Below, piece after piece: positions 1 to 64,000 of a stretch of 64,000 bases of DNA (its first letter is position 1; each line of letters opens with the position of its first letter). The stretch lies in NCBI GenBank assembly GCA_016179105.1, contig JACOSB010000044.1, positions 1-64,000 of the forward strand, read 5' to 3'. The notes under the pieces were generated by a model. The model saw only the letters and a program-made list of their open reading frames with translations. It had not been told where the DNA came from and did no database searches. The translations under genes and the position numbers were made by a program. The stretch comes from Candidatus Acetothermia bacterium. Lineage in GTDB: Bacteria; Bipolaricaulota; Bipolaricaulia; RBG-16-55-9; DRXL01.

Positions 1-1
1 G

Positions 2-160
2 GTAGATCGCCAAACCGGCTACCTCATCCTCGATGACACCCTGCTGGACAAGCCCTATGCGAGCAAGATGGCGCTGGTCAAGCGACAGTACTCCGGCAAA
101 CACCATCGAGTAGTTCAAGGCATTGCTTTGGTGAATCTGCAACGCGAAAGTCCTGAATAA
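2..160 (+). pseudogene. Transposase fragment (DDE, IS701/IS4-like), truncated at both ends
   Basis: An open frame enters from the left edge and ends at TAA 158-160. The 52 residues include LILDDTLLDKPYASK and YSGKHHRVVQGIALVNL, which match the region around the first catalytic Asp of DDE transposases of the IS701/IS4-like group (family recognised from memory of the motif). After LVNL the similarity appears to stop and the frame ends ten residues later, so only a middle piece of the enzyme is here. No terminal inverted repeat is visible. It lies tail to tail against the 3' end of the FG-GAP gene, which is itself cut inside a PKD domain. It is therefore a dead remnant, or a joint formed by recombination or misassembly. 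Confidence 0.7.
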
Positions 161-1956
161 ATTCCCATTGGAACAAGAGCAAGCCCTTTTCAGGGTCAGA
201 AGACTTGGAGCCGTTCAACTGCACGGGCTTACCGACGCACACCGTCGGGGGCGGCTGGTCGGGTCCGGCATCAGCCACCGGAGGCTTATTCTCCAGGGTC
301 GGAGAACCAAAAACGGTATAGACTTCCCCAGAATTTTGCCTCAACTCTGCCAACCCATCACCGTTGGGCGCTCCCAAAAAGATATCCTCAATCGTATCGC
401 CGGTCACATCGCCAATATACGTGGTCGAGCCGAGGCGATCGCCAGTATTGGCTCCAAAGAAGACGATGTCGGGTTTGGCACTGTCTGGCACTCTCACGAC
501 ATTCGAGGCGCAGTTAATGATTTCTAATAGCACGGGAGCGAGGCAAGTATCGACTACCTTGGGGAGCGAAGTGCTACCTAAGATTATATAAGCTTCTCCT
601 GCGGTACGTCTTGCGTTGCCACGGCTCGGCGCCGGGAGCTCCAATCAAGATGTCATCAATTTCATCTTGTCCTATTTGTCCGGCGGCGACTGAGGCACCC
701 ATCCCATCACTTACATCCGCCCCATAGACTGTGACGTCCTGTTGTCCCTGTTTTATGTCCACCACTGAAGAAAAATTCGCTCGCCCCAGGATGACATAGG
801 CTTCTCCGGCACCAGCGCGAGCCTCATTTGGCCCATCTGCCCCGGGTGCACCGATGATGATGTCATAGATGCCATCATGGTTTACTTCCCCGGTTGCCAA
901 GGATATTCCCAATTGATCAAACGGATCAGCCCCGTAAATAGTTACATCCTGCTGACCCTGTGAAATATCTATCGTAATGGGCAGCGTTTTGCCGACCAAT
1001 TGGCTCCCCAGAATAATATAAGCTTCTCCCGCCGAGGGGCGCGCATTATTAGGTCCATCGGCGAGAGGGGCACCGATGATGAGATCCACGAAACCATCTT
1101 TGTTGACATCGCCGCTCGCGACGGCAGCTCCCAGCATATCGCCCTTTTCCGCGCCATAGACAGTCACATCGGGGCCTGGGCCTAATGCGCCCGCTATGTC
1201 AAACACAGCGGAGTGAGAGAACTGTCTCCCCAACAGCACATAGGCTTCTCCGGCACCGGAGCGAGCTTCACTCGGGCCGTCTCCTCCAGGAGCACCGATA
1301 ATGATGTCCATCAAGCTGTCTTTGTTCACGTCACTGACCGCGAGGGCGGCTCCTAAATTATCACCGGTGTTGGCCCCCACGATAGTCACATCCTGGTCCT
1401 TAGCACAAAGGTCGAATTTCCCACCGAAAAACAGGTCAGACCGACCAAAGATGACATACACTTCGCCAGCATTAATGCGATTCCCGGCTTCACTCCCGAT
1501 GGAGCCGTCGGCCCCCGGAGCACCCAGGATGATATCGTCGATCCCATCGCCGTTGACATCCCCGGCTGCTACGGCGGTGCCAAGCTGATCTCCCACATTG
1601 CATCCGAATATGGTGATCCTGGCTCCAACTGCTTCCAGATCGACGTTAGATGCGCTACGGGGGGATGATTCAGGCAGTGGCCCAAGGATAATATACGCAG
1701 CCCCGGCCCCGCGTTCGCCCAGTTTTCCGTTGGCATTAGGAGCGCCGAGGAGAATATCTTTGACGCCATCCCCATTGAAATCCCCTACAGCAATGGGGGA
1801 AAGGGCGTCGCCTCGGCTGGCGCCAAAATAAGTCAGATCTTGGTTGGATTGGGCGATATCGATCACGATTTGGCCTGATGTATTCAAAGTAATTAGGGAA
1901 AACAGCGAGAGTGTGAAAAATACAGAACACATAAAGCCGAGACGAGAAAACTGCAT
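78..1956 (-). pseudogene. FG-GAP repeat/PKD surface protein, frameshifted and 3'-truncated
   Basis: Two overlapping frames (1956 down to 574, then 644 down to 78) form one gene. The first starts with a signal peptide (hydrophobic stretch, residues about 8-25, cleavage near SGQ) and carries six to seven FG-GAP repeats, each with a calcium-loop motif such as DFNGDGVKD, DVNGDGIDD, DVNKDGFVD followed by LLGAP or IIGAP. These build an integrin-alpha-like beta-propeller, usually secreted or surface bound. At about 613-640 the frame breaks inside a repeat (GAPGAE then PSRGNARRTAGEAY in another frame); a 2-nt deletion or 1-nt insertion restores the repeat spacing. A further repeat (DVTGDTIED) and a PKD domain (PPVADAGPDQ ... 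LNGSKSSDP) follow, stopping at about 160 where transposase sequence begins. The last 25 or so encoded residues are antisense transposase and not original. Confidence 0.75.
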
Positions 1957-2098
1957 GGACGCGTCCTCCTGAAACGTTTTTCTCCCTAACTACTTACCAA
2001 GCTTGAGTAATATGTGTTACCTTTAACAATCTAATATAAGTCACTTCTGCAGACGAAGTCTGTTATTTGCATTACATACACGATTGTGGGGTTTTGCA

Positions 2099-2165
2099 CT
2101 GAGGGAAACGGGATTTGAACCCGCGACCTTCTGCATGGCAAGCAGACGCTCTACCGCTGAGCTAT
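2099..2165 (-). pseudogene. Partial tRNA-Gly(GCC) copy
   Basis: The stretch repeats about 62 bases of the intact tRNA-Gly gene at 2752-2826 without a change, covering D arm, anticodon arm (GCC) and T arm. The 5' acceptor strand is missing (GAAATG in plus-strand terms where the intact gene has TCCCGC), and the 3' acceptor strand differs by one base (GAGGG for GCGGG) and has no CCA. It cannot form an acceptor stem and should not be charged. Such a partial tRNA copy is what an element integrating at a tRNA gene, or a tandem duplication, leaves behind. Confidence 0.85.
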
Positions 2166-2203
2166 GAAATGTTGCAGCTAGAAAAGACAAAATCTTCAAC
2201 TCT

Positions 2204-2575
2204 TCAACGCAGCGGGATCAGAATTAGGTCTTTCGCGAGCTTAGGCTGCTTGGCGTGACCGTTGCGGGTGAATTCGACCAGCCCATATTGATGCAAGATA
2301 CGTAAACCGCGCGAGACAGCCTCCAAGCTGCGTTTCACAGCCTTGGCTAGACCTGTGACGGATGTGCTTTCATGTACCCCCAGGGCTTTGAGTAAGCGCA
2401 AACGCTCCGGCGTGAGCACGCGCTTCTCCATCTCTTCCGACAAGACAATCATGGCTAAACGATCTGGAGCCAGCTCAGGTTGCTTTAGGGCTCCTTCAAG
2501 CATTCGGCCGAAGAGATTGAGGGCTTCGTCAGTCTTCTTCTTCGATACCTTTGGTTGCTTTGAACTTGCGGACAT
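2204..2575 (-). CDS. Winged-helix DNA-binding protein (HVO_A0114-like antitoxin/regulator)
   Basis: A 123-residue protein. The C-terminal half (about 65-115) reads as a winged helix: RLRLLKALGVHESTSVTGLAKAVKRSLEAVSRGLRIL is helix-turn-helix, followed by a wing with HQYGLVEF. The layout resembles the HVO_A0114 group of small predicted transcriptional regulators, which often pair with a small toxin; this family link is from memory. The N-terminus is Lys-rich. The ATG at 2573-2575 has CUCACUGGAGGGAGU-type sequence just upstream, giving a good ribosome site. A 35-codon frame (2529-2636) overlaps its start. The gene lies between the intact and partial tRNA-Gly copies, so it may be cargo of a small element. 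Confidence 0.65.
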   Translation of the reverse strand: MSASSKQPKVSKKKTDEALNLFGRMLEGALKQPELAPDRLAMIVLSEEMEKRVLTPERLRLLKALGVHESTSVTGLAKAVKRSLEAVSRGLRILHQYGLVEFTRNGHAKQPKLAKDLILIPLR

Positions 2576-2636
2576 ACTCCCTCCAGTGAGCTTTCACATC
2601 TTCATAAGCTTGGGTTAACGCATCTTCTAAAGTCAT
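2529..2636 (-). CDS. Small ORF (35 aa) overlapping the winged-helix gene
   Basis: An ATG at 2634-2636 opens a frame of 35 residues (MTLEDALTQAYEDVKAHW... ending GIEEED) that ends at TGA 2529-2531, overlapping the downstream start by 47 nt. The peptide is charged and looks helical, with amino-acid use like a real protein. In the families related to the downstream regulator, a partner gene overlaps in this position, so it could be a very small partner or the tail of a lost one. I recognise no domain. The preceding in-frame codons reach a stop ten codons upstream, so a longer version is not available in this frame. Confidence 0.35.
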   Translation of the reverse strand: MTLEDALTQAYEDVKAHWREYVRKFKATKGIEEED

Positions 2637-2751
2637 TCCCTTAAGTGGAGTGCATCTTGTTCGTTAAGCTTTTTGGGGGGCAGTTCACGTACTAGAATTA
2701 AGGCACACAATAGGAGAAAACGCTAAAGACGTAATAGAGTTCAGGCTTCTG

Positions 2752-2826
2752 TGGAGCGGGAAACGGGATTTGAACCCGCGACCTTCTGCATGGCAAGCAG
2801 ACGCTCTACCGCTGAGCTATTCCCGC
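2752..2826 (-). tRNA. tRNA-Gly(GCC)
   Basis: Read on the minus strand from 2826, the sequence gives acceptor GCGGGAA, D arm TAGCTCAGCGGTAGAGC, anticodon loop CTTGCCATG with anticodon GCC, T arm with GGTTCAAATCC and the matching TTCCCGC, discriminator T and an encoded CCA (2752-2754). All stems close. It is a glycine tRNA for GGC and GGU codons. A defective copy lies 650 bases away at 2099-2165, so the gene may serve as an integration site. Confidence 0.95.
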
Positions 2827-2895
2827 TTGAAGTTCCCTATTTTATTCGACCCAACTGTGCTTGTCAACGCCGCCTCAACTCTGTATAACTCAACC

Positions 2896-3480
2896 ATGCG
2901 CATCTCGATGTTTTCATGGATGGTGGTCACTCTGGTGGGAGCCGGGTTGCTACTCTCGCCGGTCAGCTTTGTCGTTGCTGCTGCGGATGAAAAACCCAAG
3001 ACCACCGGCGATTCTATACTCCCCGAATTTGCGCTCGGTTCGTTCAGCGCGGCACTCGGCTGGGGAGCCTCCGCCCTGATCACCTTTCCCTTGAGAACAT
3101 CTACTTTGTGCCAGCAGGACTCGCTGACGTTCAACTGGTGCGCACTCCTGTGGGTGGCCGGGCCATCGCTCACCGCTCCCATCGGCGTGATTGCGGTCGG
3201 TGAGCTGAGCGGCGTCCAAGGCAATAACCCATTCGCCTTCTTGGGCAGCATTCTCGCGGGCTTTTCTCTCTTCTCCTGCATCGCCGAGCCGCAAGGATTT
3301 GGAGCCACTCTGTGGTGTCAAGCGCTCGAACTCGGAGGCCTGGGCATGATCGTCTACCCCGCTCTCCTCGCGACACTGGGTTACAATTTCCGCGCGTACA
3401 TGAAGGCGGATTTTCTGCCCTCCACAAGCCTGGTACTCCCGTTCTTCAGCGCTCGTTTCAAAATTACTTCCACGCAATAG
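2896..3480 (+). CDS. Hypothetical membrane protein
   Basis: I prefer the ATG at 2896, because starting there places a clear hydrophobic signal or anchor at the N-terminus (MRISMFSWMVVTLVGAGLLL, residues 1-30); the longer open frame upstream runs through the tRNA-Gly gene. The 194-residue product has further hydrophobic stretches at about 55-70, 85-105, 110-130 and 145-165, with a few scattered Cys (for example FSCIAEP, TLWCQA). The pattern suits a small inner-membrane protein with several spans, or a short outer-membrane barrel with short strands. I recognise no family. Its neighbour at 3689 is also a small exported protein of similar style. Confidence 0.5.
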   Translation: MRISMFSWMVVTLVGAGLLLSPVSFVVAAADEKPKTTGDSILPEFALGSFSAALGWGASALITFPLRTSTLCQQDSLTFNWCALLWVAGPSLTAPIGVIAVGELSGVQGNNPFAFLGSILAGFSLFSCIAEPQGFGATLWCQALELGGLGMIVYPALLATLGYNFRAYMKADFLPSTSLVLPFFSARFKITSTQ

Positions 3481-3688
3481 AGACCGTATCAGAGACAGTC
3501 ACACCAATCTGTTCGTTGGTCGGCTGGAGCATCTTGGTCTGATCCGCGATAGCAGTAAGAGCATCGCCGAGACACTCGCAGCAAGAATTGTGGCGAGAGC
3601 CTGTCGCTGAGTAAACTGGCTCATCGGAAAGGAGCCAGAAAATGTCTATTGAGAAAATTTTGTGCAGCCACAAGGGAGACTGATTCTG

Positions 3689-4195
3689 ATGAAGGCAGAG
3701 ATGTGGCTAGTGGCGGCGTTGATTGTGGTGGCGTTGAGCACGGCCGCTATCGCGAGAGACACTTACCAAGTCTCGATCGGACCGAGCGGCTGGAGTGCTG
3801 CCAGCGAAGCAGGCCTGATCGGCGTTTCAGCGGAAGTTGAGCTCATCGAAGAGAGCGCTTCTGTAGAAGGCGTTTGGGGATTGGGAGAGCATTGTGCGCA
3901 AGGATGGGCCTTGTGGCCACGCCTATACTTAGTAGACAAGAGCAGCACATGGAGGCCGTTCGGTGAATTAGGCCTCGCGCAACTCACAGATCTTCAACTT
4001 CGCCTCGACCTGCACTGTGGCTCTATGGAAAAACACTCTGGGTGGCGCTTTGTGGGACTTGGGTTGGGCATGGTTTATCGATTAGGTGAGCGCATGCTCC
4101 GTCTATCGGGAGGAGTGGGATTGACGATTGGACAGTGCCCTATGTGTGGAATCAGCGTCTATCTAGCGATTCGGGTCGGGCATTTCTGGGAGTAA
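3689..4195 (+). CDS. Hypothetical exported protein, possible small beta-barrel
   Basis: The chosen start, ATG at 3689, follows CAAGGGAGA and gives 168 residues beginning MKAEMWLVAALIVVALSTAAIA, a classical signal peptide with cleavage near AIA-RD. The mature part alternates hydrophobic and polar residues and is rich in Gly, Trp and aromatic residues (WGLGEHC, WRFVGLGLGMVYRLGE, LRLSGGVGLTIG), as in small outer-membrane beta-barrels. It ends HFWE; a terminal aromatic residue region is common in barrels but is not proof. There are four Cys that could pair in the periplasm. I recognise no named family. Confidence 0.5.
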   Translation: MKAEMWLVAALIVVALSTAAIARDTYQVSIGPSGWSAASEAGLIGVSAEVELIEESASVEGVWGLGEHCAQGWALWPRLYLVDKSSTWRPFGELGLAQLTDLQLRLDLHCGSMEKHSGWRFVGLGLGMVYRLGERMLRLSGGVGLTIGQCPMCGISVYLAIRVGHFWE

Positions 4196-4230
4196 CAGTA
4201 TGAATTAAAGTTCAGAGAAGAGGAGAGTAC

Positions 4231-5091
4231 ATGCAAAGCGGCTACATTGATTCCAACGGCGTGAAGATTTATTACGAGATCGAGGGTCAAGGCAAGCCTC
4301 TGATTTTGCTCAATGGTGGCCCCGGCTTCCCCCACGAATATCTGCAAGAGATGCGAGCACTCGCTCCGCACGCAAAGTTGGTTTTCTTCGACCAACGTGG
4401 CACGGGCAAATCCGATAAGACTGATCCGAGAAACTATACGATTGATGCCAATGTCGAGGATGTCGAAAATTTGCGAAAAGCCTTGAATCTTGGGAAATGC
4501 CGTGTGCTGGGGCATTCGTGGGGCGGCATGCTCGCACAAGCATATATCTTAAAGTATCCAGAGAACGTAACCCGGCTCATTCTCGCGGACACGTTTTCTT
4601 CCCTTGAAGATTGCAACGCAGCCCTCGCACGGATGCGTACGAGCGTGTCTCCCGAAACGCGAGCCATTTATGAGAAGTACGAGCGTGAAGGGCTTTACAA
4701 AAATCGCGATCACTATCCCGACGAATACAAAGCGGCGCTCGAAGTCGCGTACGCGCCAGTCTTTATGAGCGTGCCACCGCCTCCGTATCTGCAGAATGCG
4801 TTCGCCAAAGTCGCATACGATGTCTACCGCGCGATGTGGGGTGAAGAGACAGAATTCAAAATGACTGGAACGCTGAAAGAATTTAACGTCGAGTCTCGTC
4901 TAAAAGAAATACGCGTTCCCACGCTTGTCATCGTTGGAGCGAACGATATGCCAACGATCGCAATGGCCGAGAAGACAGCACGGCTTATTCCCAAGGCGCG
5001 TCTAGAAGTTTTTGCTCACTCACGCCACTTCCCGTTCATTGAGGAGAAAGAAAAGTTTATGAACATAGTGCTAGAATTCTTGGAGGCTTGA
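4231..5091 (+). CDS. Alpha/beta-fold hydrolase, proline iminopeptidase-like
   Basis: A 286-residue alpha/beta hydrolase. The oxyanion region is LLNGGPGFP (residues 26-34), the strand after it gives FFDQRGTGKSD (53-62), and the nucleophile elbow is GHSWGG with Ser96. The other triad members are probably Asp239 (VGANDMP) and His266 (SRHFP). HGGPG plus DQRGxGxS is typical of the proline iminopeptidase group (peptidase S33), so the likely activity is release of N-terminal Pro or similar residues from short peptides; ester or amide hydrolysis cannot be excluded. A ribosome site (AGAGGAGAG) precedes the ATG. Its stop is 1 nt from the next gene, a methyltransferase, so the two are surely co-transcribed. 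Confidence 0.8.
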   Translation: MQSGYIDSNGVKIYYEIEGQGKPLILLNGGPGFPHEYLQEMRALAPHAKLVFFDQRGTGKSDKTDPRNYTIDANVEDVENLRKALNLGKCRVLGHSWGGMLAQAYILKYPENVTRLILADTFSSLEDCNAALARMRTSVSPETRAIYEKYEREGLYKNRDHYPDEYKAALEVAYAPVFMSVPPPPYLQNAFAKVAYDVYRAMWGEETEFKMTGTLKEFNVESRLKEIRVPTLVIVGANDMPTIAMAEKTARLIPKARLEVFAHSRHFPFIEEKEKFMNIVLEFLEA

Positions 5092-5092
5092 A

Positions 5093-5902
5093 ATGGAAAA
5101 TGCTCGGCGCAAAGAAGTTTGGGCCAGTGGCGATGCTTATGAGCCGTACGTCGGACGTTGGAGTCGCCATATCGCACGCGAATTTTTGACCTGGCTGTCT
5201 GTGCCTTCCAAAAAACGTTGGCTTGATGTCGGATGCGGCACGGGAGCACTCAGTCAAACAATTCTTCAATTCGCATCGCCGGCGGCTGTCACAGGCATTG
5301 ATCCATCGGAAGGCTATGTTGCGTATGCGCGAAAGCATGTCACAGATGATCGAGTGCGCTTCGAAGTCGGGGATGCACAGGCGTTGCCTTACCCAACAGC
5401 AATATACGATGCAGCCGTCGCGGGGTTAGTGCTCAACTTTGTGCCGCAGCCAAGCCGTGCTATTGCGGAGATGGCGCGCGTCGTGAGCCTCGGTGGAACG
5501 GTCGCTGCTTACGTGTGGGACTACGCTGACAAGATGCAGTTGATGCGCTACTTCTGGGACGCGGCGATCGCTCTCGACCCGAAAGCGCTCGAGCTCGATG
5601 AAGGAAAACGTTTTCCCCTATGTCATCCAGAGCCATTGAAAAAACTCTTCCAAGAGGCTGGGCTACAAAATGTCGAGGTGTGCGCGATCGATGTCCCCAC
5701 CGTTTTCAAAAATTTTGACGACTACTGGTTTCCGTTTCTAGGAGGACAAGGGCCCGCGCCGGGCTATGCAATGTCACTAAGCGAAGAACGACGTGCGGCT
5801 CTGCGAGAGCGAATTCGCTCTACTCTCCCCATCTCGACTGATGGCTCAATTCACTTAATTGCTCGTGCTTGGGCCGCACGGGGAGTGAAGCGAAGTTTAT
5901 AA
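5093..5902 (+). CDS. Class I SAM-dependent methyltransferase
   Basis: A 269-residue protein with the Rossmann-type SAM-binding motif WLDVGCGTGALS (residues 43-54), acidic motif II around VTGIDPSEGYV, the DAQALPY segment (motif III) and GLVLNFVPQP, as in Methyltransf_11/25 enzymes acting on small molecules. The acceptor cannot be read from sequence. The start codon is 1 nt after the hydrolase stop, with the ribosome site GGAGG inside the end of that gene, which suggests translational coupling. The 3' end overlaps one arm of an 11-bp perfect inverted repeat (5881-5923). The tail after residue 190 (DDYWFPFLGGQGPAPGY) is the usual C-terminal cap of this group. Confidence 0.85.
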   Translation: MENARRKEVWASGDAYEPYVGRWSRHIAREFLTWLSVPSKKRWLDVGCGTGALSQTILQFASPAAVTGIDPSEGYVAYARKHVTDDRVRFEVGDAQALPYPTAIYDAAVAGLVLNFVPQPSRAIAEMARVVSLGGTVAAYVWDYADKMQLMRYFWDAAIALDPKALELDEGKRFPLCHPEPLKKLFQEAGLQNVEVCAIDVPTVFKNFDDYWFPFLGGQGPAPGYAMSLSEERRAALRERIRSTLPISTDGSIHLIARAWAARGVKRSL

Positions 5903-5923
5903 AAAATACCTTGCTTCACTCCC
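5881..5923. terminator. Inverted repeat between convergent genes
   Basis: GGGAGTGAAGC (5881-5891) is exactly complementary to GCTTCACTCCC (5913-5923), with a 21-nt AT-rich loop that contains the TAA of the methyltransferase gene. It sits between two genes that converge here, so it may end transcription from both sides, although there is no long T run. Confidence 0.45.
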
Positions 5924-5946
5924 GCTGTGTCTAACTAACTACTGCA

Positions 5947-7125
5947 CTATGGCAGACACACTTGTCCATCCGGCAAGCCCTTGAAGGGATGATTGCCGGG
6001 GTTGCCCTTGCTGTTCTGGGTGCCCGACTTATTGTTGCCTTCAATGATATTCGCACCCTCGAAGCTCACCTGACCTGTGAAGCCGTCAAAGGAGAAACCG
6101 CATTGCTTCAGCAACGCTGTAAGGCCCCATTCGGCTTGGTTGCGAATCACGGAATCCGTGAGCCCTAGTTTGGCATTGTCCTTCACGAGAACGCCATTCG
6201 CACCGTTGTTCTCAACGACGCTGTTACGCACTTCTACACTGGCTGAGTTCTCCACACGCAGGCCATCTATTCCGGGATTGCCGGAAATCTGAGAGCTAAA
6301 AAGGCTCACTTGCGCTGCGCCGAACGCGATCAGGCCGGCGAAGAACTTGTTCCCGGTGATCCGGCTGTTCGCAAGGCGCACGCTGGCAGAATCCAAGACA
6401 ACGAAGCCCTCGCCTCGGTTATTGATTACTTGGGTGTTGCTGAGGCCAATATCTGCGTTCTCGAAGACGCGCAGGCCCGCGAGTCCGCTCTCAGAGACTT
6501 GAGAGTCCGCGAGTACCAACCGAGCTGAACCCGCGGCTTGGAGGCCGATACCGTGATTTTCAGAAACTTGAGTGTTGGTCAGACCGACTCTCGCAGAGCC
6601 CGTCACGATGAGGCCGCCGAGATCATTACTGGAGACCAGAGAATTGCTGAGCACTGCCTGAGCTGAGCCCAGTATGCGTAAGCCTACGCCATCGTTCGCC
6701 GAGATCTTGGAGTTATTGAGAGCGACGATCGCTTTGCCATCGATTCTCACACCATCGCCTAACGATCCCCGCCCCTGGCTAACCACGAGCCCCTCTAGCA
6801 CTACTGGGATTTCAGAAAGGCCGTCAATATCGAGGACTGCTTTGCCTCTCTTTTGATCTTGCCCTTTAATAAACGTCTGTTCCTGTCCTGCGCCTCGAAG
6901 TGTGAGGCTCCTTCTGACCAAAATGTTCTCTTGGTAGGTCGCCGCGAGGAGACAGATCACGGCGCCGTCAGTAACCTGGTCGATCGCTGCTTGGAGCGAC
7001 TGGTTCGGATTCAGGGTCATCGTGCACGCTTGCGGCTGAGCAAGCCCGACTTGTCCGCTATTCCCTATGGCCATGGCTACAATGAACAAAACAACACCGA
7101 CTACGAAAAACTTAAGGTTATACAT
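5947..7125 (-). CDS. Secreted right-handed parallel beta-helix protein
   Basis: A 392-residue protein with an N-terminal signal (MYNLKFFVVGVVLFIVAMA, cleavage near GLAQ). Next comes the DUF1565-like entry region (NPNQSLQAAIDQVTDGAVICLLAATYQENILVRRSLTLRG, split over residues about 43-80), then some ten coils of about 23 residues built on alternating N-x-S/Q-x-x patterns such as VALNNSKISANDGVGLRI and VGLTNTQVSENHGIGLQA. These form the right-handed beta-helix seen in NosD/CASH and pectate-lyase-like proteins. No acidic pectate-lyase active-site cluster is evident, so a structural or binding role is likelier than catalysis. A C-terminal segment with two Cys (KQCGFSFDG, GQVCLP) probably caps the helix. 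It is a shorter relative of the three big beta-helix proteins at 42627-50913. Confidence 0.75.
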   Translation of the reverse strand: MYNLKFFVVGVVLFIVAMAIGNSGQVGLAQPQACTMTLNPNQSLQAAIDQVTDGAVICLLAATYQENILVRRSLTLRGAGQEQTFIKGQDQKRGKAVLDIDGLSEIPVVLEGLVVSQGRGSLGDGVRIDGKAIVALNNSKISANDGVGLRILGSAQAVLSNSLVSSNDLGGLIVTGSARVGLTNTQVSENHGIGLQAAGSARLVLADSQVSESGLAGLRVFENADIGLSNTQVINNRGEGFVVLDSASVRLANSRITGNKFFAGLIAFGAAQVSLFSSQISGNPGIDGLRVENSASVEVRNSVVENNGANGVLVKDNAKLGLTDSVIRNQAEWGLTALLKQCGFSFDGFTGQVSFEGANIIEGNNKSGTQNSKGNPGNHPFKGLPDGQVCLP

Positions 7126-7306
7126 ACGAGACCCTCCTTTGGGTTGAATGAGTAGGCTATCTCCAGCTTAGGCTGCTTTCTGGTCGACCGCCAAGAGGCT
7201 TGAGATAGCTCTCTATTGTTTCTCTGTGTCTATTATTACTCGAAGATACAACGAAATGTTTCAAGAGGCTGATATGACAGCATGATCGAGGCAAAACAGT
7301 ATAAAG

Positions 7307-8101
7307 CTATGTCCCAAACACGCCCACGATTCTCGTCGATGCTATATCAAACGGTTCCAAATTCAAGCTGCCGTAAACCTCCCTATATTCCCAGCCCGCT
7401 TGAGTAAAGTCTCTTATCAATTCATGCAGATTGTAGAGCCGATGGTCGAGCGTGATTTGGGCTTCTTGCTTAAAATTTCCTGGAGACAGTTCTCGCAAAA
7501 AAGTCCATGTGGTGTTGTTGCGTCCAGTCTCGAAATTGATCTTCCGTTCTTCGAGAAGAAGAAGTACGTCTCCAGCATGCGTGAAGCCTTGGGGTTGGTA
7601 GCGACGGACAAGCCCATTGCGATTGATCACATCCATCACGAAGATTCCGCCTTCGCGGACGAGCGTGCGACACTGGCGCAAAATATCTGTATTCGTCTCT
7701 TCGTCGTAGTAGCCAAACGAAGTGAAGATGTTGACGATTGCATCGAATTTTTCATTTGCTAGTGTCTGAGCAACTCGCCGAGCGTCGCAGATGTGAAACG
7801 CGACCTTTTCCGTCACTTGCTTTTCTTGCGCGAGTCGTTTGGCTCTTGCAATGAAGGTGGGAGATAAATCGATGCCGGTCACGCGATAACCGAGGCGCGC
7901 GAGTTCAACCGAGTGCCGACCAATGCCGCAACTCAGATCGAGTAGCCGACTGCCAAGACCCACTTGATGTTTCTCAAGCAGTTTATGGATACTCTCTGCC
8001 TCTTGCGGTGCGCGCGGGAGAGCCGCTTCCAAAAATCTCAGATAAAGTTGCCCATGATCGACGAACACTTGTTCTGTCCAGTTGCGTTCCATGGAAGTCA
8101 C
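7307..8101 (-). CDS. Class I SAM-dependent methyltransferase
   Basis: A 264-residue enzyme. Motif I is LLDLSCGIGRHSVEL (about residues 52-66), where Ser-Cys-Gly replaces the usual Gly-Cys-Gly, followed by YRVTGIDLSPTFIARA (motif II), AFHICDARRV (motif III) and FDAIVNIFTSFGYYD (motif IV). The pattern is that of Methyltransf_25/11 proteins such as those annotated as methyltransferase type 11 with C-terminal beta strands (TWTFLRELSPGNFKQEAQITLDHRLY). The acceptor is unknown. It is a stand-alone gene followed 33 nt upstream by the dehydrogenase gene on the same strand, so the two may be one transcript. Confidence 0.8.
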   Translation of the reverse strand: MTSMERNWTEQVFVDHGQLYLRFLEAALPRAPQEAESIHKLLEKHQVGLGSRLLDLSCGIGRHSVELARLGYRVTGIDLSPTFIARAKRLAQEKQVTEKVAFHICDARRVAQTLANEKFDAIVNIFTSFGYYDEETNTDILRQCRTLVREGGIFVMDVINRNGLVRRYQPQGFTHAGDVLLLLEERKINFETGRNNTTWTFLRELSPGNFKQEAQITLDHRLYNLHELIRDFTQAGWEYREVYGSLNLEPFDIASTRIVGVFGT

Positions 8102-8134
8102 CCATCTTAGTGTAGCACATTTCTGGGAAACGAT

Positions 8135-9154
8135 TCAGTATCCCGCTCGCACATTCACTCGATTTATTTCTGTATCTCCTTGCGCGAGTGCATTCAGTAA
8201 CTTCGCCAAGTGCTCCATGCGCAACTGCTCGATCTCGAGCGCGTCTCCCCCACGGTGTGGGCTCATCACCACGTTCTCCAATTCGTGAAAAGAGAATTGC
8301 GAGGGTAGCGTATTTGACTGTTCTTCATCGTTACGGGGATAGTTGTACCAGACATCGATACCCGCGCTGTGTAGTTTTCCATTTTTGAGCGTGTGGTAGA
8401 GAGCGGCTTCATCCACAATTTTGCCCCGTGAAATGTTGACCAGCACAGCGCCATCGGGCAAGAGATTTAACTCTCGCTCGCCAATCAAGCCGTTCGTCTC
8501 TGGAGTCAGCGGCAGCGCGAGGATAAGCACATTCGCCTGCAGCAATAATTTATGAAGCTCGCTAATGGGATGAACTTCAGCGACGCCATCAGAATGCGCA
8601 TCTTCAGGTTGATTGCGTCGTGCGGCTAAGACACGCATCCCCAGACCCTTGCATACTTTGGCGATATGACGCCCAATATTCCCGTAGCCCAAGATCAGCG
8701 CCGTCTTGCCATAGAGTCGGACGGAACCGGAGGCGCGGTCGTATCTCTCATTCCAGTTGCCTTGTCGAAGATACTTGTCATATGGAACGAGTAGTTTAGC
8801 CGCAGAGAGCATCAGAGCCACAGCCATCTCAGCGGTCGTCTCGGCGTTGTGATGCAGATTATGTATGCGCAGGTGAGGATAATTTTTGACGAGTTCGCGA
8901 GTGCCTTCGGGAAGCCCCGCAAAGGGGATGATCAAAGAATGCAGGCGAGAACTCGCATCGAGTTGCTCTTTCGTTGGGCGACCATCCACGAGCACCTGGT
9001 AGTCTGGGGGGATGGGCAGATCAGCCCCGATGATGACTTGAACATTTTTATGCAAGAGCGATCTGAGATAATTCTGAGAGTCACTCGTTTGCTCTGGGAG
9101 CGTGATGAGCACGTCGTTGAGTCGGGGGATGTAGACTTTGAGATTCATAGTCAC
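8135..9154 (-). CDS. D-isomer-specific 2-hydroxyacid dehydrogenase
   Basis: A 339-residue protein with the two-domain layout of the D-2-hydroxyacid dehydrogenase family. The NAD-binding domain has ILGYGNIGRHIAKVCKGLGMRVLAARR, the central LALPLTPETNGLIGERELNLLPDGAVLVNISRGKIVDEAAL, with the usual catalytic Arg in NISRGKIVD and the Glu two strands on, and SPHRGGD supplying the catalytic His. The N-terminal part (VLVDGRPTKEQLDASSRLHSLIIPFAGL) is the substrate domain. It oxidises or reduces a 2-hydroxy/2-oxo acid with NAD(P); phosphoglycerate, hydroxypyruvate and others are possible and the sequence does not decide. It lies upstream of the methyltransferase on the same strand. Confidence 0.85.
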   Translation of the reverse strand: MTMNLKVYIPRLNDVLITLPEQTSDSQNYLRSLLHKNVQVIIGADLPIPPDYQVLVDGRPTKEQLDASSRLHSLIIPFAGLPEGTRELVKNYPHLRIHNLHHNAETTAEMAVALMLSAAKLLVPYDKYLRQGNWNERYDRASGSVRLYGKTALILGYGNIGRHIAKVCKGLGMRVLAARRNQPEDAHSDGVAEVHPISELHKLLLQANVLILALPLTPETNGLIGERELNLLPDGAVLVNISRGKIVDEAALYHTLKNGKLHSAGIDVWYNYPRNDEEQSNTLPSQFSFHELENVVMSPHRGGDALEIEQLRMEHLAKLLNALAQGDTEINRVNVRAGY

Positions 9155-9245
9155 AGCTTAAGCAAACGTGGAGACATTTGCGATACGTACCCATTCCCTT
9201 TTTTTGTTTTTCCTACGTCATAATAGCCGTTTCTTAGCGGTTCAA

Positions 9246-9746
9246 CTATTCAAGCCCGATTCCCTGCAATTGTCGCAAGATCAAGATTTGGCCTGTGTGG
9301 TAGCAATCGTGTGCGAGCACACCATAGATATGCTCGCCCAGCTTGCGCTTCTCTTTGGGCGATGGTTTATCCAAATTTTCGATACTCAGCTTACCCATGC
9401 AACGCATAAACGCGCGATGGCGACTCTTTAAGTGCTCAACACTTTCAGCCCAAGCAGCTTCACTTATTTCTTCGACAGGCGGCCACCCTTTGTGCTTGGA
9501 TGCATCGAGCCAAGGCTTTTTCTCCAAGCTACGCGCCATCGCGTCTTTCCAGAACGCAACGTGATTGACGATCTCCCAGACCGAACGCGCATCTTTCTTG
9601 CGCGGTTTCCATGCGGCCTGCTCAGCGCTCAGACCCTTGATCGCATCGAGCAGCGAGTGCGCCCAGAGCCCTTTGCCTTCATCATAGGCCATGTGCATCG
9701 ATTTGATGAGCCATAGGATATGTGGATCTTTTTTCTTCTTCGACAT
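9246..9746 (-). CDS. DinB-like four-helix-bundle protein
   Basis: A 166-residue protein with the DinB/DUF664 fold pattern: an N-terminal helix with a metal-ligand-type position (HSLLDAIKGLSAEQAAWKPRKKDARSVWEIVNHVAFWKDA) and a C-terminal helix EHIYGVLAHDCYHTGQILILRQL. The His in the first helix, in NHVAFWKD and in HDCYHTGQ match the three-His metal site of the family (DinB of Bacillus, and thiol transferases that use mycothiol or bacillithiol). A substrate thiol is unknown. The Lys-rich N-terminus (MSKKKKDPHILW) is unusual. The gene stands alone on the minus strand, 24 nt downstream of the NHL-repeat gene. Confidence 0.75.
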   Translation of the reverse strand: MSKKKKDPHILWLIKSMHMAYDEGKGLWAHSLLDAIKGLSAEQAAWKPRKKDARSVWEIVNHVAFWKDAMARSLEKKPWLDASKHKGWPPVEEISEAAWAESVEHLKSRHRAFMRCMGKLSIENLDKPSPKEKRKLGEHIYGVLAHDCYHTGQILILRQLQGIGLE

Positions 9747-9770
9747 TCTAAGCTCCTTTCGAGTTTGTGC

Positions 9771-10646
9771 TCACTTCGCCAGCGGCACGAGCGTGACGCG
9801 ATTGGCATCGAACTCGGGGACGACGAGCAGCCCGCGCGCGGTGTCGATCGTGATGTCCGCGGGGCTGGTGAAGCCTGAGGCGAAGATGCTGATCTCGCCC
9901 TTGGTGTCTCGTTTTAAGACGCGCCCGCCCAGAAAATCGCTGACGTAAATATTTTTCTGGCTGTCGAAGGCAATGCCATCGCCCGCGCCGACGTTGGGCA
10001 GAATCACGGTCGCTTCGCCCGAGGGCGTTACTTTCCATACTTTGCCCGTGTTCAGATCGACGACGTAGAGGTTATTCTCGCTGTCTACTAACAGCCCATT
10101 GGGCCCGCCGAGTTCGGGCAACTTGCTCTTATCCAAAGCAACAGAGACTTCGCTCTGGGGTGTCGCGCGGAAGACGACCGATTTGAACGTGTCGGAGACA
10201 TACAGATTGCCCGCGGCGTCGAAGGCTGTGTCGTTCAAAAATACGGGCATCACTGGGAAATTTTCTGGTGTGAGAAAGACAGACTTATTGCCCGACGGAT
10301 CGATCTTCCAGACTTGGTTCACGTCAGCCACGTAAAGCTCTTTCCCGAAGAAAGCCGCACCCTTGGGATCGTTGAGCCCCGTGGCAAAGTCCGTAACAAT
10401 AGCATTCTCTCCATCGAAGGCAATCTGTTTGATCGAGCCGTCGCCCGGAGTGTTTTGTGCGCCGATGTTCGAGACGTAGTATTTTCCGTCGGGGCCAACA
10501 GCGACGCTCTCTGGAGTCCGAAAGCCGGTAATCGTTCGCGAAGAGGATTGACCATTGAAGGGCTTTTCCAGCCAGAAGAAGATTCCAACAGCTAACACTA
10601 AAAAACTGAGACTGATCCCGATGATCGTTTTGCGTGAAAGCACCAT
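9771..10646 (-). CDS. Exported NHL/SMP-30-type beta-propeller protein
   Basis: The start is ATG at 10644-10646, preceded by CAAGGAGGTT, an ideal ribosome site; a longer upstream frame is not needed. The 291-residue product begins MVLSRKTIIGISLSFLVLAVGIFFWL, a signal anchor. It then has repeats of the NHL/SMP-30 kind: GFRTPESVAVGPDGKYYVSNIG, DPKGAAFFGKELYVADVN, GGPNGLLVDSENNLYVVDLN, GDGIAFDSQKNIYVSDFLGG and SPADITIDTARGLLVVPEFDANRV, forming a five- or six-bladed propeller. Such proteins include gluconolactonase-like lactonases and non-enzymatic binders; the metal-ligand set of true SMP-30 lactonases is not clear here. It probably faces the periplasm. Confidence 0.75.
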   Translation of the reverse strand: MVLSRKTIIGISLSFLVLAVGIFFWLEKPFNGQSSSRTITGFRTPESVAVGPDGKYYVSNIGAQNTPGDGSIKQIAFDGENAIVTDFATGLNDPKGAAFFGKELYVADVNQVWKIDPSGNKSVFLTPENFPVMPVFLNDTAFDAAGNLYVSDTFKSVVFRATPQSEVSVALDKSKLPELGGPNGLLVDSENNLYVVDLNTGKVWKVTPSGEATVILPNVGAGDGIAFDSQKNIYVSDFLGGRVLKRDTKGEISIFASGFTSPADITIDTARGLLVVPEFDANRVTLVPLAK

Positions 10647-10698
10647 AACCTCCTTGAGAGCCGTGTGTGTTATAATATTAGCAGAAGGTGAGCGCAAC

Positions 10699-10926
10699 TT
10701 GAATCGAGCTATCCAAAAAATCAGATATGAAGTGATCATCTACTGGAGCAAGGAAGACAATGCATTTATTGCAGAAGTTCCAGAGCTCCCCGGTTGCATG
10801 GCCGACGGAGCCACCTACCAAGAAGCTTTAGCGAATGTAGAAGTAGTGATTCAAGAATGGATAGAAACAGCCAAAGAATTGGGAAGACCACTTCCGGAGC
10901 CTAAAGGGCGATTGATATTTGCTTGA
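10699..10926 (+). CDS. HicB-like antitoxin
   Basis: I choose a TTG at 10699 with GGTG eight bases upstream; the frame runs further back but without coding-type sequence. The 75-residue product, YEVIIYWSKEDNAFIAEVPELPGCMADGATYQEALANVEVVIQEWIETAKELGRPLPEP in pieces, is the HicB_lk_antitox domain: a degenerate RNase H-like fold with PELPGCxADGxTxxEAL. It has no added C-terminal DNA-binding domain. A HicA toxin is missing; the next frame downstream (10943) is a different small protein. HicB-type orphans occur and may act as a regulator or as partner for another toxin. Confidence 0.8.
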   Translation: MNRAIQKIRYEVIIYWSKEDNAFIAEVPELPGCMADGATYQEALANVEVVIQEWIETAKELGRPLPEPKGRLIFA

Positions 10927-10942
10927 AGGAGGTGATGCTAAA

Positions 10943-11191
10943 GTGCCCAAGTTAGAACTTTCTCCTGAGATCAAGCCAATTTTGGAAAATATCTCGGGAA
11001 ACAACTTGAATGACAAAATCGCTCACTTACTCGCCAGCGAACTGCGCCGCTTCTTATCAGAGTGCGAACTAGAAACTCTACAGCTTGAGATCAAGTACGG
11101 CTGCGAGTACGAAGAATTTAAGAAACGGCTACGTGCGGGCAAATTGGGAAATGAATTCGCCCATCCCTTAGAACAAGATGCCATGCGTTAG
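10943..11191 (+). CDS. Small antitoxin-like protein, apparently cut short by an in-frame TAG
   Basis: GTG at 10943 with GGAGGTGA nine bases upstream gives 82 residues. The part KYGCEYEEFKKRLRAGK resembles the coiled segment of small proteins that end in a Trp-Glu-x-x-x-T/E rich helix and sit beside toxin genes. The stop at 11189-11191 (TAG) is followed, in the same frame, by 24 more sense codons (EDLVTEKKHWLKQLKTVEKFLNGN) to a TGA at 11264, and that tail is what the family usually carries after DYW/WE-type residues. A G-to-A change of a Trp codon would explain it. The downstream gene starts inside the extension (11256). The product may be shortened, or the stop may be read through. Confidence 0.55.
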   Translation: MPKLELSPEIKPILENISGNNLNDKIAHLLASELRRFLSECELETLQLEIKYGCEYEEFKKRLRAGKLGNEFAHPLEQDAMR

Positions 11192-11255
11192 GAAGATTTA
11201 GTCACAGAGAAAAAACATTGGCTCAAGCAGCTTAAAACTGTAGAAAAGTTTCTGA

Positions 11256-11699
11256 ATGGAAACTGAAGATTCAAACCGCCTCCTCTACTGGACCGCTGGG
11301 CTCTCGATTGCCGCCGCCCTCATCCATGCCGGTGTCGCTCCCGAGCACCTGAGCGAGTGGTGGGGCTATGGCATCTTCTTCCTCGTTGCAGGTATCTGCC
11401 AAGGCATTTACGGGTTAGTGCTGCTCTTGCGCCCCTGGCGCTACGACGATACCGGCGGCCTTCGCGAAGGCAATGACCCCAGCTACGTGCGCACTCTATA
11501 TATGCTTGGCATCATCGGCAACGGGGCGATCATCATTCTTTATCTCATCACTCGCTTTGTCGGAATCCCCTTTCTTGGACCCGATGCAGGAAAAGTAGAG
11601 CCATTTACTCCCATCAGCGTGCTCTCGAAACTCATCGAGCTTGCGACCATCGTCTGCCTTGTGCTATTGATGAAACACTCGAAACAGCAAACAGGGTGA
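11256..11699 (+). CDS. Hypothetical membrane protein, four predicted spans
   Basis: A 147-residue protein with hydrophobic spans at about residues 9-27, 36-58, 83-103 and 120-141, and a charged loop between the second and third (LRPWRYDDTGGLREGNDPSYVRT). The motif HAGVAPEHLSEWWGYGIFFLVAGICQ is well defined and looks conserved. It contains a His and two Trp. I do not recognise a named domain, and no motif suggests transport or an enzyme. The ATG lies inside the 3' extension of the preceding gene, which suggests they were once one operon. The following gene is 33 nt downstream. Confidence 0.6.
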   Translation: METEDSNRLLYWTAGLSIAAALIHAGVAPEHLSEWWGYGIFFLVAGICQGIYGLVLLLRPWRYDDTGGLREGNDPSYVRTLYMLGIIGNGAIIILYLITRFVGIPFLGPDAGKVEPFTPISVLSKLIELATIVCLVLLMKHSKQQTG

Positions 11700-11732
11700 G
11701 GATGACTAGCAGGAAAGTGATTGGCATTAAAA

Positions 11733-12053
11733 ATGTCTGATGAGCTTCTTTTCGAAGTGATCTGCGTTTTAGGGAAACGTATCCGCATCACAAAAGGTTA
11801 CTGGACAAAGATTCTGCAGGACAAGCACCCTATCATGGAAGGCAAAGAGAAAAAAGTTCAAGACACCTTGCAGAATGCCCGACAAGTCAGACGTAGCAAA
11901 TCTGACCCGAAAGTTTACCTCTACTACAAAAAATCAGGAAGGCGTCATGTATGTGTGGTAGCCAAGCATCTGAACAGTGATGGATTTGTTGTTACCACTT
12001 ATTTGACGGATAATGTCAAAGAAGGCGAAACAGTATGGACAAGATCAAAGTAA
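11733..12053 (+). CDS. DUF4258-like toxin candidate (RelE/nuclease-type fold)
   Basis: The start at 11733 gives MSDELLFEVICVLGKRIRITKGYWTKI, 106 residues; a TTG at 11721 is possible. The sequence HPIMEGKEKKVQDTLQNARQVRRSKSDPKVYLYY, then RRHVCVVAKHLNSDGFVVTTYLTD, follows the pattern of small nuclease-like proteins annotated as DUF4258 or phage barnase-EndoU-ColicinE5-RelE-like. The conserved Lys/His/Arg positions fit an RNase-type active site, but I infer this only from the family. The gene directly precedes and overlaps the DUF2283 gene by 19 nt, and such pairs are common, so it is read as the toxin of a toxin-antitoxin module. Confidence 0.65.
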   Translation: MSDELLFEVICVLGKRIRITKGYWTKILQDKHPIMEGKEKKVQDTLQNARQVRRSKSDPKVYLYYKKSGRRHVCVVAKHLNSDGFVVTTYLTDNVKEGETVWTRSK

Positions 12054-12247
12054 TCTATGATCGTAAGGGCAACACGTTGAACGTATGGTTTGATGATCCC
12101 AAGCTCGAGTTTAGCTGCGAGGAGACGGGGGATGAAGTCATCCTTGTGAAGGATAAAAGAGGCAGGATCATTGGGTTTGAAAAACTCAACTATCTGAAAC
12201 AGCCTTCTGATCTCAAAGAATTGGAAGTAGAGTCCTACGTGCGATAA
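12035..12247 (+). CDS. DUF2283 protein, probable antitoxin
   Basis: A 70-residue protein, MDKIKVIYDRKGNTLNVWFDDPKLEF then DEVILVKDKRGRIIGFEKLNYL, matching DUF2283: paired beta strands, D-x-x-x-N-x-L-x-V-x-F at the front and G-x-x-IGFE-x-L in the middle. The start overlaps the preceding toxin-like gene by 19 nt, the usual arrangement. A second such pair, with a broken toxin, lies at 51152-51640. Function is not proved; co-occurrence and overlap argue for an antitoxin. Confidence 0.75.
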   Translation: MDKIKVIYDRKGNTLNVWFDDPKLEFSCEETGDEVILVKDKRGRIIGFEKLNYLKQPSDLKELEVESYVR

Positions 12248-12293
12248 CTTAAGGCAAAGCGCCTTTAACAGAGCATCTTAAAATTGTTACCAA

Positions 12294-12746
12294 ATGCACG
12301 ATTATCCCTACCACATCGTCGCCGTCATGGGCGTAGTCACCAACTCCGAAGGGCGTATTCTATTGGTCAAAACAGAGCGTCGTGGTTGGGAGCCGCTTGG
12401 AGGGCAGGTCGAAGCTGGAGAAAATCTGATCGAAGCGCTCCAGCGTGAAATTCTTGAAGAAAGCGGCTGCACTGTGACTGTTGACAAACTCGTTGGTGTT
12501 TACTCCAATCCTGCCCCTCCACCGAAGTTGATTTTCGCTTTCTCTTGCTCTCACGCTGCTGGAGAGCCGCAACCATCCCACGAAACGAGTGATGCGGGTT
12601 GGTTTACCCCCGAAGAAGCCCTACAGATGGTCGTGCATCAGCCACAGCACGTGCGACTACGAGATGTGCTTAGCCACAACGAGAGCATTATCTATCGATC
12701 GTACACGACCAACCCATACCAAGTTCTGTACGAAAAGAGATTTTAA
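12294..12746 (+). CDS. Nudix hydrolase
   Basis: A 150-residue protein with a clear Nudix box: GGQVEAGENLIEALQREILEESG (in two parts of the canonical G-x5-E-x7-REUxEExGU), at about residues 37-59, with all three Glu ligands present. The strand before it (ILLVKTERRGWEPL) and the C-terminal tail (QMVVHQPQHVRLRDVL) fit the ADP-ribose/NTP-sugar type, but substrate cannot be told. It would hydrolyse a nucleoside diphosphate linked to another group, as a house-cleaning enzyme. It starts 46 nt after the DUF2283 gene and has no other partner in the window; two more Nudix genes lie at 28760 and 29770. Confidence 0.85.
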   Translation: MHDYPYHIVAVMGVVTNSEGRILLVKTERRGWEPLGGQVEAGENLIEALQREILEESGCTVTVDKLVGVYSNPAPPPKLIFAFSCSHAAGEPQPSHETSDAGWFTPEEALQMVVHQPQHVRLRDVLSHNESIIYRSYTTNPYQVLYEKRF

Positions 12747-12785
12747 ATCTTTGTGCTCTCTGCGATCTCTGTGATAAATTCAAAT

Positions 12786-12995
12786 CTATGGCACTGGGTC
12801 GATGCCGCCGGGATTCAGCGGATGGCATCGAGCAATGCGCTTGATCGCCAGCCACATTCCTTTGAAAAACCCGTACTTCTGGATCGCTTGCTTGGCGTAC
12901 TCCGAGCAACTGGGATAGAAGCGGCAACTCGAGGGCAGCATCGGCGAGATCAGTTTTTGATAGGACTCAATGAGCTTAAGAGCAAGCCATCGCAT
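12786..12995 (-). CDS. yidD: YidD, membrane protein insertion efficiency factor
   Basis: A 69-residue protein: [37 protein letters not shown] followed by [22 protein letters not shown]. The [11 protein letters not shown] motif and the C-terminal RCHP-x-PGG-D are the YidD signatures, including the three conserved Cys. YidD assists YidC and Sec in inserting membrane proteins. It is usually near rnpA, yidC or rpmH; none of these is nearby, so the gene is orphaned from its normal cluster. It is tail to tail with the Nudix gene. Confidence 0.95.
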
Positions 12996-13139
12996 AACGC
13001 ATTCATCTTAACTCTGGTCGGCCGGTGCCCGCAAGAAATCTAGATAGATTGACTCTTCTAGCGCTCTTTGTTAGAATGGCGCGCACCGCGCCAGGTAGGG
13101 GAAGCGTGCAGGAACCGGCGCGGTCGGGGAGAGTTTGAT

Positions 13140-14225
13140 TTGGGCGAGATCCGCATCGCCATCGTCGGAGTGGGAAACTGCGCCAGCGCGCTCATCCAAG
13201 GACTCCACTATTACGCCCAGAACGGTTCTCTGGGGCTGCTCCATCCACACTTGGGTGAGTATAAACCTTCGGACATTCGCGTCGTCGCGGCCTTCGACAT
13301 CGACGCGCGCAAGGTCGGCCAAGACCTGAGCCAAGCAATCTTCGCCGAGCCTAACTGCACTCTGGTCTTCTATCCCGGCGTCCCGCGTTATGGCGTCGAA
13401 GTCCAGATGGGCCCTGTATTAGATGGTGTCGCAGATCATATGGCAGAGTACTCGGAGTGCGAAGCGTTTCGCATTGCCAAACGAGAACCCGTCGATGTCA
13501 TTCAAACGCTCAAAGAGGCGGGTGCGCAGATTCTGGTGAACTATCTGCCCGTGGGATCGACCGAAGCAACCCAACACTATGCCAAATGCTGTCTCAAAGC
13601 GCGCGTCGCACTCGTCAACTGCATCCCGGTTTTCATTGCGTCCGACTCAGAGTGGGCCCGCAAATTCGAGAAAAAAGGACTGCCGGTCATCGGCGATGAT
13701 ATTAAATCCCAACTCGGCGCGACGATCACCCACAGGACGCTTGCCAAACTTTTTGAGGAGCGCGGGATCAAACTCGAACGGACGTATCAATTGAACGTCG
13801 GTGGCAATACGGATTTCCTAAATCTTTTAGAGCGCAGCCGACGCACGACGAAAAAAATTTCCAAGACAGAATCTGTTCAGTCTCAGCTCAAACGGCCCTT
13901 GCCCGAGCAAAGTATTCACATCGGCCCGAGCGATTATGTCCCCTGGCTCAAGGATAACAAAGTTTGCTTCATTCGGATGGAGGGTCGCGGCTTTGGCGGC
14001 GTGCCCATCACGCTCGAACTTAGGCTCTCCGTCGAAGATTCTCCGAACAGCGCGGGCATGGCCATCGACGCGATCCGGGCGTGCAAACTCGCCTTAGATA
14101 GGGGCATCGCCGGTCCGTTGCACTCGCCCTCGGCCGTCACGATGAAGCACCCCCCCGTGCAGTATCCCGATTCTGAAGCGCGTCTTCTCTTCGAAGAATT
14201 TATTACCGGACGCCGTGAACGTTAA
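13140..14225 (+). CDS. Myo-inositol-1-phosphate synthase
   Basis: Inositol-3-phosphate synthase (INO1, actinobacterial/archaeal type): RIAIVGVGNCASALIQGLHYY gives the NAD-binding Rossmann motif at the N-terminus, with VVAAFDIDARKVGQDLSQAI next and the INPS core sequences NYLPVGSTEATQHYA, ALVNCIPVFIASDSEWARKFEKKGLPVIGDDIKSQLGATITHRTL and LNVGGNTDFLNL. It makes 1L-myo-inositol-1-phosphate from glucose-6-phosphate using NAD. I choose TTG at 13140, with GGGGAGAG seven bases upstream; an ATG at 13068 would add 24 residues without similarity. It is 361 residues long, as in this type. The later genes at 15489 and 16187 would use the product in making di-myo-inositol phosphate or an inositol lipid. 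Confidence 0.9.
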   Translation: MGEIRIAIVGVGNCASALIQGLHYYAQNGSLGLLHPHLGEYKPSDIRVVAAFDIDARKVGQDLSQAIFAEPNCTLVFYPGVPRYGVEVQMGPVLDGVADHMAEYSECEAFRIAKREPVDVIQTLKEAGAQILVNYLPVGSTEATQHYAKCCLKARVALVNCIPVFIASDSEWARKFEKKGLPVIGDDIKSQLGATITHRTLAKLFEERGIKLERTYQLNVGGNTDFLNLLERSRRTTKKISKTESVQSQLKRPLPEQSIHIGPSDYVPWLKDNKVCFIRMEGRGFGGVPITLELRLSVEDSPNSAGMAIDAIRACKLALDRGIAGPLHSPSAVTMKHPPVQYPDSEARLLFEEFITGRRER

Positions 14226-14251
14226 ATTACTGACTGATAAAATGAACGATC

Positions 14252-14278
14252 GTAGGGGCGAGGTCACCTCGCCCCTAC
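14252..14278. repeat. 27-bp palindromic element, copy A (perfect)
   Basis: GTAGGGGCGAGG TCA CCTCGCCCCTAC, a perfect inverted repeat of 12 bp arms with a three-base centre. The same element occurs at 25512-25538 and 52078-52104, in both cases in spaces between genes, with a GTG or GTC-type centre. Imperfect relatives lie at 22602, 57134 and 42125. An extra CCCCTACAG follows at 14281-14289. It behaves as a REP-like repeat and may act as a terminator or RNA stability element. Confidence 0.85.
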
Positions 14279-14312
14279 AGCCCCTACAGAATGTTAGGCA
14301 AAGGAATCATTA

Positions 14313-15485
14313 ATGATATTCAACAAACTCACCCGTAGAAATTTCTTGCGCCTCGGCGTAGGCACACTCGCGGTTTCGCATTGTCTATTAAACGATCACT
14401 CGTCCAAAGCGCAAACACCATCGCTTCTTGAACCCGTCGCGCATGTGGAATTGCCTCAAGTGATCGCTGATGGCGATCCCCTCCACGCGGCCGGGATGTG
14501 GGCGCGAGGCACGCTTGCGGCTGTGCCCGCTTTCTCGTTGGTTCACTTGATCGAGTTCAGTGACATAAAAAATCCCCAAGTTGTGACCATTGACCTAAAC
14601 GGAATTGCTGGTGATTGCCGCGACGTCGATTTTTATGAAAACTATCTCATCTGCGGGCTGATCGAAGCGCGCGACAACCGGCGCGTCTTAATCTATGACG
14701 TCAGGGACTGGAAAAACCCCAAGCTCGTCAGCACGGTGCGTTCTACGGATTACAGCACGGTGCACAATGTCTTTGTCGCGGGCAAAGTTTGCTTTTTGCC
14801 CACGATCGGCTCTCGCCCCGGCGAACTCTATATGCTCGATCTCTCCGACCCCACGAACCCCGGCTCGCTCGGTGCGGTGCGCTTCCTCGATCGGGCGATG
14901 ATCAACGTGCACGATGTCACCGTGATCGGCAACCGGCTTTATGCAGCCGCGTGGACGACGGGGATCTGGATCGTAGACTTTGAAAACCTGGACAATCCCA
15001 AAAAGCTCAGTTACAAATTCGTCGCCCAGCATATTTATAAAGCTGACCCGCCCAAGTCCGACGAACCCTTCCGGCTCACGCCTCGATCTCATAACGTCTG
15101 GCCCAACTCCGACGGAAAACTCTTGTTCACGACGGACGAAGTCAAGGGCGAGTTCGTCAGAGTTTTCGACATCTCGAATTTGAATGAGATAAAACTTGTG
15201 GGCTGGTACGGGCTGGGGCCCGAATCGATCCCGCACAATGCCGTCGTCGATGGACCGTATGTGTATATCTCTTACTATGCCCACGGCGTCCGCGTGATCG
15301 AATACGCGAACCCGAAAGAGCCGAAAGAAGTTGCAGCGTTTAATCCTTACAACGGCGAGTCACGGTTCGCTCACGGCTTTGACGGCTTCTGGGATGTTTA
15401 CCCGTTTGGGAAGTACGTGCTCTCGAGCGACCAGCGCAGCGGGCTGTGGATTTTGGAAAAGCGCGGGATCTTGACGGGCAAATAG
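14313..15485 (+). CDS. Tat-exported LVIVD-repeat protein
   Basis: A 390-residue protein. The N-terminus MIFNKLTRRNFLRLGVGTLAVSHCLL is a twin-arginine (Tat) signal (TRRNFLRLG), so it is exported folded. The rest has LVIVD-type repeats: FSLVHLIEFSDIKNPQVVTIDL, VLIYDVRDWKNPKLVSTV, ELYMLDLSDPTNPGSLGAVRF, IWIVDFENLDNPKKLSY, VRVFDISNLNEIKLVGWYGL and VRVIEYANPKEPKEVAAFNPYN, a beta-propeller of about seven blades. Its role is not known; some LVIVD proteins are surface binders. It lies inside the inositol phosphate gene cluster, 3 nt before the cytidylyltransferase start, so it is very likely co-transcribed with it, although a functional link is only inference. Confidence 0.8.
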   Translation: MIFNKLTRRNFLRLGVGTLAVSHCLLNDHSSKAQTPSLLEPVAHVELPQVIADGDPLHAAGMWARGTLAAVPAFSLVHLIEFSDIKNPQVVTIDLNGIAGDCRDVDFYENYLICGLIEARDNRRVLIYDVRDWKNPKLVSTVRSTDYSTVHNVFVAGKVCFLPTIGSRPGELYMLDLSDPTNPGSLGAVRFLDRAMINVHDVTVIGNRLYAAAWTTGIWIVDFENLDNPKKLSYKFVAQHIYKADPPKSDEPFRLTPRSHNVWPNSDGKLLFTTDEVKGEFVRVFDISNLNEIKLVGWYGLGPESIPHNAVVDGPYVYISYYAHGVRVIEYANPKEPKEVAAFNPYNGESRFAHGFDGFWDVYPFGKYVLSSDQRSGLWILEKRGILTGK

Positions 15486-15488
15486 GTT

Positions 15489-16190
15489 ATGTACGCAGTC
15501 GTACTCGCAGCGGGCGCAGGCACACGGTTGGCCTCTATTTCCGTCGGTCTCCCGAAGTCCCTGGTCACTCTGAATGAAAAACCTCTACTCGCTCATGTGT
15601 TGCAACGGTTAGAGCGCGCGGGCTTTGCCCAAGTTATTATCGTCACCGGCTTTCAATCTGAGCGCGTAGAAGAATTTCTCAAAAATTTTTCATCTTCGCT
15701 CACGATCACCACGGTGCACAACACGGAGTATCAGCGTGAGAATGGGTTCAGTTTGCTGTGTGCTCGAAGTTTTATGAGCGATCGCTTTGTGCTTGCGATG
15801 GGTGATCATATTGTCGATCCTGAAATCTATCGAGTCGCTGGGAACGCCAAGAGCTTAGGGCTCTGCGTCGATCGCGCGCCCTCGCTCAATTGTCAGACGA
15901 ACGACGCCACGCGTGTCTGGGTTGAAGACGAAAAAATCGTTCGTATCGGCAAAGAACTTACAGAATGGAACGCGCTCGACACGGGCATCTTCTCGCTCAC
16001 CCCAAAAATTTTCGAAGCTCTTGACTCTCTGCGTGGGCAGAACCAACTGACGATCACTCACGCGATTCGCCAACTGATCTCGCAAGGGTGCAGCATAAAA
16101 GCCTTGGACGTATCTGGGAAATTCTGGAGTGATATTGACACTCCTGAAGATTTGCGCGAGACCGAAAAATTCTTAAAATCTCCCCGATGA
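15489..16190 (+). CDS. Nucleotidyltransferase, probable inositol-1-phosphate cytidylyltransferase
   Basis: A 233-residue NTP_transferase protein: VVLAAGAGTRLASISVGLPKSLVTL is the nucleotide-binding loop (G-x-G-x-R-L, with the PK pair), VLAMGDHIVDPEIY carries the metal-binding Asp and SDIDTPEDL is the C-terminal Asp. Its position before a CDP-alcohol phosphotransferase and in a cluster with inositol-1-phosphate synthase makes a CTP:inositol-1-phosphate cytidylyltransferase the natural reading (the IPCT part of IPCT-DIPPS in Archaeoglobus and Thermotoga). Specificity is inference. It follows the LVIVD gene by 3 nt and overlaps the next gene by 4 nt (ATGA), so translation is coupled. Confidence 0.75.
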   Translation: MYAVVLAAGAGTRLASISVGLPKSLVTLNEKPLLAHVLQRLERAGFAQVIIVTGFQSERVEEFLKNFSSSLTITTVHNTEYQRENGFSLLCARSFMSDRFVLAMGDHIVDPEIYRVAGNAKSLGLCVDRAPSLNCQTNDATRVWVEDEKIVRIGKELTEWNALDTGIFSLTPKIFEALDSLRGQNQLTITHAIRQLISQGCSIKALDVSGKFWSDIDTPEDLRETEKFLKSPR

Positions 16191-17251
16191 AAGCTTTTAT
16201 CGTAGAGCCATCGGAGATCAGAGTCGGCGGAGTCTCTCTACGCGAGCGCCAGGAGCGAATGTTGCGCCAGGCAGGGATCGCTGAGATTTTGCGGGCACCC
16301 CACGAAGTCCCGCCTGATCCTCCCAAAGAAGAAGTTTTGGTTTTAGCTGGAAATATGCTGATAGATCCGAGAATTGTTCACGCTCTGGTTGACCAAAATG
16401 GGAACGTTATGGCCATTGACAGCCGTTCCAACGGAGCGTGGGTGGGGGCCTCGCGGAATGATTATTTTCATCTGAACAGAGACAATGAGCCAGCTCTCTT
16501 GGACATCGCTACATTGGACGATTACGTTCCCAAGCTGCGCCGTCATATCCCGATCTATTGGCTCAAGGTCGAAACTCAGGATGCGGTACGCCGCGCCGAG
16601 CAAATTTTAATCAACAGTGCTGAGAAAGACCCATCTGATTTAATGGCCAAATTCGTCCATCGGCCCATTGAGAACTGGGTCGTCGCGCATCTGACTCATA
16701 CGTCCATCACGCCCAATCAAATCACTCTCATCGTGAACACCTTGGCTTACATTGCTACAGTGCTCTTTGCGACGGGGCACTTAGTGCTCGCTTCTCTGCT
16801 CACTTTTCTCGTGGGCCTTAGCGATGGATTTGATGGCAAGCTGGCTCGCTTGAAAGGCATGGTTACAAAGGTCGGCTCGCTCGAACACGCGTTTGACTTG
16901 CTCTTTGAGTTCAGTTGGATTCTCGCTCTGGGATTCTATCTTTCCCGAAGCGAGGGCACGACCCCGCTCTTGCTCGCGGCGAGCATCGTCACACTCGTTG
17001 CGTTCTACCGAAGCATCTATGACCGATACGGGCAAGCGGCTGGCAAGAGCCTCGACGTCGCCGGGAAATTTGAGAATCTTTTCCGACGAGTCGCGGGGCG
17101 CCGTAATTTATTTAACTTACATATCTTGGTCTTCGTGCTCTACGGGCGGCCGCTGTGGGCCCTGTACACTATTTTTGCCCATGCTGGCCTCACGGCGCTG
17201 GTCTACTCACTGTGCGCTTGGAGACATTTACGCAAACTGGATCGAGCGTGA
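16187..17251 (+). CDS. CDP-alcohol phosphotransferase, probable di-myo-inositol-phosphate-phosphate synthase-like
   Basis: A 354-residue protein in two parts. Residues 1-150 are a soluble, divergent extension (IVEPSEIRVGGVSLRERQERMLRQAG) resembling a nucleotidyltransferase remnant. Residues 150-350 form a CDP-alcohol phosphatidyltransferase domain with membrane spans and the motif SDGFDGKLARLKGMVTKVG, that is D-x2-DG-x2-AR-x8-G. The two last Asp of the canonical motif are replaced by EHAFDLLFE, an E-H-x2-D-x3-E variant. With the cytidylyltransferase and inositol-phosphate synthase genes it fits DIPPS, which joins CDP-inositol to inositol-1-phosphate for the thermophile solute di-myo-inositol phosphate; a CDP-inositol-dependent lipid synthase is the alternative. 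It overlaps the previous gene by 4 nt. Confidence 0.7.
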   Translation: MKAFIVEPSEIRVGGVSLRERQERMLRQAGIAEILRAPHEVPPDPPKEEVLVLAGNMLIDPRIVHALVDQNGNVMAIDSRSNGAWVGASRNDYFHLNRDNEPALLDIATLDDYVPKLRRHIPIYWLKVETQDAVRRAEQILINSAEKDPSDLMAKFVHRPIENWVVAHLTHTSITPNQITLIVNTLAYIATVLFATGHLVLASLLTFLVGLSDGFDGKLARLKGMVTKVGSLEHAFDLLFEFSWILALGFYLSRSEGTTPLLLAASIVTLVAFYRSIYDRYGQAAGKSLDVAGKFENLFRRVAGRRNLFNLHILVFVLYGRPLWALYTIFAHAGLTALVYSLCAWRHLRKLDRA

Positions 17252-17626
17252 CGCCAATCCCATTTTCACTCTTCCATTCGGACTTTTTTCTTTGGGAAGC
17301 TGCAAATTGTCAGGATTGAAGGTCTTGCTGGTATAATTTGGCTGGCATCTGACAAGAGTGCGTCGCTACGGAGATTTCCTCTCTGGTGAGGAGATTTGAC
17401 GCGCTTGCTAGAGAAAGAAGCCCGCGGTAGAATGAACTAGCTAAAATGGGCGCTCAGCGCTCACAGCGTTGGCGCTACCCGAGGAAGGGATTCTGGCATA
17501 GTGTTAGCACTAGGGTTTTTCACCCTCCCTTGTTGGGAGGTGAGCTAGTCTTCTGAGTAATTAATCCTCAACTCTGTTCGTCCGTTCAATCACTCTTTTA
17601 CGAACCCTACGAGGAGGTAATTCAGT
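17252..17626 (+). promoter_or_regulatory. Long leader of the first ABC importer operon: promoter and structured RNA
   Basis: A promoter-like TTGTCA (17307-17312) and TATAAT (17332-17337) are 19 bp apart. Beyond, three stem regions can be drawn: GCGTC/GACGC closing a nested TCCTC/GAGGA hairpin (about 17358-17403), a GGGCGC/GCGCTACCC-type stem (about 17447-17480), and CACCCTCCC TTGTT GGGAGGTG (17521-17543). The leader is over 280 nt long before the ribosome site GGAGGTAA at 17613-17620. It may be a cis-acting regulatory RNA or a small RNA gene. It matches no riboswitch I know. Confidence 0.5.
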
Positions 17627-20146
17627 ATGTGGTACTGGTATAAAGCCAAGCTCAGTTGGCGTTTCGTCATCGTGCCGTTGCTTGTCCTCTCCGTCGCTGT
17701 CGTCATCGGCTATGCCCAACAGAATACCTTCGTCTATGAGACGATCTCTGAGCAAGAAACGCTCGATCCCGTCTGGGTTTTCGACACTGCCAGCGGCGTC
17801 CCCATCACCCAGATCTACGAGCCTCTGACCTACTTCAAGGGTGGCTCGACTTCGGAACAAGTCCCGATCGTCGCCGCCAGTCTGCCCGTTATCGCTACCA
17901 CTGGTCTACCGGCTGGGGTAGCGGCGACGTATACTTACGAGATCCGCAGCGGCATCACCTTCCATGATGGTTCCTCGTTGACGGCTGCGGATGTGCAGTA
18001 CACTTTCCTGCGCCACCTGATCACCGATCGCGCCGACGGAGCTACGGGCATCGTCTTCACGCCCGCACTCCTAGGTGCTGGCTCCACCCGCAGTGACAAC
18101 GGTTTGAACACAAACTTCATCGACAATATCTGCGGCTACAATGGCAAGACGCAGGCGGTCACGGTCTCGGGCAACAAGGTCATCTTCAACCTCGCTCAAG
18201 CCTTCGCTCCCTTCGTGCAGGTCATTGCCAGCGCCGAGGCAGGCATCGTCAGCAAGAATTTCGTCGTGGCCAACGGCGGATGGCCGGGCTGCGTAGGCAA
18301 CGATCGCAACAAGGACATCGACAACTTCAAGAAGTACAACGACCCGGATGATCCGTCCAAGACCGAGCTCTTTGACAAGGAGAACGGCAGCGGCCCCTAC
18401 AAGCTCCAGCAGTGGGACAAAACAGCCAAGATCACCACGCTGGCTTGCTACGCCAACTATTGGCAGAAGGACAGTAGCGGTAACGGTCCGTGCCAGAAGG
18501 CTTTCCAGACCATCATCTTAAAGAACATCGAGGATGATGGCCCGCGCTTGCTGGACCTCAAGAATGGGGCGGCCGACGTGATCGACATCGGTGGACCGGT
18601 CAATCTCCCTGAGCTGTACAAGACCAACAACACGCGCTATGTAGTGAAGCTGCCCAGCTTGGTGGTGCAATCGCTCTTCTTTAACTTCAACATCCAGCAG
18701 CCGGGCGGCTCCAACCCCTTGATTGGCTCGGGTCAATTCGACGGCAACGGCATCCGACCGGACTTCTTCCAGGACATTCACGTCCGCAAGGCGTTCAACT
18801 ATCTCTTTGATCATGCTCTGCAGATCTCGCGCGCAGAGGGAGGTCTGGCTAAGACCGTGGCGACCCCGAACATCCAGGGCTTAGCCTATCACAACCCCGC
18901 TCAGAAGGGCGTCTCGGATACGGCGGGCATCGATGTGACCAAGACGTTTGCCGATCAACCGTTGTCGGGGGGCAACCCGCTCCCGCTGCAACTGGCGGCC
19001 AACGAGCTCAAGCAGGCCTTCGGCGGCACGGTCGCAGCGCCCGGCCCGGTCTGGCAGAATGGATTTGTCTTCACCATCCGCTATAACTCGGGCAACTTGA
19101 GACGCCAGTCGGCGACGAATATCCTGCGGTCCAACCTAGCCCTACTGGATGACCGAACCAAGTTTGGTCGGCACGGCACCTTCAACCTCGTTGTGCAGCA
19201 AGTGCCCTTCCCGCAGATCCTGAAGCAGATCAGCGACGGGTCGCTGTCGATGTACGCGTTGGGCTGGGCGCCGGACTACATCGACCCAGCGGACTACATC
19301 CCGCAGTGGGTGGGCAGCAACGCCGTGACCGCGACCTTCTCCGGCCCCGGCGGCATCGACAAGCTGACGGGCAATAAGGCGAAGAAGAGTTTTGGCTCTA
19401 GTAACGGAGCCTTCCGCGTGACCGCGAAGGGCGTAGGGCCGGCGGGTAACCTGATCTCACTCGAGGTCAAGGCTGCCGGGAACAATACCGCGCTGAGCGT
19501 GGCAGTGTCTGGCACTGCTATTACAGTCAACAGCGCCACCAATGCTACTGGGCAGGCTACAAGTACGGCTGCTCAGATTCGCGATGCCATCAATGCAAAG
19601 GCAGAAGCAGCTGTGCTAGTTAGCGCGGATCTGCCGAGCGGGAGTGACGGCTCAGCCGTGACCGGAGCTCAAGCCAAGGCGAATCTCGAAGGTGGTACGG
19701 GAGAAGGCTGGGGCACTCCAGGCACGACCCCCGGCGGCTTTGCGTATAACAACTGGGACGAGTTGATCATCGCAGCTGTCACCAAGACTGATGCAGCCGT
19801 GCGGCAGGACCTCTACTTCACGTTGCAGAAGCTCTACGTGGACAACGCCATCGCCCTCGTGATCGGTAACCCCGAGGCCGAGTTCGCTGAGCGCAGCTCG
19901 CTCAACGGCTTCCGCTACAACCTGGCCGACCCGGGCAACGTCTTCCCGGTGCTCTACAACCCCGCTGCAGGAATCAACTTCTCGAAGGCAGCGAGCGGTA
20001 ACGGCAACGATGACGTAGCCACCATCTGCGCCTCCTACCCGACGGCGGTCTTCGTCACCGGCGGCGACAATTCGTCACCGGCGACGACAAAGAAAGCTGT
20101 CAACTGTCAGGGCAACCCCTTCTCGCCCATTCCAGGAGACAGGTAA
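17627..20146 (+). CDS. Oligopeptide-type ABC substrate-binding protein with inserted domain
   Basis: An 839-residue SBP_bac_5 protein: signal (WRFVIVPLLVLSVAVVIGYAQ), then TVEYETISEQETLDPVWVFD-type start, the motif YEIRSGITFHDGSSLTAADVQYTF (residues about 105-128), and IHVRKAFNYLFDHALQI typical of DppA/OppA. Between residues about 575 and 690 is an insertion, starting GGIDKLTGNKAKK and running to EGGTGEGWG, that breaks the SBP fold between DYIPQWV and FAYNNWDELI. It has AFRVTAKGVGPAGNLISL, TALSVAVSGTAITVNSAT, STAAQIRDAINAKAEA, reminiscent of repeats in phage structural proteins. The paralogue at 23349 lacks it. It binds peptides or other solutes and feeds the permeases at 20407 and 21448. The ribosome site is GGAGGTAA. 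Confidence 0.85.
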   Translation: MWYWYKAKLSWRFVIVPLLVLSVAVVIGYAQQNTFVYETISEQETLDPVWVFDTASGVPITQIYEPLTYFKGGSTSEQVPIVAASLPVIATTGLPAGVAATYTYEIRSGITFHDGSSLTAADVQYTFLRHLITDRADGATGIVFTPALLGAGSTRSDNGLNTNFIDNICGYNGKTQAVTVSGNKVIFNLAQAFAPFVQVIASAEAGIVSKNFVVANGGWPGCVGNDRNKDIDNFKKYNDPDDPSKTELFDKENGSGPYKLQQWDKTAKITTLACYANYWQKDSSGNGPCQKAFQTIILKNIEDDGPRLLDLKNGAADVIDIGGPVNLPELYKTNNTRYVVKLPSLVVQSLFFNFNIQQPGGSNPLIGSGQFDGNGIRPDFFQDIHVRKAFNYLFDHALQISRAEGGLAKTVATPNIQGLAYHNPAQKGVSDTAGIDVTKTFADQPLSGGNPLPLQLAANELKQAFGGTVAAPGPVWQNGFVFTIRYNSGNLRRQSATNILRSNLALLDDRTKFGRHGTFNLVVQQVPFPQILKQISDGSLSMYALGWAPDYIDPADYIPQWVGSNAVTATFSGPGGIDKLTGNKAKKSFGSSNGAFRVTAKGVGPAGNLISLEVKAAGNNTALSVAVSGTAITVNSATNATGQATSTAAQIRDAINAKAEAAVLVSADLPSGSDGSAVTGAQAKANLEGGTGEGWGTPGTTPGGFAYNNWDELIIAAVTKTDAAVRQDLYFTLQKLYVDNAIALVIGNPEAEFAERSSLNGFRYNLADPGNVFPVLYNPAAGINFSKAASGNGNDDVATICASYPTAVFVTGGDNSSPATTKKAVNCQGNPFSPIPGDR

Positions 20147-20161
20147 ACGGCTAATCGTTGT

Positions 20162-20198
20162 GAAGGGGAGGAGTCACTCTGCTTCTCCCCTTCATTTC
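20162..20198 (+). terminator. Hairpin after the first binding-protein gene
   Basis: GAAGGGGAG (20162-20170) pairs with CTCCCCTTC (20185-20193), followed by ATTTCTTA. Placed between the binding-protein and permease genes, it probably acts as a partial terminator that lets the binding protein be made in excess, a common plan in importer operons. Confidence 0.65.
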
Positions 20199-20214
20199 TT
20201 ATCGTGAATTTATT

Positions 20215-20400
20215 CGGTGTGCGAGTTTCCATAGAGCCGGACCCTAAAAGGGTCGGGCTGGGCTTGCGAAGCCCACCTGCGCGGGCTTAGAGTCTCCGTA
20301 GGGAGCTTGGTAATCCCAGCGCGCGGCTTTAAGCCGCTGCGTGATCTGAGATGTCTTGCGATCACTCGATCGTTGTCCTATACTGACCTCGTGGAGGTGA
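20215..20400 (+). promoter_or_regulatory. Hairpin-rich spacer with promoter for the permease genes
   Basis: Three tight hairpins lie in a row: GACCCT AAA AGGGTC, GGGCTTGCGAAGCCC, and CGGCTTTAAGCCG. A promoter follows: TTGCGA (20356-20361), 17 bp, TATACT (20379-20384), then GGAGGTGA (20393-20400) before the GTG start at 20407. The leader from this promoter would be only about 15 nt. The hairpin block resembles dispersed palindromic elements rather than a known riboswitch. Confidence 0.55.
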
Positions 20401-20406
20401 GACGCA

Positions 20407-21444
20407 GTGCTCACGTACATAATTAGACGCCTTTTGATCTTGCCAGTCATCATCGCGATCTCGATCATGATTGTCTTCTCACTCTTCTATGTGTTGCCTC
20501 CCGCCTCCAAGGTCTACGCCTTTGTCGGCGAGAATCCCGCCGCCAACCGGGGCAATGGGATTGCACAGCTGATTAAGTTGCACCACCTTGACGCAGATTA
20601 CTTCACCCAATTTGGCGAATGGTTCAATCAAGTTATCCACGGGAATCTCGGGTTTTCCAGCTCGCAGCATATGACGGTCATGCAAGCGCTCACGGGTTTT
20701 TTCCCGGCGACCCTTGAACTGGTGCTCTACAGCATTCTACCGATCTTGATCGGCGGCATCTGGCTCGGGATGCAATCCGCCGTCAAACAGAATCGCTTTC
20801 CCGACCAAGTCACCCGTTCCATGTCCATCTTCGCCTATTCTGTCCCGGTTTTCGTGCTGGGCTTGGGTTTGCTGCTCATCTTCTATGGTGGGCTTGGACT
20901 CTTCGGGTCGGGTCGCTTGGGGAACGAGAGCATCAAAATCGTGAGCAACCCCATGGCCTGGCGCGGCTTCACCGGACTCTACACGATCGATGCGATCTTG
21001 AACGGGCGCTTCGATGTTTTCTGGGATGCCCTGATGCACCTGGTGCTCCCGGTGATTACTCTTTCTTTCATTAACTGGGCGCTCTTAGTGCGCATCACCC
21101 GCTCCAGCATGCTCAACACGCTGCGCGAAGATTATGTTACCACGGCGCGCGCCAAGGGCCAGCAAGAGCGCGTCGTGATCAACCGCCACGCGCTGCGCAA
21201 TGCTCTGATCCCAGTCATCACAATCTCGACTCTGTTGATCGGTGGACTGCTCTCCGGCGTCGTCATCACCGAGACGGTCTTCAGCCTCCACGGCATTGGC
21301 TACTTCTTCCAGCAAGCGGCATTCCGCTTGGACATCGCCGGGGTGCTCGGGTTCACGATCTTCACCGCGATCCTCTGGGTGGTCACTAACCTAATGGCCG
21401 ACTTGCTTTATGCTTACGTGGACCCTCGCGTGAGGTTGGATTAA
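20407..21444 (+). CDS. Oligopeptide-type ABC permease (DppB/OppB-like)
   Basis: A 345-residue inner-membrane permease with about six spans, first at residues 9-30 (LLILPVIIAISIMIVFSLFY). The cytoplasmic coupling (EAA) loop is DYVTTARAKGQQERVVINRHALRNALIPVIT (about 240-270), the site where the ATPase docks. The C-terminal end YAYVDPRVRLD is the usual DppB terminus. GTG start at 20407 with a strong ribosome site. With the gene at 21448 it forms the channel for the binding protein encoded at 17627. No ATPase gene follows. Confidence 0.9.
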   Translation: MLTYIIRRLLILPVIIAISIMIVFSLFYVLPPASKVYAFVGENPAANRGNGIAQLIKLHHLDADYFTQFGEWFNQVIHGNLGFSSSQHMTVMQALTGFFPATLELVLYSILPILIGGIWLGMQSAVKQNRFPDQVTRSMSIFAYSVPVFVLGLGLLLIFYGGLGLFGSGRLGNESIKIVSNPMAWRGFTGLYTIDAILNGRFDVFWDALMHLVLPVITLSFINWALLVRITRSSMLNTLREDYVTTARAKGQQERVVINRHALRNALIPVITISTLLIGGLLSGVVITETVFSLHGIGYFFQQAAFRLDIAGVLGFTIFTAILWVVTNLMADLLYAYVDPRVRLD

Positions 21445-21447
21445 CTC

Positions 21448-22581
21448 ATGGCTAAGAAAAGCGAACTTCCGCTCACGAAGGTTCAACAGCCCTCTGCAAA
21501 CTCGCTGTCCCCGTCAGAAACTCTCAGCACCGATGGCAAATCTCTGGATCTCCCCCAAGTGGAGCCATACAGACCGCGACGAGAGCTACGTGACCTCCTT
21601 CCGTGGCTGCCCGGCTTTCTGAAAGTTGGCCGCCGGTTCTTGACGAACCCCCTCTCCGTCACCGGCCTGACGCTAATCGCGTTTTTTGCGTTCGTTGCGA
21701 TTGCTGCGCCGTGGCTGGCCCCACCACCACCCGGAAGCAACGATAACCTTGAGATCCCGCAGGACTTTAATTTCACCGTTGCCTTCCCTCAACCGCCGAA
21801 CGACGCCGCGTGGCAGATCTTCCCGCCGGATTGGAACTTACATCCTCTGGGCACCACGGGCAACAACCAATACGATCTGTATTACGGCGTGGTCTGGGGA
21901 ACGCGCACGGCTTTCACTGTGGGCTTAGTCGTGATCGGCGTCTCGTTGCTGATCGGCCTCTTCATCGGGAGCATCGCGGGATTCCTTGGGGGACTAATCG
22001 ATGAAGTACTGATGCGCATCGTCGACATCTTCCTCATCTTCCCCTTTTTGGTGGCCGCTGTCGTGCTCACAGTCGTCCTCTCATCTTTCCCTTATATTCC
22101 TATATTCGGTTACCACCTGGTTTTGCATGGTGTCTGGGTGGTAGTGCTCGCCATCGCGCTGGTCAACTGGACCACGTACGCGCGCTTGGTGCGCGGCGAC
22201 TTGCTGAGCGCGAAAGAGAAAGAATACGTCCAAGCGGCTCGCGCTGTAGGGGCGAGCGGCACGCGCATCATCGTGCGGCATCTCTTGCCCAACACGATCT
22301 ATCCTGTCTTGGTGTATGCCTCCCTGGATTTTGGCAGCCAAGTGCTCACGGTCGCGGCCCTTAGCTTCTTAGGGCTAGGAGCTCCCTTGGGCTACGCTGA
22401 CTGGGGCCAGTTAATCAACAACGCCCAGAGTTGGATCATCCACGGCGGCGGGACCCAATACTGGTACGTGCTCGTCGTGCCGGCAGTTGCCATCTCTCTC
22501 TTCATTCTTGGGTTTAATCTGATAGGCGACGCCGTCCGGGACATCTTCGATCCCCATCTGCGCGGGCGCGGGGCACGCTAG
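21448..22581 (+). CDS. Oligopeptide-type ABC permease (DppC/OppC-like)
   Basis: A 377-residue permease. A cytoplasmic N-terminal extension of about 65 residues (Ser/Pro/Leu-rich) precedes the first span LSVTGLTLIAFFAFVAIAAPWLAPP. The segment HPLGTTGNNQYDLYYGVVWGTRTAF is the DppC signature, and the coupling loop is EYVQAARAVGASGTRIIVRHLLPNTIYPVLV. The end GDAVRDIFDPHLRGRG is standard. It starts 4 nt after the DppB stop, so the two are co-translated. A REP-like palindrome follows (22602), and the next gene lies on the other strand, so the operon ends here without ATPase genes. Confidence 0.9.
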   Translation: MAKKSELPLTKVQQPSANSLSPSETLSTDGKSLDLPQVEPYRPRRELRDLLPWLPGFLKVGRRFLTNPLSVTGLTLIAFFAFVAIAAPWLAPPPPGSNDNLEIPQDFNFTVAFPQPPNDAAWQIFPPDWNLHPLGTTGNNQYDLYYGVVWGTRTAFTVGLVVIGVSLLIGLFIGSIAGFLGGLIDEVLMRIVDIFLIFPFLVAAVVLTVVLSSFPYIPIFGYHLVLHGVWVVVLAIALVNWTTYARLVRGDLLSAKEKEYVQAARAVGASGTRIIVRHLLPNTIYPVLVYASLDFGSQVLTVAALSFLGLGAPLGYADWGQLINNAQSWIIHGGGTQYWYVLVVPAVAISLFILGFNLIGDAVRDIFDPHLRGRGAR

Positions 22582-22601
22582 ATTGATCTCTGAATTCTTT
22601 T

Positions 22602-22632
22602 GTAGGGGCACGGCTGCCGTGCGTGCCCCTAC
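22602..22632. repeat. Palindromic element (imperfect relative of the 27-bp repeat)
   Basis: GTAGGGGCACGGC TGC CGTGCGTGCCCCTAC in plus-strand order, with a one-base bulge in the right arm. It sits between the convergent permease gene and the hypothetical gene at 22629, overlapping the stop of the latter, and could end both transcripts. A second short stem GCCGGC AAA GCCGGC (22647-22661) lies inside that gene. Confidence 0.65.
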
Positions 22633-23216
22633 TTTGTTGGTAGCGCCGGCAAAGCCGGCTTCAACCACGCAATCTCTGACAGAGTCTTCATCCTACTGAT
22701 GAACGATTGGCGCGTTCTTTCAAGACGATTCACGATCTCGTCGAGCACGGTGCCGAGGGACTCGGGCTTATTCTCGTGTAAAAACTGACCGGCTTGGCTG
22801 GCGGTCAATTGCATGGTGTCGAGCTCGCGCGAGATTTTTTCCAGAGAATTACATAATTGGGTGTGGTCGGCTTGGTACTGCTCAGCAGGCCGGAGCTTGC
22901 AGATCTGTCCCTCGTAGTTCTTGATGCGCGGAAAATCTTGCTGGGCCAGTATGCGCAAATGCTGAAAGCGAATCGGCAACTTGCAGAGGCTCTTGCCCGT
23001 CTCTGGGGTCTCACACTCCATATCACCGATCAACTCGGTCATGGTCGCTTGAAAGCCGGGATCACGGTCTACATCTTTGAAAGCGAGCGCTTCTAAAACT
23101 TTGGGGGGGTAATCGGTCCCGACCGACAACTGCCGGGTGGTCCAAGCCCAGACGAGCAGCGTCCCGGCGAGTACGACTACCGGCCCGATTATTCCTATAT
23201 ATTTCAAATATCTCAT
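22629..23216 (-). CDS. Hypothetical single-span membrane protein
   Basis: A 195-residue protein with an N-terminal membrane span (YIGIIGPVVVLAGTLLVWAW, residues 5-26), then a soluble, probably periplasmic part with four Cys (MECETPETGKSLCKLP, GQICKLRP, HTQLCNSL) that could form disulfides, and a helical C-terminal half with coiled-coil-like heptads (EKISRELDTMQLTASQAGQFLHENK). The last residues overlap a palindromic element. I recognise no family. It lies between two importer operons but on the opposite strand. Confidence 0.5.
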   Translation of the reverse strand: MRYLKYIGIIGPVVVLAGTLLVWAWTTRQLSVGTDYPPKVLEALAFKDVDRDPGFQATMTELIGDMECETPETGKSLCKLPIRFQHLRILAQQDFPRIKNYEGQICKLRPAEQYQADHTQLCNSLEKISRELDTMQLTASQAGQFLHENKPESLGTVLDEIVNRLERTRQSFISRMKTLSEIAWLKPALPALPTK

Positions 23217-23348
23217 CTTGCTCCCTCGAATTTTCTCGGTTCATTATAGCAAGAAACCGCCCGAGTCTGAATGGGCTCTGTGCGTAGGCCTTTTGAACTG
23301 GGAAGTGCTCTCTGCTAAGATCGTATAAGCTTTTCAGGAGGTGTCTTG

Positions 23349-25502
23349 ATGTCTCGCCGCTCACATTGGATCAGTTTAATTGTTTTAGTTCTACTCGTCT
23401 CATTGGCCCTTGTTTCTTGTAACCAGTCGCAGAAACCAAAAGACCAATCCCAACAGCAACAACCCCCTTCCGCCAGCAAAGAAACGACTCAGCAACCCCC
23501 GCCTCCTACGGGAACCACCGATAAGGAGAAACCAACCACACCCAGCGCGGGCAATGAACAGCCGCAATCACCCGAAAAGAAGCAAACATCCGAGCCGGGA
23601 AAAACCGCAGACAACCAGAAATCGTGCGAGGCGAGTCAGCCAGTGGGCATAACTCCAACAACACCCGAGACCACGGCAGTTGCCGGGGACATCAAGAATC
23701 CCGACACGCTGATCACGGCCGACATCAGCGACATTGACTCGCTCGACCCAGCCTTTGTCTATGACACGTCGAGCGGCGAAGTGCTCTTCCATACCTACGA
23801 CAATCTGCTCGCCTACGACGGCCCACATCCGGACAAATTTAAGACGATGCTCGCTACAACCATCCCGAGCGTACAGAACGGATGTATCAAAGAGAATCCG
23901 GATGGCTCCGTTGTGATCAGCTTCCCGATCCGCACCGGCGTCAAATTCCATGATGGCTCTGAGCTGACTCCCGAAGACGTCGCGTACAGTTTTCAGCGAC
24001 TCTTGACGTTCGACCGCAGCGGCGGTCCCAGTTGGCTCTTGCTGACCCCTCTGCTCGGGGTCAACAGCATCGAAGACTTGGCCAAGCAAATCGAAGCCAA
24101 GGCCACGGGCAAGAACACCAAAGATTTGGATTTTAAGAAACTCGGCGCGGATTCGCTCAAGCAAGCGTGTGAGCGCGTTCTAGGCGCCATCCAAGTCAAC
24201 GGCGATAAAGTCGAGTTTCATCTGCCGACTCCCTTCCCGCCCTTCTTTGCCGTGATCGCGCAGAGCGCGAGCTGGGCGGCGGTTATCAGCAAAAAATGGG
24301 CGATTGCCCAAGGGGCTTGGGATGGCAACTGCGCCGACTGGGTGAACTATCACGACCCGCAGAAAGAGAAAGACCCGCTCTACGATAAGATCAACGGGAC
24401 CGGCCCGTTCAAGCTAGACTACTGGGACCACAAGACGGGAGACATCTCAATCGTCCGCAATGACGACTATTGGAGTGGCCCGGCCAAACTGAAAAAAGTA
24501 ATCATCAAGAAAGTCAACGAGTGGAGCACGAGGAAGTTAATGCTGGAGAACGGTGAAGCCGACATCGCTACAGTCGATCGCCAGTATATTGATCAAGTGG
24601 ATGGTATGAAAGGCGTGCGCCTGATCCGCGGCCAGATCCGCATGATCTTAAACTATATCTTCATGAACCAGGCGATCAAGGCCGAGGGCAATGATTACAT
24701 CGGCAGCGGCAAGCTCGATGGGAATGGCATCCCCCCCGATTTCTTCAAAGATGTCCACGTGCGCAGGGGATTCAACTATGTCTTTGATTGGGAGACGTAC
24801 ATCCGCGAAGTGCAGAAGAATGAGGCCGAGCAGGCCAAGGGCCCCATTCCGCGCGGCGTGCCCTTCTACAACCCCGAACAAAAAACATATCATCTTGACT
24901 TGAAAGAAGCGGAGACACACTTCAAAGAAGCCTGGGGGGGCAAGCTCTGGGACAAGGGCTTCAAGCTCACCGCCGTTTACGTCAGCGGCGGAGATGACGC
25001 CAAATCCGCCCTCGAAATAATCCGTCGCAATCTCCAGCAAGTCAACCCCAAGTTCGTGATCGAGATCGCCAACGTCGAATGGTCGACGTTCTTGAGCAAG
25101 AGCGTCGAGGGAAGCATGCCGCTCTATCTCGGAGGATGGCAAGAAGACTATCACGACGCGCACAACTGGGTCTTCCCCGTCATGCACAGCAAGGGAACGT
25201 ACTCGGAGCACTTGGGCATCGGGACTCAGTACGACGACGAGATGGCCTCTGCCATCAAGACGTTTGACGACGCCAAGCGCCAGCAGGTTTACAATCAGCT
25301 ACAGCAGCAAGCGTATGAAGACGCAATCGCGATCTTCATGGTCCAACCGCTCGGTCGGCACTATCAGCGCCGTTGGGTGGACGGCTACTATTACAACCCG
25401 ATCTGGCCCGGACGCAATTTTTACGTGATGTCCAAGAAGCCGGACGCACATCCAAATCAAGAGTACATTAAAGAGCTGAACCTCGAAATCAAGGAGTGGT
25501 AA
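23349..25502 (+). CDS. Oligopeptide-type ABC substrate-binding lipoprotein
   Basis: A 717-residue SBP_bac_5 protein. ATG at 23349 follows TCAGGAGGTGT. The signal ends in a lipobox LALVSC (Cys24), so it is a lipoprotein on the outer face of the inner membrane or on the outer membrane. Residues 25-95 are a flexible Gln/Pro/Lys linker. The binding domain follows: DISDIDSLDPAFVYDTSSGEV, FPIRTGVKFHDGSELTPEDVAYSFQRLL, and DVHVRRGFNYVFDWETYI, typical of the family. It feeds the permeases at 25563 and 26627. It resembles the protein at 17627 without its inserted domain, so the two operons are paralogous. Confidence 0.9.
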   Translation: MSRRSHWISLIVLVLLVSLALVSCNQSQKPKDQSQQQQPPSASKETTQQPPPPTGTTDKEKPTTPSAGNEQPQSPEKKQTSEPGKTADNQKSCEASQPVGITPTTPETTAVAGDIKNPDTLITADISDIDSLDPAFVYDTSSGEVLFHTYDNLLAYDGPHPDKFKTMLATTIPSVQNGCIKENPDGSVVISFPIRTGVKFHDGSELTPEDVAYSFQRLLTFDRSGGPSWLLLTPLLGVNSIEDLAKQIEAKATGKNTKDLDFKKLGADSLKQACERVLGAIQVNGDKVEFHLPTPFPPFFAVIAQSASWAAVISKKWAIAQGAWDGNCADWVNYHDPQKEKDPLYDKINGTGPFKLDYWDHKTGDISIVRNDDYWSGPAKLKKVIIKKVNEWSTRKLMLENGEADIATVDRQYIDQVDGMKGVRLIRGQIRMILNYIFMNQAIKAEGNDYIGSGKLDGNGIPPDFFKDVHVRRGFNYVFDWETYIREVQKNEAEQAKGPIPRGVPFYNPEQKTYHLDLKEAETHFKEAWGGKLWDKGFKLTAVYVSGGDDAKSALEIIRRNLQQVNPKFVIEIANVEWSTFLSKSVEGSMPLYLGGWQEDYHDAHNWVFPVMHSKGTYSEHLGIGTQYDDEMASAIKTFDDAKRQQVYNQLQQQAYEDAIAIFMVQPLGRHYQRRWVDGYYYNPIWPGRNFYVMSKKPDAHPNQEYIKELNLEIKEW

Positions 25503-25511
25503 TCCAACTCT

Positions 25512-25538
25512 GTAGGGGCGAGGTGACCTCGCCCCTAC
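25512..25538. repeat. 27-bp palindromic element, copy B (perfect)
   Basis: GTAGGGGCGAGG TGA CCTCGCCCCTAC, identical arms to 14252-14278; including flanks CT and AG it extends to 31 bp of perfect symmetry. It lies between the binding-protein and permease genes, where it may reduce read-through or protect the upstream mRNA. Confidence 0.85.
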
Positions 25539-25562
25539 AGTATTTCCGTTGGATTTGGTCCC

Positions 25563-26630
25563 ATGCTCGCTTACATCGCACGCCGTTTGATGCTTTTGCC
25601 TCTGATCTTGTTCGGGGTTACCATACTCATCTTCATCATGCTGCAGTTTATGAACCCCTATGCGCGGCTCAAACTCTATGTAAGAAGCCCGGCGGAACTC
25701 AAAGGAGGCACAGACCAGCTCGACCGGCTTTTGGTAAAATATGGGCTCAACGATCCTTTCTGGGTTCAGTATGGGCACTGGCTCGAGCAAGTCGCCCAGG
25801 GCAACCTGGGCTGGTCGGAGACGGCCAAGACCAGTGTGCTCGATGCGATCCAAAATCGTTTTCCCGCAACCGCAGAGCTGACGCTATACGCGATCGTCCC
25901 GCTCGTCTTCTTCGCGATCTGGATGGGCGTGGCGGCAGCCGTGCGACACAATCTATGGGCTGACCAATTCTTGCGTTTCATCACCGTGATTGGCACCTCC
26001 CTACCCATTTTCGTCCTCGGACTTTTCTTGCTGATGATCTGCTATGGGCTTCTCTACCGCCATCTACCGTCTCTCTTTGAGGGCTGGTTCGCGCCGGGGC
26101 GCCTGAGCGAATGGGCACAAGCCGCCGTCCGAGACTCTAAACAATTCAATTCGATCACCGGAATGGTCACCATCGATGCGATTCTGAACGGACAATGGCG
26201 CATCTTCTGGGATGCGCTGGGGCATCTGATCTTGCCCGTCGTGGGACTTTCGTTCAGCGGGTGGGCCTACTTACAGCGCGTGATGCGCTCGTCGATGCTG
26301 GAGACACTGCGCCAAGATTACGTCACGACCGCCCGCGCCAAGGGCCTCCCCGAAAAGCGAGTGATTGTCAAACACGCGCGTCGTAACGCGCTAATCCCGA
26401 TCGTCACGCTGGTGGGCTTCACGGTGATCGGCCTCCTGGGGGGCGTTATCATTACTGAAACCATTTTCAACTATCCAGGGCTAGGCAATTGGACGGCCGC
26501 GGCGGCGATCCAGCTGGATATTCCTTCGGTGCTCGGCTATGTGCTGTTTGCGACGACGCTGCTCATCCTCATTAATTTAATCGTTGATCTGCTGTACACG
26601 GTCATCGACCCACGGGTGAGACTGATATGA
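25563..26630 (+). CDS. Oligopeptide-type ABC permease (DppB/OppB-like)
   Basis: A 355-residue permease, about six spans, with the first at residues 10-29 (LLPLILFGVTILIFIMLQF). It has the coupling loop DYVTTARAKGLPEKRVIVKHARRNALIPIVTLVG and the C-terminal YTVIDPRVRLI. It differs from the protein at 20407 over most of its length, so the two operons arose by old duplication. It overlaps the next gene by 4 nt (ATGA). The start is 24 nt beyond the palindromic repeat. Confidence 0.9.
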   Translation: MLAYIARRLMLLPLILFGVTILIFIMLQFMNPYARLKLYVRSPAELKGGTDQLDRLLVKYGLNDPFWVQYGHWLEQVAQGNLGWSETAKTSVLDAIQNRFPATAELTLYAIVPLVFFAIWMGVAAAVRHNLWADQFLRFITVIGTSLPIFVLGLFLLMICYGLLYRHLPSLFEGWFAPGRLSEWAQAAVRDSKQFNSITGMVTIDAILNGQWRIFWDALGHLILPVVGLSFSGWAYLQRVMRSSMLETLRQDYVTTARAKGLPEKRVIVKHARRNALIPIVTLVGFTVIGLLGGVIITETIFNYPGLGNWTAAAAIQLDIPSVLGYVLFATTLLILINLIVDLLYTVIDPRVRLI

Positions 26631-27613
26631 AAGCTCAGCAAGTCAAGACAGAGACAGCACTTGAGCCCTTGGCCCCTCCCACAAAAAATCAGAGCTTTTG
26701 GGCTGACAATCTAAGGCAGCTCTGGGCCAACACGTGGAGCGTCTTGAAGCAACTTTTCAAGAACCCGCTCTCCGCCTCGGGGTTTATTATCTTGTTGGGT
26801 TTTACGCTAGTCGCTCTGCTCGCCCCGTGGCTCGCTCCGCCCCCGGAGCGTCACTTCAACCCCTACATGATCCCCCAAGACGGCTACAGCTCAACCCCAC
26901 ATCCACCCAGTGTTCAGCATCCGCTCGGCACGACCCAAAATCAGTATGATATCTTCTACGGCTTAATTTGGGGGACGCGCACAGCGTTCATTATTGGGAT
27001 CATCGTCATCTTTTTCACGCTCTTGGTGGGCATTGTCATCGGAGCCGTCTCGGGCTATTTTGGGGGCTGGATCGACGAAATACTAATGCGCATCACTGAA
27101 ATTTTTCTGGCGTTCCCGTCGCTCGTCGCGACGATGGTCCTCGTGACGATCCTGGGCAGAGGACTAGACAAAGTCATGATCGCGTTCATCGTCTTCGGCT
27201 GGATGGCCTATGCTCGTCTCATTCGTGGCAACGTTCTCCAAGCGAAAGAAAATACCTACGTCGAAGCGGCACGCGCCGCCGGTGCCAATGCGGCACGCAT
27301 CCTCTTCCGTCACGTCGTCCCCAACGCGATCTTTCCTGTCTTGGTCGTTGCCTCGCTCGACATTGGAACCGTGGTGCTTGGTGCGGCGGCGCTCAGCTTT
27401 TTGGGTATCGGCGCGCCCGAAGGCTATGCCGACTGGGGCCAAATGATCAACTACGCGCACAACTGGATCCTGGGCACAAACGACGATAAACTCGCCTACT
27501 GGTACACGATTTTTTTCCCTGGGTTAACTATCTCGCTCTTCGTGCTCGGCTGGAATTTTATCGGCGACGCGTTTAGGGACATCTTCGACCCACGCCTGCG
27601 CGGCACGCGTTAG
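26627..27613 (+). CDS. Oligopeptide-type ABC permease (DppC/OppC-like)
   Basis: A 328-residue permease: N-terminal cytoplasmic extension of about 50 residues, first span LSASGFIILLGFTLVALLAPWLAPP, then HPLGTTQNQYDIFYGLIWGTRTAF (DppC signature) and coupling loop TYVEAARAAGANAARILFRHVVPNAIFPVLV. It ends GDAFRDIFDPRLRGTR. Start overlaps the stop of the DppB gene. No ATPase gene follows; the next gene downstream is a regulator. Confidence 0.9.
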   Translation: MKAQQVKTETALEPLAPPTKNQSFWADNLRQLWANTWSVLKQLFKNPLSASGFIILLGFTLVALLAPWLAPPPERHFNPYMIPQDGYSSTPHPPSVQHPLGTTQNQYDIFYGLIWGTRTAFIIGIIVIFFTLLVGIVIGAVSGYFGGWIDEILMRITEIFLAFPSLVATMVLVTILGRGLDKVMIAFIVFGWMAYARLIRGNVLQAKENTYVEAARAAGANAARILFRHVVPNAIFPVLVVASLDIGTVVLGAAALSFLGIGAPEGYADWGQMINYAHNWILGTNDDKLAYWYTIFFPGLTISLFVLGWNFIGDAFRDIFDPRLRGTR

Positions 27614-27942
27614 GCCTCGTGGGTGTAACGCCGACTACCCTCTCAAATTGCCATTCTAAGGGCGATTCCTGGCTTCGAAGGTTTTCTCACAAACACCCAT
27701 CCCAACGCAGGTCAGGACGAATGCGCTCCGTTCCCAAAGTGACACGTGTCTAAGTCCTAAAGGGTCACTCGTCTCTTGGAGAAGGAGTCGCGGCGGCGAA
27801 CTTTTTGCCCCCAGCGTAACATTTTCCACATACGAAGCCACCGGTAACGCCAGTCACCAGTCCTCTGATCCATCCGTGTTCCGCGTTACTGTATGGATAC
27901 GCCCGTCGGCACTGCGAGTGCACGGTGGAGCGAACACAAACT
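27614..27942. other. Spacer upstream of the Crp/Fnr gene
   Basis: This 329-base stretch contains no gene I can support. A minus-strand open frame (27765-27950) encodes a Gly-rich segment with CGKC (GVTGGFVCGKCYAGGKK), which could be a small glycine-zipper protein, but it overlaps the regulator start and lacks a ribosome site, so I leave it out. I see no terminator for the importer operon. Confidence 0.3.
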
Positions 27943-28644
27943 ATGAACAACTTTACTGTCTTCGGAATGCGGATGATGAGCGAACGAGAGCGGAACGGCA
28001 GTCACATTGCCGAGGAGCTGGCGCAGGCGACGAGCCCGAACAACGGACGTATCTACAAGAAGGGCGAGATCATCTACCAGCCAGGCGACGCGGACGACCG
28101 GGTCTATTACATTAAACAAGGAAAGATCAAGCTGGCCTATCTGGACGAGAGTGGACGAAAACTCACGCTCGCGATCCTGGGCGACGGGGAGATTTTTGGC
28201 GAGATGGTTCTCGTCGGCGAAAGACGCCGCGAGCACCTCGCTCAAGTCCTGCAAGACGCGGTTCTCTTGCCGATCGAGCGCGAGAAATTTTTAGACCTCA
28301 TTGCGCGAAAACCATGGTTGGCTCTGGAAATTATCGCCCTCTTCGGCAAACGCGCGCGCGACATCGAAAAGAAATTGGAAGACCTCGTCTTCAAGGACAT
28401 CCCCACACGCCTCTCGCGACAACTCTTGCGTCTCATTCACGAGCATGGCGAAGAAACACAAGAGGGTATCCAGATTGGGTTCAAAATTACCCATAAAGAA
28501 TTGGCCGACCTGATCGGGTCCGCACGTGAGAACACGACTTCGGCGCTCAACCGACTCGCCAGGGAAGGTATTTTGGACAAGAAGCGCTATCGGATTATCA
28601 TCAAGGACGAGGGCAAGCTCAAAGAAAAGAGTGGCACGAGCTGA
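27943..28644 (+). CDS. Crp/Fnr-family transcription regulator
   Basis: A 233-residue protein. Residues 38-120 form a cyclic-nucleotide-binding-type barrel (KKGEIIYQPGDADDRVYYIKQGKIKLAYLDESGRKLTLAILGDGEIFGEM). Residues 121-150 form the dimer helix, and 180-220 the HTH (KITHKELADLIGSARENTTSALNRLAREGI). The strict cAMP-binding Arg-Ser pair of Crp (RxS in ExxxxRxA/S) is not present in GEMVLVGERRREH, and there are no N-terminal FNR Cys, so the signal is unknown. A GTG at 27925 could give six more residues. It is followed by a strong terminator. It may control the importers next door, but no operator is evident. Confidence 0.85.
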   Translation: MNNFTVFGMRMMSERERNGSHIAEELAQATSPNNGRIYKKGEIIYQPGDADDRVYYIKQGKIKLAYLDESGRKLTLAILGDGEIFGEMVLVGERRREHLAQVLQDAVLLPIEREKFLDLIARKPWLALEIIALFGKRARDIEKKLEDLVFKDIPTRLSRQLLRLIHEHGEETQEGIQIGFKITHKELADLIGSARENTTSALNRLAREGILDKKRYRIIIKDEGKLKEKSGTS

Positions 28645-28684
28645 GTTTTCAGTCATCATCCTCATCCATCATTGTTTTTTGAAT

Positions 28685-28720
28685 GGGCTGGGTTAGGAGT
28701 CCCAGCCCTTCATGTTTTTT
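28685..28720 (+). terminator. Rho-independent terminator after the Crp/Fnr gene
   Basis: GGGCTGGG (28685-28692), loop TTAGGAGT, CCCAGCCC (28701-28708), then TTCATGTTTTTT. The stem is perfect and the T run follows, so transcripts from the regulator gene end here. A preceding TTTTTT (28675-28680) could serve the other direction, where a Nudix gene approaches. Confidence 0.85.
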
Positions 28721-28759
28721 AAGACCAATCTGAACAACTAGTGAAGTAATAATCTTGAG

Positions 28760-29365
28760 CTATCTTTTCTTGCCTACGAACAATGTCGCTGGCGGACGAT
28801 TACCCAAGCTGGGCACAGTCTTCCCGGATAAGACAGTAAGTTGATCCATGAGCGCTGCGACCGCCAACTCTTGCGAGAGCGGAGCCAAGCGTTCCATGGC
28901 TTGCACTTGATCCAACGTATAGAAGCCAACTTGAGCGATCTCGGGCGTTGTTGTGTTGATAAGATTCCCGCTGATTTTTCTCAGTAGAAAGACCACGTAG
29001 CTATCATTTGCGTCGAGATTCACACGATTGCGAAAACCCACAAGCCCAACGAGTTCACACGCGAGACCCGTCTCTTCTTCGATCTCGCGCACGACGGCGA
29101 TTTCGGCCGTCTCGTCGCACGCGACATAGCCACCGGGAATCGTCCAGCCGCCTTTATTGGGTTCTTGATTGCGCTCAATAAGCAGCACTCGGTTCGTGCC
29201 GTTCGTGTCCTTGTCTACGACTAGCCCACCGACGCCCAGTGAGTATCGCCCAAAATCCACAAAACCGCAGCCGCCCGCTTCTGGGGAGCAATAGGGCAGT
29301 GGGCGTCCTTCAATCGCCGCTTGCTCTAGGCGTCGCCCGCACTCAGGACAGAATTTCATGAACAT
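28760..29365 (-). CDS. Nudix hydrolase with N-terminal zinc ribbon (NudC-like layout)
   Basis: A 201-residue protein. Residues 5-33 have a zinc ribbon, FCPECGRRLEQ and YCSPEAGGCGF, and the Nudix box is GGYVACDETAEIAVVREIEEETG with all Glu ligands. The combination is like small NUDIX-zinc-ribbon proteins related to NAD pyrophosphatase or ADP-ribose pyrophosphatase, but lacks the NudC SQPWPFPxS motif, so NAD cleavage is doubtful. It is followed on the same strand by the protease gene (4 nt away) and by another Nudix gene, and the three may form one operon (29770, 29370, 28760). Confidence 0.85.
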   Translation of the reverse strand: MFMKFCPECGRRLEQAAIEGRPLPYCSPEAGGCGFVDFGRYSLGVGGLVVDKDTNGTNRVLLIERNQEPNKGGWTIPGGYVACDETAEIAVVREIEEETGLACELVGLVGFRNRVNLDANDSYVVFLLRKISGNLINTTTPEIAQVGFYTLDQVQAMERLAPLSQELAVAALMDQLTVLSGKTVPSLGNRPPATLFVGKKR

Positions 29366-29369
29366 TGAT

Positions 29370-29726
29370 TCACAATCCCAGCTCGCGTAGCTCTTTTTCC
29401 CCTAACCCGAAATAATGCCCGATCTCGTGCATCACGGTCTTGCGCACTTGTTGTTTGATGGCTTCTTCGGTCCAGGCCACGCGCTCAATATTTTCCTGAA
29501 AAATATAGATGAAGTCGGGCGAGACACGCAGGCTCCAGACAGAGCGATTTTGCGGATGCATTCCATGATAAAGCCCCAGCAAGAGTTTTCCGGGATATCT
29601 CGCGGCCAACTCTGCAGAAGGCTCATCTTCGATGACGATCGCCACGTTCTCCAGCTTCTGGCGAAAGTAGGAGGGGAGATCAGCGACGGCTTCTTGCACA
29701 AGAGCGTCAAACAATTCGCGATCCAT
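29370..29726 (-). CDS. Small zinc metallopeptidase (acidic Zn protease, DUF1025-type)
   Basis: A 118-residue protein. Its C-terminal motif HEIGHYFGLGEKELRELGL gives HExxH plus a third Glu or His ligand position, and the body (LENVAIVIEDEPSAELAARYPGKLLLGLYHGMHPQNRSVWSLRVSPDFIYIFQ) matches the acidic zinc metallopeptidase family found in bacteria (DUF1025/Zincin_1). It probably acts in the cytoplasm; substrate unknown. The ATG at 29724 sits 4 nt from the next gene, on the same strand. Confidence 0.85.
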   Translation of the reverse strand: MDRELFDALVQEAVADLPSYFRQKLENVAIVIEDEPSAELAARYPGKLLLGLYHGMHPQNRSVWSLRVSPDFIYIFQENIERVAWTEEAIKQQVRKTVMHEIGHYFGLGEKELRELGL

Positions 29727-29769
29727 AGTGAAAAGTATTTTACCAGAAAGAAGGCGAACAAAGGACAGA

Positions 29770-30255
29770 TCAGTGCAATTGAAATTTCCCGGTGCGCTTA
29801 TACTTCAGAAATTTCTCGATGCTGCGCTGATGGTTGGGCAACATCGATGGCAACTGCGTCGGGTCGAAAAATTTTAATTCCGCTGCTTCTTCATTCTGAG
29901 CTTGAAGCATCCCTTCCCATTCCGTCACATGCCAGACTATGCAAAAGTTTTGGATCTTATCTCCGTTCGGGAACGTAATCGTCTCGTGCTCTGGGGCGGA
30001 CGCATAGCCGATCGGTTCCATTTTCTTGATAGTCAGACCCGTCTCTTCCAAGACTTCGCGAATGATCGAAGCTTCGGCGGACTCCCCCTCTTCGGGGCTT
30101 CCGCTCGGTAAACTCCATAGGCCAAAGTCGGTACGCTTGAGCAAGAGAATTTTACCCTCGAAATTTTCGAGAATAGCCCTGTTACCAGGCAATAGAACGA
30201 GCCGATGGCCGATCAGCTTGCGCAGTTTTCCGAGATAAGAATCAGCGAAGCTCAT
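29770..30255 (-). CDS. Nudix hydrolase
   Basis: The start is ATG at 30253-30255, giving 161 residues. The Nudix box reads GSPEEGESAEASIIREVLEETG, with the three Glu and the RE intact. The N-terminal segment IGHRLVLLPGNRAILENFEGKILLLKR is the first strands of the fold. Substrate is not clear, but the layout is like small NTP/ADP-sugar phosphohydrolases. A 45-residue upstream extension would overlap the 16S rRNA terminator and is excluded. It is the first gene after the 16S unit. Confidence 0.8.
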   Translation of the reverse strand: MSFADSYLGKLRKLIGHRLVLLPGNRAILENFEGKILLLKRTDFGLWSLPSGSPEEGESAEASIIREVLEETGLTIKKMEPIGYASAPEHETITFPNGDKIQNFCIVWHVTEWEGMLQAQNEEAAELKFFDPTQLPSMLPNHQRSIEKFLKYKRTGKFQLH

Positions 30256-30261
30256 AGCAAT

Positions 30262-30283
30262 AAAAAAACCCGCGCGTGCGGGT
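30262..30283 (-). terminator. Rho-independent terminator of the 16S rRNA unit
   Basis: On the minus strand: ACCCGC ACGC GCGGGT followed by TTTTTATT (30283 down to 30262). The stem is perfect and ends about 85 nt downstream of the 16S 3' end, before the Nudix ATG. The 16S RNA is therefore transcribed alone. Confidence 0.85.
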
Positions 30284-30304
30284 CTCTTGCAAAAACGAAA
30301 AGCG

Positions 30305-30318
30305 GGATAGCATGGCGA
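30305..30318 (-). promoter_or_regulatory. 3' half of the 16S processing stem
   Basis: Minus-strand TCGCCATGCTATCC in the trailer is complementary (one G-U pair) to GGATAGCATGGTGA in the leader (32041-32028). The 14-bp helix would bring both ends of pre-16S together, the RNase III-type arrangement. It is placed about 50 nt beyond the mature 3' end. Confidence 0.7.
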
Positions 30319-30362
30319 GTGAGCATCACAGAGAGATATCGTCAACGCCTTTTCAGCGTACT

Positions 30363-31906
<1,544 letters not shown>

Positions 31907-32027
31907 ATTCGAGAAAAATCCCTTCTCACGTCAAGGTCGTTTTTCAAAAAGAAAAACGGGATGCTTTTCAGTCACTTAGAGTCACGCGGTTCTTCTGAGG
32001 GAACCAACGCCTACTCAAATGACTGAT

Positions 32028-32041
32028 TCACCATGCTATCC
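32028..32041 (-). promoter_or_regulatory. 5' half of the 16S processing stem (leader)
   Basis: Minus-strand GGATAGCATGGTGA, complementary to the trailer at 30305-30318. It lies about 120 nt before the mature 5' end. The rest of the leader (31907-32080) has no gene. Confidence 0.7.
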
Positions 32042-32082
32042 ACTTTTCAAGGAGCGATACTCCCTAGTGAAGGGTAAATGGC

Positions 32083-32111
32083 AGTATAACAGACAGCAGT
32101 GAGGTTGTCAA
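32083..32111 (-). promoter_or_regulatory. Promoter of the 16S rRNA gene
   Basis: On the minus strand: TTGACA (32111-32106), 17 bp, TATACT (32088-32083). It is a near-perfect sigma70 promoter. The start would be near 32076, giving a leader of about 170 nt. Confidence 0.85.
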
Positions 32112-32266
32112 GGAGTCGGGCAATTTGAAAAGAATGACGAATTGGAGTGGCAATTCCGTGTTTTCCGTGATTCAAAGCGTCGGCGGCCAAGAACCCCAAA
32201 CGAAGGTGAGGTCTGTTACTTTTGCTATGCGCGGACCCGGTTACAATCTTCACCAAGGAGGTTGTT

Positions 32267-32347
32267 ATGCCAAGCGACATCGCCATAGCACTGGCCTTCT
32301 TTTTCTTCGCGCTCGTGCTCGGCTTTCTGATTATCTTCCTGCTATAG
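32267..32347 (+). CDS. 26-residue single-span membrane peptide
   Basis: ATG at 32267 with AAGGAGGTT eight bases upstream, ending TAG at 32345-32347: MPSDIAIALAFFFFALVLGF then LIIFLL. It is one hydrophobic helix with three polar residues at the N-terminus. The ideal ribosome site and uninterrupted hydrophobicity suggest a real small membrane protein. It lies between the 16S promoter region (opposite strand) and the helicase gene, and a longer open frame over the same bases (32125-32388) is in another frame. No family recognised. Confidence 0.6.
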   Translation: MPSDIAIALAFFFFALVLGFLIIFLL

Positions 32348-32390
32348 CCGAGATTAGCGTTAGCAAGAAGCCAACAGCTAAAAGCTGAGC

Positions 32391-34283
32391 TCAGTCAACT
32401 GTCTCGACCCTGACGCCTTTGGGCAACGCTCCCAAGAGCTTTCGCCCGTAGGATTTAGTTAGCAGGCGTCCGTCGAGCAAGTGCACTTCGCCGACATCTT
32501 GTTTGCTGCGAATCAAGCGCCCGAAGCCTTGTTTGAGTCTCAGCGCTGCTCGCGGAAGCATATAGTCTGTGAAGGCATTCTTGCCCTCTTGCTCGATCTT
32601 TTCGACACGCGCTTCGTTCATCGGATCGTCCGGCACCTCAAAGGGCAACCGAGTAATTATTAGCGTTCGCAGGGCTTGGCCGGGAACATCAATTCCCTCC
32701 CAGAAAGAGTCAAGCCCCAACAAAAGTGCATTGCCGTCGGCTTTGAATTTCTCCAAGAGTTTTTGGCGCGGCTCTTGCCCCTGCCTCAAGAGCAAATAAT
32801 TTGAACCGAGCGTCAATACGAGCGCTTGATGTACAGACTCCATCACGCGCGCATTGGTGAAGAGCACCAAGGCCCCACCCTTGCTCCGCTCCACGATCGC
32901 TCGAATGCGCTGGGTCAATTCTTCTAAATAAAAGGGCGAAAAAGTTCCCCCCGCGGGCGGCTCCAACTTATGCACAAAGACTTTCGCTTGCTGGGAGTAA
33001 TCGAAGACGGGATCGAGCGCGAGCGCCTTTCCCGAAATTCCTAATTGATTCTGATAATAACCGAAGTCGCCGCCGATGCTGAGCGTCGCCGAGGTGAGAA
33101 TCACCGAGTCAAAGCGCGAGAGCAGCCCCGTCTGTATCTCGTCTTTCGGATACAAGGGGGCCACCGAGAGACTCGCTCCTCCTTTGTATTGCTCGACCCA
33201 GCGCACCTTGGGTTGCTGTCCCTCTTGCGGGTCGGTGAACTCAGCCAATGTCTGCCAGAGTCGCCCGACCCACGCGCCAAGTTTTCTCACTTGCACAACG
33301 GGTGCCTTTTGTTCAACCGTTGTGAAGAGCGAGAGCGGGTTCTCTTGCACAAATTTTCCCAGTTGCTCATACAGAATGCCGAGCACTTGCATCATGCCCT
33401 CGGCTTCGGCTTTCAGTGCGAATTCTTTCTGGATGCGGAACGGGCTGCGCGCGTATTTTTTGGGAAGCTCTTCAAAAAAGGTTCGAGACGCAATCTCCAA
33501 GCCGTTCAGAATGTCCGTGATCTTAAGTTGAAGCTTGCGATCGAGCGCACTCGCTTGGTGCAAGAGTGATTGAATTCCGCCCCAGCTTACGCGCTGAGTA
33601 AACGCTTTCGAAAAGGCTTCTTCGAGCGCGTGCGCTTCGTCCACGATCAACGCCTCGGCTTGAGGCAAGAGCCCCTTGCCCGACTGCATATAGAGCGCTG
33701 CATCGGCAGCCAACAAACTGTGATTCACTATAAGAATCTCAGAACGAAACCAGTGCTCGCGGGCCTGAAAATAAAAACACTCATTGTAGAACTCACAATC
33801 CTTGCGCACGCAGCCGTCGGAGTCGGCTCCGACGTCGTACCAGAGCTCGCTCGGCGGGTTCAGCTCCTCGCGATCGCCCGTCTCGGTTTCATCCATCCAA
33901 CGCAATAGCCGCGAGCGCTCTTCTAATTCCTTCATCGACTTGGGCTGATAGCCCGTGAGCGAGAGTTTGCAGAGATAGTTTGAAAACCCCTTGGCAAGCG
34001 CGAACTTGAAGCGATGCGCTTTGGCGAGCATTGGCAGGTCTTTCTCGAAAAGCTGGGATTGCAGATTGATCGTGCGCGTCGATATGATTGTCTTCTTGCC
34101 CGAGAGAATCGCGGGAATCGCGTATGCAAACGTCTTGCCGACGCCCGTGGGCGCCTCGACGAGCAAGACACCTTTGTTGGCTAATACAGACTTGCAGGCT
34201 TCGAGCATCTTGAGCTGTGAGGAACGTACTTCGAAGCTGTCAATCTGTTGCTCCAGATTTTTGAGAAGTTCTGCGCTGGTCAT
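32391..34283 (-). CDS. DinG/XPD-like superfamily 2 DNA helicase
   Basis: A 630-residue helicase. Walker A is EAPTGVGKT (43-51), motif II is VDEAHAL, and four Cys (NYLCKL, GCVRKDC, NEC) in the order of the XPD/DinG iron-sulfur cluster lie between motifs I and II. Later motifs include GLDSFWEGIDVPGQALRTLIITRLPFEVPDDP and RAALRLKQGFGRLIRSKQDVGEV (motif VI). It is a 5'-3' DNA helicase that unwinds R-loops, forks or damage. It lacks the exonuclease domain seen in some Gram-positive DinG. It is followed on the same strand by no close partner. It lies upstream of VapBC at 34304. Confidence 0.9.
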   Translation of the reverse strand: MTSAELLKNLEQQIDSFEVRSSQLKMLEACKSVLANKGVLLVEAPTGVGKTFAYAIPAILSGKKTIISTRTINLQSQLFEKDLPMLAKAHRFKFALAKGFSNYLCKLSLTGYQPKSMKELEERSRLLRWMDETETGDREELNPPSELWYDVGADSDGCVRKDCEFYNECFYFQAREHWFRSEILIVNHSLLAADAALYMQSGKGLLPQAEALIVDEAHALEEAFSKAFTQRVSWGGIQSLLHQASALDRKLQLKITDILNGLEIASRTFFEELPKKYARSPFRIQKEFALKAEAEGMMQVLGILYEQLGKFVQENPLSLFTTVEQKAPVVQVRKLGAWVGRLWQTLAEFTDPQEGQQPKVRWVEQYKGGASLSVAPLYPKDEIQTGLLSRFDSVILTSATLSIGGDFGYYQNQLGISGKALALDPVFDYSQQAKVFVHKLEPPAGGTFSPFYLEELTQRIRAIVERSKGGALVLFTNARVMESVHQALVLTLGSNYLLLRQGQEPRQKLLEKFKADGNALLLGLDSFWEGIDVPGQALRTLIITRLPFEVPDDPMNEARVEKIEQEGKNAFTDYMLPRAALRLKQGFGRLIRSKQDVGEVHLLDGRLLTKSYGRKLLGALPKGVRVETVD

Positions 34284-34303
34284 AGTTTAACATTGAAAGA
34301 ATC

Positions 34304-34552
34304 TTACCAGATGACCCTAACAGGATATTGAGCGATTTGCGAGTCGGCCGTCACAATAGGCAAGTTCTCCAGCTTTGCTTGAGCAATAATTAAACGGTCA
34401 AAAGGATCTCTATGGTGATTAGGAAGACGATATACATGGCTGAGAAAGAGCCGATTCCTCCCATCACGGACAATCTTTCTGGCTCGGGGTAACAGTTGGG
34501 GGTCGTCAGCAATCCACCACAGGAAAATATGCGTGTCTAAAAGTACTTTCAT
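34304..34552 (-). CDS. VapC-like PIN toxin with internal deletion
   Basis: An 82-residue PIN-domain protein. The N-terminal KVLLDTHIFLWWIADDPQLLPRARKIVRDGRNRLFLSH and the C-terminal VYRLPNHHRDPFDRLIIAQAKLENLPIVTADSQIAQYPVRVIW match the Sll0205-like VapC group, which is about 125-130 residues. The middle of about 45 residues, usually containing VSAWEI and helices up to HALHV, is missing and the two ends are joined in frame between SH and VYRL. The first Asp and the DPFDR and TAD acidic residues remain, but a middle Glu is lost, so RNase activity is doubtful. It overlaps the antitoxin gene by 4 nt. Confidence 0.75.
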   Translation of the reverse strand: MKVLLDTHIFLWWIADDPQLLPRARKIVRDGRNRLFLSHVYRLPNHHRDPFDRLIIAQAKLENLPIVTADSQIAQYPVRVIW

Positions 34553-34785
34553 TTCTCAAATTCTTCTAGAATTTCTTCAGGAAGTGGCGCATTAAAATCG
34601 GAAGATAATTTGACTCGGCCTCGCGCGCTTCCAGGAATACGACGCGTAGGTCGCTCTATTACTGGAACAAGACGCGCCCAAGGCTTGCCTGCTTTGGCAA
34701 TGATAATCTCCTCACCTGCTTTGACTCGTTCTAAGAGCCGAGACAGATGTGTCTTTGCTTCATGGATATTCACTTGAGTAGCCAT
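34549..34785 (-). CDS. Phd/YefM-type antitoxin (VapB-like)
   Basis: A 78-residue protein: MATQVNIHEAKTHLSRLLERVKAGEEIIIAKAGKPWARLVPV is the Phd/YefM fold N-terminal DNA-binding part (x-x-x-EAK-x-x-L-x-x-L-x-x-V). The C-terminal half (SDFNAPLPEEILEEFEK) binds the toxin. The start follows AAGGAGAAAACAGCG, a good ribosome site. It would bind the operon operator and neutralise the PIN protein at 34304, which it overlaps by 4 nt (ATGA). Confidence 0.9.
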   Translation of the reverse strand: MATQVNIHEAKTHLSRLLERVKAGEEIIIAKAGKPWARLVPVIERPTRRIPGSARGRVKLSSDFNAPLPEEILEEFEK

Positions 34786-34800
34786 CGCTGTTTTCTCCTT

Positions 34801-36084
34801 TTATAAAATCTGTATCACTTTCTCACGCAGCTCGGCCGGCAAGCAGAGTCTTTCTGAGACGACCGTCTTCTCGCGGATCGAGCGAATGATGTCGGAGCGC
34901 TGCGAGAGCTCTACAAGATTTTGCTCGTGATCCACCAAGAGAATGCCCCCGGTCGTCGGCTGACCGGCTACCAAATAGCGATCGCTGTACGGGTCGTCGG
35001 TCACGCGATCGACCAAGAGATAGTACTCCGGGTCAAAGCCTGCTGAACGTGCGATTTGCTCTACTTGTTTTTTTTGCTTGCCGTTCAGCGGCTCCGGCAA
35101 GTCGATAGCCTTAAAGAGATGACGACGATTCAGCCGCTGGCAAAGATCAGAGAGAATCGGGTCTTTCGTGCTTTCCCAGCTCTTGAACGCGAAGAGCAAC
35201 GTCGTGTCATCCAACTGATAGTGGTCTTCTCTCGAAAATTTCTCATAATCAATCAAGAGTTTTCTCAATGACCCGGTCACCGGAATCTCAGCACTCTTGT
35301 TCAAAAGATCAGTCGCGCGATGCAAGATCTTTCGCACGTGGGCGTCCGCCGCGCGGCTCGTCTTGTGATGATAGACTTGCTGGTACATATAATAACGCGC
35401 GAGGACATACGCCTCGGCGGCGTGCGTGCCCTTGCGCTGCTCAATGGCCAACTCCCAGTCTCCAGCTTGCTCAACTAAACGCAGGCTGTGAATGAGCCAT
35501 TCAATGTCAAAATATCCATAGCGCACGCCCGTCTGAGCGCTGTCTCTCAGGAGATACTCCATGCGATCGACATCGAGCTGGCTGGAGATAAGCTTTACGG
35601 CAAACGCGGGTCTGAATGTGTGATTCAAAATGCTCGCAATTTGCACCGGGTACTTCTTGTTCGCACTGACGAGCACTTGACTGATCTCGCTCTCAGGGTC
35701 TTGCAGGATACGCGCGGTCCAATCTTCATGATCGGCATCGGCAACATCCTCGACCAAGTGCGAAAACGGAAAGTGCCCAATGTCATGCAGCAGGGCTGTT
35801 GCCATCAAGAGCTCGCGATGCTCTTCGAGTTTTTTAGCAAGTGTCTTGGAGATGCCAAGATCAAAAAAGTGCTCGATCACTCGCTTCATCAAGTATGCGA
35901 CGCCAAGCGCATGAGAAAAGCGTGTGTGTGTCGCGCCGGGATAGACATAGTGATTGACGCCCATCTGATGAATGTATCTCAATCTCTGAAACTCGCGGGT
36001 CTCGATGAGCCGTAAGACCAATTTATCTCGCTCGCGGTCAAACCGAATCAGATTGTGCACTGGATCACGAAAGACTTTATCCAT
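34801..36084 (-). CDS. HD-domain phosphohydrolase (dGTPase/SAMHD1-like)
   Basis: A 427-residue protein: FRDPVHNLIRFDRERDKLVLRLIETREFQRLRYIHQMGVNHYVYPGATHTRFSHALGVAYL, then LLMATALLHDIGHFPFSH gives the H...HD metal ligands, and LISSQLDVDRMEYLLRDSAQTGVRYG the later Asp. This is the HD superfamily group of dNTP or nucleotide phosphohydrolases; dGTPase-like activity is plausible, but not all members act on dGTP. The RIL or metal-ligand motif order supports this. It lies upstream of VapBC, about 15 nt, perhaps co-transcribed. Confidence 0.85.
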   Translation of the reverse strand: MDKVFRDPVHNLIRFDRERDKLVLRLIETREFQRLRYIHQMGVNHYVYPGATHTRFSHALGVAYLMKRVIEHFFDLGISKTLAKKLEEHRELLMATALLHDIGHFPFSHLVEDVADADHEDWTARILQDPESEISQVLVSANKKYPVQIASILNHTFRPAFAVKLISSQLDVDRMEYLLRDSAQTGVRYGYFDIEWLIHSLRLVEQAGDWELAIEQRKGTHAAEAYVLARYYMYQQVYHHKTSRAADAHVRKILHRATDLLNKSAEIPVTGSLRKLLIDYEKFSREDHYQLDDTTLLFAFKSWESTKDPILSDLCQRLNRRHLFKAIDLPEPLNGKQKKQVEQIARSAGFDPEYYLLVDRVTDDPYSDRYLVAGQPTTGGILLVDHEQNLVELSQRSDIIRSIREKTVVSERLCLPAELREKVIQIL

Positions 36085-36198
36085 GCCGAGATTGTAACGT
36101 ATAGACGCTTATAGAAAAAGTTGATCGCGCGGGCATTATGCGCTAACGTAGGGAGTTCCAAAATCCAGATTCACAGAGAACACCAGGAAGGAATGAAT

Positions 36199-37440
36199 AT
36201 GGCTAACTATAAGCGTTTGCAGGTCCCGAAGGGTGAAAAGATCACTGTTGCCAACGGCCAACTCAAGGTCCCGAACAAGCCAATCATCGCCTACTTAGAA
36301 GGCGACGGTATTGGTATTGATATTTGGAAGCCAACGCGCACGGTCATCGATGCTGCTGTGAAGAAAGCCTACGGCGGCCAGCGCGAGATCGCTTGGATGG
36401 AAATCTATGCCGGCGAGAAAGCACAAAAAGTCTACGGCGAACTCCTGCCCGAAGAGACGTTTGCGGCGATGCGCGAATTTCTTATTGGTCTTAAGGGTCC
36501 GCTCACAACGCCCATTGGTTCTGGCTTTCGGAGCTTGAACGTTGCATTGAGACAAGTGCTCGATCTCTATGCGTGTATCCGTCCCGTGAAATACATGCCC
36601 GGCTTCCCGAGCCCCATTAAGAACCCAGAAATTGTCGACATCGTGATCTTCCGCGAAGCCGTCGAGGATATTTACGCGGGCATCGAGTGGCAGTCCAACT
36701 CACCCGAAGCCAAGAAGCTGATTTCGTTCTTGTCCGATAACTTCAAGACGAAGATCGACCCAGCATCGGGCGTGGGCATCAAGCCGATCAGCCCGAACGG
36801 GAGCAAGCGCCTCGTGCGTAAAGCAATTCAGTACGCGCTTCAATATGGCCGCAAGCACGTGACGCTCGTGCACAAGGGCAATATCATGAAGTACACCGAG
36901 GGTGCTTTCATGCAATGGGGCTATGAGTTAGCGCAAGCTGAGTTCAAAGACAAAGCAATCACAACTCAAGAGCTGAATGAAAAATACAAAGGCCAGATTC
37001 CTACGGGCAAAGTGGTCCTCAATGACTACGTGGCGGACAACATGCTCCAGCAATTGATTCTGCGCCCCGGCCAGTTTGAAGTCATCGCTGCACCCAATTT
37101 GAACGGCGACTATCTCTCGGAAGTTGCTGCTGCGCTCGTTGGCGGTATCGGCGTTGCGCCCGGAGGCAACATCGGCGATTACATGGCACTTTTTGAGCCG
37201 ACGCACGGCACAGCTCCGTTGCACGCGGGCAAGAACGACGCGAACCCGTCTTCACAGATTCTCTCGGCCTGCATGATGCTCGATTACATGGGCTGGCCCG
37301 AGGCTTCAGCAAAAATTAAGACAGCCCTGGAGAAGACGATTCAACAAAAGAAAGTCACCTACGATCTCGCGCGCCAGATGCAGGGAGCAACCCTGCTCAC
37401 CAGCTCTGCCTTCGGCGAAGCTGTCGCAGCGAATTTGTAA
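36199..37440 (+). CDS. icd: NADP-dependent isocitrate dehydrogenase
   Basis: A 413-residue protein, E. coli-type IDH. ATG at 36199 (MANYKRLQVP) lies seven bases after AGGAAGG and is preferred to 36193 or the longer frame. Substrate-binding residues: GPLTTPIGSGFRSLNVALRQVLDLYACIRPVKYMPG with the Ser and three Arg; VIFREAVEDIYAGIEWQ; KHVTLVHKGNIMKYTEGAF; and GDYLSEVAAALVGGIGVAPGGNIGD, which holds the metal-binding Asp. It oxidises isocitrate to 2-oxoglutarate. The residues that set NADP over NAD (Lys344/Tyr345 in E. coli) are in GTAPLHAGKNDANPSS, where they are less clear, so cofactor is not certain. It stands alone. Confidence 0.9.
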   Translation: MANYKRLQVPKGEKITVANGQLKVPNKPIIAYLEGDGIGIDIWKPTRTVIDAAVKKAYGGQREIAWMEIYAGEKAQKVYGELLPEETFAAMREFLIGLKGPLTTPIGSGFRSLNVALRQVLDLYACIRPVKYMPGFPSPIKNPEIVDIVIFREAVEDIYAGIEWQSNSPEAKKLISFLSDNFKTKIDPASGVGIKPISPNGSKRLVRKAIQYALQYGRKHVTLVHKGNIMKYTEGAFMQWGYELAQAEFKDKAITTQELNEKYKGQIPTGKVVLNDYVADNMLQQLILRPGQFEVIAAPNLNGDYLSEVAAALVGGIGVAPGGNIGDYMALFEPTHGTAPLHAGKNDANPSSQILSACMMLDYMGWPEASAKIKTALEKTIQQKKVTYDLARQMQGATLLTSSAFGEAVAANL

Positions 37441-37442
37441 AA

Positions 37443-37516
37443 TAATAAACCGCTAAGACGCAAAGGACGCCAAGAAAATTCTTAAAAATACTTGGCGCTC
37501 TTGGCGCCTTGGCGGT
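37443..37516. repeat. Imperfect long palindrome
   Basis: AACCGCTAAGACGCAAAGGACGCCAAG on the left and CTTGGCGCTCTTGGCGCCTTGGCGG on the right, about 75 bases over all, with an AT-rich centre. It is built of short CGCCAAG/CTTGGCG units. This kind of repeat occurs between genes in several bacteria. It lies between icd and the MBL gene. Confidence 0.6.
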
Positions 37517-37526
37517 TCCCAATAAC

Positions 37527-38441
37527 ATGAAAATCTTCGAAGCGACACCAGTTCCCCATCTCTACCTCCAAGACGTTTTCATGATCGGGCTTGAAAAATA
37601 CGGTTGTCTCTATGTCTTTAAGACTCCGAAGCCCGCGATCATTGAGACTGGGTTTTCTACCACAGTGTCACAAACACTCGAAGGGTTGAGAGAGCTAGGG
37701 ATTCGCCCTGAAGATGTCGCTTATATCTGTCCCACGCATGTGCACATGGACCACGCCGGAGGTACGAGCGCGCTGGCCGAAGCGTGCCCGAACGCGAAAG
37801 TAATCTGCCATCACCTTGGCGCGCCACACTTGATCGATCCGACGAAACTCATCGAGAGCGTGAAGCGCGCGGTTGGCCCGCTCTTTCCGTACTACGGAGA
37901 GATGAAACCCGTGCCCGCCGAGCGATTCATTCAAGTCAAGGGTGGAGAAATTTTTGACCTCGGCGACGGTTACAAACTCGAAATGATCGACGCGCCCGGC
38001 CATGCCCCGCACCAAGCGTGCTTCTACGAGCACAAGACGCGCGGACTTTTTACGGCTGATGCTGTTGGAATTTATCGTAAAGATTCAACGGGCTTCATGC
38101 TCACGACGCCACCGCCCGCATTCCATTTTGAGCAGAGTTTAGAGACACTCGATAGATTCAAGAGGATGAGACTCGACTGGCTCTACTTCACACACTTCGG
38201 CGTCCATGCCGAGCCTTACAAGCTGATTGACGAGTACCGGAAAGTCCTGACCGAGTGGGTAGCTGAGGTCGAGCACAAGAAGCGCGAGCTAAAGGATGAC
38301 ATGCTTGTGAAAGAATTTTTTGTGCAGAAAGAAACGCCATTTCTGAAAGATTTCTACGAGCCAATCATGATTCGATCTGAGGTGGAGATGAACGTACAAG
38401 GAGTGTTGCTGTATCTCAAGAAGGTGCGGGGATTAGTTTAA
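37527..38441 (+). CDS. Metallo-beta-lactamase-fold hydrolase
   Basis: A 304-residue protein. ATG at 37527 is preferred over a TTG at 37509 that lies inside the palindromic repeat, but no strong ribosome site is seen for either. The HxHxDH motif is THVHMDHAGG (residues 71-80), GHAPHQACFYE supplies the next His, TADAVGIY the Asp and YFTHFGVHAEP the final His. The enzymes of this group include glyoxalase II and lactonases; the substrate is unclear. C-terminal about 90 residues are helical. It is followed by a gene on the other strand. Confidence 0.8.
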   Translation: MKIFEATPVPHLYLQDVFMIGLEKYGCLYVFKTPKPAIIETGFSTTVSQTLEGLRELGIRPEDVAYICPTHVHMDHAGGTSALAEACPNAKVICHHLGAPHLIDPTKLIESVKRAVGPLFPYYGEMKPVPAERFIQVKGGEIFDLGDGYKLEMIDAPGHAPHQACFYEHKTRGLFTADAVGIYRKDSTGFMLTTPPPAFHFEQSLETLDRFKRMRLDWLYFTHFGVHAEPYKLIDEYRKVLTEWVAEVEHKKRELKDDMLVKEFFVQKETPFLKDFYEPIMIRSEVEMNVQGVLLYLKKVRGLV

Positions 38442-38449
38442 TTTTTAGC

Positions 38450-39628
38450 CTAAGCTTTCCCGACCCATTTCCCTTCTTGATCGAAATTATTAGAATAAGG
38501 CCAACCAGCTGCGTTCCAAATTCTATCGAATATAGGTTTCAGAATTTTGTCAGCCTTAACATCGTAGCTATCAACTACAGATTCAGGTATCATGAGCTCA
38601 TTTCTATCGATGGAATGATCTTCAGCCCACCTACGTGAAGGATCAACAGACATGATATACCCAGATACACCAACCAAGCTGAGCATCACAAACAATGGCG
38701 TAGCAACTCCTAACTGCTTTTGAAGCAACAAATAATTACTTAAGGCTTCTATCAAAGCTTTCTCATAGGCCACACTCGGAATAAGCTTCTCTCGCCCCTC
38801 ATTTCTCAGAAGGCGTGTTTCGACTGCTTCGATGCATCCGTTATGGAAAATCTGCATATATGAATTGACAAACGCAGCTTGAGAATCTTGATTAAAAGTT
38901 AAGAAACCGTCAAAGTTGTGCCAATCATTATACCCTACTGTATATATTGGATACAAAAGCCTTGAACCACGCCCAAGGGAAGTTAAATCGTACTTAGTTG
39001 AAACATCAAACGCGTTGATCGGTACTAAATGCAAAATAATCTTAGCATCATCCCCTAAGGGCATAGGTGTTTCACCGACGATAATCTTGTGGATTCGATC
39101 TATGCGAAAATTCCGGATACGCTCTGCAGCTGTCTCTGACAGTAAAAAAGCAGATTTTAATTCCTGAACATCTAACCGATACTTACCAGCAGAGTTGCGA
39201 GAGTAAAACTTGCAGTGATCCTTGAATATCACCATATGTGGCGAAGCCCAGCTTTTAGGAATGCGCATGACAACTACCACATCTGAATTCTTTAGAGGGA
39301 TAGGTCGTGTAGATATGCCTGGAATTCTCGGTGAGATGCCACTTTGGTTCATACTTTCAAGACGCAAAACCTCAGCATCAGGATTAATTCCTGGAAGTCC
39401 ACAGACGTTTACTGGTAGCCCATCATTTGCTTTGATTCCATAGATTAGATCTCCTCCATTCGCATTCGCAAATGAAGATACATCTGCTAGAAATTCTTTT
39501 TTCTCTGAGTCAGAGTTGCCAGGTAAAGTCACTTTATAGTCAATACTCTTGATTTCACGATATTTATTATCCACCAAATCCTTTAAGTCGTTCTCAGTGA
39601 TATCTTCTAATCGCTTGTTAATCGACAT
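38450..39628 (-). CDS. AlbA_2 (Schlafen-type) domain protein
   Basis: A 392-residue protein. The start ATG at 39626-39628 lies 3 nt after GAGAGGAAT. Residues about 18-140 are an AlbA_2 domain: EIKSIDYKVTLPGNSDSEKKEFLADVSSFANANGGDLIYGI, then VVVVMRIPKSWASPHMV and HCKFYSRNSAGKYRLDVQELKSAF. This domain is common in regulators and in defence-type proteins. The C-terminal part is helical with no motif I know. The gene is clearly richer in AT than its neighbours, suggesting transfer. Function unknown; AlbA_2 proteins sit in many defence islands, but no other defence gene is beside it. Confidence 0.7.
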   Translation of the reverse strand: MSINKRLEDITENDLKDLVDNKYREIKSIDYKVTLPGNSDSEKKEFLADVSSFANANGGDLIYGIKANDGLPVNVCGLPGINPDAEVLRLESMNQSGISPRIPGISTRPIPLKNSDVVVVMRIPKSWASPHMVIFKDHCKFYSRNSAGKYRLDVQELKSAFLLSETAAERIRNFRIDRIHKIIVGETPMPLGDDAKIILHLVPINAFDVSTKYDLTSLGRGSRLLYPIYTVGYNDWHNFDGFLTFNQDSQAAFVNSYMQIFHNGCIEAVETRLLRNEGREKLIPSVAYEKALIEALSNYLLLQKQLGVATPLFVMLSLVGVSGYIMSVDPSRRWAEDHSIDRNELMIPESVVDSYDVKADKILKPIFDRIWNAAGWPYSNNFDQEGKWVGKA

Positions 39629-39784
39629 ATTCCTCTCCAAGCCACTAAGCCCGCGATAATTATCATTATCCTAATCCTACCGTGCAAACCTAAATCAGTC
39701 ATTAACTATCTTTGAAACTCTACTCCTTCCTATATTATACTCAACAGCGATTTATCATAAAATCGGCAATCAGGAGGTCAGGTG

Positions 39785-39904
39785 TGAAGTCTTTCTCTAG
39801 ACGCGATCTTCAAGCCCTGGTCCAATGGTCGCACCTACACGCTCAAAGAACTCGTCGATTACAAATCGCTCCCGTACCGATATGACCAACTGTATGAGAG
39901 CTAA
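39785..39904 (+). pseudogene. Gene fragment
   Basis: After a TGA the frame reads SLSLDAIFKPWSNGRTYTLKELVDYKSLPYRYDQLYES and stops at TAA near 39904. It reads like the C-terminal 38 residues of a normal protein, but nothing upstream continues it. A GTG start at 39784 in another frame after AGGAGG (39772-39777) gives 33 residues of unlike composition. I call it the leftover 3' end of a lost gene beside the AT-rich AlbA_2 gene. Confidence 0.35.
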
Positions 39905-39913
39905 AGTAGCAAC

Positions 39914-42079
39914 TCAAAGTTGTGGATCGACGTTCAGCGTGACACGATCCGCGAATTTTAAGTCTCGAATCAGCAAACGCAAGTTTTCTTTCACAGTTGC
40001 GTCTTTGCTCTTGAGCAAGAATTTCCAGCGATACGCTCCGTGCCAACGATAGGGCAGTGCTTTCGCTGCGCCAATCAACTCTATATTGCCCAGTTTGCTG
40101 AGACCTTCTTGCAACGTAAGCGTGTGTTGGTGTGCTGTCTCTTCTTTCGAGTCTTGCACGATCAACTCGATGAGCTGGCTAAACGGAGGGTAATTAAATT
40201 CTCTCCGGAACTCGATCTCTTGCTCATAAAATTTTCTATAGTCTTGGTGAGCAGCCAGCTGAATCGCGTAATGCTCTGGATGTCTCGTCTGGATGATGAC
40301 TTCGCCGCCCTTCTCGCCCCGACCTGCACGCCCGCCTGCTTGCGAGATGAGCTGAAACGTTCGCTCGCCCGCGCGGAAGTCGGGTAAGTCTAGAATCGTG
40401 TCCGCGGAGATCACGCCAACCAGCGTCACATTCGGGAAATCCAAGCCTAGTCCAATCATTTGCGTGCCCAGCAATATCTGAATTTTCCCTTGGCGAAATT
40501 CTTCAAGAATTACTCCATGCTGGCCGCGTTGCACAGACTCTGAATCCATTCTCCGAATTGTGGCCGTGCCGAACATTTTTCGTAACTCTAGCTCAATACG
40601 CTCCGTGCCTGCACCCCAGAAACTTAAATTCGCGGACCCACAATTCCGACACTTAGGCAGCTTCAGATCATAACCGCAGTAGCGACAGCTAAGATGCTGA
40701 AACCGTATATGGAGTGTGAGCGCGATGCCACATGTCGGACAGCGCACGACCTGCTTGCACTCCTTGCAGATCGCGAATGCATAACCCAGCCTGTTCAATA
40801 GGAGAATCACTTGCTCGCTTTTTCTCAAACGATCTGTAATTTTTTCGCGCAAGAGCAAGCTGATCCAAACTTTCTCGTCGCCCAACTCGATAATCTGGAC
40901 TGCCGGAGAAGCCGTGCCAGCCACACGCGTCTTCATCTCCAAGAGTTGATACGCTCCCGTTTGGGCATAGTAATAGGTCTCGAGCGAGGGCGTGCCGCTG
41001 CCGAGTATAACGGTCGCGTTTTCGAGTTGCGCCCTTCTCAACGCAACTTCGCGCAAGTGATAACGGGGCGCAGGCTCTTCTTGCTTGTAGGTGCTCTCGT
41101 GCTCTTCGTCGACGATAATCAAACCCAGCTTATCGAAAGGCGCAAAGATGGCTGAGCGCACACCAATCGCAATCTGCGCTTCGCCTCTCTTAATCCGATC
41201 CCACTGCCGTGACTTCTCCGACTCCGTCAGCCCGCTGTGATAAACAGCAATGCGCTCTCCAAATCGATGCCGAAAGCGCGCGAGCAACTGGGGTGTCAGA
41301 GAAATTTCTGGCACGAGCACGATCGCTTGTTTACCCTGCTCTAGAGCGTGTTGCGCGATGTGCAGATAGACCTCGGTCTTGCCGCTCCCGTTAATGCCGT
41401 GCAACAAAAAACGCTGCGCTTCTTTTCCCATTCCCCGCTCGATCGCGCAGATTGCTGTGTTTTGCTCAGCATTCAGCTGGACAGTTCTGGGAGCTTCGTA
41501 GAAGTCGGAGATATTTCGCTGTACTGGTTTTTGCTCTAACGTAACGATCTTCTGTTCGACCAATTGTTGCAGCACGCGAGGACCGCAGCCGACGCGCTCC
41601 AAGAGTTCTTTGTCGGTCACGCTCTCGACCGTGAGTAACGTCTTCAAGAGCGCTGCTTGCTGCGGTGCACGCTTAGAGATTTTCTCGATCGCTTCGAGCG
41701 TTTGCTTGAGCCCTTGGGCTAAGTGCACGAATTGAATCGAGCGTCCTTCACGTATGCTGAGCTCCCGGTGCGGCGCGATGATTCTCAACACCATCCCGAT
41801 CGGCGTGAGATAATAGTCGGCAATCCAGCGAGCGAGTTCCAAATCATGCTCATTCAGAATTGATTCTGAATCGAGCAAAGAACGAATCGGGCGCAGTGAA
41901 CCTTTATAATCGCTCTTTTCCTTAAGTACCGTGATGAAACCCTCTAATTTTTCCTTGCCGAAGTCGACCAAGACGCGCTGGCCCACTTTGACTTGGCCAG
42001 CCAAGTTTGCTGGCACAACGTAATCAAAAGTTTGGTCAACGTTGCGTGGGACGGCGACAGCCACAATGGGAAGAGTCAT
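39914..42079 (-). CDS. priA: Primosomal protein N' (PriA helicase)
   Basis: A 721-residue protein. Residues 1-100 are the PriA DNA-binding N-terminus (PRNVDQTFDYVVPANLAGQVKVGQRVLVDFG). The Walker A is HGINGSGKT, motif II VDEEHESTYKQEE with the PriA aromatic loop, and eight Cys in the zinc region (CKECKQVVRCPTCGIAL, CRYCGYDL, CRNCG). The motif V-VI region is QMIGLGLDFPNVTLVGV and LISQAGGRAGRGEKGGEVIIQT. It restarts stalled replication forks. It is the right length for the family. It stands alone, with hairpins downstream of its start. Confidence 0.95.
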   Translation of the reverse strand: MTLPIVAVAVPRNVDQTFDYVVPANLAGQVKVGQRVLVDFGKEKLEGFITVLKEKSDYKGSLRPIRSLLDSESILNEHDLELARWIADYYLTPIGMVLRIIAPHRELSIREGRSIQFVHLAQGLKQTLEAIEKISKRAPQQAALLKTLLTVESVTDKELLERVGCGPRVLQQLVEQKIVTLEQKPVQRNISDFYEAPRTVQLNAEQNTAICAIERGMGKEAQRFLLHGINGSGKTEVYLHIAQHALEQGKQAIVLVPEISLTPQLLARFRHRFGERIAVYHSGLTESEKSRQWDRIKRGEAQIAIGVRSAIFAPFDKLGLIIVDEEHESTYKQEEPAPRYHLREVALRRAQLENATVILGSGTPSLETYYYAQTGAYQLLEMKTRVAGTASPAVQIIELGDEKVWISLLLREKITDRLRKSEQVILLLNRLGYAFAICKECKQVVRCPTCGIALTLHIRFQHLSCRYCGYDLKLPKCRNCGSANLSFWGAGTERIELELRKMFGTATIRRMDSESVQRGQHGVILEEFRQGKIQILLGTQMIGLGLDFPNVTLVGVISADTILDLPDFRAGERTFQLISQAGGRAGRGEKGGEVIIQTRHPEHYAIQLAAHQDYRKFYEQEIEFRREFNYPPFSQLIELIVQDSKEETAHQHTLTLQEGLSKLGNIELIGAAKALPYRWHGAYRWKFLLKSKDATVKENLRLLIRDLKFADRVTLNVDPQL

Positions 42080-42124
42080 CGTAGCCTACTGTAGCAGATT
42101 GAAGAAAAGATGCAACCAAGCACG

Positions 42125-42173
42125 GTAGGGGCAAAACTTGCCTTGCCCAAGAATAGGACGTAGTAAGCAGCAC
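42125..42173. repeat. Degenerate relative of the 27-bp palindrome
   Basis: GGTAGGGGCAAAACTTGCC is followed by a more distant GCACCCCTACC (about 42169-42180). It looks like a drifted or interrupted copy of the GTAGGGGC element between priA and the next gene. Confidence 0.4.
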
Positions 42174-42250
42174 CCCTACCCTCTTGTGCTATCTGAGATT
42201 TTTCTCAGTTCGTGGTCGTGAAGCTAGGAAGGCTTGGCGAAGGAAAGACG

Positions 42251-42322
42251 CTCCTAAACGGACGGGGACTAGTTACGTCTCCTGAGCTTGTTCAGCTCAG
42301 GACGTAAGTCCCCGTCGTAGGA
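42251..42322. repeat. 72-bp imperfect palindrome at a gene's 3' end
   Basis: CTCCTA and ACGGGGACT on the left pair with AGTCCCCGT and TAGGAG on the right, and the middle has CCTGAGC TTGTTCA GCTCAGG. Paired arms cover over 25 bases each side. The element is read as the last codons of the hypothetical gene on the minus strand (42269-42541). It may be a mobile palindrome (REP or MITE-like). Confidence 0.75.
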
Positions 42323-42541
42323 GACTGACAGAGAAATCGCTAACTTCTGGCCTTCTTCGCTCATCATTAGCGCCCGCATCTGGCGGTTGCTCTGAAGGAG
42401 TTGGATGAGGTCGTTGGCCAAAAGTTGAGCGGCTTCGCGAATATACTGAAGCGATTCTTGGCTCTGAGCAGTTTCAGGGCTCGTCAAGAGTTGTTGCCAC
42501 TCATCAACCGTTCCGGTCAAACATGCCTTTGCGATTTCCAT
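42269..42541 (-). CDS. Hypothetical protein
   Basis: ATG at 42541 with the ribosome-like GGAGGAGG 15 nt upstream gives 90 residues; a start at 42598 would add 19 Lys/Arg-rich residues. The protein is helical (ESLQYIREAAQLLANDLIQLLQSNRQMRALMMSEEGQKLAISLSVS). Its last 20 residues (DGDLRPELNKLRRRN) are coded by one half of a 72-bp palindrome, so the original C-terminus was probably lost. No family is recognised. Confidence 0.45.
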   Translation of the reverse strand: MEIAKACLTGTVDEWQQLLTSPETAQSQESLQYIREAAQLLANDLIQLLQSNRQMRALMMSEEGQKLAISLSVSYDGDLRPELNKLRRRN

Positions 42542-42626
42542 AGTCGAGTTTTCCAACCTCCTCCGATGATGCTTCATCCTAGCATCGAATTTTTTCAAGA
42601 AATATGACTGCGATTACACTCAGCGC

Positions 42627-45242
42627 TTATTTTTTTCGAATGCTGGAACGATAGAGCCTAAGGGCGGTCCAGCAAAGTGAGATCGTCAGGAAGAGCATCA
42701 CGATGCCCCAGGAGTCGGGACCACTCTTGAAAGGTGTCGCGGAAGCCGTCGGGACAATTTGTGCTGCTAACACCGTTTCGTGAGATTCAGGCTTGGGTGG
42801 TTGAGCCAGTCTAATGCTTCTGAATCTAGCAGCCTCATGCTCAGAAGCTGTTTCATTCACTCTTGTATCAGTCGTGTGATCTAAGCTTTTTGTTTCTTCA
42901 GCGATGTGCGTCGTCTCATTCTGTTCGGAATCCTCGGGTTCAAGCGCTATTGGGTCACGCGTGGGAAACTTCATGGGCAAAGGCCACACACCCGCCATCG
43001 TGAGCGAAGCAGTCTCCGGCGCGAGCGCGATGACTCCCTCCAACTGCTCGAGTCGCGCCTCGGCGACGATACGATTCAAATCAGGCTGAGGCCAACTCGG
43101 CAATGGGTTCCATTTCCCGTTCGTGTACGAGAAGACCCGCAACTGGTTCTCAGTGATGCCTCTGGTAGAAAGCTCAGCCGTGTCGTAGTAGATCGTGAAA
43201 TCGGCCACGCCTGAATCAAAGCCGCGAATCAGCACATAATAGTAGCTGATGCCGTTGGACATCGTCTGCACGTCGCCCGGCACATTGAGATAGCGTGCCA
43301 GCGTGATGAGCGCAGGGGCCTTGACTTGGTCTTGGCCGGCTTGACGAAGCTCGTGGAGCTCGAGATCGATGCCAACGGTGTCATGTGCATTAAACTGAAC
43401 CCGATCTCCCCCCGAATCCCTGATGAGCTTTCCAGCCACCGAAGCGAAATTAACTTCCTCGGGGGATGCCGGGAGCCAGGGCACGATCTGCGTGGGGTCA
43501 AGGCCGACGACAGCATTTCCTCCCCCGGAGAAGCCACCCGCGGGGCCTTCAGCTACACCCCAAAAATTGCGGCGCGCGTTCAGATTGGAGACTCCGCTCG
43601 CCATCACACCGAACTGCAAGTTTTGCTCGATCGTGTTGCCCTGCAGATCGACATCGGCAACTTTCGTGAGCGAGACACCGCCGCCACTGTTCGCGCGAAT
43701 CGCATTTCCCGCCGCCGTGACGTTCATCACTTGCTCGAGTTTTAAACCCTCGCGATCGTTACCAGAAATTTCGTTGTTGGTAAGTCGCAGCGCTTCGCCC
43801 TGACGAAAACGCAAACCCTCTTGGATGTTCCCCCGAATAATATTTTTGCTCAGCTCGGTAGAACTTGCGTCCTCAAAATAAAACCCAGCGTGCGTGTTGC
43901 GCTCGACAGTATTTTCAGTAAATGTATTGCCAATACTTTCTTCCAGATATATGCCGGATTTCCCGTTGACAGCGATCTGGTTGCCGGAAAAAGTATTTTT
44001 ATCTGATTTTTGTAATTGGACCCCGTGCGAACCGTTGTCATGAATCGAGTTCTTCGTTATTACTTCGTGACCCGCGCTAGCAATAAACAAACCAACGCCA
44101 CTGCTGCTCCAGATTTCATTCGTCTCTAACTGATTCTGGCCATCGCTCGCGGCGATCAGGATGCCGGCCTCGTCAGAATCAGATATTTTATTCTGAGCAA
44201 TGTGATTGTTTGAGGGTCGTCGGGATTCGTATTCAGAAAACTTAATTCCGACCGAGTTGGAATCGATGATGTTTCCGACAATTTCACTGGAAGATGTATC
44301 TCCGTAGAGAGAAATCCCGGCCGAGTCGGAGCTTTGATTTTGTTCGATCGCATTGCCTTCGACCCTCGCATTCTTGCTGTCTTGCAAAATTATTCCAGAG
44401 CGCTTTTGAAGCTTGACTTGGTTCTGAACGATTTCAACGGAAGAAACGTTTTTCAGAAAAATGCCCGTGCCGTTGCTCGTGAGCTCGTTCTTCGCCACGC
44501 GGGCCAGACTCACGTCGTCAAGCAACAGGCCGGCGTCGCCGTTTCCAGAGATCGTATTCTGTACGATCTCCGCTGGCTGGCTCCTCGCCATTCGCAACCC
44601 AGCACCTTGATTGAGCAAGATCCGGTTGCTCACCAGAGCGACGCCGAACGAAACTTCGACTTCGATGCCTGCGCCGAAGTTCCCTCTCATTGCGTTTCCC
44701 GAGACGCTCACGTCCCGGCTGCCCGAGATTCTCATCCCAGCGACCGAGTTGTACAGCATCTCGTTTGCCTGCAGCTCTATCTTTTGGCTGTGAGTCTGGA
44801 CGTCAATTCCAATCTCTGCCTCGCGCGCGCGATTCTTGACGATCTGCGCTCCGTTCGCGGCGATCGCGAGCGCGGCGGGTTTGTCTTTCGCGACCACTTC
44901 GAAACCCTCGAAGTGCACGTTATTCGCTAAAATTTTGACTTGGCCGATGATCTTCGTTTGATCCGGCCCGCGTTCCGAGACGATCGTCAATCCTTCGATC
45001 GTAATGGTTAGGTCTCCGGTGTAGACGCCCGGAGCGACCACAATCTTTTCGTACGGCTTAGGAGGCGGGAAGGCGAGTGCGGCGGAGATCGTCTTAAAGT
45101 GTCGATCTCCGTTGGTGTCCTCGTCAGGGGGAAGGCTCGCATCGACATAGGAGATGGGGTCCGAGTGCGAAGCGAGTGCCGGCACTACAATGCCAGCAAG
45201 ATTCAACGCCAACAGAACCCAGACAAAAACTATCCGGCCCAT
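42627..45242 (-). CDS. Right-handed beta-helix surface protein with C-terminal anchor
   Basis: An 871-residue protein. Signal MGRIVFVWVLLALNLAGIVVPALA; then a lead-in (YVDASLPPDEDTNGDRHFKTISAALAF, VVAPGVYTGDLTI) and about 25 beta-helix coils of 22-24 residues (ENTVERNTHAGFYFEDASSTELSKN and similar), as in NosD/CASH proteins. A cap contains RRNFWGVAEGPAGGFSGGGNAV and FPWLP-type sequence. A beta-sandwich-like domain follows (ENQLRVFSYTNGKWNPLPSW), then a Glu/Thr-rich linker and a C-terminal membrane span WGIVMLFLTISLCWTALRLY with a basic end. So it is exported and anchored by its tail. It has two sisters at 45694 and 48520. Confidence 0.8.
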   Translation of the reverse strand: MGRIVFVWVLLALNLAGIVVPALASHSDPISYVDASLPPDEDTNGDRHFKTISAALAFPPPKPYEKIVVAPGVYTGDLTITIEGLTIVSERGPDQTKIIGQVKILANNVHFEGFEVVAKDKPAALAIAANGAQIVKNRAREAEIGIDVQTHSQKIELQANEMLYNSVAGMRISGSRDVSVSGNAMRGNFGAGIEVEVSFGVALVSNRILLNQGAGLRMARSQPAEIVQNTISGNGDAGLLLDDVSLARVAKNELTSNGTGIFLKNVSSVEIVQNQVKLQKRSGIILQDSKNARVEGNAIEQNQSSDSAGISLYGDTSSSEIVGNIIDSNSVGIKFSEYESRRPSNNHIAQNKISDSDEAGILIAASDGQNQLETNEIWSSSGVGLFIASAGHEVITKNSIHDNGSHGVQLQKSDKNTFSGNQIAVNGKSGIYLEESIGNTFTENTVERNTHAGFYFEDASSTELSKNIIRGNIQEGLRFRQGEALRLTNNEISGNDREGLKLEQVMNVTAAGNAIRANSGGGVSLTKVADVDLQGNTIEQNLQFGVMASGVSNLNARRNFWGVAEGPAGGFSGGGNAVVGLDPTQIVPWLPASPEEVNFASVAGKLIRDSGGDRVQFNAHDTVGIDLELHELRQAGQDQVKAPALITLARYLNVPGDVQTMSNGISYYYVLIRGFDSGVADFTIYYDTAELSTRGITENQLRVFSYTNGKWNPLPSWPQPDLNRIVAEARLEQLEGVIALAPETASLTMAGVWPLPMKFPTRDPIALEPEDSEQNETTHIAEETKSLDHTTDTRVNETASEHEAARFRSIRLAQPPKPESHETVLAAQIVPTASATPFKSGPDSWGIVMLFLTISLCWTALRLYRSSIRKK

Positions 45243-45312
45243 GCCTGCCTCCTGCCTTGATGATGATCGCGCTCGCTAGCTCGCGGCCTCTAGAGCTAGC
45301 GCAAAAATTTCA

Positions 45313-45669
45313 CTAAGAAAGACTCGCCAGCGGCGAATACCCCTGGGGCATCAAGGCCACCGCGAGATGAACCAGCGATGCCGGCCCCGCGTTCAGCTCT
45401 TCCAAAGGAATGCACAAACGCAACTGAGAATCTTCGAGCTCCGCTTCACACGGAAGCTCGATCCAGCGCCCTCGCTCGCTGGCGAAGACGATAATTTGGA
45501 TTCCATCTCTGGCGTCAAAATCTTCGGGCACATCCAACTTCAGCTCCAGCTGCCGGGCAGCGAATCCTCCCACCACCAGGTCGATAAAGCGCATGGCGCT
45601 GTTCGGGCGGAATCGTGGCCGGAGCCCCTCCAGTGAAGTTGAGATTGTGTTATCGATACGACGATTCAT
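45313..45669 (-). CDS. Hypothetical, similar to the C-terminal domain of the beta-helix proteins
   Basis: A 118-residue protein without a signal. LELKLDVPEDFDARDGIQIIVFASERGRWIELPCEAELEDSQLRLCIPLEELNAGPASLVHLAVALMP resembles the domain with KWNPLPSWPQPDLNRIVAEARLEQLEGVIALAP in the protein at 42627, with W-x-LP and alternating strands. It may be a free copy of that domain or a small assistant. It sits between two beta-helix genes on the same strand, 24 nt from the next gene, so they are probably co-transcribed. The similarity is by eye and weak. Confidence 0.5.
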   Translation of the reverse strand: MNRRIDNTISTSLEGLRPRFRPNSAMRFIDLVVGGFAARQLELKLDVPEDFDARDGIQIIVFASERGRWIELPCEAELEDSQLRLCIPLEELNAGPASLVHLAVALMPQGYSPLASLS

Positions 45670-45693
45670 ACGTGTACGCCCCCTCCTTAGAAT

Positions 45694-48465
45694 TTATTTC
45701 CTAAACGCTTTTTGCGATCCTCCTGCGACAGCTACGGATAACTGCTCGGGCTTCTCTTCGTGCGTGAGCGCGACAACCCCTCGCCACGCCCGCGCGAAGT
45801 CCAGCCGGAGCACCGCTTGAATAATTTCTGCGATTCGCTCCATCACTCCTTTATGATAAATTTGAACTCGCGATTTGTATGGGTTGAACGTCACCGCCGT
45901 GGCGATCGTCTGCGTTTTCTCAGCCCTCTTCTCCTTGGACTGAGATGCGTGAGACGGCTGCGCCACGGGTGCGTCCGATTGCTTGTCTTGCTCTTTTTGA
46001 GTCTGAGTATTCTGTGGCTGTTCCGGAACCCTCTCTTCTTTGGATGCTGAAGGCACCGAGTCCATTGGTTGAGGCGACGTTGGAGTTTTCTTGTCGCGCT
46101 CTTCGGTCACGGTGAAGTTCCCTTTATAGAGAGCTAGTGCAAGCGTCGCGTCTTTGAGTGAAGCGGTCGATGTCGACGCGACCACGCGATTTTGCTCCGC
46201 AAGTACTTTGCTCTCGAGCGGCTGCCAAGAATTTTCTTTGAGCAAGAAGAGATGCAACATAGACTTATCTGTTCCGCTCGGCAACTCTTCGTCAGAATAC
46301 GCTGCTTCGAGTAGAGCTTCGGCTTTTGTACTCTGACTTTCACTCTGGATTGCGCTCAGCTGAACGCTCCAGAAACTAAAACTGTTTTCTAATTTAGGGG
46401 CAGACGTGGGTGGTCCCAAGCGGCGGGCGATCACGAGGCTTCCAGTCGCTCCCGCGGCCTCCGGCGAGAGCGTGACGCGAAGGCCCGCGCGCTCGGCTTC
46501 GAACGAAATTTCTCCCGTTTCGTTCGCCCACATCGTCCCTTGGGTGGTGAACCCAACCAGCGCATTGTGAGGAGCGGGCAGCCAAGGGAAAACCACATCT
46601 TGCGAGAAACCTTCTGCTTTGTCGCTGCCCGTCTGTGTGGTGTCGAGTACGAAGTTTGACGGCCCGAGCGCACTGCCCCAGAAATTACGCCGCGCCGTCA
46701 CGTCTTTCGCACTCTCATCGGCTTTGAGTCCGAACTCGGCGTTACTGAGAAAATCGTTGTCTTCAAAATCAATGATTTGAGAATTACTGACAGAAATCCC
46801 GCCGGCTCGATTGTTCATCCATTTATTCTCGACAAAATCTACTCTCTGACTATCCGTGAGAGAAACTCCAATAGCTCTATTTTCAGCCATCTCATTTTGC
46901 GTGAAGCTGACGCCCACAGAGCCACTGACACGTACACCCTCAGACAGATTCTTACTAATAAAATTCTCTTTCAGCTCAGTGTTTTTCGCATCGAAGAGCA
47001 CAAATCCGAGAGCGTTATCAGAGATCTGATTCTTTTCAAAAAGATCGTCTTCGGACGCTGTCGACTTAACGCCTTCAGCGCCGTTGGAAGCGATTTCGTT
47101 CCCTGAGATGACGCTATGTTGAGATTTTTCCATCCAGAGCCCAACTCGGCCATTATGCTCAAGTTTATTTTTTGCGATGCGCTCGCTTTTAGCTACTGCA
47201 AAGTGAATGCCGTCCGTCTGGTTAGTAGAAATATCATTCTCGTTGAAAGCATTAGAGCCATCGCTCACGTCTATTTCGACGCCCATCTCATTCTCGTGAA
47301 TTTGATTGAACGCGATCTCATTTGCTCTCGGATGATCTTCTGTCTCTTCGATCGGCGTCGGGTTGAACCAGATTCCCAATCTATTTTTCTCAATTCTGTT
47401 CCTAACGATTTGATTCGCTTCAGAATCGCTGTTGAGCTCGATCCCACTCTCGCGCGAGTGTCCAGAAATCTGATTTGCTTCGATTGTGTTGCTCGCACTC
47501 CCTTGGAGCACGATGCCGCTCGTCTCGTTGTCTTGGATAAAATTTCGGATGATCTCGTTCCCTTGAGAGTTGACGAGGAACAGGCCCGGGCCACGGTTGG
47601 CCGCGATGGTGTTTTCTGCAAAATACGTATCTTGGGCTCCCGTCAATCGTAGACCAAGACCGTTGCTGCGAATCTCGTTCTCTAAAATAACCGAAGCCCG
47701 GGCCCCCTCAACGGAGATTCCCGCACCCTGATTCAGGGAGATGGAGTTTTGGGAAAGGGTGACTCCGATGGCCGGACGCTGTACGACAACGCCTGCGGAA
47801 ACGTTGCCGGTGATCCGGCTGCGAGAAATACGTGCGCCCGATCCGGAACGGACGGCGATTCCGATAGAATTGCCCCGAACTTCGCTCGAGTCAACCTCGG
47901 TCTCGTCGCCACTCTGGATGAGCACGCCAACCTCCTGTGCTCCGAATACGACGCTTTGCCACAACTTGGCGCGCGGGCCCGCGACTAAGACCCCTCTTGG
48001 CTGGCCCTGCGCGTCGATGGTCAGTCCTTGGAGCACGATGTTTTTCGCGAGTAGCTCGATGCCTCCATGCAGCACGGTCTTCTCAGGACCCGCCGTAGAC
48101 TCGAAGACAAGTCCCGGAAGACGGACGCTCATCGTCTGGACCTCATACGTCCCTGGAGCGATGAGGATGGTCGTATTCGCCAGATGCTCCGCCTCCGCTC
48201 CTGCCAAAGCGGCGGTCAGCGTCGCGTAGTGAAGATCGCCATCCGTATCTTCGCTGGCCGGGCTGCTCGCGTCGACGTAGATCGTCCCACTGGTATGGTC
48301 TGCAGCAACGATAACGATCGGCGCGACGATTAAGAGCACGAGCCAGACTCCAAGCAGACTGCGCTGCACAACTTCTCGCTTTCTCTCGATGCCGGTTCGT
48401 CTGCACGCTGACACCCACAGGCTCGCGTTTGGTTCCTTCGTGTCAACGTGCGGACGCGCGGACAT
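45694..48465 (-). CDS. Right-handed beta-helix surface protein
   Basis: A 923-residue protein. An N-terminal span LLGVWLVLLIVAPIVIVAA lies after about 35 polar residues, perhaps a long signal. Then YVDASSPASEDTDGDLHYATLTAALAGA, TILIAPGTYEVQTMSVRL as in its sisters, and 25 or more coils (SRSRITGNVSAGVVVQRP, ENDISTNQTDGIHFAVAK) with a cap RRNFWGSALGPSNF and FPWLPAPHNAL. A C-terminal stretch of about 100 residues is rich in Lys/Gln/Ser/Pro. No catalytic motif is visible. It is part of a tandem family, 24 nt from the small gene at 45313. Confidence 0.8.
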   Translation of the reverse strand: MSARPHVDTKEPNASLWVSACRRTGIERKREVVQRSLLGVWLVLLIVAPIVIVAADHTSGTIYVDASSPASEDTDGDLHYATLTAALAGAEAEHLANTTILIAPGTYEVQTMSVRLPGLVFESTAGPEKTVLHGGIELLAKNIVLQGLTIDAQGQPRGVLVAGPRAKLWQSVVFGAQEVGVLIQSGDETEVDSSEVRGNSIGIAVRSGSGARISRSRITGNVSAGVVVQRPAIGVTLSQNSISLNQGAGISVEGARASVILENEIRSNGLGLRLTGAQDTYFAENTIAANRGPGLFLVNSQGNEIIRNFIQDNETSGIVLQGSASNTIEANQISGHSRESGIELNSDSEANQIVRNRIEKNRLGIWFNPTPIEETEDHPRANEIAFNQIHENEMGVEIDVSDGSNAFNENDISTNQTDGIHFAVAKSERIAKNKLEHNGRVGLWMEKSQHSVISGNEIASNGAEGVKSTASEDDLFEKNQISDNALGFVLFDAKNTELKENFISKNLSEGVRVSGSVGVSFTQNEMAENRAIGVSLTDSQRVDFVENKWMNNRAGGISVSNSQIIDFEDNDFLSNAEFGLKADESAKDVTARRNFWGSALGPSNFVLDTTQTGSDKAEGFSQDVVFPWLPAPHNALVGFTTQGTMWANETGEISFEAERAGLRVTLSPEAAGATGSLVIARRLGPPTSAPKLENSFSFWSVQLSAIQSESQSTKAEALLEAAYSDEELPSGTDKSMLHLFLLKENSWQPLESKVLAEQNRVVASTSTASLKDATLALALYKGNFTVTEERDKKTPTSPQPMDSVPSASKEERVPEQPQNTQTQKEQDKQSDAPVAQPSHASQSKEKRAEKTQTIATAVTFNPYKSRVQIYHKGVMERIAEIIQAVLRLDFARAWRGVVALTHEEKPEQLSVAVAGGSQKAFRK

Positions 48466-48519
48466 AGTTCTTTTCCGTTTCGGTGTATTCTCTTTTACGT
48501 TTTGACCAACGATGTCAGA

Positions 48520-50913
48520 TTACTGACCCGTGGCGACGGCAATCGCCTGTCCCTTGGTCAATAGTTCGACCGAGATCTCGGCCAAGACGATGTTCGCATC
48601 TGTCTTGACGAAGCAATTCGTCTTCTGCCAACTGCCGCCGTCGGAGGTGAAGAGACAGAGCTTCTTTTCGTCAATGGTGCGAGCGTTGCCCTTCTCATCC
48701 TTGACGGAGAGCTCGGCGTCTTTGTACTCGACTTCGACCTGAGCCGTACCCTTGCGGAAGCCGGTGACGAGCACCTTCATCACCTTGACGACATCTTTTA
48801 AGCTCTTGGCGCTATCGGGCTTGCCAGGTTTGAACTTGGCGGCGATGACCGCGCCGCTCGCGTTCGAGTCAAGACCATAGAAATTCAGGCGGATGTCGGC
48901 CTTGTCAGTCGCATCGAAGTTGGCCCGATCGCTGCCGAGCTTGTTCGTCAAGAAACCCGAGACTGACGTCTCGATGAGATCGGATTGTGACGCGATCAGC
49001 CACGGGAAGACAACCGCTGGCCCCGTGCAAACGATCACGGGGTTGCCGCGACCTTCAAAGGCACCCGACGGCCCGCTCGGATCGCCCCACCAGTTGCGAT
49101 CCATCTTTAGCCCCTCAATAGCCGGACAAGCTTTCACACCAAACTGGATATTGTTTGAGATGTCATTGAACTCGAGATCAATACTCTTGCTATCTTTGAT
49201 CTCCATGCCACCCATGTAGTTACCGCTCACAACGTTATGATCCATGTCAACTTTTTCAGAGCCAGACTGGACCAAAATGCCCGCACGGTAGTTTCTCATA
49301 AACTTGTTGCTGCGCACATCGGTGTCCTTGGCCCCGTCGAGTTTGAGGCCGTTAAAGCGGTTTGTCTCGACCCCGTTGTTGGTGATGTCGTTGTTGGTTG
49401 CGCCGTTTTTGACGACGATACCATCTTCTTCGTTATCTTTGATGTTGTTGCCTGAGATGGTGTTGTCGTTAGCGCCGTCGAGATCAACACCCGCGCCTCC
49501 GTTGGAGAGGATCGGGTTGTCCTTCACAATATGGCGTTTGGCTTTCATCAACCAAATGCCCTGTCTGCCGTTGTCTTGGATCTTGTTGTTGGCAAACGTA
49601 TCGTTGTTGGCCATTTCGTCTACTTCGATCGCCGCTGCGTTGTTGCCCGTGAGGGTGTTGGACTGGAAAATGTTGCGACCGCGGCTGGCCACGACACGGA
49701 TACCTTGCTCATGATTGTCGGTAATCGTATTTGAAGCAAAGGTGTTGTTGCCCGGCGCAGGGCCCTGTCCGGAGTCCGTACAACCACCTTTCTCCTTGTT
49801 GAAAAAAGTCAAGCAAACGCCGATGCTGTTGCTCGTCAGCGTATTGCCCAAAATAACATTCGCTTCGGCATCACCGGCTAGCAAAATGCCCTGCGCGCCC
49901 CCAACTCCGTGGTTAGTGATCTTGTTGCCCGTGACTGTGTTCTTCTTCGCGGGACCGTTGTCGCCGCCCTTGAGTTCGATACCGCCGGCATCGTTCTTGT
50001 AGATCTCGTTATCGCGAACCTCGGAGTTATCCGAAGATTGGAGCGTGATGCCGTAGCGCTTGTTCGAGGCGACTCGCGGGTTTTTCAAAATTTTGGTGCC
50101 GTTGGCTTTGAAGACCGCGACACCGTTGAGCTTGTTGTTCTCAAGTTCAGCGTTCTCTGAGATCACACACTCATCGGCGTCCATGATCATGACGCCGTCG
50201 GCGTTGTTGAGCGCGATGTCGTTCTTAGTAATCAAACAACGATCGCTGCCTGCGCTGATTAAGATGCCCGTCGAGCCATTGCTGCGGACCAAGCTCTCGA
50301 CTACTTGGAAGTCATCGCTCTCCGAGTCAACCTTGACTCCCTCCGCACCGTTGTTGTAGATCTCGTTCTTTTGTGTTTTGACCCCATCGGCACCCTTCGT
50401 CACAAAGAGGCCTGCGCCCTTGGCGTTATGAATTTTGTCTTCACAAATTAGAGCGTTGTTCTCAGCGACGACGATCGCGTTCTCTTTGTCCGTCCCGTCG
50501 ACGTCAAACCCGCAGAAGGTGACGTTCTTGGCGCTAATCGTGATAGAACTCTTGTTAATCTTTGTCTTATCGCGGCCAGCTTGAGATTTTAGAGTCAACC
50601 CTTTCACAGCGATATTGACATCGCCCTCTTCGTAGCTGCACGGTAGCACAATGATCGTGCCAAACTCTTTGGCGGCGGCGACGGCGTCTTTGAGCGCCTT
50701 GTAGTGATAATTGCCGTTGCCAGAGCCGTTGCAGTCCACATAGATGATCGGGCCGTTGTGGTCCGCGAAGACCGTCATGCCAAAGCCCAGCGAGAGGGCC
50801 AAACTGCTCAGAATTGTGAGCCTCCAGAAAAAGTTCTTGCGGACGGATTGATCCACCGTCTCGGAAGAACCTGCGCTCCTTTGAACCAAACAGGAGCGTA
50901 TGAGATTGTTCAT
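48520..50913 (-). CDS. Right-handed beta-helix surface protein
   Basis: A 797-residue protein. ATG at 50913 follows AGGTGACGTGT. A signal span FFWRLTILSSLALSLGFGMTVFA is preceded by a long polar N-terminus. Then YVDCNGSGNGNYHYKALKDAVAAAKEFGTIIVLP, about 25 coils such as NNTFASNTITDNHEQGIRVVASRG, and the cap RNWWGDPSGPSGAFEGRGNPVIV and FPWLIASQSDL; then a beta-sandwich (VEVEYKDAELSVKDEKG and SDGGSWQKTNC). It lacks the C-terminal anchor of the 42627 protein and its coils are richer in Lys and Asn. No ion or sugar active site is evident. Confidence 0.8.
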   Translation of the reverse strand: MNNLIRSCLVQRSAGSSETVDQSVRKNFFWRLTILSSLALSLGFGMTVFADHNGPIIYVDCNGSGNGNYHYKALKDAVAAAKEFGTIIVLPCSYEEGDVNIAVKGLTLKSQAGRDKTKINKSSITISAKNVTFCGFDVDGTDKENAIVVAENNALICEDKIHNAKGAGLFVTKGADGVKTQKNEIYNNGAEGVKVDSESDDFQVVESLVRSNGSTGILISAGSDRCLITKNDIALNNADGVMIMDADECVISENAELENNKLNGVAVFKANGTKILKNPRVASNKRYGITLQSSDNSEVRDNEIYKNDAGGIELKGGDNGPAKKNTVTGNKITNHGVGGAQGILLAGDAEANVILGNTLTSNSIGVCLTFFNKEKGGCTDSGQGPAPGNNTFASNTITDNHEQGIRVVASRGRNIFQSNTLTGNNAAAIEVDEMANNDTFANNKIQDNGRQGIWLMKAKRHIVKDNPILSNGGAGVDLDGANDNTISGNNIKDNEEDGIVVKNGATNNDITNNGVETNRFNGLKLDGAKDTDVRSNKFMRNYRAGILVQSGSEKVDMDHNVVSGNYMGGMEIKDSKSIDLEFNDISNNIQFGVKACPAIEGLKMDRNWWGDPSGPSGAFEGRGNPVIVCTGPAVVFPWLIASQSDLIETSVSGFLTNKLGSDRANFDATDKADIRLNFYGLDSNASGAVIAAKFKPGKPDSAKSLKDVVKVMKVLVTGFRKGTAQVEVEYKDAELSVKDEKGNARTIDEKKLCLFTSDGGSWQKTNCFVKTDANIVLAEISVELLTKGQAIAVATGQ

Positions 50914-51151
50914 ACACGTCACCTCACTATAGAGATAAGCCTGAAGCCAACCTCGGCATCATTGGTTTGGATTATAGGGGACACCCGGCACCGGCGTATG
51001 TAACTGGCGTCACTGCAAGATTAGAAAAAAGTGCGATGGGGTGCCGTACTTGAGTTACTTCACGGCTGGGGATTTGCGAGGGTGTATTTGTGGACGATGG
51101 CTATGTAGTCGAGATTACACTCCGAGCTTTCGACGTTTCTGGAGTTATTTC

Positions 51152-51364
51152 TTAGGACGTCGCTTTGGCTTTCAGACCTTCGATGAATGGCTCTAGCAAC
51201 CTCGAGGCATTAAGCACTTCGATGCCGATAACCCCGCCACGCTCGTCCATCTCGATATTCAGCCCAGGAACGGGTTCGACAAAATGATCTTCAGGGCCTT
51301 CTTTAATCAAGATATACAAGACGTCACTCTCGGAGCTATAGCGCACTTTAGCTTTTGATTTCAA
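51152..51364 (-). CDS. DUF2283 protein, probable antitoxin (second copy)
   Basis: A 70-residue protein starting at TTG 51364 after GGAGGTGGATACCAA: MKSKAKVRYSSESDVLYILIKEGPEDHF then LNIEMDERGGVIGIEVLNASRLL, a DUF2283 fold like the one at 12035. It follows the broken toxin-like gene and overlaps its 3' end. Family members also start with K-x-K-V-x-Y and have G-x-IGIE. It is probably an antitoxin whose toxin is damaged. Confidence 0.75.
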   Translation of the reverse strand: MKSKAKVRYSSESDVLYILIKEGPEDHFVEPVPGLNIEMDERGGVIGIEVLNASRLLEPFIEGLKAKATS

Positions 51365-51640
51365 TTGGTATCCACCTCCCTGATCGTACTCTACTCTCTT
51401 TCTGTCCTTCCTGCAATGGATGGGCCGTAATAGCCTTGATGGTTTTGCCAATATGAACATATGTGACAGCTACATATCGCTCTTTCCCTTTGAAGGACAT
51501 GCGCTTCACAGCAACATAATTTCCCGTTGTCCTGTCGTGATGACAACCTCTGCCTGCTCGATGATTTCTCGTGGCCAATTTTCAGGAATTTGTCGCTCTT
51601 GGACACGGTTCAGTAGGTGAGAGTCATAGATGATGTCCAT
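51348..51640 (-). pseudogene. Frameshifted DUF4258-like toxin gene
   Basis: A start at 51640 gives MDIIYDSHLLNRVQERQIPENWPREIIEQAEVVITTG and then runs to a stop at 51506. In the -1 frame the same gene continues TTGNYVAVKRMSFKGKERYVAVTYVHIGKTIKAITAHPLQEGQKESRVRS and on to 51351. Together they match DUF4258-type proteins (short toxin-like RNase fold, H-x-x-x-R-x-x-x-R-x-I-P, then YVAVxR). The break is at about 51525-51545 (GGACAACGGGAAATT). It could be a real mutation, a sequencing error or a programmed shift. It pairs with the DUF2283 gene. Confidence 0.7.
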
Positions 51641-51652
51641 CTCTAGATTAAG

Positions 51653-52066
51653 TTACACTTCGAGCTTTCGTCGTTTCTGGACTTCGTTTCTAATAAACTC
51701 GATAATGTCTTGGGTCGACGCCCCCGGCCCAAAGAGCCCATAGACACCCAATTGCTCGAGAGCGGGTTTGTCTTCGTCGGGGATGATGCCGCCGCCCATT
51801 AATAGGACATCGTTCATCTCGTATTTCTTCAGCAGCTCAGCGACTTTGGCGAAGATCGTCATATGCGCGCCGGAGAGAATCGAGAGCCCGATCACATCGA
51901 CATCTTCTTGGAGTGCAGAGCGAACGACCTGATCGGGCGTGTTGTGCAGACCCGTATAAATCACTTCCATGCCCGCATCGCGTAGCGCACGGGCGACGAC
52001 CTTGACACCTCGGTCGTGCCCGTCGAGTCCTGCTTTGGCCATCAATATGCGAATTCGTTGTTCCAT
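51653..52066 (-). CDS. Small subunit of a B12-dependent acyl-CoA mutase (IcmB/McmA2-like)
   Basis: A 137-residue cobalamin-binding protein; ATG at 52066. [25 protein letters not shown] contains the His-on motif D-x-H-x-x-G, with the later SxL (SILSGAHM) and GG ([12 protein letters not shown]) parts of the B12 domain. It is the length expected for IcmB (about 136). With the large subunit at 52116 it forms a two-subunit mutase. The gap to the large subunit gene holds copy C of the 27-bp palindrome. It starts about 49 nt downstream of the large subunit stop on the minus strand. Confidence 0.9.
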
Positions 52067-52077
52067 AGGTTTTATCC

Positions 52078-52104
52078 GTAGGGGCGAGGTCACCTCGCCC
52101 CTAC
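52078..52104. repeat. 27-bp palindromic element, copy C (perfect)
   Basis: GTAGGGGCGAGG TCA CCTCGCCCCTAC, identical to copy A at 14252. It lies between the two mutase subunit genes. Confidence 0.85.
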
Positions 52105-52115
52105 AAAATAAACAT

Positions 52116-53816
52116 TTACACAATCGCCGGCTCGCGGTACGCTCCATGCACTTTTCGGAAGACTTCCATGATCTCACCCACACTGACATAAGCTTTTACA
52201 GCATCCAAAATAAAAGGCATCGTGTTTTGTTTGTTCATCGCGGCATCGGCTAGCTGTCCGAGTGCACGATGGACGGCGTCGTTGTCTCGTTCGCGCTTCA
52301 CTTTCTCCAAGCGCGCGATCTGACGGCGTTGTATTTCTGGGTCGATTCGCAATATGGGCACGGGCATGTCTTGCTCTTTCGGGATTTGATACTTATTCAC
52401 CCCGACAATCGTCTGTTCGCCCGTCTCGACTTGCTTCTGGTACTGATACGCGGCTTGACCGATCTCGCGCTGGAAATAGCCATTGTCGATCCCCGCGAGC
52501 GCGCCCTTCAGAATACTGCCGTGGCCTATATCAGAAATTTTGTTGATGTACTCCATCGTCTTGCGCTCAGTCTCGTTGGTGAGTGATTCTATGAAATAGC
52601 TGCCGCCGAGCGGGTCGATCGTGTCGGCGACACCGCTCTCGTAGGCGATAATTTGTTGAGTGCGTAGCGCGATGCGCACGGCTTCTTCAGTGGGCAAAGC
52701 CAGCGCTTCGTCGAATGAGTTCGTGTGCAATGATTGAGTTCCACCCAATACAGCAGCGAGCGCTTGAAGCGTCACGCGAACGATGTTAATCAACGGTTGT
52801 TGATCGGTGAGCGAGCAGCCGGCTGTCTGTGTGTGGAAGCGCAATTTCCAGCTTTCTTCGTTCTTCGCGCCATAGTGCTCGCGCATCGCGCGGGCCCAAA
52901 TTCTTCGCGCGGCTCTGAACTTCGCAATCTCTTCAAAGAAAGAATTGTGCGAATTAAAGAAGAAACTCAACTGAGGCGCGAATTTATCGATATCGAGCCC
53001 ACGCTCGAGACCAGCTTCGACATAAGCCATGCCATCGGCGAGCGTGAAGGCTAACTCTTGGATCGCTGTGCTTCCGGCTTCACGGATGTGATAGCCCGAG
53101 ATAGAAATCAAATTAAATTTTGGAGTTTCTTTGATGCCAAACTCAAAAATATCGGCAATTAAATCTACAGATGGCTTGGGCGAGACGACCCATTCTTTCT
53201 GGGCGATAAATTCTTTGAGCATATCGTTCTGGATCGTGCCGCGGATCTTGTCTCTCGGAACGCCCTGCTTGTCCGCGATCGCGATGTACATCGCGTAAAT
53301 CACCGGCGCGCTCGGGTTGATCGTGAAGCTTGTCGTCACTTGATCGAGCGGGATCTCGTCAAACAGAATTTCAAAATCAGCCAGAGTCGATACTGCCACG
53401 CCCTCGACTCCAACTTCTCCGTCAGCGAGCGGGTGATCCGAATCGAGCCCCATCAACGTCGGCATATCGAACGCCGTCGAGAGCCCCGTTTGCCCTTCTT
53501 TCAAAAGATACTTGAAGCGCGCGTTGGTGTCTTCCGGGCCGCCGAAGCCCGCGAATTGGCGCATCGTCCAGAGCCGCCCGCGATACATGGTGGGATAGAC
53601 GCCGCGCGTATAGGGATACTCTCCCGGATAGCTCAAATCGCGTTCATAATCGAGATCAGCGATGTCCGAGGGACCGTAGAGACGGTTAAACTCTTCGTCC
53701 GAGACAGTGATAAACCGTTCGCGGCGCTCCTTGGCTTTTTTCAAGAATGGCTCTAATATTTCCTTCTCCCAACGCTCTTTTTCTCGCTTCAGGTCTGGCT
53801 CGGCAGCTTTGGCCAT
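52116..53816 (-). CDS. Large subunit of a B12-dependent acyl-CoA mutase, ICM-like
   Basis: A 566-residue protein, ATG at 53816 after GGAGGTCTCATTC. It is the TIM-barrel mutase: [82 protein letters not shown] and [12 protein letters not shown]. The two residues that set substrate choice are Phe88 (MRQFAGF), where methylmalonyl-CoA mutase has Tyr89, and Gln206 (EFIAQKEW), where it has Arg207. Phe/Gln, 118 apart, is the isobutyryl-CoA mutase pair. So the likely reaction is isobutyryl-CoA to n-butyryl-CoA, and methylmalonyl-CoA is unlikely. It is upstream of the B12 subunit. Confidence 0.9.
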
Positions 53817-53933
53817 GAATGAGACCTCCTTGGACACACGCTTTCGCAGCGTGCCTAATTGTAGCACACGGCCTGGAGCGCGTTCAAAGGTGGGATGACC
53901 GACCCAACCTTACCGAGGGCGAGAACCAGTGTT

Positions 53934-55942
53934 CTATCGGAGGATGAGCAGCTTCTTTACCACAGCTCGCATTAGCCTGCCGTCATACCCCCGTATGACT
54001 ACTCTTACTAGATAAATCCCGTTCGCCAGAGGCTCATACGCAGCTGCCGCTGTGGGCAAACTTATCCATAAGAGTTGATTATCTCTTAGGTCGACCAGCT
54101 TTCGCCCGATCAAATCAAAGAGTTCTAAGCGCCTCGGCTCTTCCATTCTCCCATTTCGGATCCCTCGGCTAAGCTCTTGGGAAATCTTTTCTTCGTTCGG
54201 CTCTCTATCTGCAGATTCTTGAGTTATGGGTAATTGGCCGCAGCTCATCGATACATCAAAATACGGGGCACCCGCCTTTTCCATCCCCGTGTTGGCTGTC
54301 TTCTCAACCCTGACAAAAAACGTCAGACTACGGCCGTTCTGGACCGTCTGAGGGAGCCCCGGCTTGATATATTGTTGCCCCCGCCGTAAGCCGCTGGAGA
54401 AGCGCGAGATTGCATAGGACGAAGCCGGGAGTCTCAACGCATCGAGCACGATCTCGTTGACTGTGAGGGGGCCACCGCTATCGTTCATCATAGTGACCCG
54501 CAGGGTTCGAGTATCTCCGCGAAGCCTTTGTGGCCGGAAGATGATGCTGCGCGGACTATAAGAAACGGACACGTTCACGCACGTACCGACTGCGTAGGAG
54601 GCACTCGTCACCGTGATATTGCCTGCTCTGTCCGTCGCGCCGCTGCAGGTGACGGTGTGTGCCCCCAACCCGTGGGCGAACGGAGGGTCTATAGTGGCCG
54701 TCGCCTGGGTCGCTACCCCCGAGAGAAAATCAATCGTAGCACAACCGGGAACTGGAACGTAACCATTGCTATAGGTCACTCCATTGCGCACGCCGGTGAT
54801 CGTGACACTGGGCGGTGTCTTACTATGCTAATTCCGTTCACACTCAGGTCAGCCCTATTGCCAGCGTTGTCGGTGCACGTTGCGCTTCGGGATTGGCCCT
54901 GGCCTTCGACACTGACTACTTGAGGACTCACTGGCCCTAGGGCGATTCCAGAGCCAGCATCGGTGCAGTTGAAGGTCACGATGACATCAGTGTCGTTCCA
55001 ACCATAGGTGTTTGGCTCGGGGGAGCGATTGCCGACCAGAAGAGGAGGTGTCCTATCCACAAAAATCTGAAAATCTTTGGTCATCGATCTTCCGTCCGCA
55101 TTCGCGACCTCGATATGGGCTCTGTAGATTCCGTCGCGAACGAGTGCGTTGGTCGTATCTTTGCCATCCCAGCTCACATTAACCGTACCGTTGACAGCGA
55201 GAGTCCCTTGGAAGGTCTTGATCACAATCCCTCCGCTGTCTTTGATTGAGATCATCCAAGCAACGGGAAACGAGATGGCTTCTTGGACGTCAAAACTGAT
55301 GGCAAGCGCGTCTTTAACCCCGTCTCCGTTGGGACTGAAAGCGTGAGAAGCATCCGACTTATCGATGATCACCGGAGCTGATCTTCCCTGAAAGGTCGCC
55401 CGCACAGCCCGATCGGCGTTCATGGATTGCAGGGTGCAAAAATTGATGAAATTGTCGCTGGAGGTGAAGTCACAGCCGCTCCAGCCGGAAAAGACCGAGT
55501 TCTCGTTGGAGATGGCGAGCAGAGTGACGGAGCTACCGAGATCGTAAGTGCTGATACAGCTAAGCCCGCAATTGATCTTGGGCTGGGATTCGTTGCTGAT
55601 CACAGTGCCTCGCCCCTTGCCCATCTTGGTCACCGTCAGCGTGATCTGCGGCACTCCATCGATATGACAGTTGGGCCCTGCGAATCGACTGTGGCTTTTT
55701 CCGCCACTAGATAAACAAGAATCACTGAGATGAGAAGTCCCCGATGCAGCGTAGACGTCCAATGTCGTTATCGGCCACTCGACGAACAGCAATCCCAGGA
55801 CAACCAGTAACCCCCTCCACAGAGCAACGAGTCCATAGGGTTGCTCGGAGAAGCACCTAGCCTTTCTTCGTCCTCGGGAATCACGGGCCCCTTGCTCTCG
55901 TCGATTCAACATGAACTCTCGGGTGAAAGCGAGATGAGGCAT
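53934..55942 (-). pseudogene. Ig-like/FlgD-type exported protein, frameshifted
   Basis: Two frames make one gene. The first, from ATG 55942 after GGAGGGGGT, has a long N-terminus (MPHLAFTREFMLNRREQGARD), a hydrophobic span (GLLVVLGLLFVEW), a beta-rich part (KMGKGRGTVISNE, GCDFTSSDNFINFCTL) and a FlgD/Big-like part (HAFSPNGDGVKDALAISFDVQEAIS). Near 54820-54840 it shifts from SVNGISIV to KTPPSVTITGVRNGVTYSNGY, so one base was lost or gained. The second frame ends in ELFDLIGRKLVDLRD and YEPLANGIYLVRVVIRGYDG...KKLLIL, a C-terminal fold like Por/T9SS or FlgD-Ig. It may be a secreted protein now broken. Confidence 0.7.
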
Positions 55943-56339
55943 ACCCCCTCCTTGGTTGTCAAGGGCTGACTCGCTGATCGGCTGCTCCAGAACTTCCAAG
56001 AAGCAACGTGGAGACGGGACGTGACGACCGAACGGGAAGCTCAGTGAGTCAACCCCAGTTTTATGTTTTTGACCGCTTCGCGCAGAATTGCGGATGGTGC
56101 GTAATTAACATAATTACGCTAAGATTTTATTCTGCGCAAAACCCTGTATAATTGACTATATCATATGAAAATAAAGTTGTCAAATACTGTAAGTGATCAT
56201 CTTATAATTGTTTAGCATATTTTTGGATATTTCCATCTGCAGCTCGGGAAGCATTCCGGCGCAGAATCCAAGAATCAGATACAATAGCGCATCATTGAAG
56301 GAATGGCTCTCATGGGGACGAGATTGGTTTAAGAGTCTT
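55943..56339. promoter_or_regulatory. Divergent spacer with nested inverted repeats and a -10 box
   Basis: Two perfect inverted repeats are nested: outer GCGCAGAAT (56080-56088) with ATTCTGCGC (56129-56137), inner GCGTAATTA (56099-56107) with TAATTACGC (56111-56119). A TATAAT lies at 56147-56152 towards the plus-strand fpg gene, whose start is at 56340. The inner palindrome looks like an operator; the whole may form a cruciform. I see no gene between. Confidence 0.6.
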
Positions 56340-57137
56340 ATGCCTGAACTTCCCGAAGTCGAGACGATCCGGCGCTCGCTCGAGCGCGAGGTTCTCAATC
56401 TACAATTGCGTGATCTCGAAGTACACGAACCAAGATTACTCCAAAACTGCACTGAGAAAGAACTGAAGCGCGCGCTCATCGGGAATAAAGTCGGAAAACT
56501 TGGACGCCGTGCCAAGTTTCTCATCTTCGATTTTGGGAAACATTCGATTGTTTTTCACTTGCGCATGACGGGATGGTTCAGCTTAGATCGCCCTCAAAAA
56601 CCCCGTCTAATTTTGAAATTCGACCGAAAAACGCTCTACTTTGAGGACACGCGGCGCTTTGGGACTCTTCATCTGACTGAGACAAAAAATCTCTCTGAGC
56701 TCCAGCCCTTGGCGCAACTGGGCATCGAGCCATTTCATCCGAGCTACACACTCAAAAATTTTCGAGCATCGCTCCAAAGCCCTCAAGAGATCAAGCGCTC
56801 TTTGCTCGATCAAACGAAAATAGCCGGCCTCGGGAACATCTACGCCTGCGAAGCCCTTTTCGCCAGTAAGATTCACCCAGAGCGTTCAGCTTCTAGCTTG
56901 AGTGCTCAAGAAGTAAAACGGCTTTTCACCCAAATTGAAAAAATGCTTGAGCGAGCGATTAGTGAACAGGGCACGACCGTGGACACCTATCGCAGTCTCG
57001 ACGGTGTCGGCAATTTCCAGAATTTTCTCGCGGTCTACGACCGAGAAAATCAGCCCTGCATCCACTGCAAAGCGACGATCGAACGCTTAGAGCAAGGTGG
57101 GCGGAGCAGTTACTGCTGTCCGAAGTGCCAAAAGTAG
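56340..57137 (+). CDS. mutM: Formamidopyrimidine-DNA glycosylase (Fpg/MutM)
   Basis: A 265-residue protein starting MPELPEVETI (Pro2 and Glu3 catalytic). It continues GNKVGKLGRRAKFLIFDFGKHSIVFHLRMTGWF with Lys57-type and the ELNGL-type core, DQTKIAGLGNIYACEALFASKIHPER (H2TH), and ends in a zinc finger CIHCKATIE...YCCPKCQ (C-x2-C-x15-16-C-x2-C, residues about 240-264). It excises 8-oxoguanine and nicks the strand. ATG at 56340 is fixed by the N-terminus; an upstream frame from 56208 has no similarity. The stop is inside a GTAGGGGC-type palindrome (57134-57160). Confidence 0.95.
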   Translation: MPELPEVETIRRSLEREVLNLQLRDLEVHEPRLLQNCTEKELKRALIGNKVGKLGRRAKFLIFDFGKHSIVFHLRMTGWFSLDRPQKPRLILKFDRKTLYFEDTRRFGTLHLTETKNLSELQPLAQLGIEPFHPSYTLKNFRASLQSPQEIKRSLLDQTKIAGLGNIYACEALFASKIHPERSASSLSAQEVKRLFTQIEKMLERAISEQGTTVDTYRSLDGVGNFQNFLAVYDRENQPCIHCKATIERLEQGGRSSYCCPKCQK

Positions 57138-57160
57138 GGGCGAACGGTCGCTCGCCCCGC
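57134..57160. repeat. Palindromic element, imperfect copy
   Basis: GTAGGGGCGAACGGTCGCTCGCCCCGC: arms GGGGCGA and TCGCCCC around AACGGTCGC. It overlaps the mutM stop codon (TAG 57135-57137) and is a drifted copy of the 27-bp element. Confidence 0.55.
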
Positions 57161-57225
57161 TAGAGCATTGATAAAGAAGATTTCCCTACAATTTGTGCAT
57201 ATGAATCTCTTTACGCTAATCTTAG

Positions 57226-57612
57226 ATGATGCAATACAAGAAACACTTTACGATCGAAGAAGCTCAGCAAATCTTGGCACAGATTCGGCCTCAAGTCGAG
57301 ACTATCTTAAGACTCAAGCGCCAACTCGACCGTCTCAGTTACGATCCTTACCAAAAGCGCTACACGATCGCTCATCTTGACAGCATCAAGCCCTACCCGC
57401 GCGCGATGGAAGAATTAGTCCATATCGTCACTGAGCTTCACGATCGTGGGATCATCGTCAAAGGGCTGGACGAGGGGCTCATCGATTTTCCTCATGTACG
57501 CTCCGGCGGCGAAGAGGTCTATCTCTGCTGGAAAGCCGGCGAGTCTGCTCTAAAATTCTGGCACAAACTTCAAGATGGATTCGCGGGCCGGAAACCTCTT
57601 AACGAGATCTAG
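57226..57612 (+). CDS. DUF2203 family protein
   Basis: A 128-residue protein: YKKHFTIEEAQQILAQIRPQVETILRLKRQLD, a helical start, then MEELVHIVTELHDRGIIVKGLDEGLIDFPHVRSGGEEVYLCWKAGESALKFWHKLQDGFAGRKPL. The motif KGLDxGLIDFPxxRxGxEVYLCWKxGE is DUF2203. Its function is unknown; it is found in many bacteria and archaea. It lies 88 nt after mutM on the same strand, so one transcript is possible. Confidence 0.9.
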   Translation: MMQYKKHFTIEEAQQILAQIRPQVETILRLKRQLDRLSYDPYQKRYTIAHLDSIKPYPRAMEELVHIVTELHDRGIIVKGLDEGLIDFPHVRSGGEEVYLCWKAGESALKFWHKLQDGFAGRKPLNEI

Positions 57613-57764
57613 CTCTCGGCAAGCGCTGGGAGCAGCAACTGCATGATCTACCGGATAAGCGTCGCTTCGGTGTCGACATCCAGTCGAGCACCAAACACTA
57701 TTTTCAAGGGCTAGGCCAACGGCTCAAGCTTCTTGAAACAGAGTGGAATAACGACGGTCAGTGA
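57609..57764 (+). pseudogene. Gene fragment
   Basis: After a TAA the plus strand reads RDLALGKRWEQQLHDLPDKRR then FGVDIQSSTKHYFQGLGQRLKLLETEWNNDGQ before TGA 57762. It is 52 residues of protein-like sequence with no start codon and no matching upstream piece. The ribosome site is missing. It is probably the remains of a gene lost next to DUF2203. I do not know the family. Confidence 0.35.
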
Positions 57765-57816
57765 ATCAGAATGCATAAGCCGCAGGCTGAGTGCTAGAAT
57801 GAGGCGGTGAATTTTT

Positions 57817-58551
57817 TTGAGAATCGCACTCGTCACAGGGGCTTCGCGCGGGATCGGCGCTGCTACGGCCATCAAACTCGCACAACAAGGCTGCGATGTC
57901 GTCGTCAATTACCTAACCAACGAAGCTGCTGCTCAAGAAGTTGTCAAACAAATTTTAGGATTGAGCCGTCGTGCGTTCGCTCTTCGAGCTGACATCTCGG
58001 ACTACCGACAAGTACAACAGATGGTCGAACGTGTCGTTGCTGACTTAGGCAGTGTGCATATCTTGGTGAACAATGCCGGTGCGAGCCAAAAGGCTACCCT
58101 TCTCAATTTGGAACCTCAGGACTGGCTACGTCTTGTCAATATCAACCTCTCGGGAGCTTTCTATTGTGCGAAAGCTTGCGCACCGCATATGAAGAAAGCG
58201 GGCTGGGGACGCATCGTCAATCTCTCGAGCTTGCGCGCGATGACCGGCTCAGACTACGGCTCGGCATATGCGTCGGCTAAGGCCGGAATTTCGGGGTTGA
58301 CAAAATCACTGGCACGAGAGTTGGCTCCGGAGATCACTGTGAACGCGGTGGCCCCGGGCTACACGGACACCGAGATGAACCAGCGCGCGCTCGCTGAAAG
58401 CGGTGATGCGATTCGTGCCCAAATTCCCTTGAAGCGCGTCGCGGCTCCCGAAGAAATCGCAAACGTCATCGCGTTTCTCGCGTCCGACGACGCATCTTAC
58501 ATCACCGGCGAGACGATCAACGTCAACGGTGGGCTTTATATGCGCTCTTGA
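57817..58551 (+). CDS. SDR-family 3-oxoacyl-ACP reductase-like enzyme
   Basis: A 244-residue short-chain dehydrogenase. TTG start at 57817 after GAGGCGGTGA. ALVTGASRGIGAAT is the cofactor loop (T-G-x3-G-x-G), LVNNAGASQ the NAG motif, catalytic Ser is in NLSSLRAM, and YASAKAG holds Tyr and Lys (Y-x3-K). Arg in the first loop (GASRG) fits NADP. The end IAFLASDDASYITGETINVNGGLYM is that of FabG-type proteins. It reduces a 3-oxoacyl or similar carbonyl; as a lone gene, not with fab neighbours, another substrate is possible. Confidence 0.85.
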   Translation: MRIALVTGASRGIGAATAIKLAQQGCDVVVNYLTNEAAAQEVVKQILGLSRRAFALRADISDYRQVQQMVERVVADLGSVHILVNNAGASQKATLLNLEPQDWLRLVNINLSGAFYCAKACAPHMKKAGWGRIVNLSSLRAMTGSDYGSAYASAKAGISGLTKSLARELAPEITVNAVAPGYTDTEMNQRALAESGDAIRAQIPLKRVAAPEEIANVIAFLASDDASYITGETINVNGGLYMRS

Positions 58552-58591
58552 ACTCTCGCCCGCGGTGAGCTAACATACCAGCTTAGCTTTT

Positions 58592-60421
58592 ATGTGGCGT
58601 AGTCTGAAACGCTTTTTGTTCGGGCACCCGTTGCCCAGCGCACTCGCCGGACACGAGCGCTTGCCCTTGTTCCTGGCGCTCGCGATTCTTTCGTCTGATG
58701 CACTCTCCTCCGTCGCCTATGGGCCGGAAGAGATTCTTCTTGTTCTCAGTCAAGCCGGGCCGGTAGCGCTGGTCCTCACGCCCTTGATCGCGCTGGCGAT
58801 CGCTGGGCTGATTTGGATTGTCATCATTTCTTACCGCCAACTGCTCAACGCTTATCCTCAAGGGGGCGGTGCGTACACCGTTGCTAAAGAAAATCTCGGC
58901 CCGTTTGCCGGACTGGTCGCCGGAGCTGCGTTACTCATCGACTACGTGCTAACCGTGGCTGTGAGTATCTCGGCGGGCATCGATGCAATTTACAGTGCTT
59001 GGACTGATCTGCCGATCAACCAGACCGAATTCTCTTTGATTATTCTGTTCGTGATGGTCCTGATCAATTTGCGCGGGGTGCGAGAGTCCGGCTGGGTCTT
59101 CGGCCTGCCCACTTATTTTTTTATTGGCGCTGTCTTCTTGACTTTGGGCATGGGACTTTGGCGATCGCTGAGCGGTGCTCCATTGCCGCCTCCGGCGTCC
59201 TTGTCCAGCACGCACAGCAGCTTGGGCTGGTTCTTGATTCTCAAAGCCTTCTCATCAGGAGCCGTGACACTGACGGGCATTGAAGCGATTTCCAACGCTG
59301 TATCGATCTTTCGTCCTCCTGAGCATCAGAATGCGTCGCGAAGTCTTTTTTACTTAGGAGTACTGCTCTCGGTGATGTCGCTCGGCGTCGCGTTTTTGTC
59401 ACAGCACCTCGGGCTTTATCCTGATCCTCAAAAGTCTGAGACGCTCTTAAGTCAATTGGGGCACTGGGCTCTCGGCAACGGAGTGATCTACTATATTCTT
59501 CAATTGTCGACGTTCGTGGTGCTCTTCTTGGCCGCCAACGCCTCGTTCAGTGCTTTTCCCCAGTTAGCTGCTCTGATGGCCATCGATGGGTATCTCCCGA
59601 GACAATTGCGCAATCGCGGGGATCGCTTGGTCTTCTCCAACGGAATCATCGGGATTGGCGTCTTGGCGGGACTCTTGATCTATCGCTCCGGCGCCAGCAC
59701 GCAATACTTGATTCCCTTATATGCCATCGGCGTCTTCATCGCGTTCACGCTCTCTCAGTGGGGAGTTGCTCGTCATCATTTGAGAGAACGAAAAATAAGT
59801 TGGAGTCGGCGAGCTGGGATCGGTCTCTTGATGGTGGGAGGAGCGATTACGGCAATCGTTGCGTTAATCTTCGCTATCACTAAATTCACAGAGGGTGCGT
59901 GGATCGTTCTTGTTTTAATTCCTGTGATCTTATGGATCTTTCATGTCATTCATGCGCACTATGCTTCCGTCGCTCATGCGCTCTCGCTCGAAGGAAGGCA
60001 AGGATCACTCAGGACGCGCTCTTCCGTCGTCGTCATTCCTGTCAACGCGGTGCATCGCGGCACCCTCAGAGCTTTGGACTATGCCCTCAGCCTCAGCTCC
60101 GAAGTTCACGCCGTCTATATCGAACTGCACCCTGATGAAACTTCACGATTGCTCAGCCAATGGAAGCGTTGGTGTCCGGGGATCGAGCTCAAGATCGTGC
60201 ATAACCCTTATCGCAGCTTTCTGCAGGCGTTCGAGCAATATCTCAACGAACTGAAGGCCGAGAAACCGAAGTCCACAATTACTGTTATTTTGCCCGAGTT
60301 TGTCCCGGCGCGTCCGTGGCAGCAGCTACTTCATAATCAATCAGCGCTGATGCTCAAACTCTATCTGTACGGACGTGAAGATGTAATACTGATCAATGTG
60401 CCCTATCACCTGAAAGAGTAA
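58592..60421 (+). CDS. APC-superfamily amino acid permease with USP-like tail
   Basis: A 609-residue transporter with 12 or so spans. It starts LSSDALSSVAYGPEEILLVLSQAGPVALVLTPLIALAIAGLIWIVIISYRQLLNAYPQGGGAYTVAKENLGPFAGLVAGAALLIDYVLTVAVSISAG, typical of the APC group similar to YdaO/KimA-type. A soluble C-terminal region from about residue 470 (SVVVIPVNAVHRGTLRALDYALSL, ITVILPEFVPARPWQQLLHNQSALMLKLYL, VINVPYHL) resembles a universal stress/nucleotide-binding fold. Potassium or amino acid uptake are both possible; KimA-type proteins import K+, and the tail could bind cyclic di-AMP, which is inference. It stands 41 nt after the SDR gene. Confidence 0.85.
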   Translation: MWRSLKRFLFGHPLPSALAGHERLPLFLALAILSSDALSSVAYGPEEILLVLSQAGPVALVLTPLIALAIAGLIWIVIISYRQLLNAYPQGGGAYTVAKENLGPFAGLVAGAALLIDYVLTVAVSISAGIDAIYSAWTDLPINQTEFSLIILFVMVLINLRGVRESGWVFGLPTYFFIGAVFLTLGMGLWRSLSGAPLPPPASLSSTHSSLGWFLILKAFSSGAVTLTGIEAISNAVSIFRPPEHQNASRSLFYLGVLLSVMSLGVAFLSQHLGLYPDPQKSETLLSQLGHWALGNGVIYYILQLSTFVVLFLAANASFSAFPQLAALMAIDGYLPRQLRNRGDRLVFSNGIIGIGVLAGLLIYRSGASTQYLIPLYAIGVFIAFTLSQWGVARHHLRERKISWSRRAGIGLLMVGGAITAIVALIFAITKFTEGAWIVLVLIPVILWIFHVIHAHYASVAHALSLEGRQGSLRTRSSVVVIPVNAVHRGTLRALDYALSLSSEVHAVYIELHPDETSRLLSQWKRWCPGIELKIVHNPYRSFLQAFEQYLNELKAEKPKSTITVILPEFVPARPWQQLLHNQSALMLKLYLYGREDVILINVPYHLKE

Positions 60422-60837
60422 ACGAACTTTGAAAAAATCTGGCTTTGACGTCCTCCCCGAAAACTGTCCAGTTCCGGGGGAACGTCAATTTACACAAGAT
60501 ACACTAGACGACCGTGACGGTCTGTCCAATTAGAAACAAATACGACAGCTTCAAAAAACTCTGATGACTTAGCTGTTAATTCAAATTAGTGGTTAATGCG
60601 GGTTAGCAGAAGTTGAGCTCCTGATTTCCTCTAGTCCCAAGTCATCGACATTGATCGTCGGCGCAGAGTACGCTCCCTGCCTGCTTAACCTCTGAACATC
60701 AACGCGCGGTGCGAGCATCTCGTCTATCGTGGAACGATGGGAATCACCCACGTCAAAAAATGATAAAACAGAAAAGCAAAACCCCTCTCATTTTGAGCAG
60801 AGAGACTTTGCTTACGCTCGTTCGTGCTTTTCCTGCT
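60422..60837. other. Spacer with two hairpins
   Basis: No gene is visible in this stretch between the permease and the minus-strand BNR gene. It holds a hairpin with arms TTGACGT...CCCC and GGGG...ACGTCAA (about 60445-60493), and, nearer the BNR gene, a terminator-like structure (60775-60815). Confidence 0.5.
60775..60815 (-). terminator. Hairpin terminator for the BNR protein gene
   Basis: On the minus strand AAGCAAAG then CTCT pairs with AGAG then TTTTGCTT, followed by TTCTGTTTTATC. It is 23 nt past the gene's stop at 60838 and ends in a T-rich tract, so it is a likely terminator. Confidence 0.6.
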
Positions 60838-63800
60838 TTAGCGCACGATGATCAGCTTGCGCACTTCGCTCTGCAAGAGGACTCCCGCTTTGTCGCGCAG
60901 GCTCACCACATAGAGATAGACGCCATTCGCTAAGGGCTGATGGCGGTCGGTAGCTGCTAGTAGAGTCAACGCACCGCTCGCCTCCGTCTTGTCGATCAGG
61001 CGTCGCCCGCTCAAGTCGAAGAGTTGCAGCCGCATCGACTCAACCGCGCGATCGGTTTGCAGGATCAATTCATTCCCGCGCAGCTGCAAGCTGAGGCTTT
61101 GTGGTGACAGTTCTTCATCGGACACCGAGGCTGACCCACCCGCGCCACAGCTGATAAAACTGGTGAAATACGGACCCAAGACCGTGAGGGGCAAGGGGCC
61201 CGCTGCTTGGGTCTTGATGGTAAATTTTTGCTTCTTCCCGGGTTGGATCGTCTTGGTCGTCGGGTTAGGAGAAATACTCACGATCGTGAGAGGCAGGCCC
61301 GTCTTATGCGCGATGCTCGTGATATTCACCGGCGTCGTGCCCCCGTTTTTGATGGTTAGGTTGAGGGTTTTCAAGTTGAGGTTCTTGTAGACCACTGCCG
61401 TCGGGCTGGACGTCGCCGTGACGCCCGTGCAGGGAGGCGGCGGAGCTCCTAAGCTCACAGTTGCCCGGATGAGGAAATTGCCCGCCAAGTTTGAGCCGAA
61501 CGTATCAATCACGCTAAACGTTGCCCCGTCCGAGGAAACGTACGAACGCAATTGCGAGGGCGAGTCATGATCCTGAGTGACAGGGCCGATCCCGGGAGGA
61601 TAGTTCACCGAGAAACCGACCACGAAATCCCCGGAATTGATCGTCAGCGGAGAAGAGAGAATGTACACATCACCCGTCCGTCCCACGAAACCGACCGAGG
61701 TGTTGATGCTCTGGAAAGTGATTCCGTCGATATTACTGTTGCCGCTGGGATTGGTGCCGGCCAACAAGCTGATGGGTGTGTTCACCGGCAGCGAAAACTT
61801 GCTCGCTGGGAAGAGGATAAGAATCTTCTTGAGCGTCGCCGGATAGCTAGGCGGCGTGAGACGGTTGACGAAGTAGCCTGGGGAACCCCCGCCGGGGAAA
61901 CCAATGAATTGCTCAAATGAACCATCGTCTACTTTCAAGGTAGCAATCGTAGTTGGGGGAAGCGGCGGCGGAGCGGGGAGATTCACGCGGAAAGCGCCGC
62001 GTCCGTAGGTGAAAGCCATCAGTGTGTTGGTGGCATGATTGACCGCGAGATCGAGGACCGCCACATTGGGAATTCCATTCGCCGGGCCGATCGTGGTCCA
62101 CTTGCTGCCCCCCTTGTCGCTGCGAAGAATGCCTAGATCGGTTCCGACATGGATGACACTGGGATTGAACGGGTCTACCACAATGGCGTTGAAGGGAATG
62201 TTCACCGCAGGGCTGATGTTTTTCCAGCTGGGTGAAACTGCCGTGGCGCTGGTGGTCTTGAAGGCGTGCCCCGGCTGGCCGGGCGTGCCTTCATCAAAGC
62301 CCGAGAACGTCGCGTAGAGCGTGTTCGCATTGGTGGGATCGAACGCAAGATTGGTGACATATCGGTTGGGAAGGCCGGTGCTGATGTCAGCCCAGCTCGC
62401 GCCACCGTTGAGGGTGATGAAAATTCTTCCCGCGGTGCCGACGGCGTAAATATTACAAGCGCCATCGGATTCAGCGAAGGCCATGGCCGTGATGGGGAAT
62501 CCCGGATGCGGGGGATTGGGCCGCAGTGGGTCGGGGCTGTTGGAGAACCAGGTGGGAGTGGCGGGAGTGCTGCTGAAGAAGTTGTTCGTGCGCCAGACGT
62601 TGTCCGTGCCCACGATCACCACGTCGTCGTCGTTGGGGCACTTCTTCATTCGTGGAAGAAAAGGCTGGCCCGTCTTATCTATACCTGTGTCAACTTCCCT
62701 AAAGAAATGCACAGATCCAGTGTTGAAGCGCAATATCGTGAAGCCCGCGCCAGTGAGACCCCAGCTCGTGTCGGGGTCCGTAGCTGAGATGATGCTATCT
62801 CCTCCGTCAGAGATGAAGAACTCTGTCCAAGCGCTGCTGCCCGTGAATTCAACATCGCCGTTGTCTTGGGCACCCCCAAAGGCCACGTTAGGATTGGTGG
62901 GATGGAGGCTGCCGGAGTAGAACTGCGTGATCGCCAGATTCGTGTTGTGATTGGTCCAGGTGCTCCCTCCATCGCTGGTGCTCCAGACCCCGCCGTCGCT
63001 GCCCACGATGAGTCGGCTTCCCACCCAAACGAGCGCATGGTGGTCAGGATGGACGCGATTCGTAGGGCCGCCTATGCCTTGTACATGACTGATCTCTGTC
63101 CACGTGGGAGATGCTGTACACGAACTACACTTCCACAAGTAGATTCCACCGGCATATAAGGTGTTGTTGTCCGCGGGGTCGACGATAAGTTTATGATCGT
63201 AACCACACTGGGCTTCAACATTGTGGAAAAAACCATCCCAACCGCAATAGCCGTGGATACCCGTGCCATCGTCGGTGGCTCCTACGGGGATTTGCGTCCA
63301 TGCAGGAGTCGCTGCCCAGGCGTTATCGGTGCGCCACAGACCCAGCAGCTCGCCGTTACTAGCATTTGTGATGCTTACGTACACCGTGCTAGGGTTTGAG
63401 GGAGCGATGGCCAGTGCGACTCGATCCACTCCCCCGGACAACCCGGTCCACGGGCCGCTCACGAACGTCCATGTGTCTCCGCCATCCGTAGAGCGATACA
63501 AGCCGTTCTCTGAACCTCCAAAGAGCCCCGCGTATTGGTTATTAAAATTCGTGGGGTCTGCATCTAAATCGGTGGCAAACCCCTGCAACTTGAGACTCCA
63601 GTTGGAGCCACCGTCGGTCGATTTGTAGATGCCCGCGGCGGGGGCAGAGAGCGGAGAGGCACAGGCAAACTTTCCGCCAGCTTGACCGAACACGGTCGTG
63701 GCCAAGACCGTATTGGGGTCCGTCGGGTGCACTTTGAGCTTAGTGAAGTTTCTGTGGGCAAAGACAGCGGTACCCAGCAGAGTCCAGCTGCCGCCGCCAT

Positions 63801-64000
63801 CGGTAGATTTGAGTAACCCTGCCCCGAAGTAGTTAGTACATCCAAGGTTTCCTTCCCCGGTGCCGGCATAGATGATATTGCTACTGCTAGGCGCAATCGC
63901 AAGGGCCCCGATCGCCAGAGAGGCCTGGTTATCCGTCTTCGGGGTCCAGCTGGCCCCCGCGTTCGTGGTCTCCCAGACGCCGCCTTGAGCCGCGCCAATG
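60838..64000 (-). CDS. BNR/sialidase-type beta-propeller surface protein (5' end beyond window)
   Basis: The frame stays open to the right edge, so the protein has over 1050 residues in the window and no start. Bases 63733-64000 read IGAAQGGVWETTNAGASWTPKTDNQASLAIGALAIAPSSSNIIYAGTGEGN, a typical front of such proteins. The repeats GIYKSTDGGSNWSL, GLYRSTDGGDTWTF, GVWSTSDGGSTWTNHN are BNR/Asp-box motifs (S-x-D-x-G-x-x-W). After about 600 residues come other beta domains, and a C-terminal part with LQLFDLSGRRLIDK and HQPLANGVYLYVVSLRDKAG...RKLIIVR, the same fold as at 53934. It is probably secreted and bound at the surface; no sialidase catalytic set is visible. Confidence 0.8.
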   Translation of the reverse strand, partial: IGAAQGGVWETTNAGASWTPKTDNQASLAIGALAIAPSSSNIIYAGTGEGNLGCTNYFGAGLLKSTDGGGSWTLLGTAVFAHRNFTKLKVHPTDPNTVLATTVFGQAGGKFACASPLSAPAAGIYKSTDGGSNWSLKLQGFATDLDADPTNFNNQYAGLFGGSENGLYRSTDGGDTWTFVSGPWTGLSGGVDRVALAIAPSNPSTVYVSITNASNGELLGLWRTDNAWAATPAWTQIPVGATDDGTGIHGYCGWDGFFHNVEAQCGYDHKLIVDPADNNTLYAGGIYLWKCSSCTASPTWTEISHVQGIGGPTNRVHPDHHALVWVGSRLIVGSDGGVWSTSDGGSTWTNHNTNLAITQFYSGSLHPTNPNVAFGGAQDNGDVEFTGSSAWTEFFISDGGDSIISATDPDTSWGLTGAGFTILRFNTGSVHFFREVDTGIDKTGQPFLPRMKKCPNDDDVVIVGTDNVWRTNNFFSSTPATPTWFSNSPDPLRPNPPHPGFPITAMAFAESDGACNIYAVGTAGRIFITLNGGASWADISTGLPNRYVTNLAFDPTNANTLYATFSGFDEGTPGQPGHAFKTTSATAVSPSWKNISPAVNIPFNAIVVDPFNPSVIHVGTDLGILRSDKGGSKWTTIGPANGIPNVAVLDLAVNHATNTLMAFTYGRGAFRVNLPAPPPLPPTTIATLKVDDGSFEQFIGFPGGGSPGYFVNRLTPPSYPATLKKILILFPASKFSLPVNTPISLLAGTNPSGNSNIDGITFQSINTSVGFVGRTGDVYILSSPLTINSGDFVVGFSVNYPPGIGPVTQDHDSPSQLRSYVSSDGATFSVIDTFGSNLAGNFLIRATVSLGAPPPPCTGVTATSSPTAVVYKNLNLKTLNLTIKNGGTTPVNITSIAHKTGLPLTIVSISPNPTTKTIQPGKKQKFTIKTQAAGPLPLTVLGPYFTSFISCGAGGSASVSDEELSPQSLSLQLRGNELILQTDRAVESMRLQLFDLSGRRLIDKTEASGALTLLAATDRHQPLANGVYLYVVSLRDKAGVLLQSEVRKLIIVR

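Follow-up and report, generated by a model that had tools for sequence, protein, structure and literature searches.

Three long genes, A, B and C, and one small gene, S, lie one after another on the minus strand, arranged as A-B-S-C with intergenic gaps of 54, 24 and 70 bases, in the 64,000-nucleotide stretch of DNA analysed here (the window). The A/B/C set is real, conserved and order-specific, it brings in a domain that is not catalogued, and one of its genes, without a leader, oddly encodes half of that domain. The explanation that we favour, with moderate confidence, is that A, B and C are ancient, co-inherited, exported rods of one non-enzymatic cell-envelope assembly particular to the order, whose function we infer. 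The genes and the shared parts of the long proteins are:

Gene A, 48520..50913, minus strand: 797 aa; leader, YVD at residue 58, β-helix of ~21 coils, RNWWG cap, FPWL and C-terminal sandwich, without a tail
Gene B, 45694..48465, minus strand: 923 aa; plan as in A, plus a charged tail
Gene S, 45313..45669, minus strand: 118 aa; leaderless half-sandwich, residues 23-112 resembling the second half of the sandwich
Gene C, 42627..45242, minus strand: 871 aa; plan as in A, then a linker and a C-terminal membrane anchor predicted from hydropathy
Predicted right-handed parallel β-helix of A, 49099..50661, minus strand: 63 short strands in ~21 coils (PF13229, E 2e-49; AlphaFold2 pLDDT mostly 90-98)
RNWWG...PW cap region of A, 49005..49098, minus strand: RNWWG and PWL invariant across 15 A sequences
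C-terminal β-sandwich of A, 48523..49005, minus strand: undescribed domain, predicted by AlphaFold2 with pLDDT 84 and pTM 0.81
Sandwich of B, 46126..46587, minus strand: matched to the A and C sandwiches by hhalign with a probability of 99.7-99.8%
Sandwich of C, 43011..43481, minus strand: assigned by sequence comparison

The ATG start of A lies at 50913, and an in-frame GTG is also present upstream at 50922. Promoter and terminator scans performed no better than on shuffled sequence. Directly 3' of C lies a small open reading frame (42269-42598, 109 aa, TTG start) without a Pfam match or a relative in the loci examined.

In pairwise BLAST comparisons, A, B and C were 28-30% identical over 765-829 aa (E 1e-80 to 1e-99) and nearly collinear, in agreement with the earlier note, made from the sequence alone, which had described three long tandem proteins with a shared plan. 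Coil register, an insertion in the same coil, cap and sandwich are common to all three, and this, together with the end-to-end alignment, implies common descent of the whole proteins beyond that of the repeats alone. Judged from their sequences, A, B and C are true paralogues. Autocorrelation of both hydrophobicity and identity peaks at a lag of 23-24. The YVD motif is found in all three proteins, while the cap reads RRNFWG in B and C and RNWWG in A. FPWL, previously taken as universal, holds for A and B only, and C has VPWL instead. The full combination of YVD, ~21 coils, RN[FW]WG, PWL and sandwich is present in A, B, C and their orthologues, with YVD replaced by FVD or TVD in some of the latter.

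All three proteins match Pfam Beta_helix at E 1e-49 to 1e-56. They score far above the cut-offs of PF13229 and TIGR03804 (for PF13229, 168-189 bits against a curated cut-off of 25.9), and thus belong among the β-helix repeat proteins, which they resemble in repeat, coil length and predicted fold. However, the PF13229 and TIGR03804 models cover the repeat only, and the cap, the sandwich, the anchor and the tandem arrangement of A, B and C fall outside them.

The three proteins differ in their tails, as had been claimed: C carries an anchor (by hydropathy), B a charged tail of ~145 aa and A none, A ending at the sandwich in all genomes with a complete A. Two tail features are involved:

C-terminal transmembrane segment of C, 42654..42710, minus strand: residues 845-863, hydropathy 1.7, followed by basic residues
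Amphipathic segment in the B tail, 45766..45855, minus strand: about residues 871-900, corresponding by homology to the stretch that follows the second PWL of two-module B proteins

Among A, B and C, a C-terminal hydrophobic segment followed by a basic end occurs only in C. The same arrangement is seen in the C proteins of loci L044, L046 and L048; the C orthologue of L045 has no C-terminal segment above the hydropathy threshold. The B orthologues of L044 (4616-8263, 1216 aa) and L045 (4476-7934, 1153 aa) contain two β-helix modules and two PWL caps. In B of genomes G011 and G013, the second β-helix is the shorter one, and the second PWL is followed by a further C-terminal stretch. The B tail segment aligned with the two-module B proteins with Smith-Waterman scores of 56 and 61, neither of which was reached in any of 500 shuffles. 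Since the tail aligns with the segment after the second PWL, the charged tail of the window's B, which ends early by comparison, may be read as the leftover of a lost second module.

In order to trace the set among relatives, a profile of cap plus sandwich (A2) was searched in 60 genomes, i.e., the window's own and 59 relatives. With matches of E 1e-30 or better, A was detected in 14 of the order's 18 other genomes. Two of the four order genomes without A are incomplete and belong to the window's family, and the other two are both genomes of one other family. Elsewhere in the class, the A2 profile gave two weak sandwich-only matches. A deeper sandwich profile, searched in 100 genomes of the phylum, returned the same distribution together with clear sandwich-only matches in one family (f8; G023, G032 and G035). 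Cap and sandwich together were not found outside the order among these 100 genomes, and plasmids gave no match to the combination. Based on best-match assignment, the A-B-C tandem is present in G011 and G013 (Candidatus Fraserbacteria OFTM103; locus L044) and an A-C tandem in G012 and G015-G018, some of these being interrupted by contig ends, while in the sister genera of the window's family A is followed by S without B and C (seven genomes). Homologue searches thus place A across the order, in A-B-C, A-C or A-S arrangements. C orthologues were assigned in L044, L045, L046, L048, L049 and L050, and a partial one in L051. We take the Fraserbacteria to belong with the Acetothermia lineage. They are rarely mentioned in the published literature, where no such system was found described. 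At 3.7 Mb, the window's genome is about double the length of those of its family relatives (G001-G009, 0.9-1.9 Mb), some of which are similarly complete. A complete 16S rRNA gene lies at 30369-31906 on the minus strand; neither a 23S nor a 5S match was obtained elsewhere in these 64 kb, which suggests that the rRNA genes are not linked.

In the tree, the A type forms a single clade across the order (support 100/100). B and C join by long branches and for this reason are not cleanly separated. A is under strong purifying selection (dN/dS ~0.06-0.1 in close pairs). The genes flanking the set vary by genus (RibD/HtrA/YggT, PdxS, NYN domain, AMP ligase), and no consistent functional link through neighbouring genes was seen in the loci examined. 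As the tandem is kept while its flanks vary, the set appears linked to itself and not to a pathway.

AlphaFold2, run with an alignment of six sequences, predicted for A a ~21-coil rod made of 63 short strands, with pLDDT >90 over most of it, and next to the rod a sandwich that forms a domain of its own (whole model: mean pLDDT 88, pTM 0.77). Foldseek comparison of this model gave 164 PDB matches at E<=0.001, headed by β-helix proteins (tailspikes, PL6 lyases and AlgG), and A is accordingly predicted to have a β-helix fold. The sandwich modelled alone (scores given above) found no PDB match at E<=0.001 by Foldseek, and its sequence gave no PDB match and no meaningful Pfam or NCBIfam match. It is best called an undescribed domain by comparison with Pfam, NCBIfam and PDB. 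The sandwich model resembles a viral model, A0A6J5SXR0 from an uncultured Caudovirales phage (Foldseek E 1.8e-4, TMq 0.60). In the f8 matches, which come from a different family of the class, the sandwich sits among PKD, cadherin and lamin-tail domains (L102:2148-5348, L103:1504-3438, L060:7986-9929 and L059:2-1921), a setting that fits a structural extracytoplasmic module.

The predicted rods could belong to polysaccharide-active β-helix enzymes (lyases, epimerases or hydrolases) or to exported polysaccharide binders, in which case the sandwich would be an accessory domain for binding. Among solved structures, tailspikes, PL6 alginate lyases and AlgG come closest by overall fold (for AlgG, 4ozy with 343 aligned columns at 3.2 Å), and weak sequence matches to AlgG and AlgE were obtained. 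Conserved acidic and basic turn residues in A (D224, R225, D295, E298, R300 and R460) also make a site of a new kind possible. However, any long β-helix yields fold and sequence matches of this sort, and the NCBIfam AlgG model gave 26-41 bits against a cut-off of 700. A, B and C share the right-handed β-helix with AlgG, AlgE and the PL6 lyases, and AlgG ranks with the solved rods that superpose best, but the active-site motif of AlgG and AlgE is missing. The DPHD motif of AlgG and AlgE carries the catalytic His (PMC4444821). DPHD and DPHE are both absent from A, B and C, and the DPHD position aligns with KVDS in A, on which grounds an AlgG/AlgE-type epimerase was rejected. No His is conserved among the A proteins, Y94 is the sole conserved aromatic of the helix, and the sandwich belongs to no known family; a known enzyme with a full catalytic site was looked for and none was recognised in A, B or C. 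Carbohydrate genes are not consistently nearby, which, with Y94 as the only conserved helix aromatic, also speaks against the polysaccharide binding proposed in the earlier note. We regard an enzyme or a polysaccharide binder as a minor but genuine possibility.

The place of the rods depends on the envelope. The genome encodes an Omp85-type (BamA-like) protein and one SLH protein, and LptD was not found in it. Resting on these single genes, Omp85 without LptD suggests a simple diderm, which agrees with the Thermotoga-like simple diderm envelope that has been proposed for the relative Acetothermia Ran1 (PMC6092417). In a probable diderm, the C-terminal anchor of C would make the protein face the periplasm, and the anchored C is more likely periplasmic than part of a surface layer. 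SlpA/OmpM and Omp-alpha, which connect the outer membrane to the cell wall, combine SLH, a coiled coil and an outer-membrane barrel (PMC9388160). A, B and C are like these connectors only in the role proposed for them, as extended envelope organisers of deep-branching diderms, and differ in being built of β-helix, sandwich and, in C, a C-terminal membrane anchor.

The earlier note had suggested instead that the proteins build a polysaccharide-binding surface layer or fibres, to which the protein of a gene at 5947 would also belong. Exported rods, several paralogues and the lack of a recognised catalytic site are in keeping with such a layer. Against it stand the anchoring of C in the membrane of a probable diderm, the leaderless S, and the lack of any S-layer hallmark in A, B and C by Pfam. 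The 5947 protein is a β-helix, but it lies ~35 kb away and was rejected as a family member, with YVD, cap, PWL and sandwich all absent. Pfam Beta_helix matches ~40 separate open frames across many contigs of the 3.7 Mb genome, the 5947 gene being one of them, and β-helix proteins in themselves are ordinary in this organism. We consider a surface layer of this composition decidedly improbable. At 60838-63732, the window also encodes a 964-aa BNR/sortilin-like repeat protein with a weak match to a T9SS-type C-terminal sorting domain (TIGR04183, E 0.008, below the cut-off).

The similarity of S to the sandwich, noted earlier, proved to be real homology, but confined to the second half of the domain (hhalign probability 94.7%, score 49.1; none of 60 column shuffles scored above 20.4, and the reversed control scored 17.0). 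The A/B/C sandwich profile alone also recovers an S orthologue (E 6e-4). A candidate ribosome-binding site precedes the gene:

Shine-Dalgarno-like AAGGAGGGGG, 45679..45688, minus strand: 9 bases before the ATG of S

Together with the purifying selection on S (dN/dS ~0.13-0.19 in close pairs), this site indicates a working gene. S has no hydrophobic leader by hydropathy and should thus remain cytoplasmic, unlike the full sandwiches, which are exported. S lies downstream of A in all eight family genomes that have A, and it was not found in the other genomes searched of the class. The A-S pair in sister genera without B and C argues that S is not a recent local split, as it had first been taken to be.

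S might nevertheless be a decaying remnant without function that broke off from the second sandwich of an ancestral B with two modules. It is a half-sandwich that starts 24 bases after B, and the B tail is homologous to the segment that immediately precedes the final part of the two-module B proteins. When S was aligned directly with that final part, however, the L044 score was at chance level (reached by 31% of shuffles) and the L045 score was reached by 4%. In profile comparison, no closer relation of S to the C-terminal part of two-module B (hhalign 3%) than to the A/B/C sandwiches (94.7%) was detected. Decay is further opposed by the purifying selection, the good ribosome site and the retention of the A-S pair in sister genera that have no B. 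A split origin of S is possible, but a loss of its function does not fit, and as a whole this account is very unlikely.

NosD-like assembly factors, which would mature a metalloenzyme with an ABC transporter, are likewise exported β-helix proteins and PF05048 matches A, B and C (E 1e-40 to 1e-49), but this role was rejected as barely credible, since the three proteins add the cap-sandwich part and score below the subfamily cut-off (NCBIfam TIGR04247, 95-101 bits against 300), the genome (93% complete) holds no NosZ above the cut-off, the NosZ profile being matched partially, below the cut-off and in its C-terminal part, and no NosF-, NosY- or NosL-like gene, and hence no ABC partner, is among the nearby genes examined.

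Each of the three proteins has a leader, a predicted rod of ~21 coils (~10 nm long, as estimated at 0.48 nm per coil), a cap and a C-terminal sandwich. If A, B and C do form one envelope assembly, C would be held in the cytoplasmic membrane via its C-terminal anchor with the rod outside, and A and B, which are without an anchor, may use their caps and sandwiches to attach to C or to one another. In the periplasm of a simple diderm, such rods could act as a scaffold, spacer or binding platform, with scaffold or spacer having most in its favour, and the cytoplasmic S may pair with sandwich segments ahead of export. We infer the co-assembly, the periplasmic place, the scaffold function and any role of S. 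Counting against joint assembly, seven sister genomes have A (with S) but neither B nor C, so A must have a role without them. That the free rods A and B stack on the anchored C via the new sandwich and so span or space the periplasm, while S is devoted to helping the sandwich fold or assemble, appears unlikely to us.

The envelope-organising proteins of deep-branching diderms are mostly unknown. If the favoured reading is correct, a self-contained β-helix envelope module with an uncatalogued sandwich would be added to the knowledge of these bacteria, and S would be a leaderless half-domain maintained by selection beside exported full-length copies.
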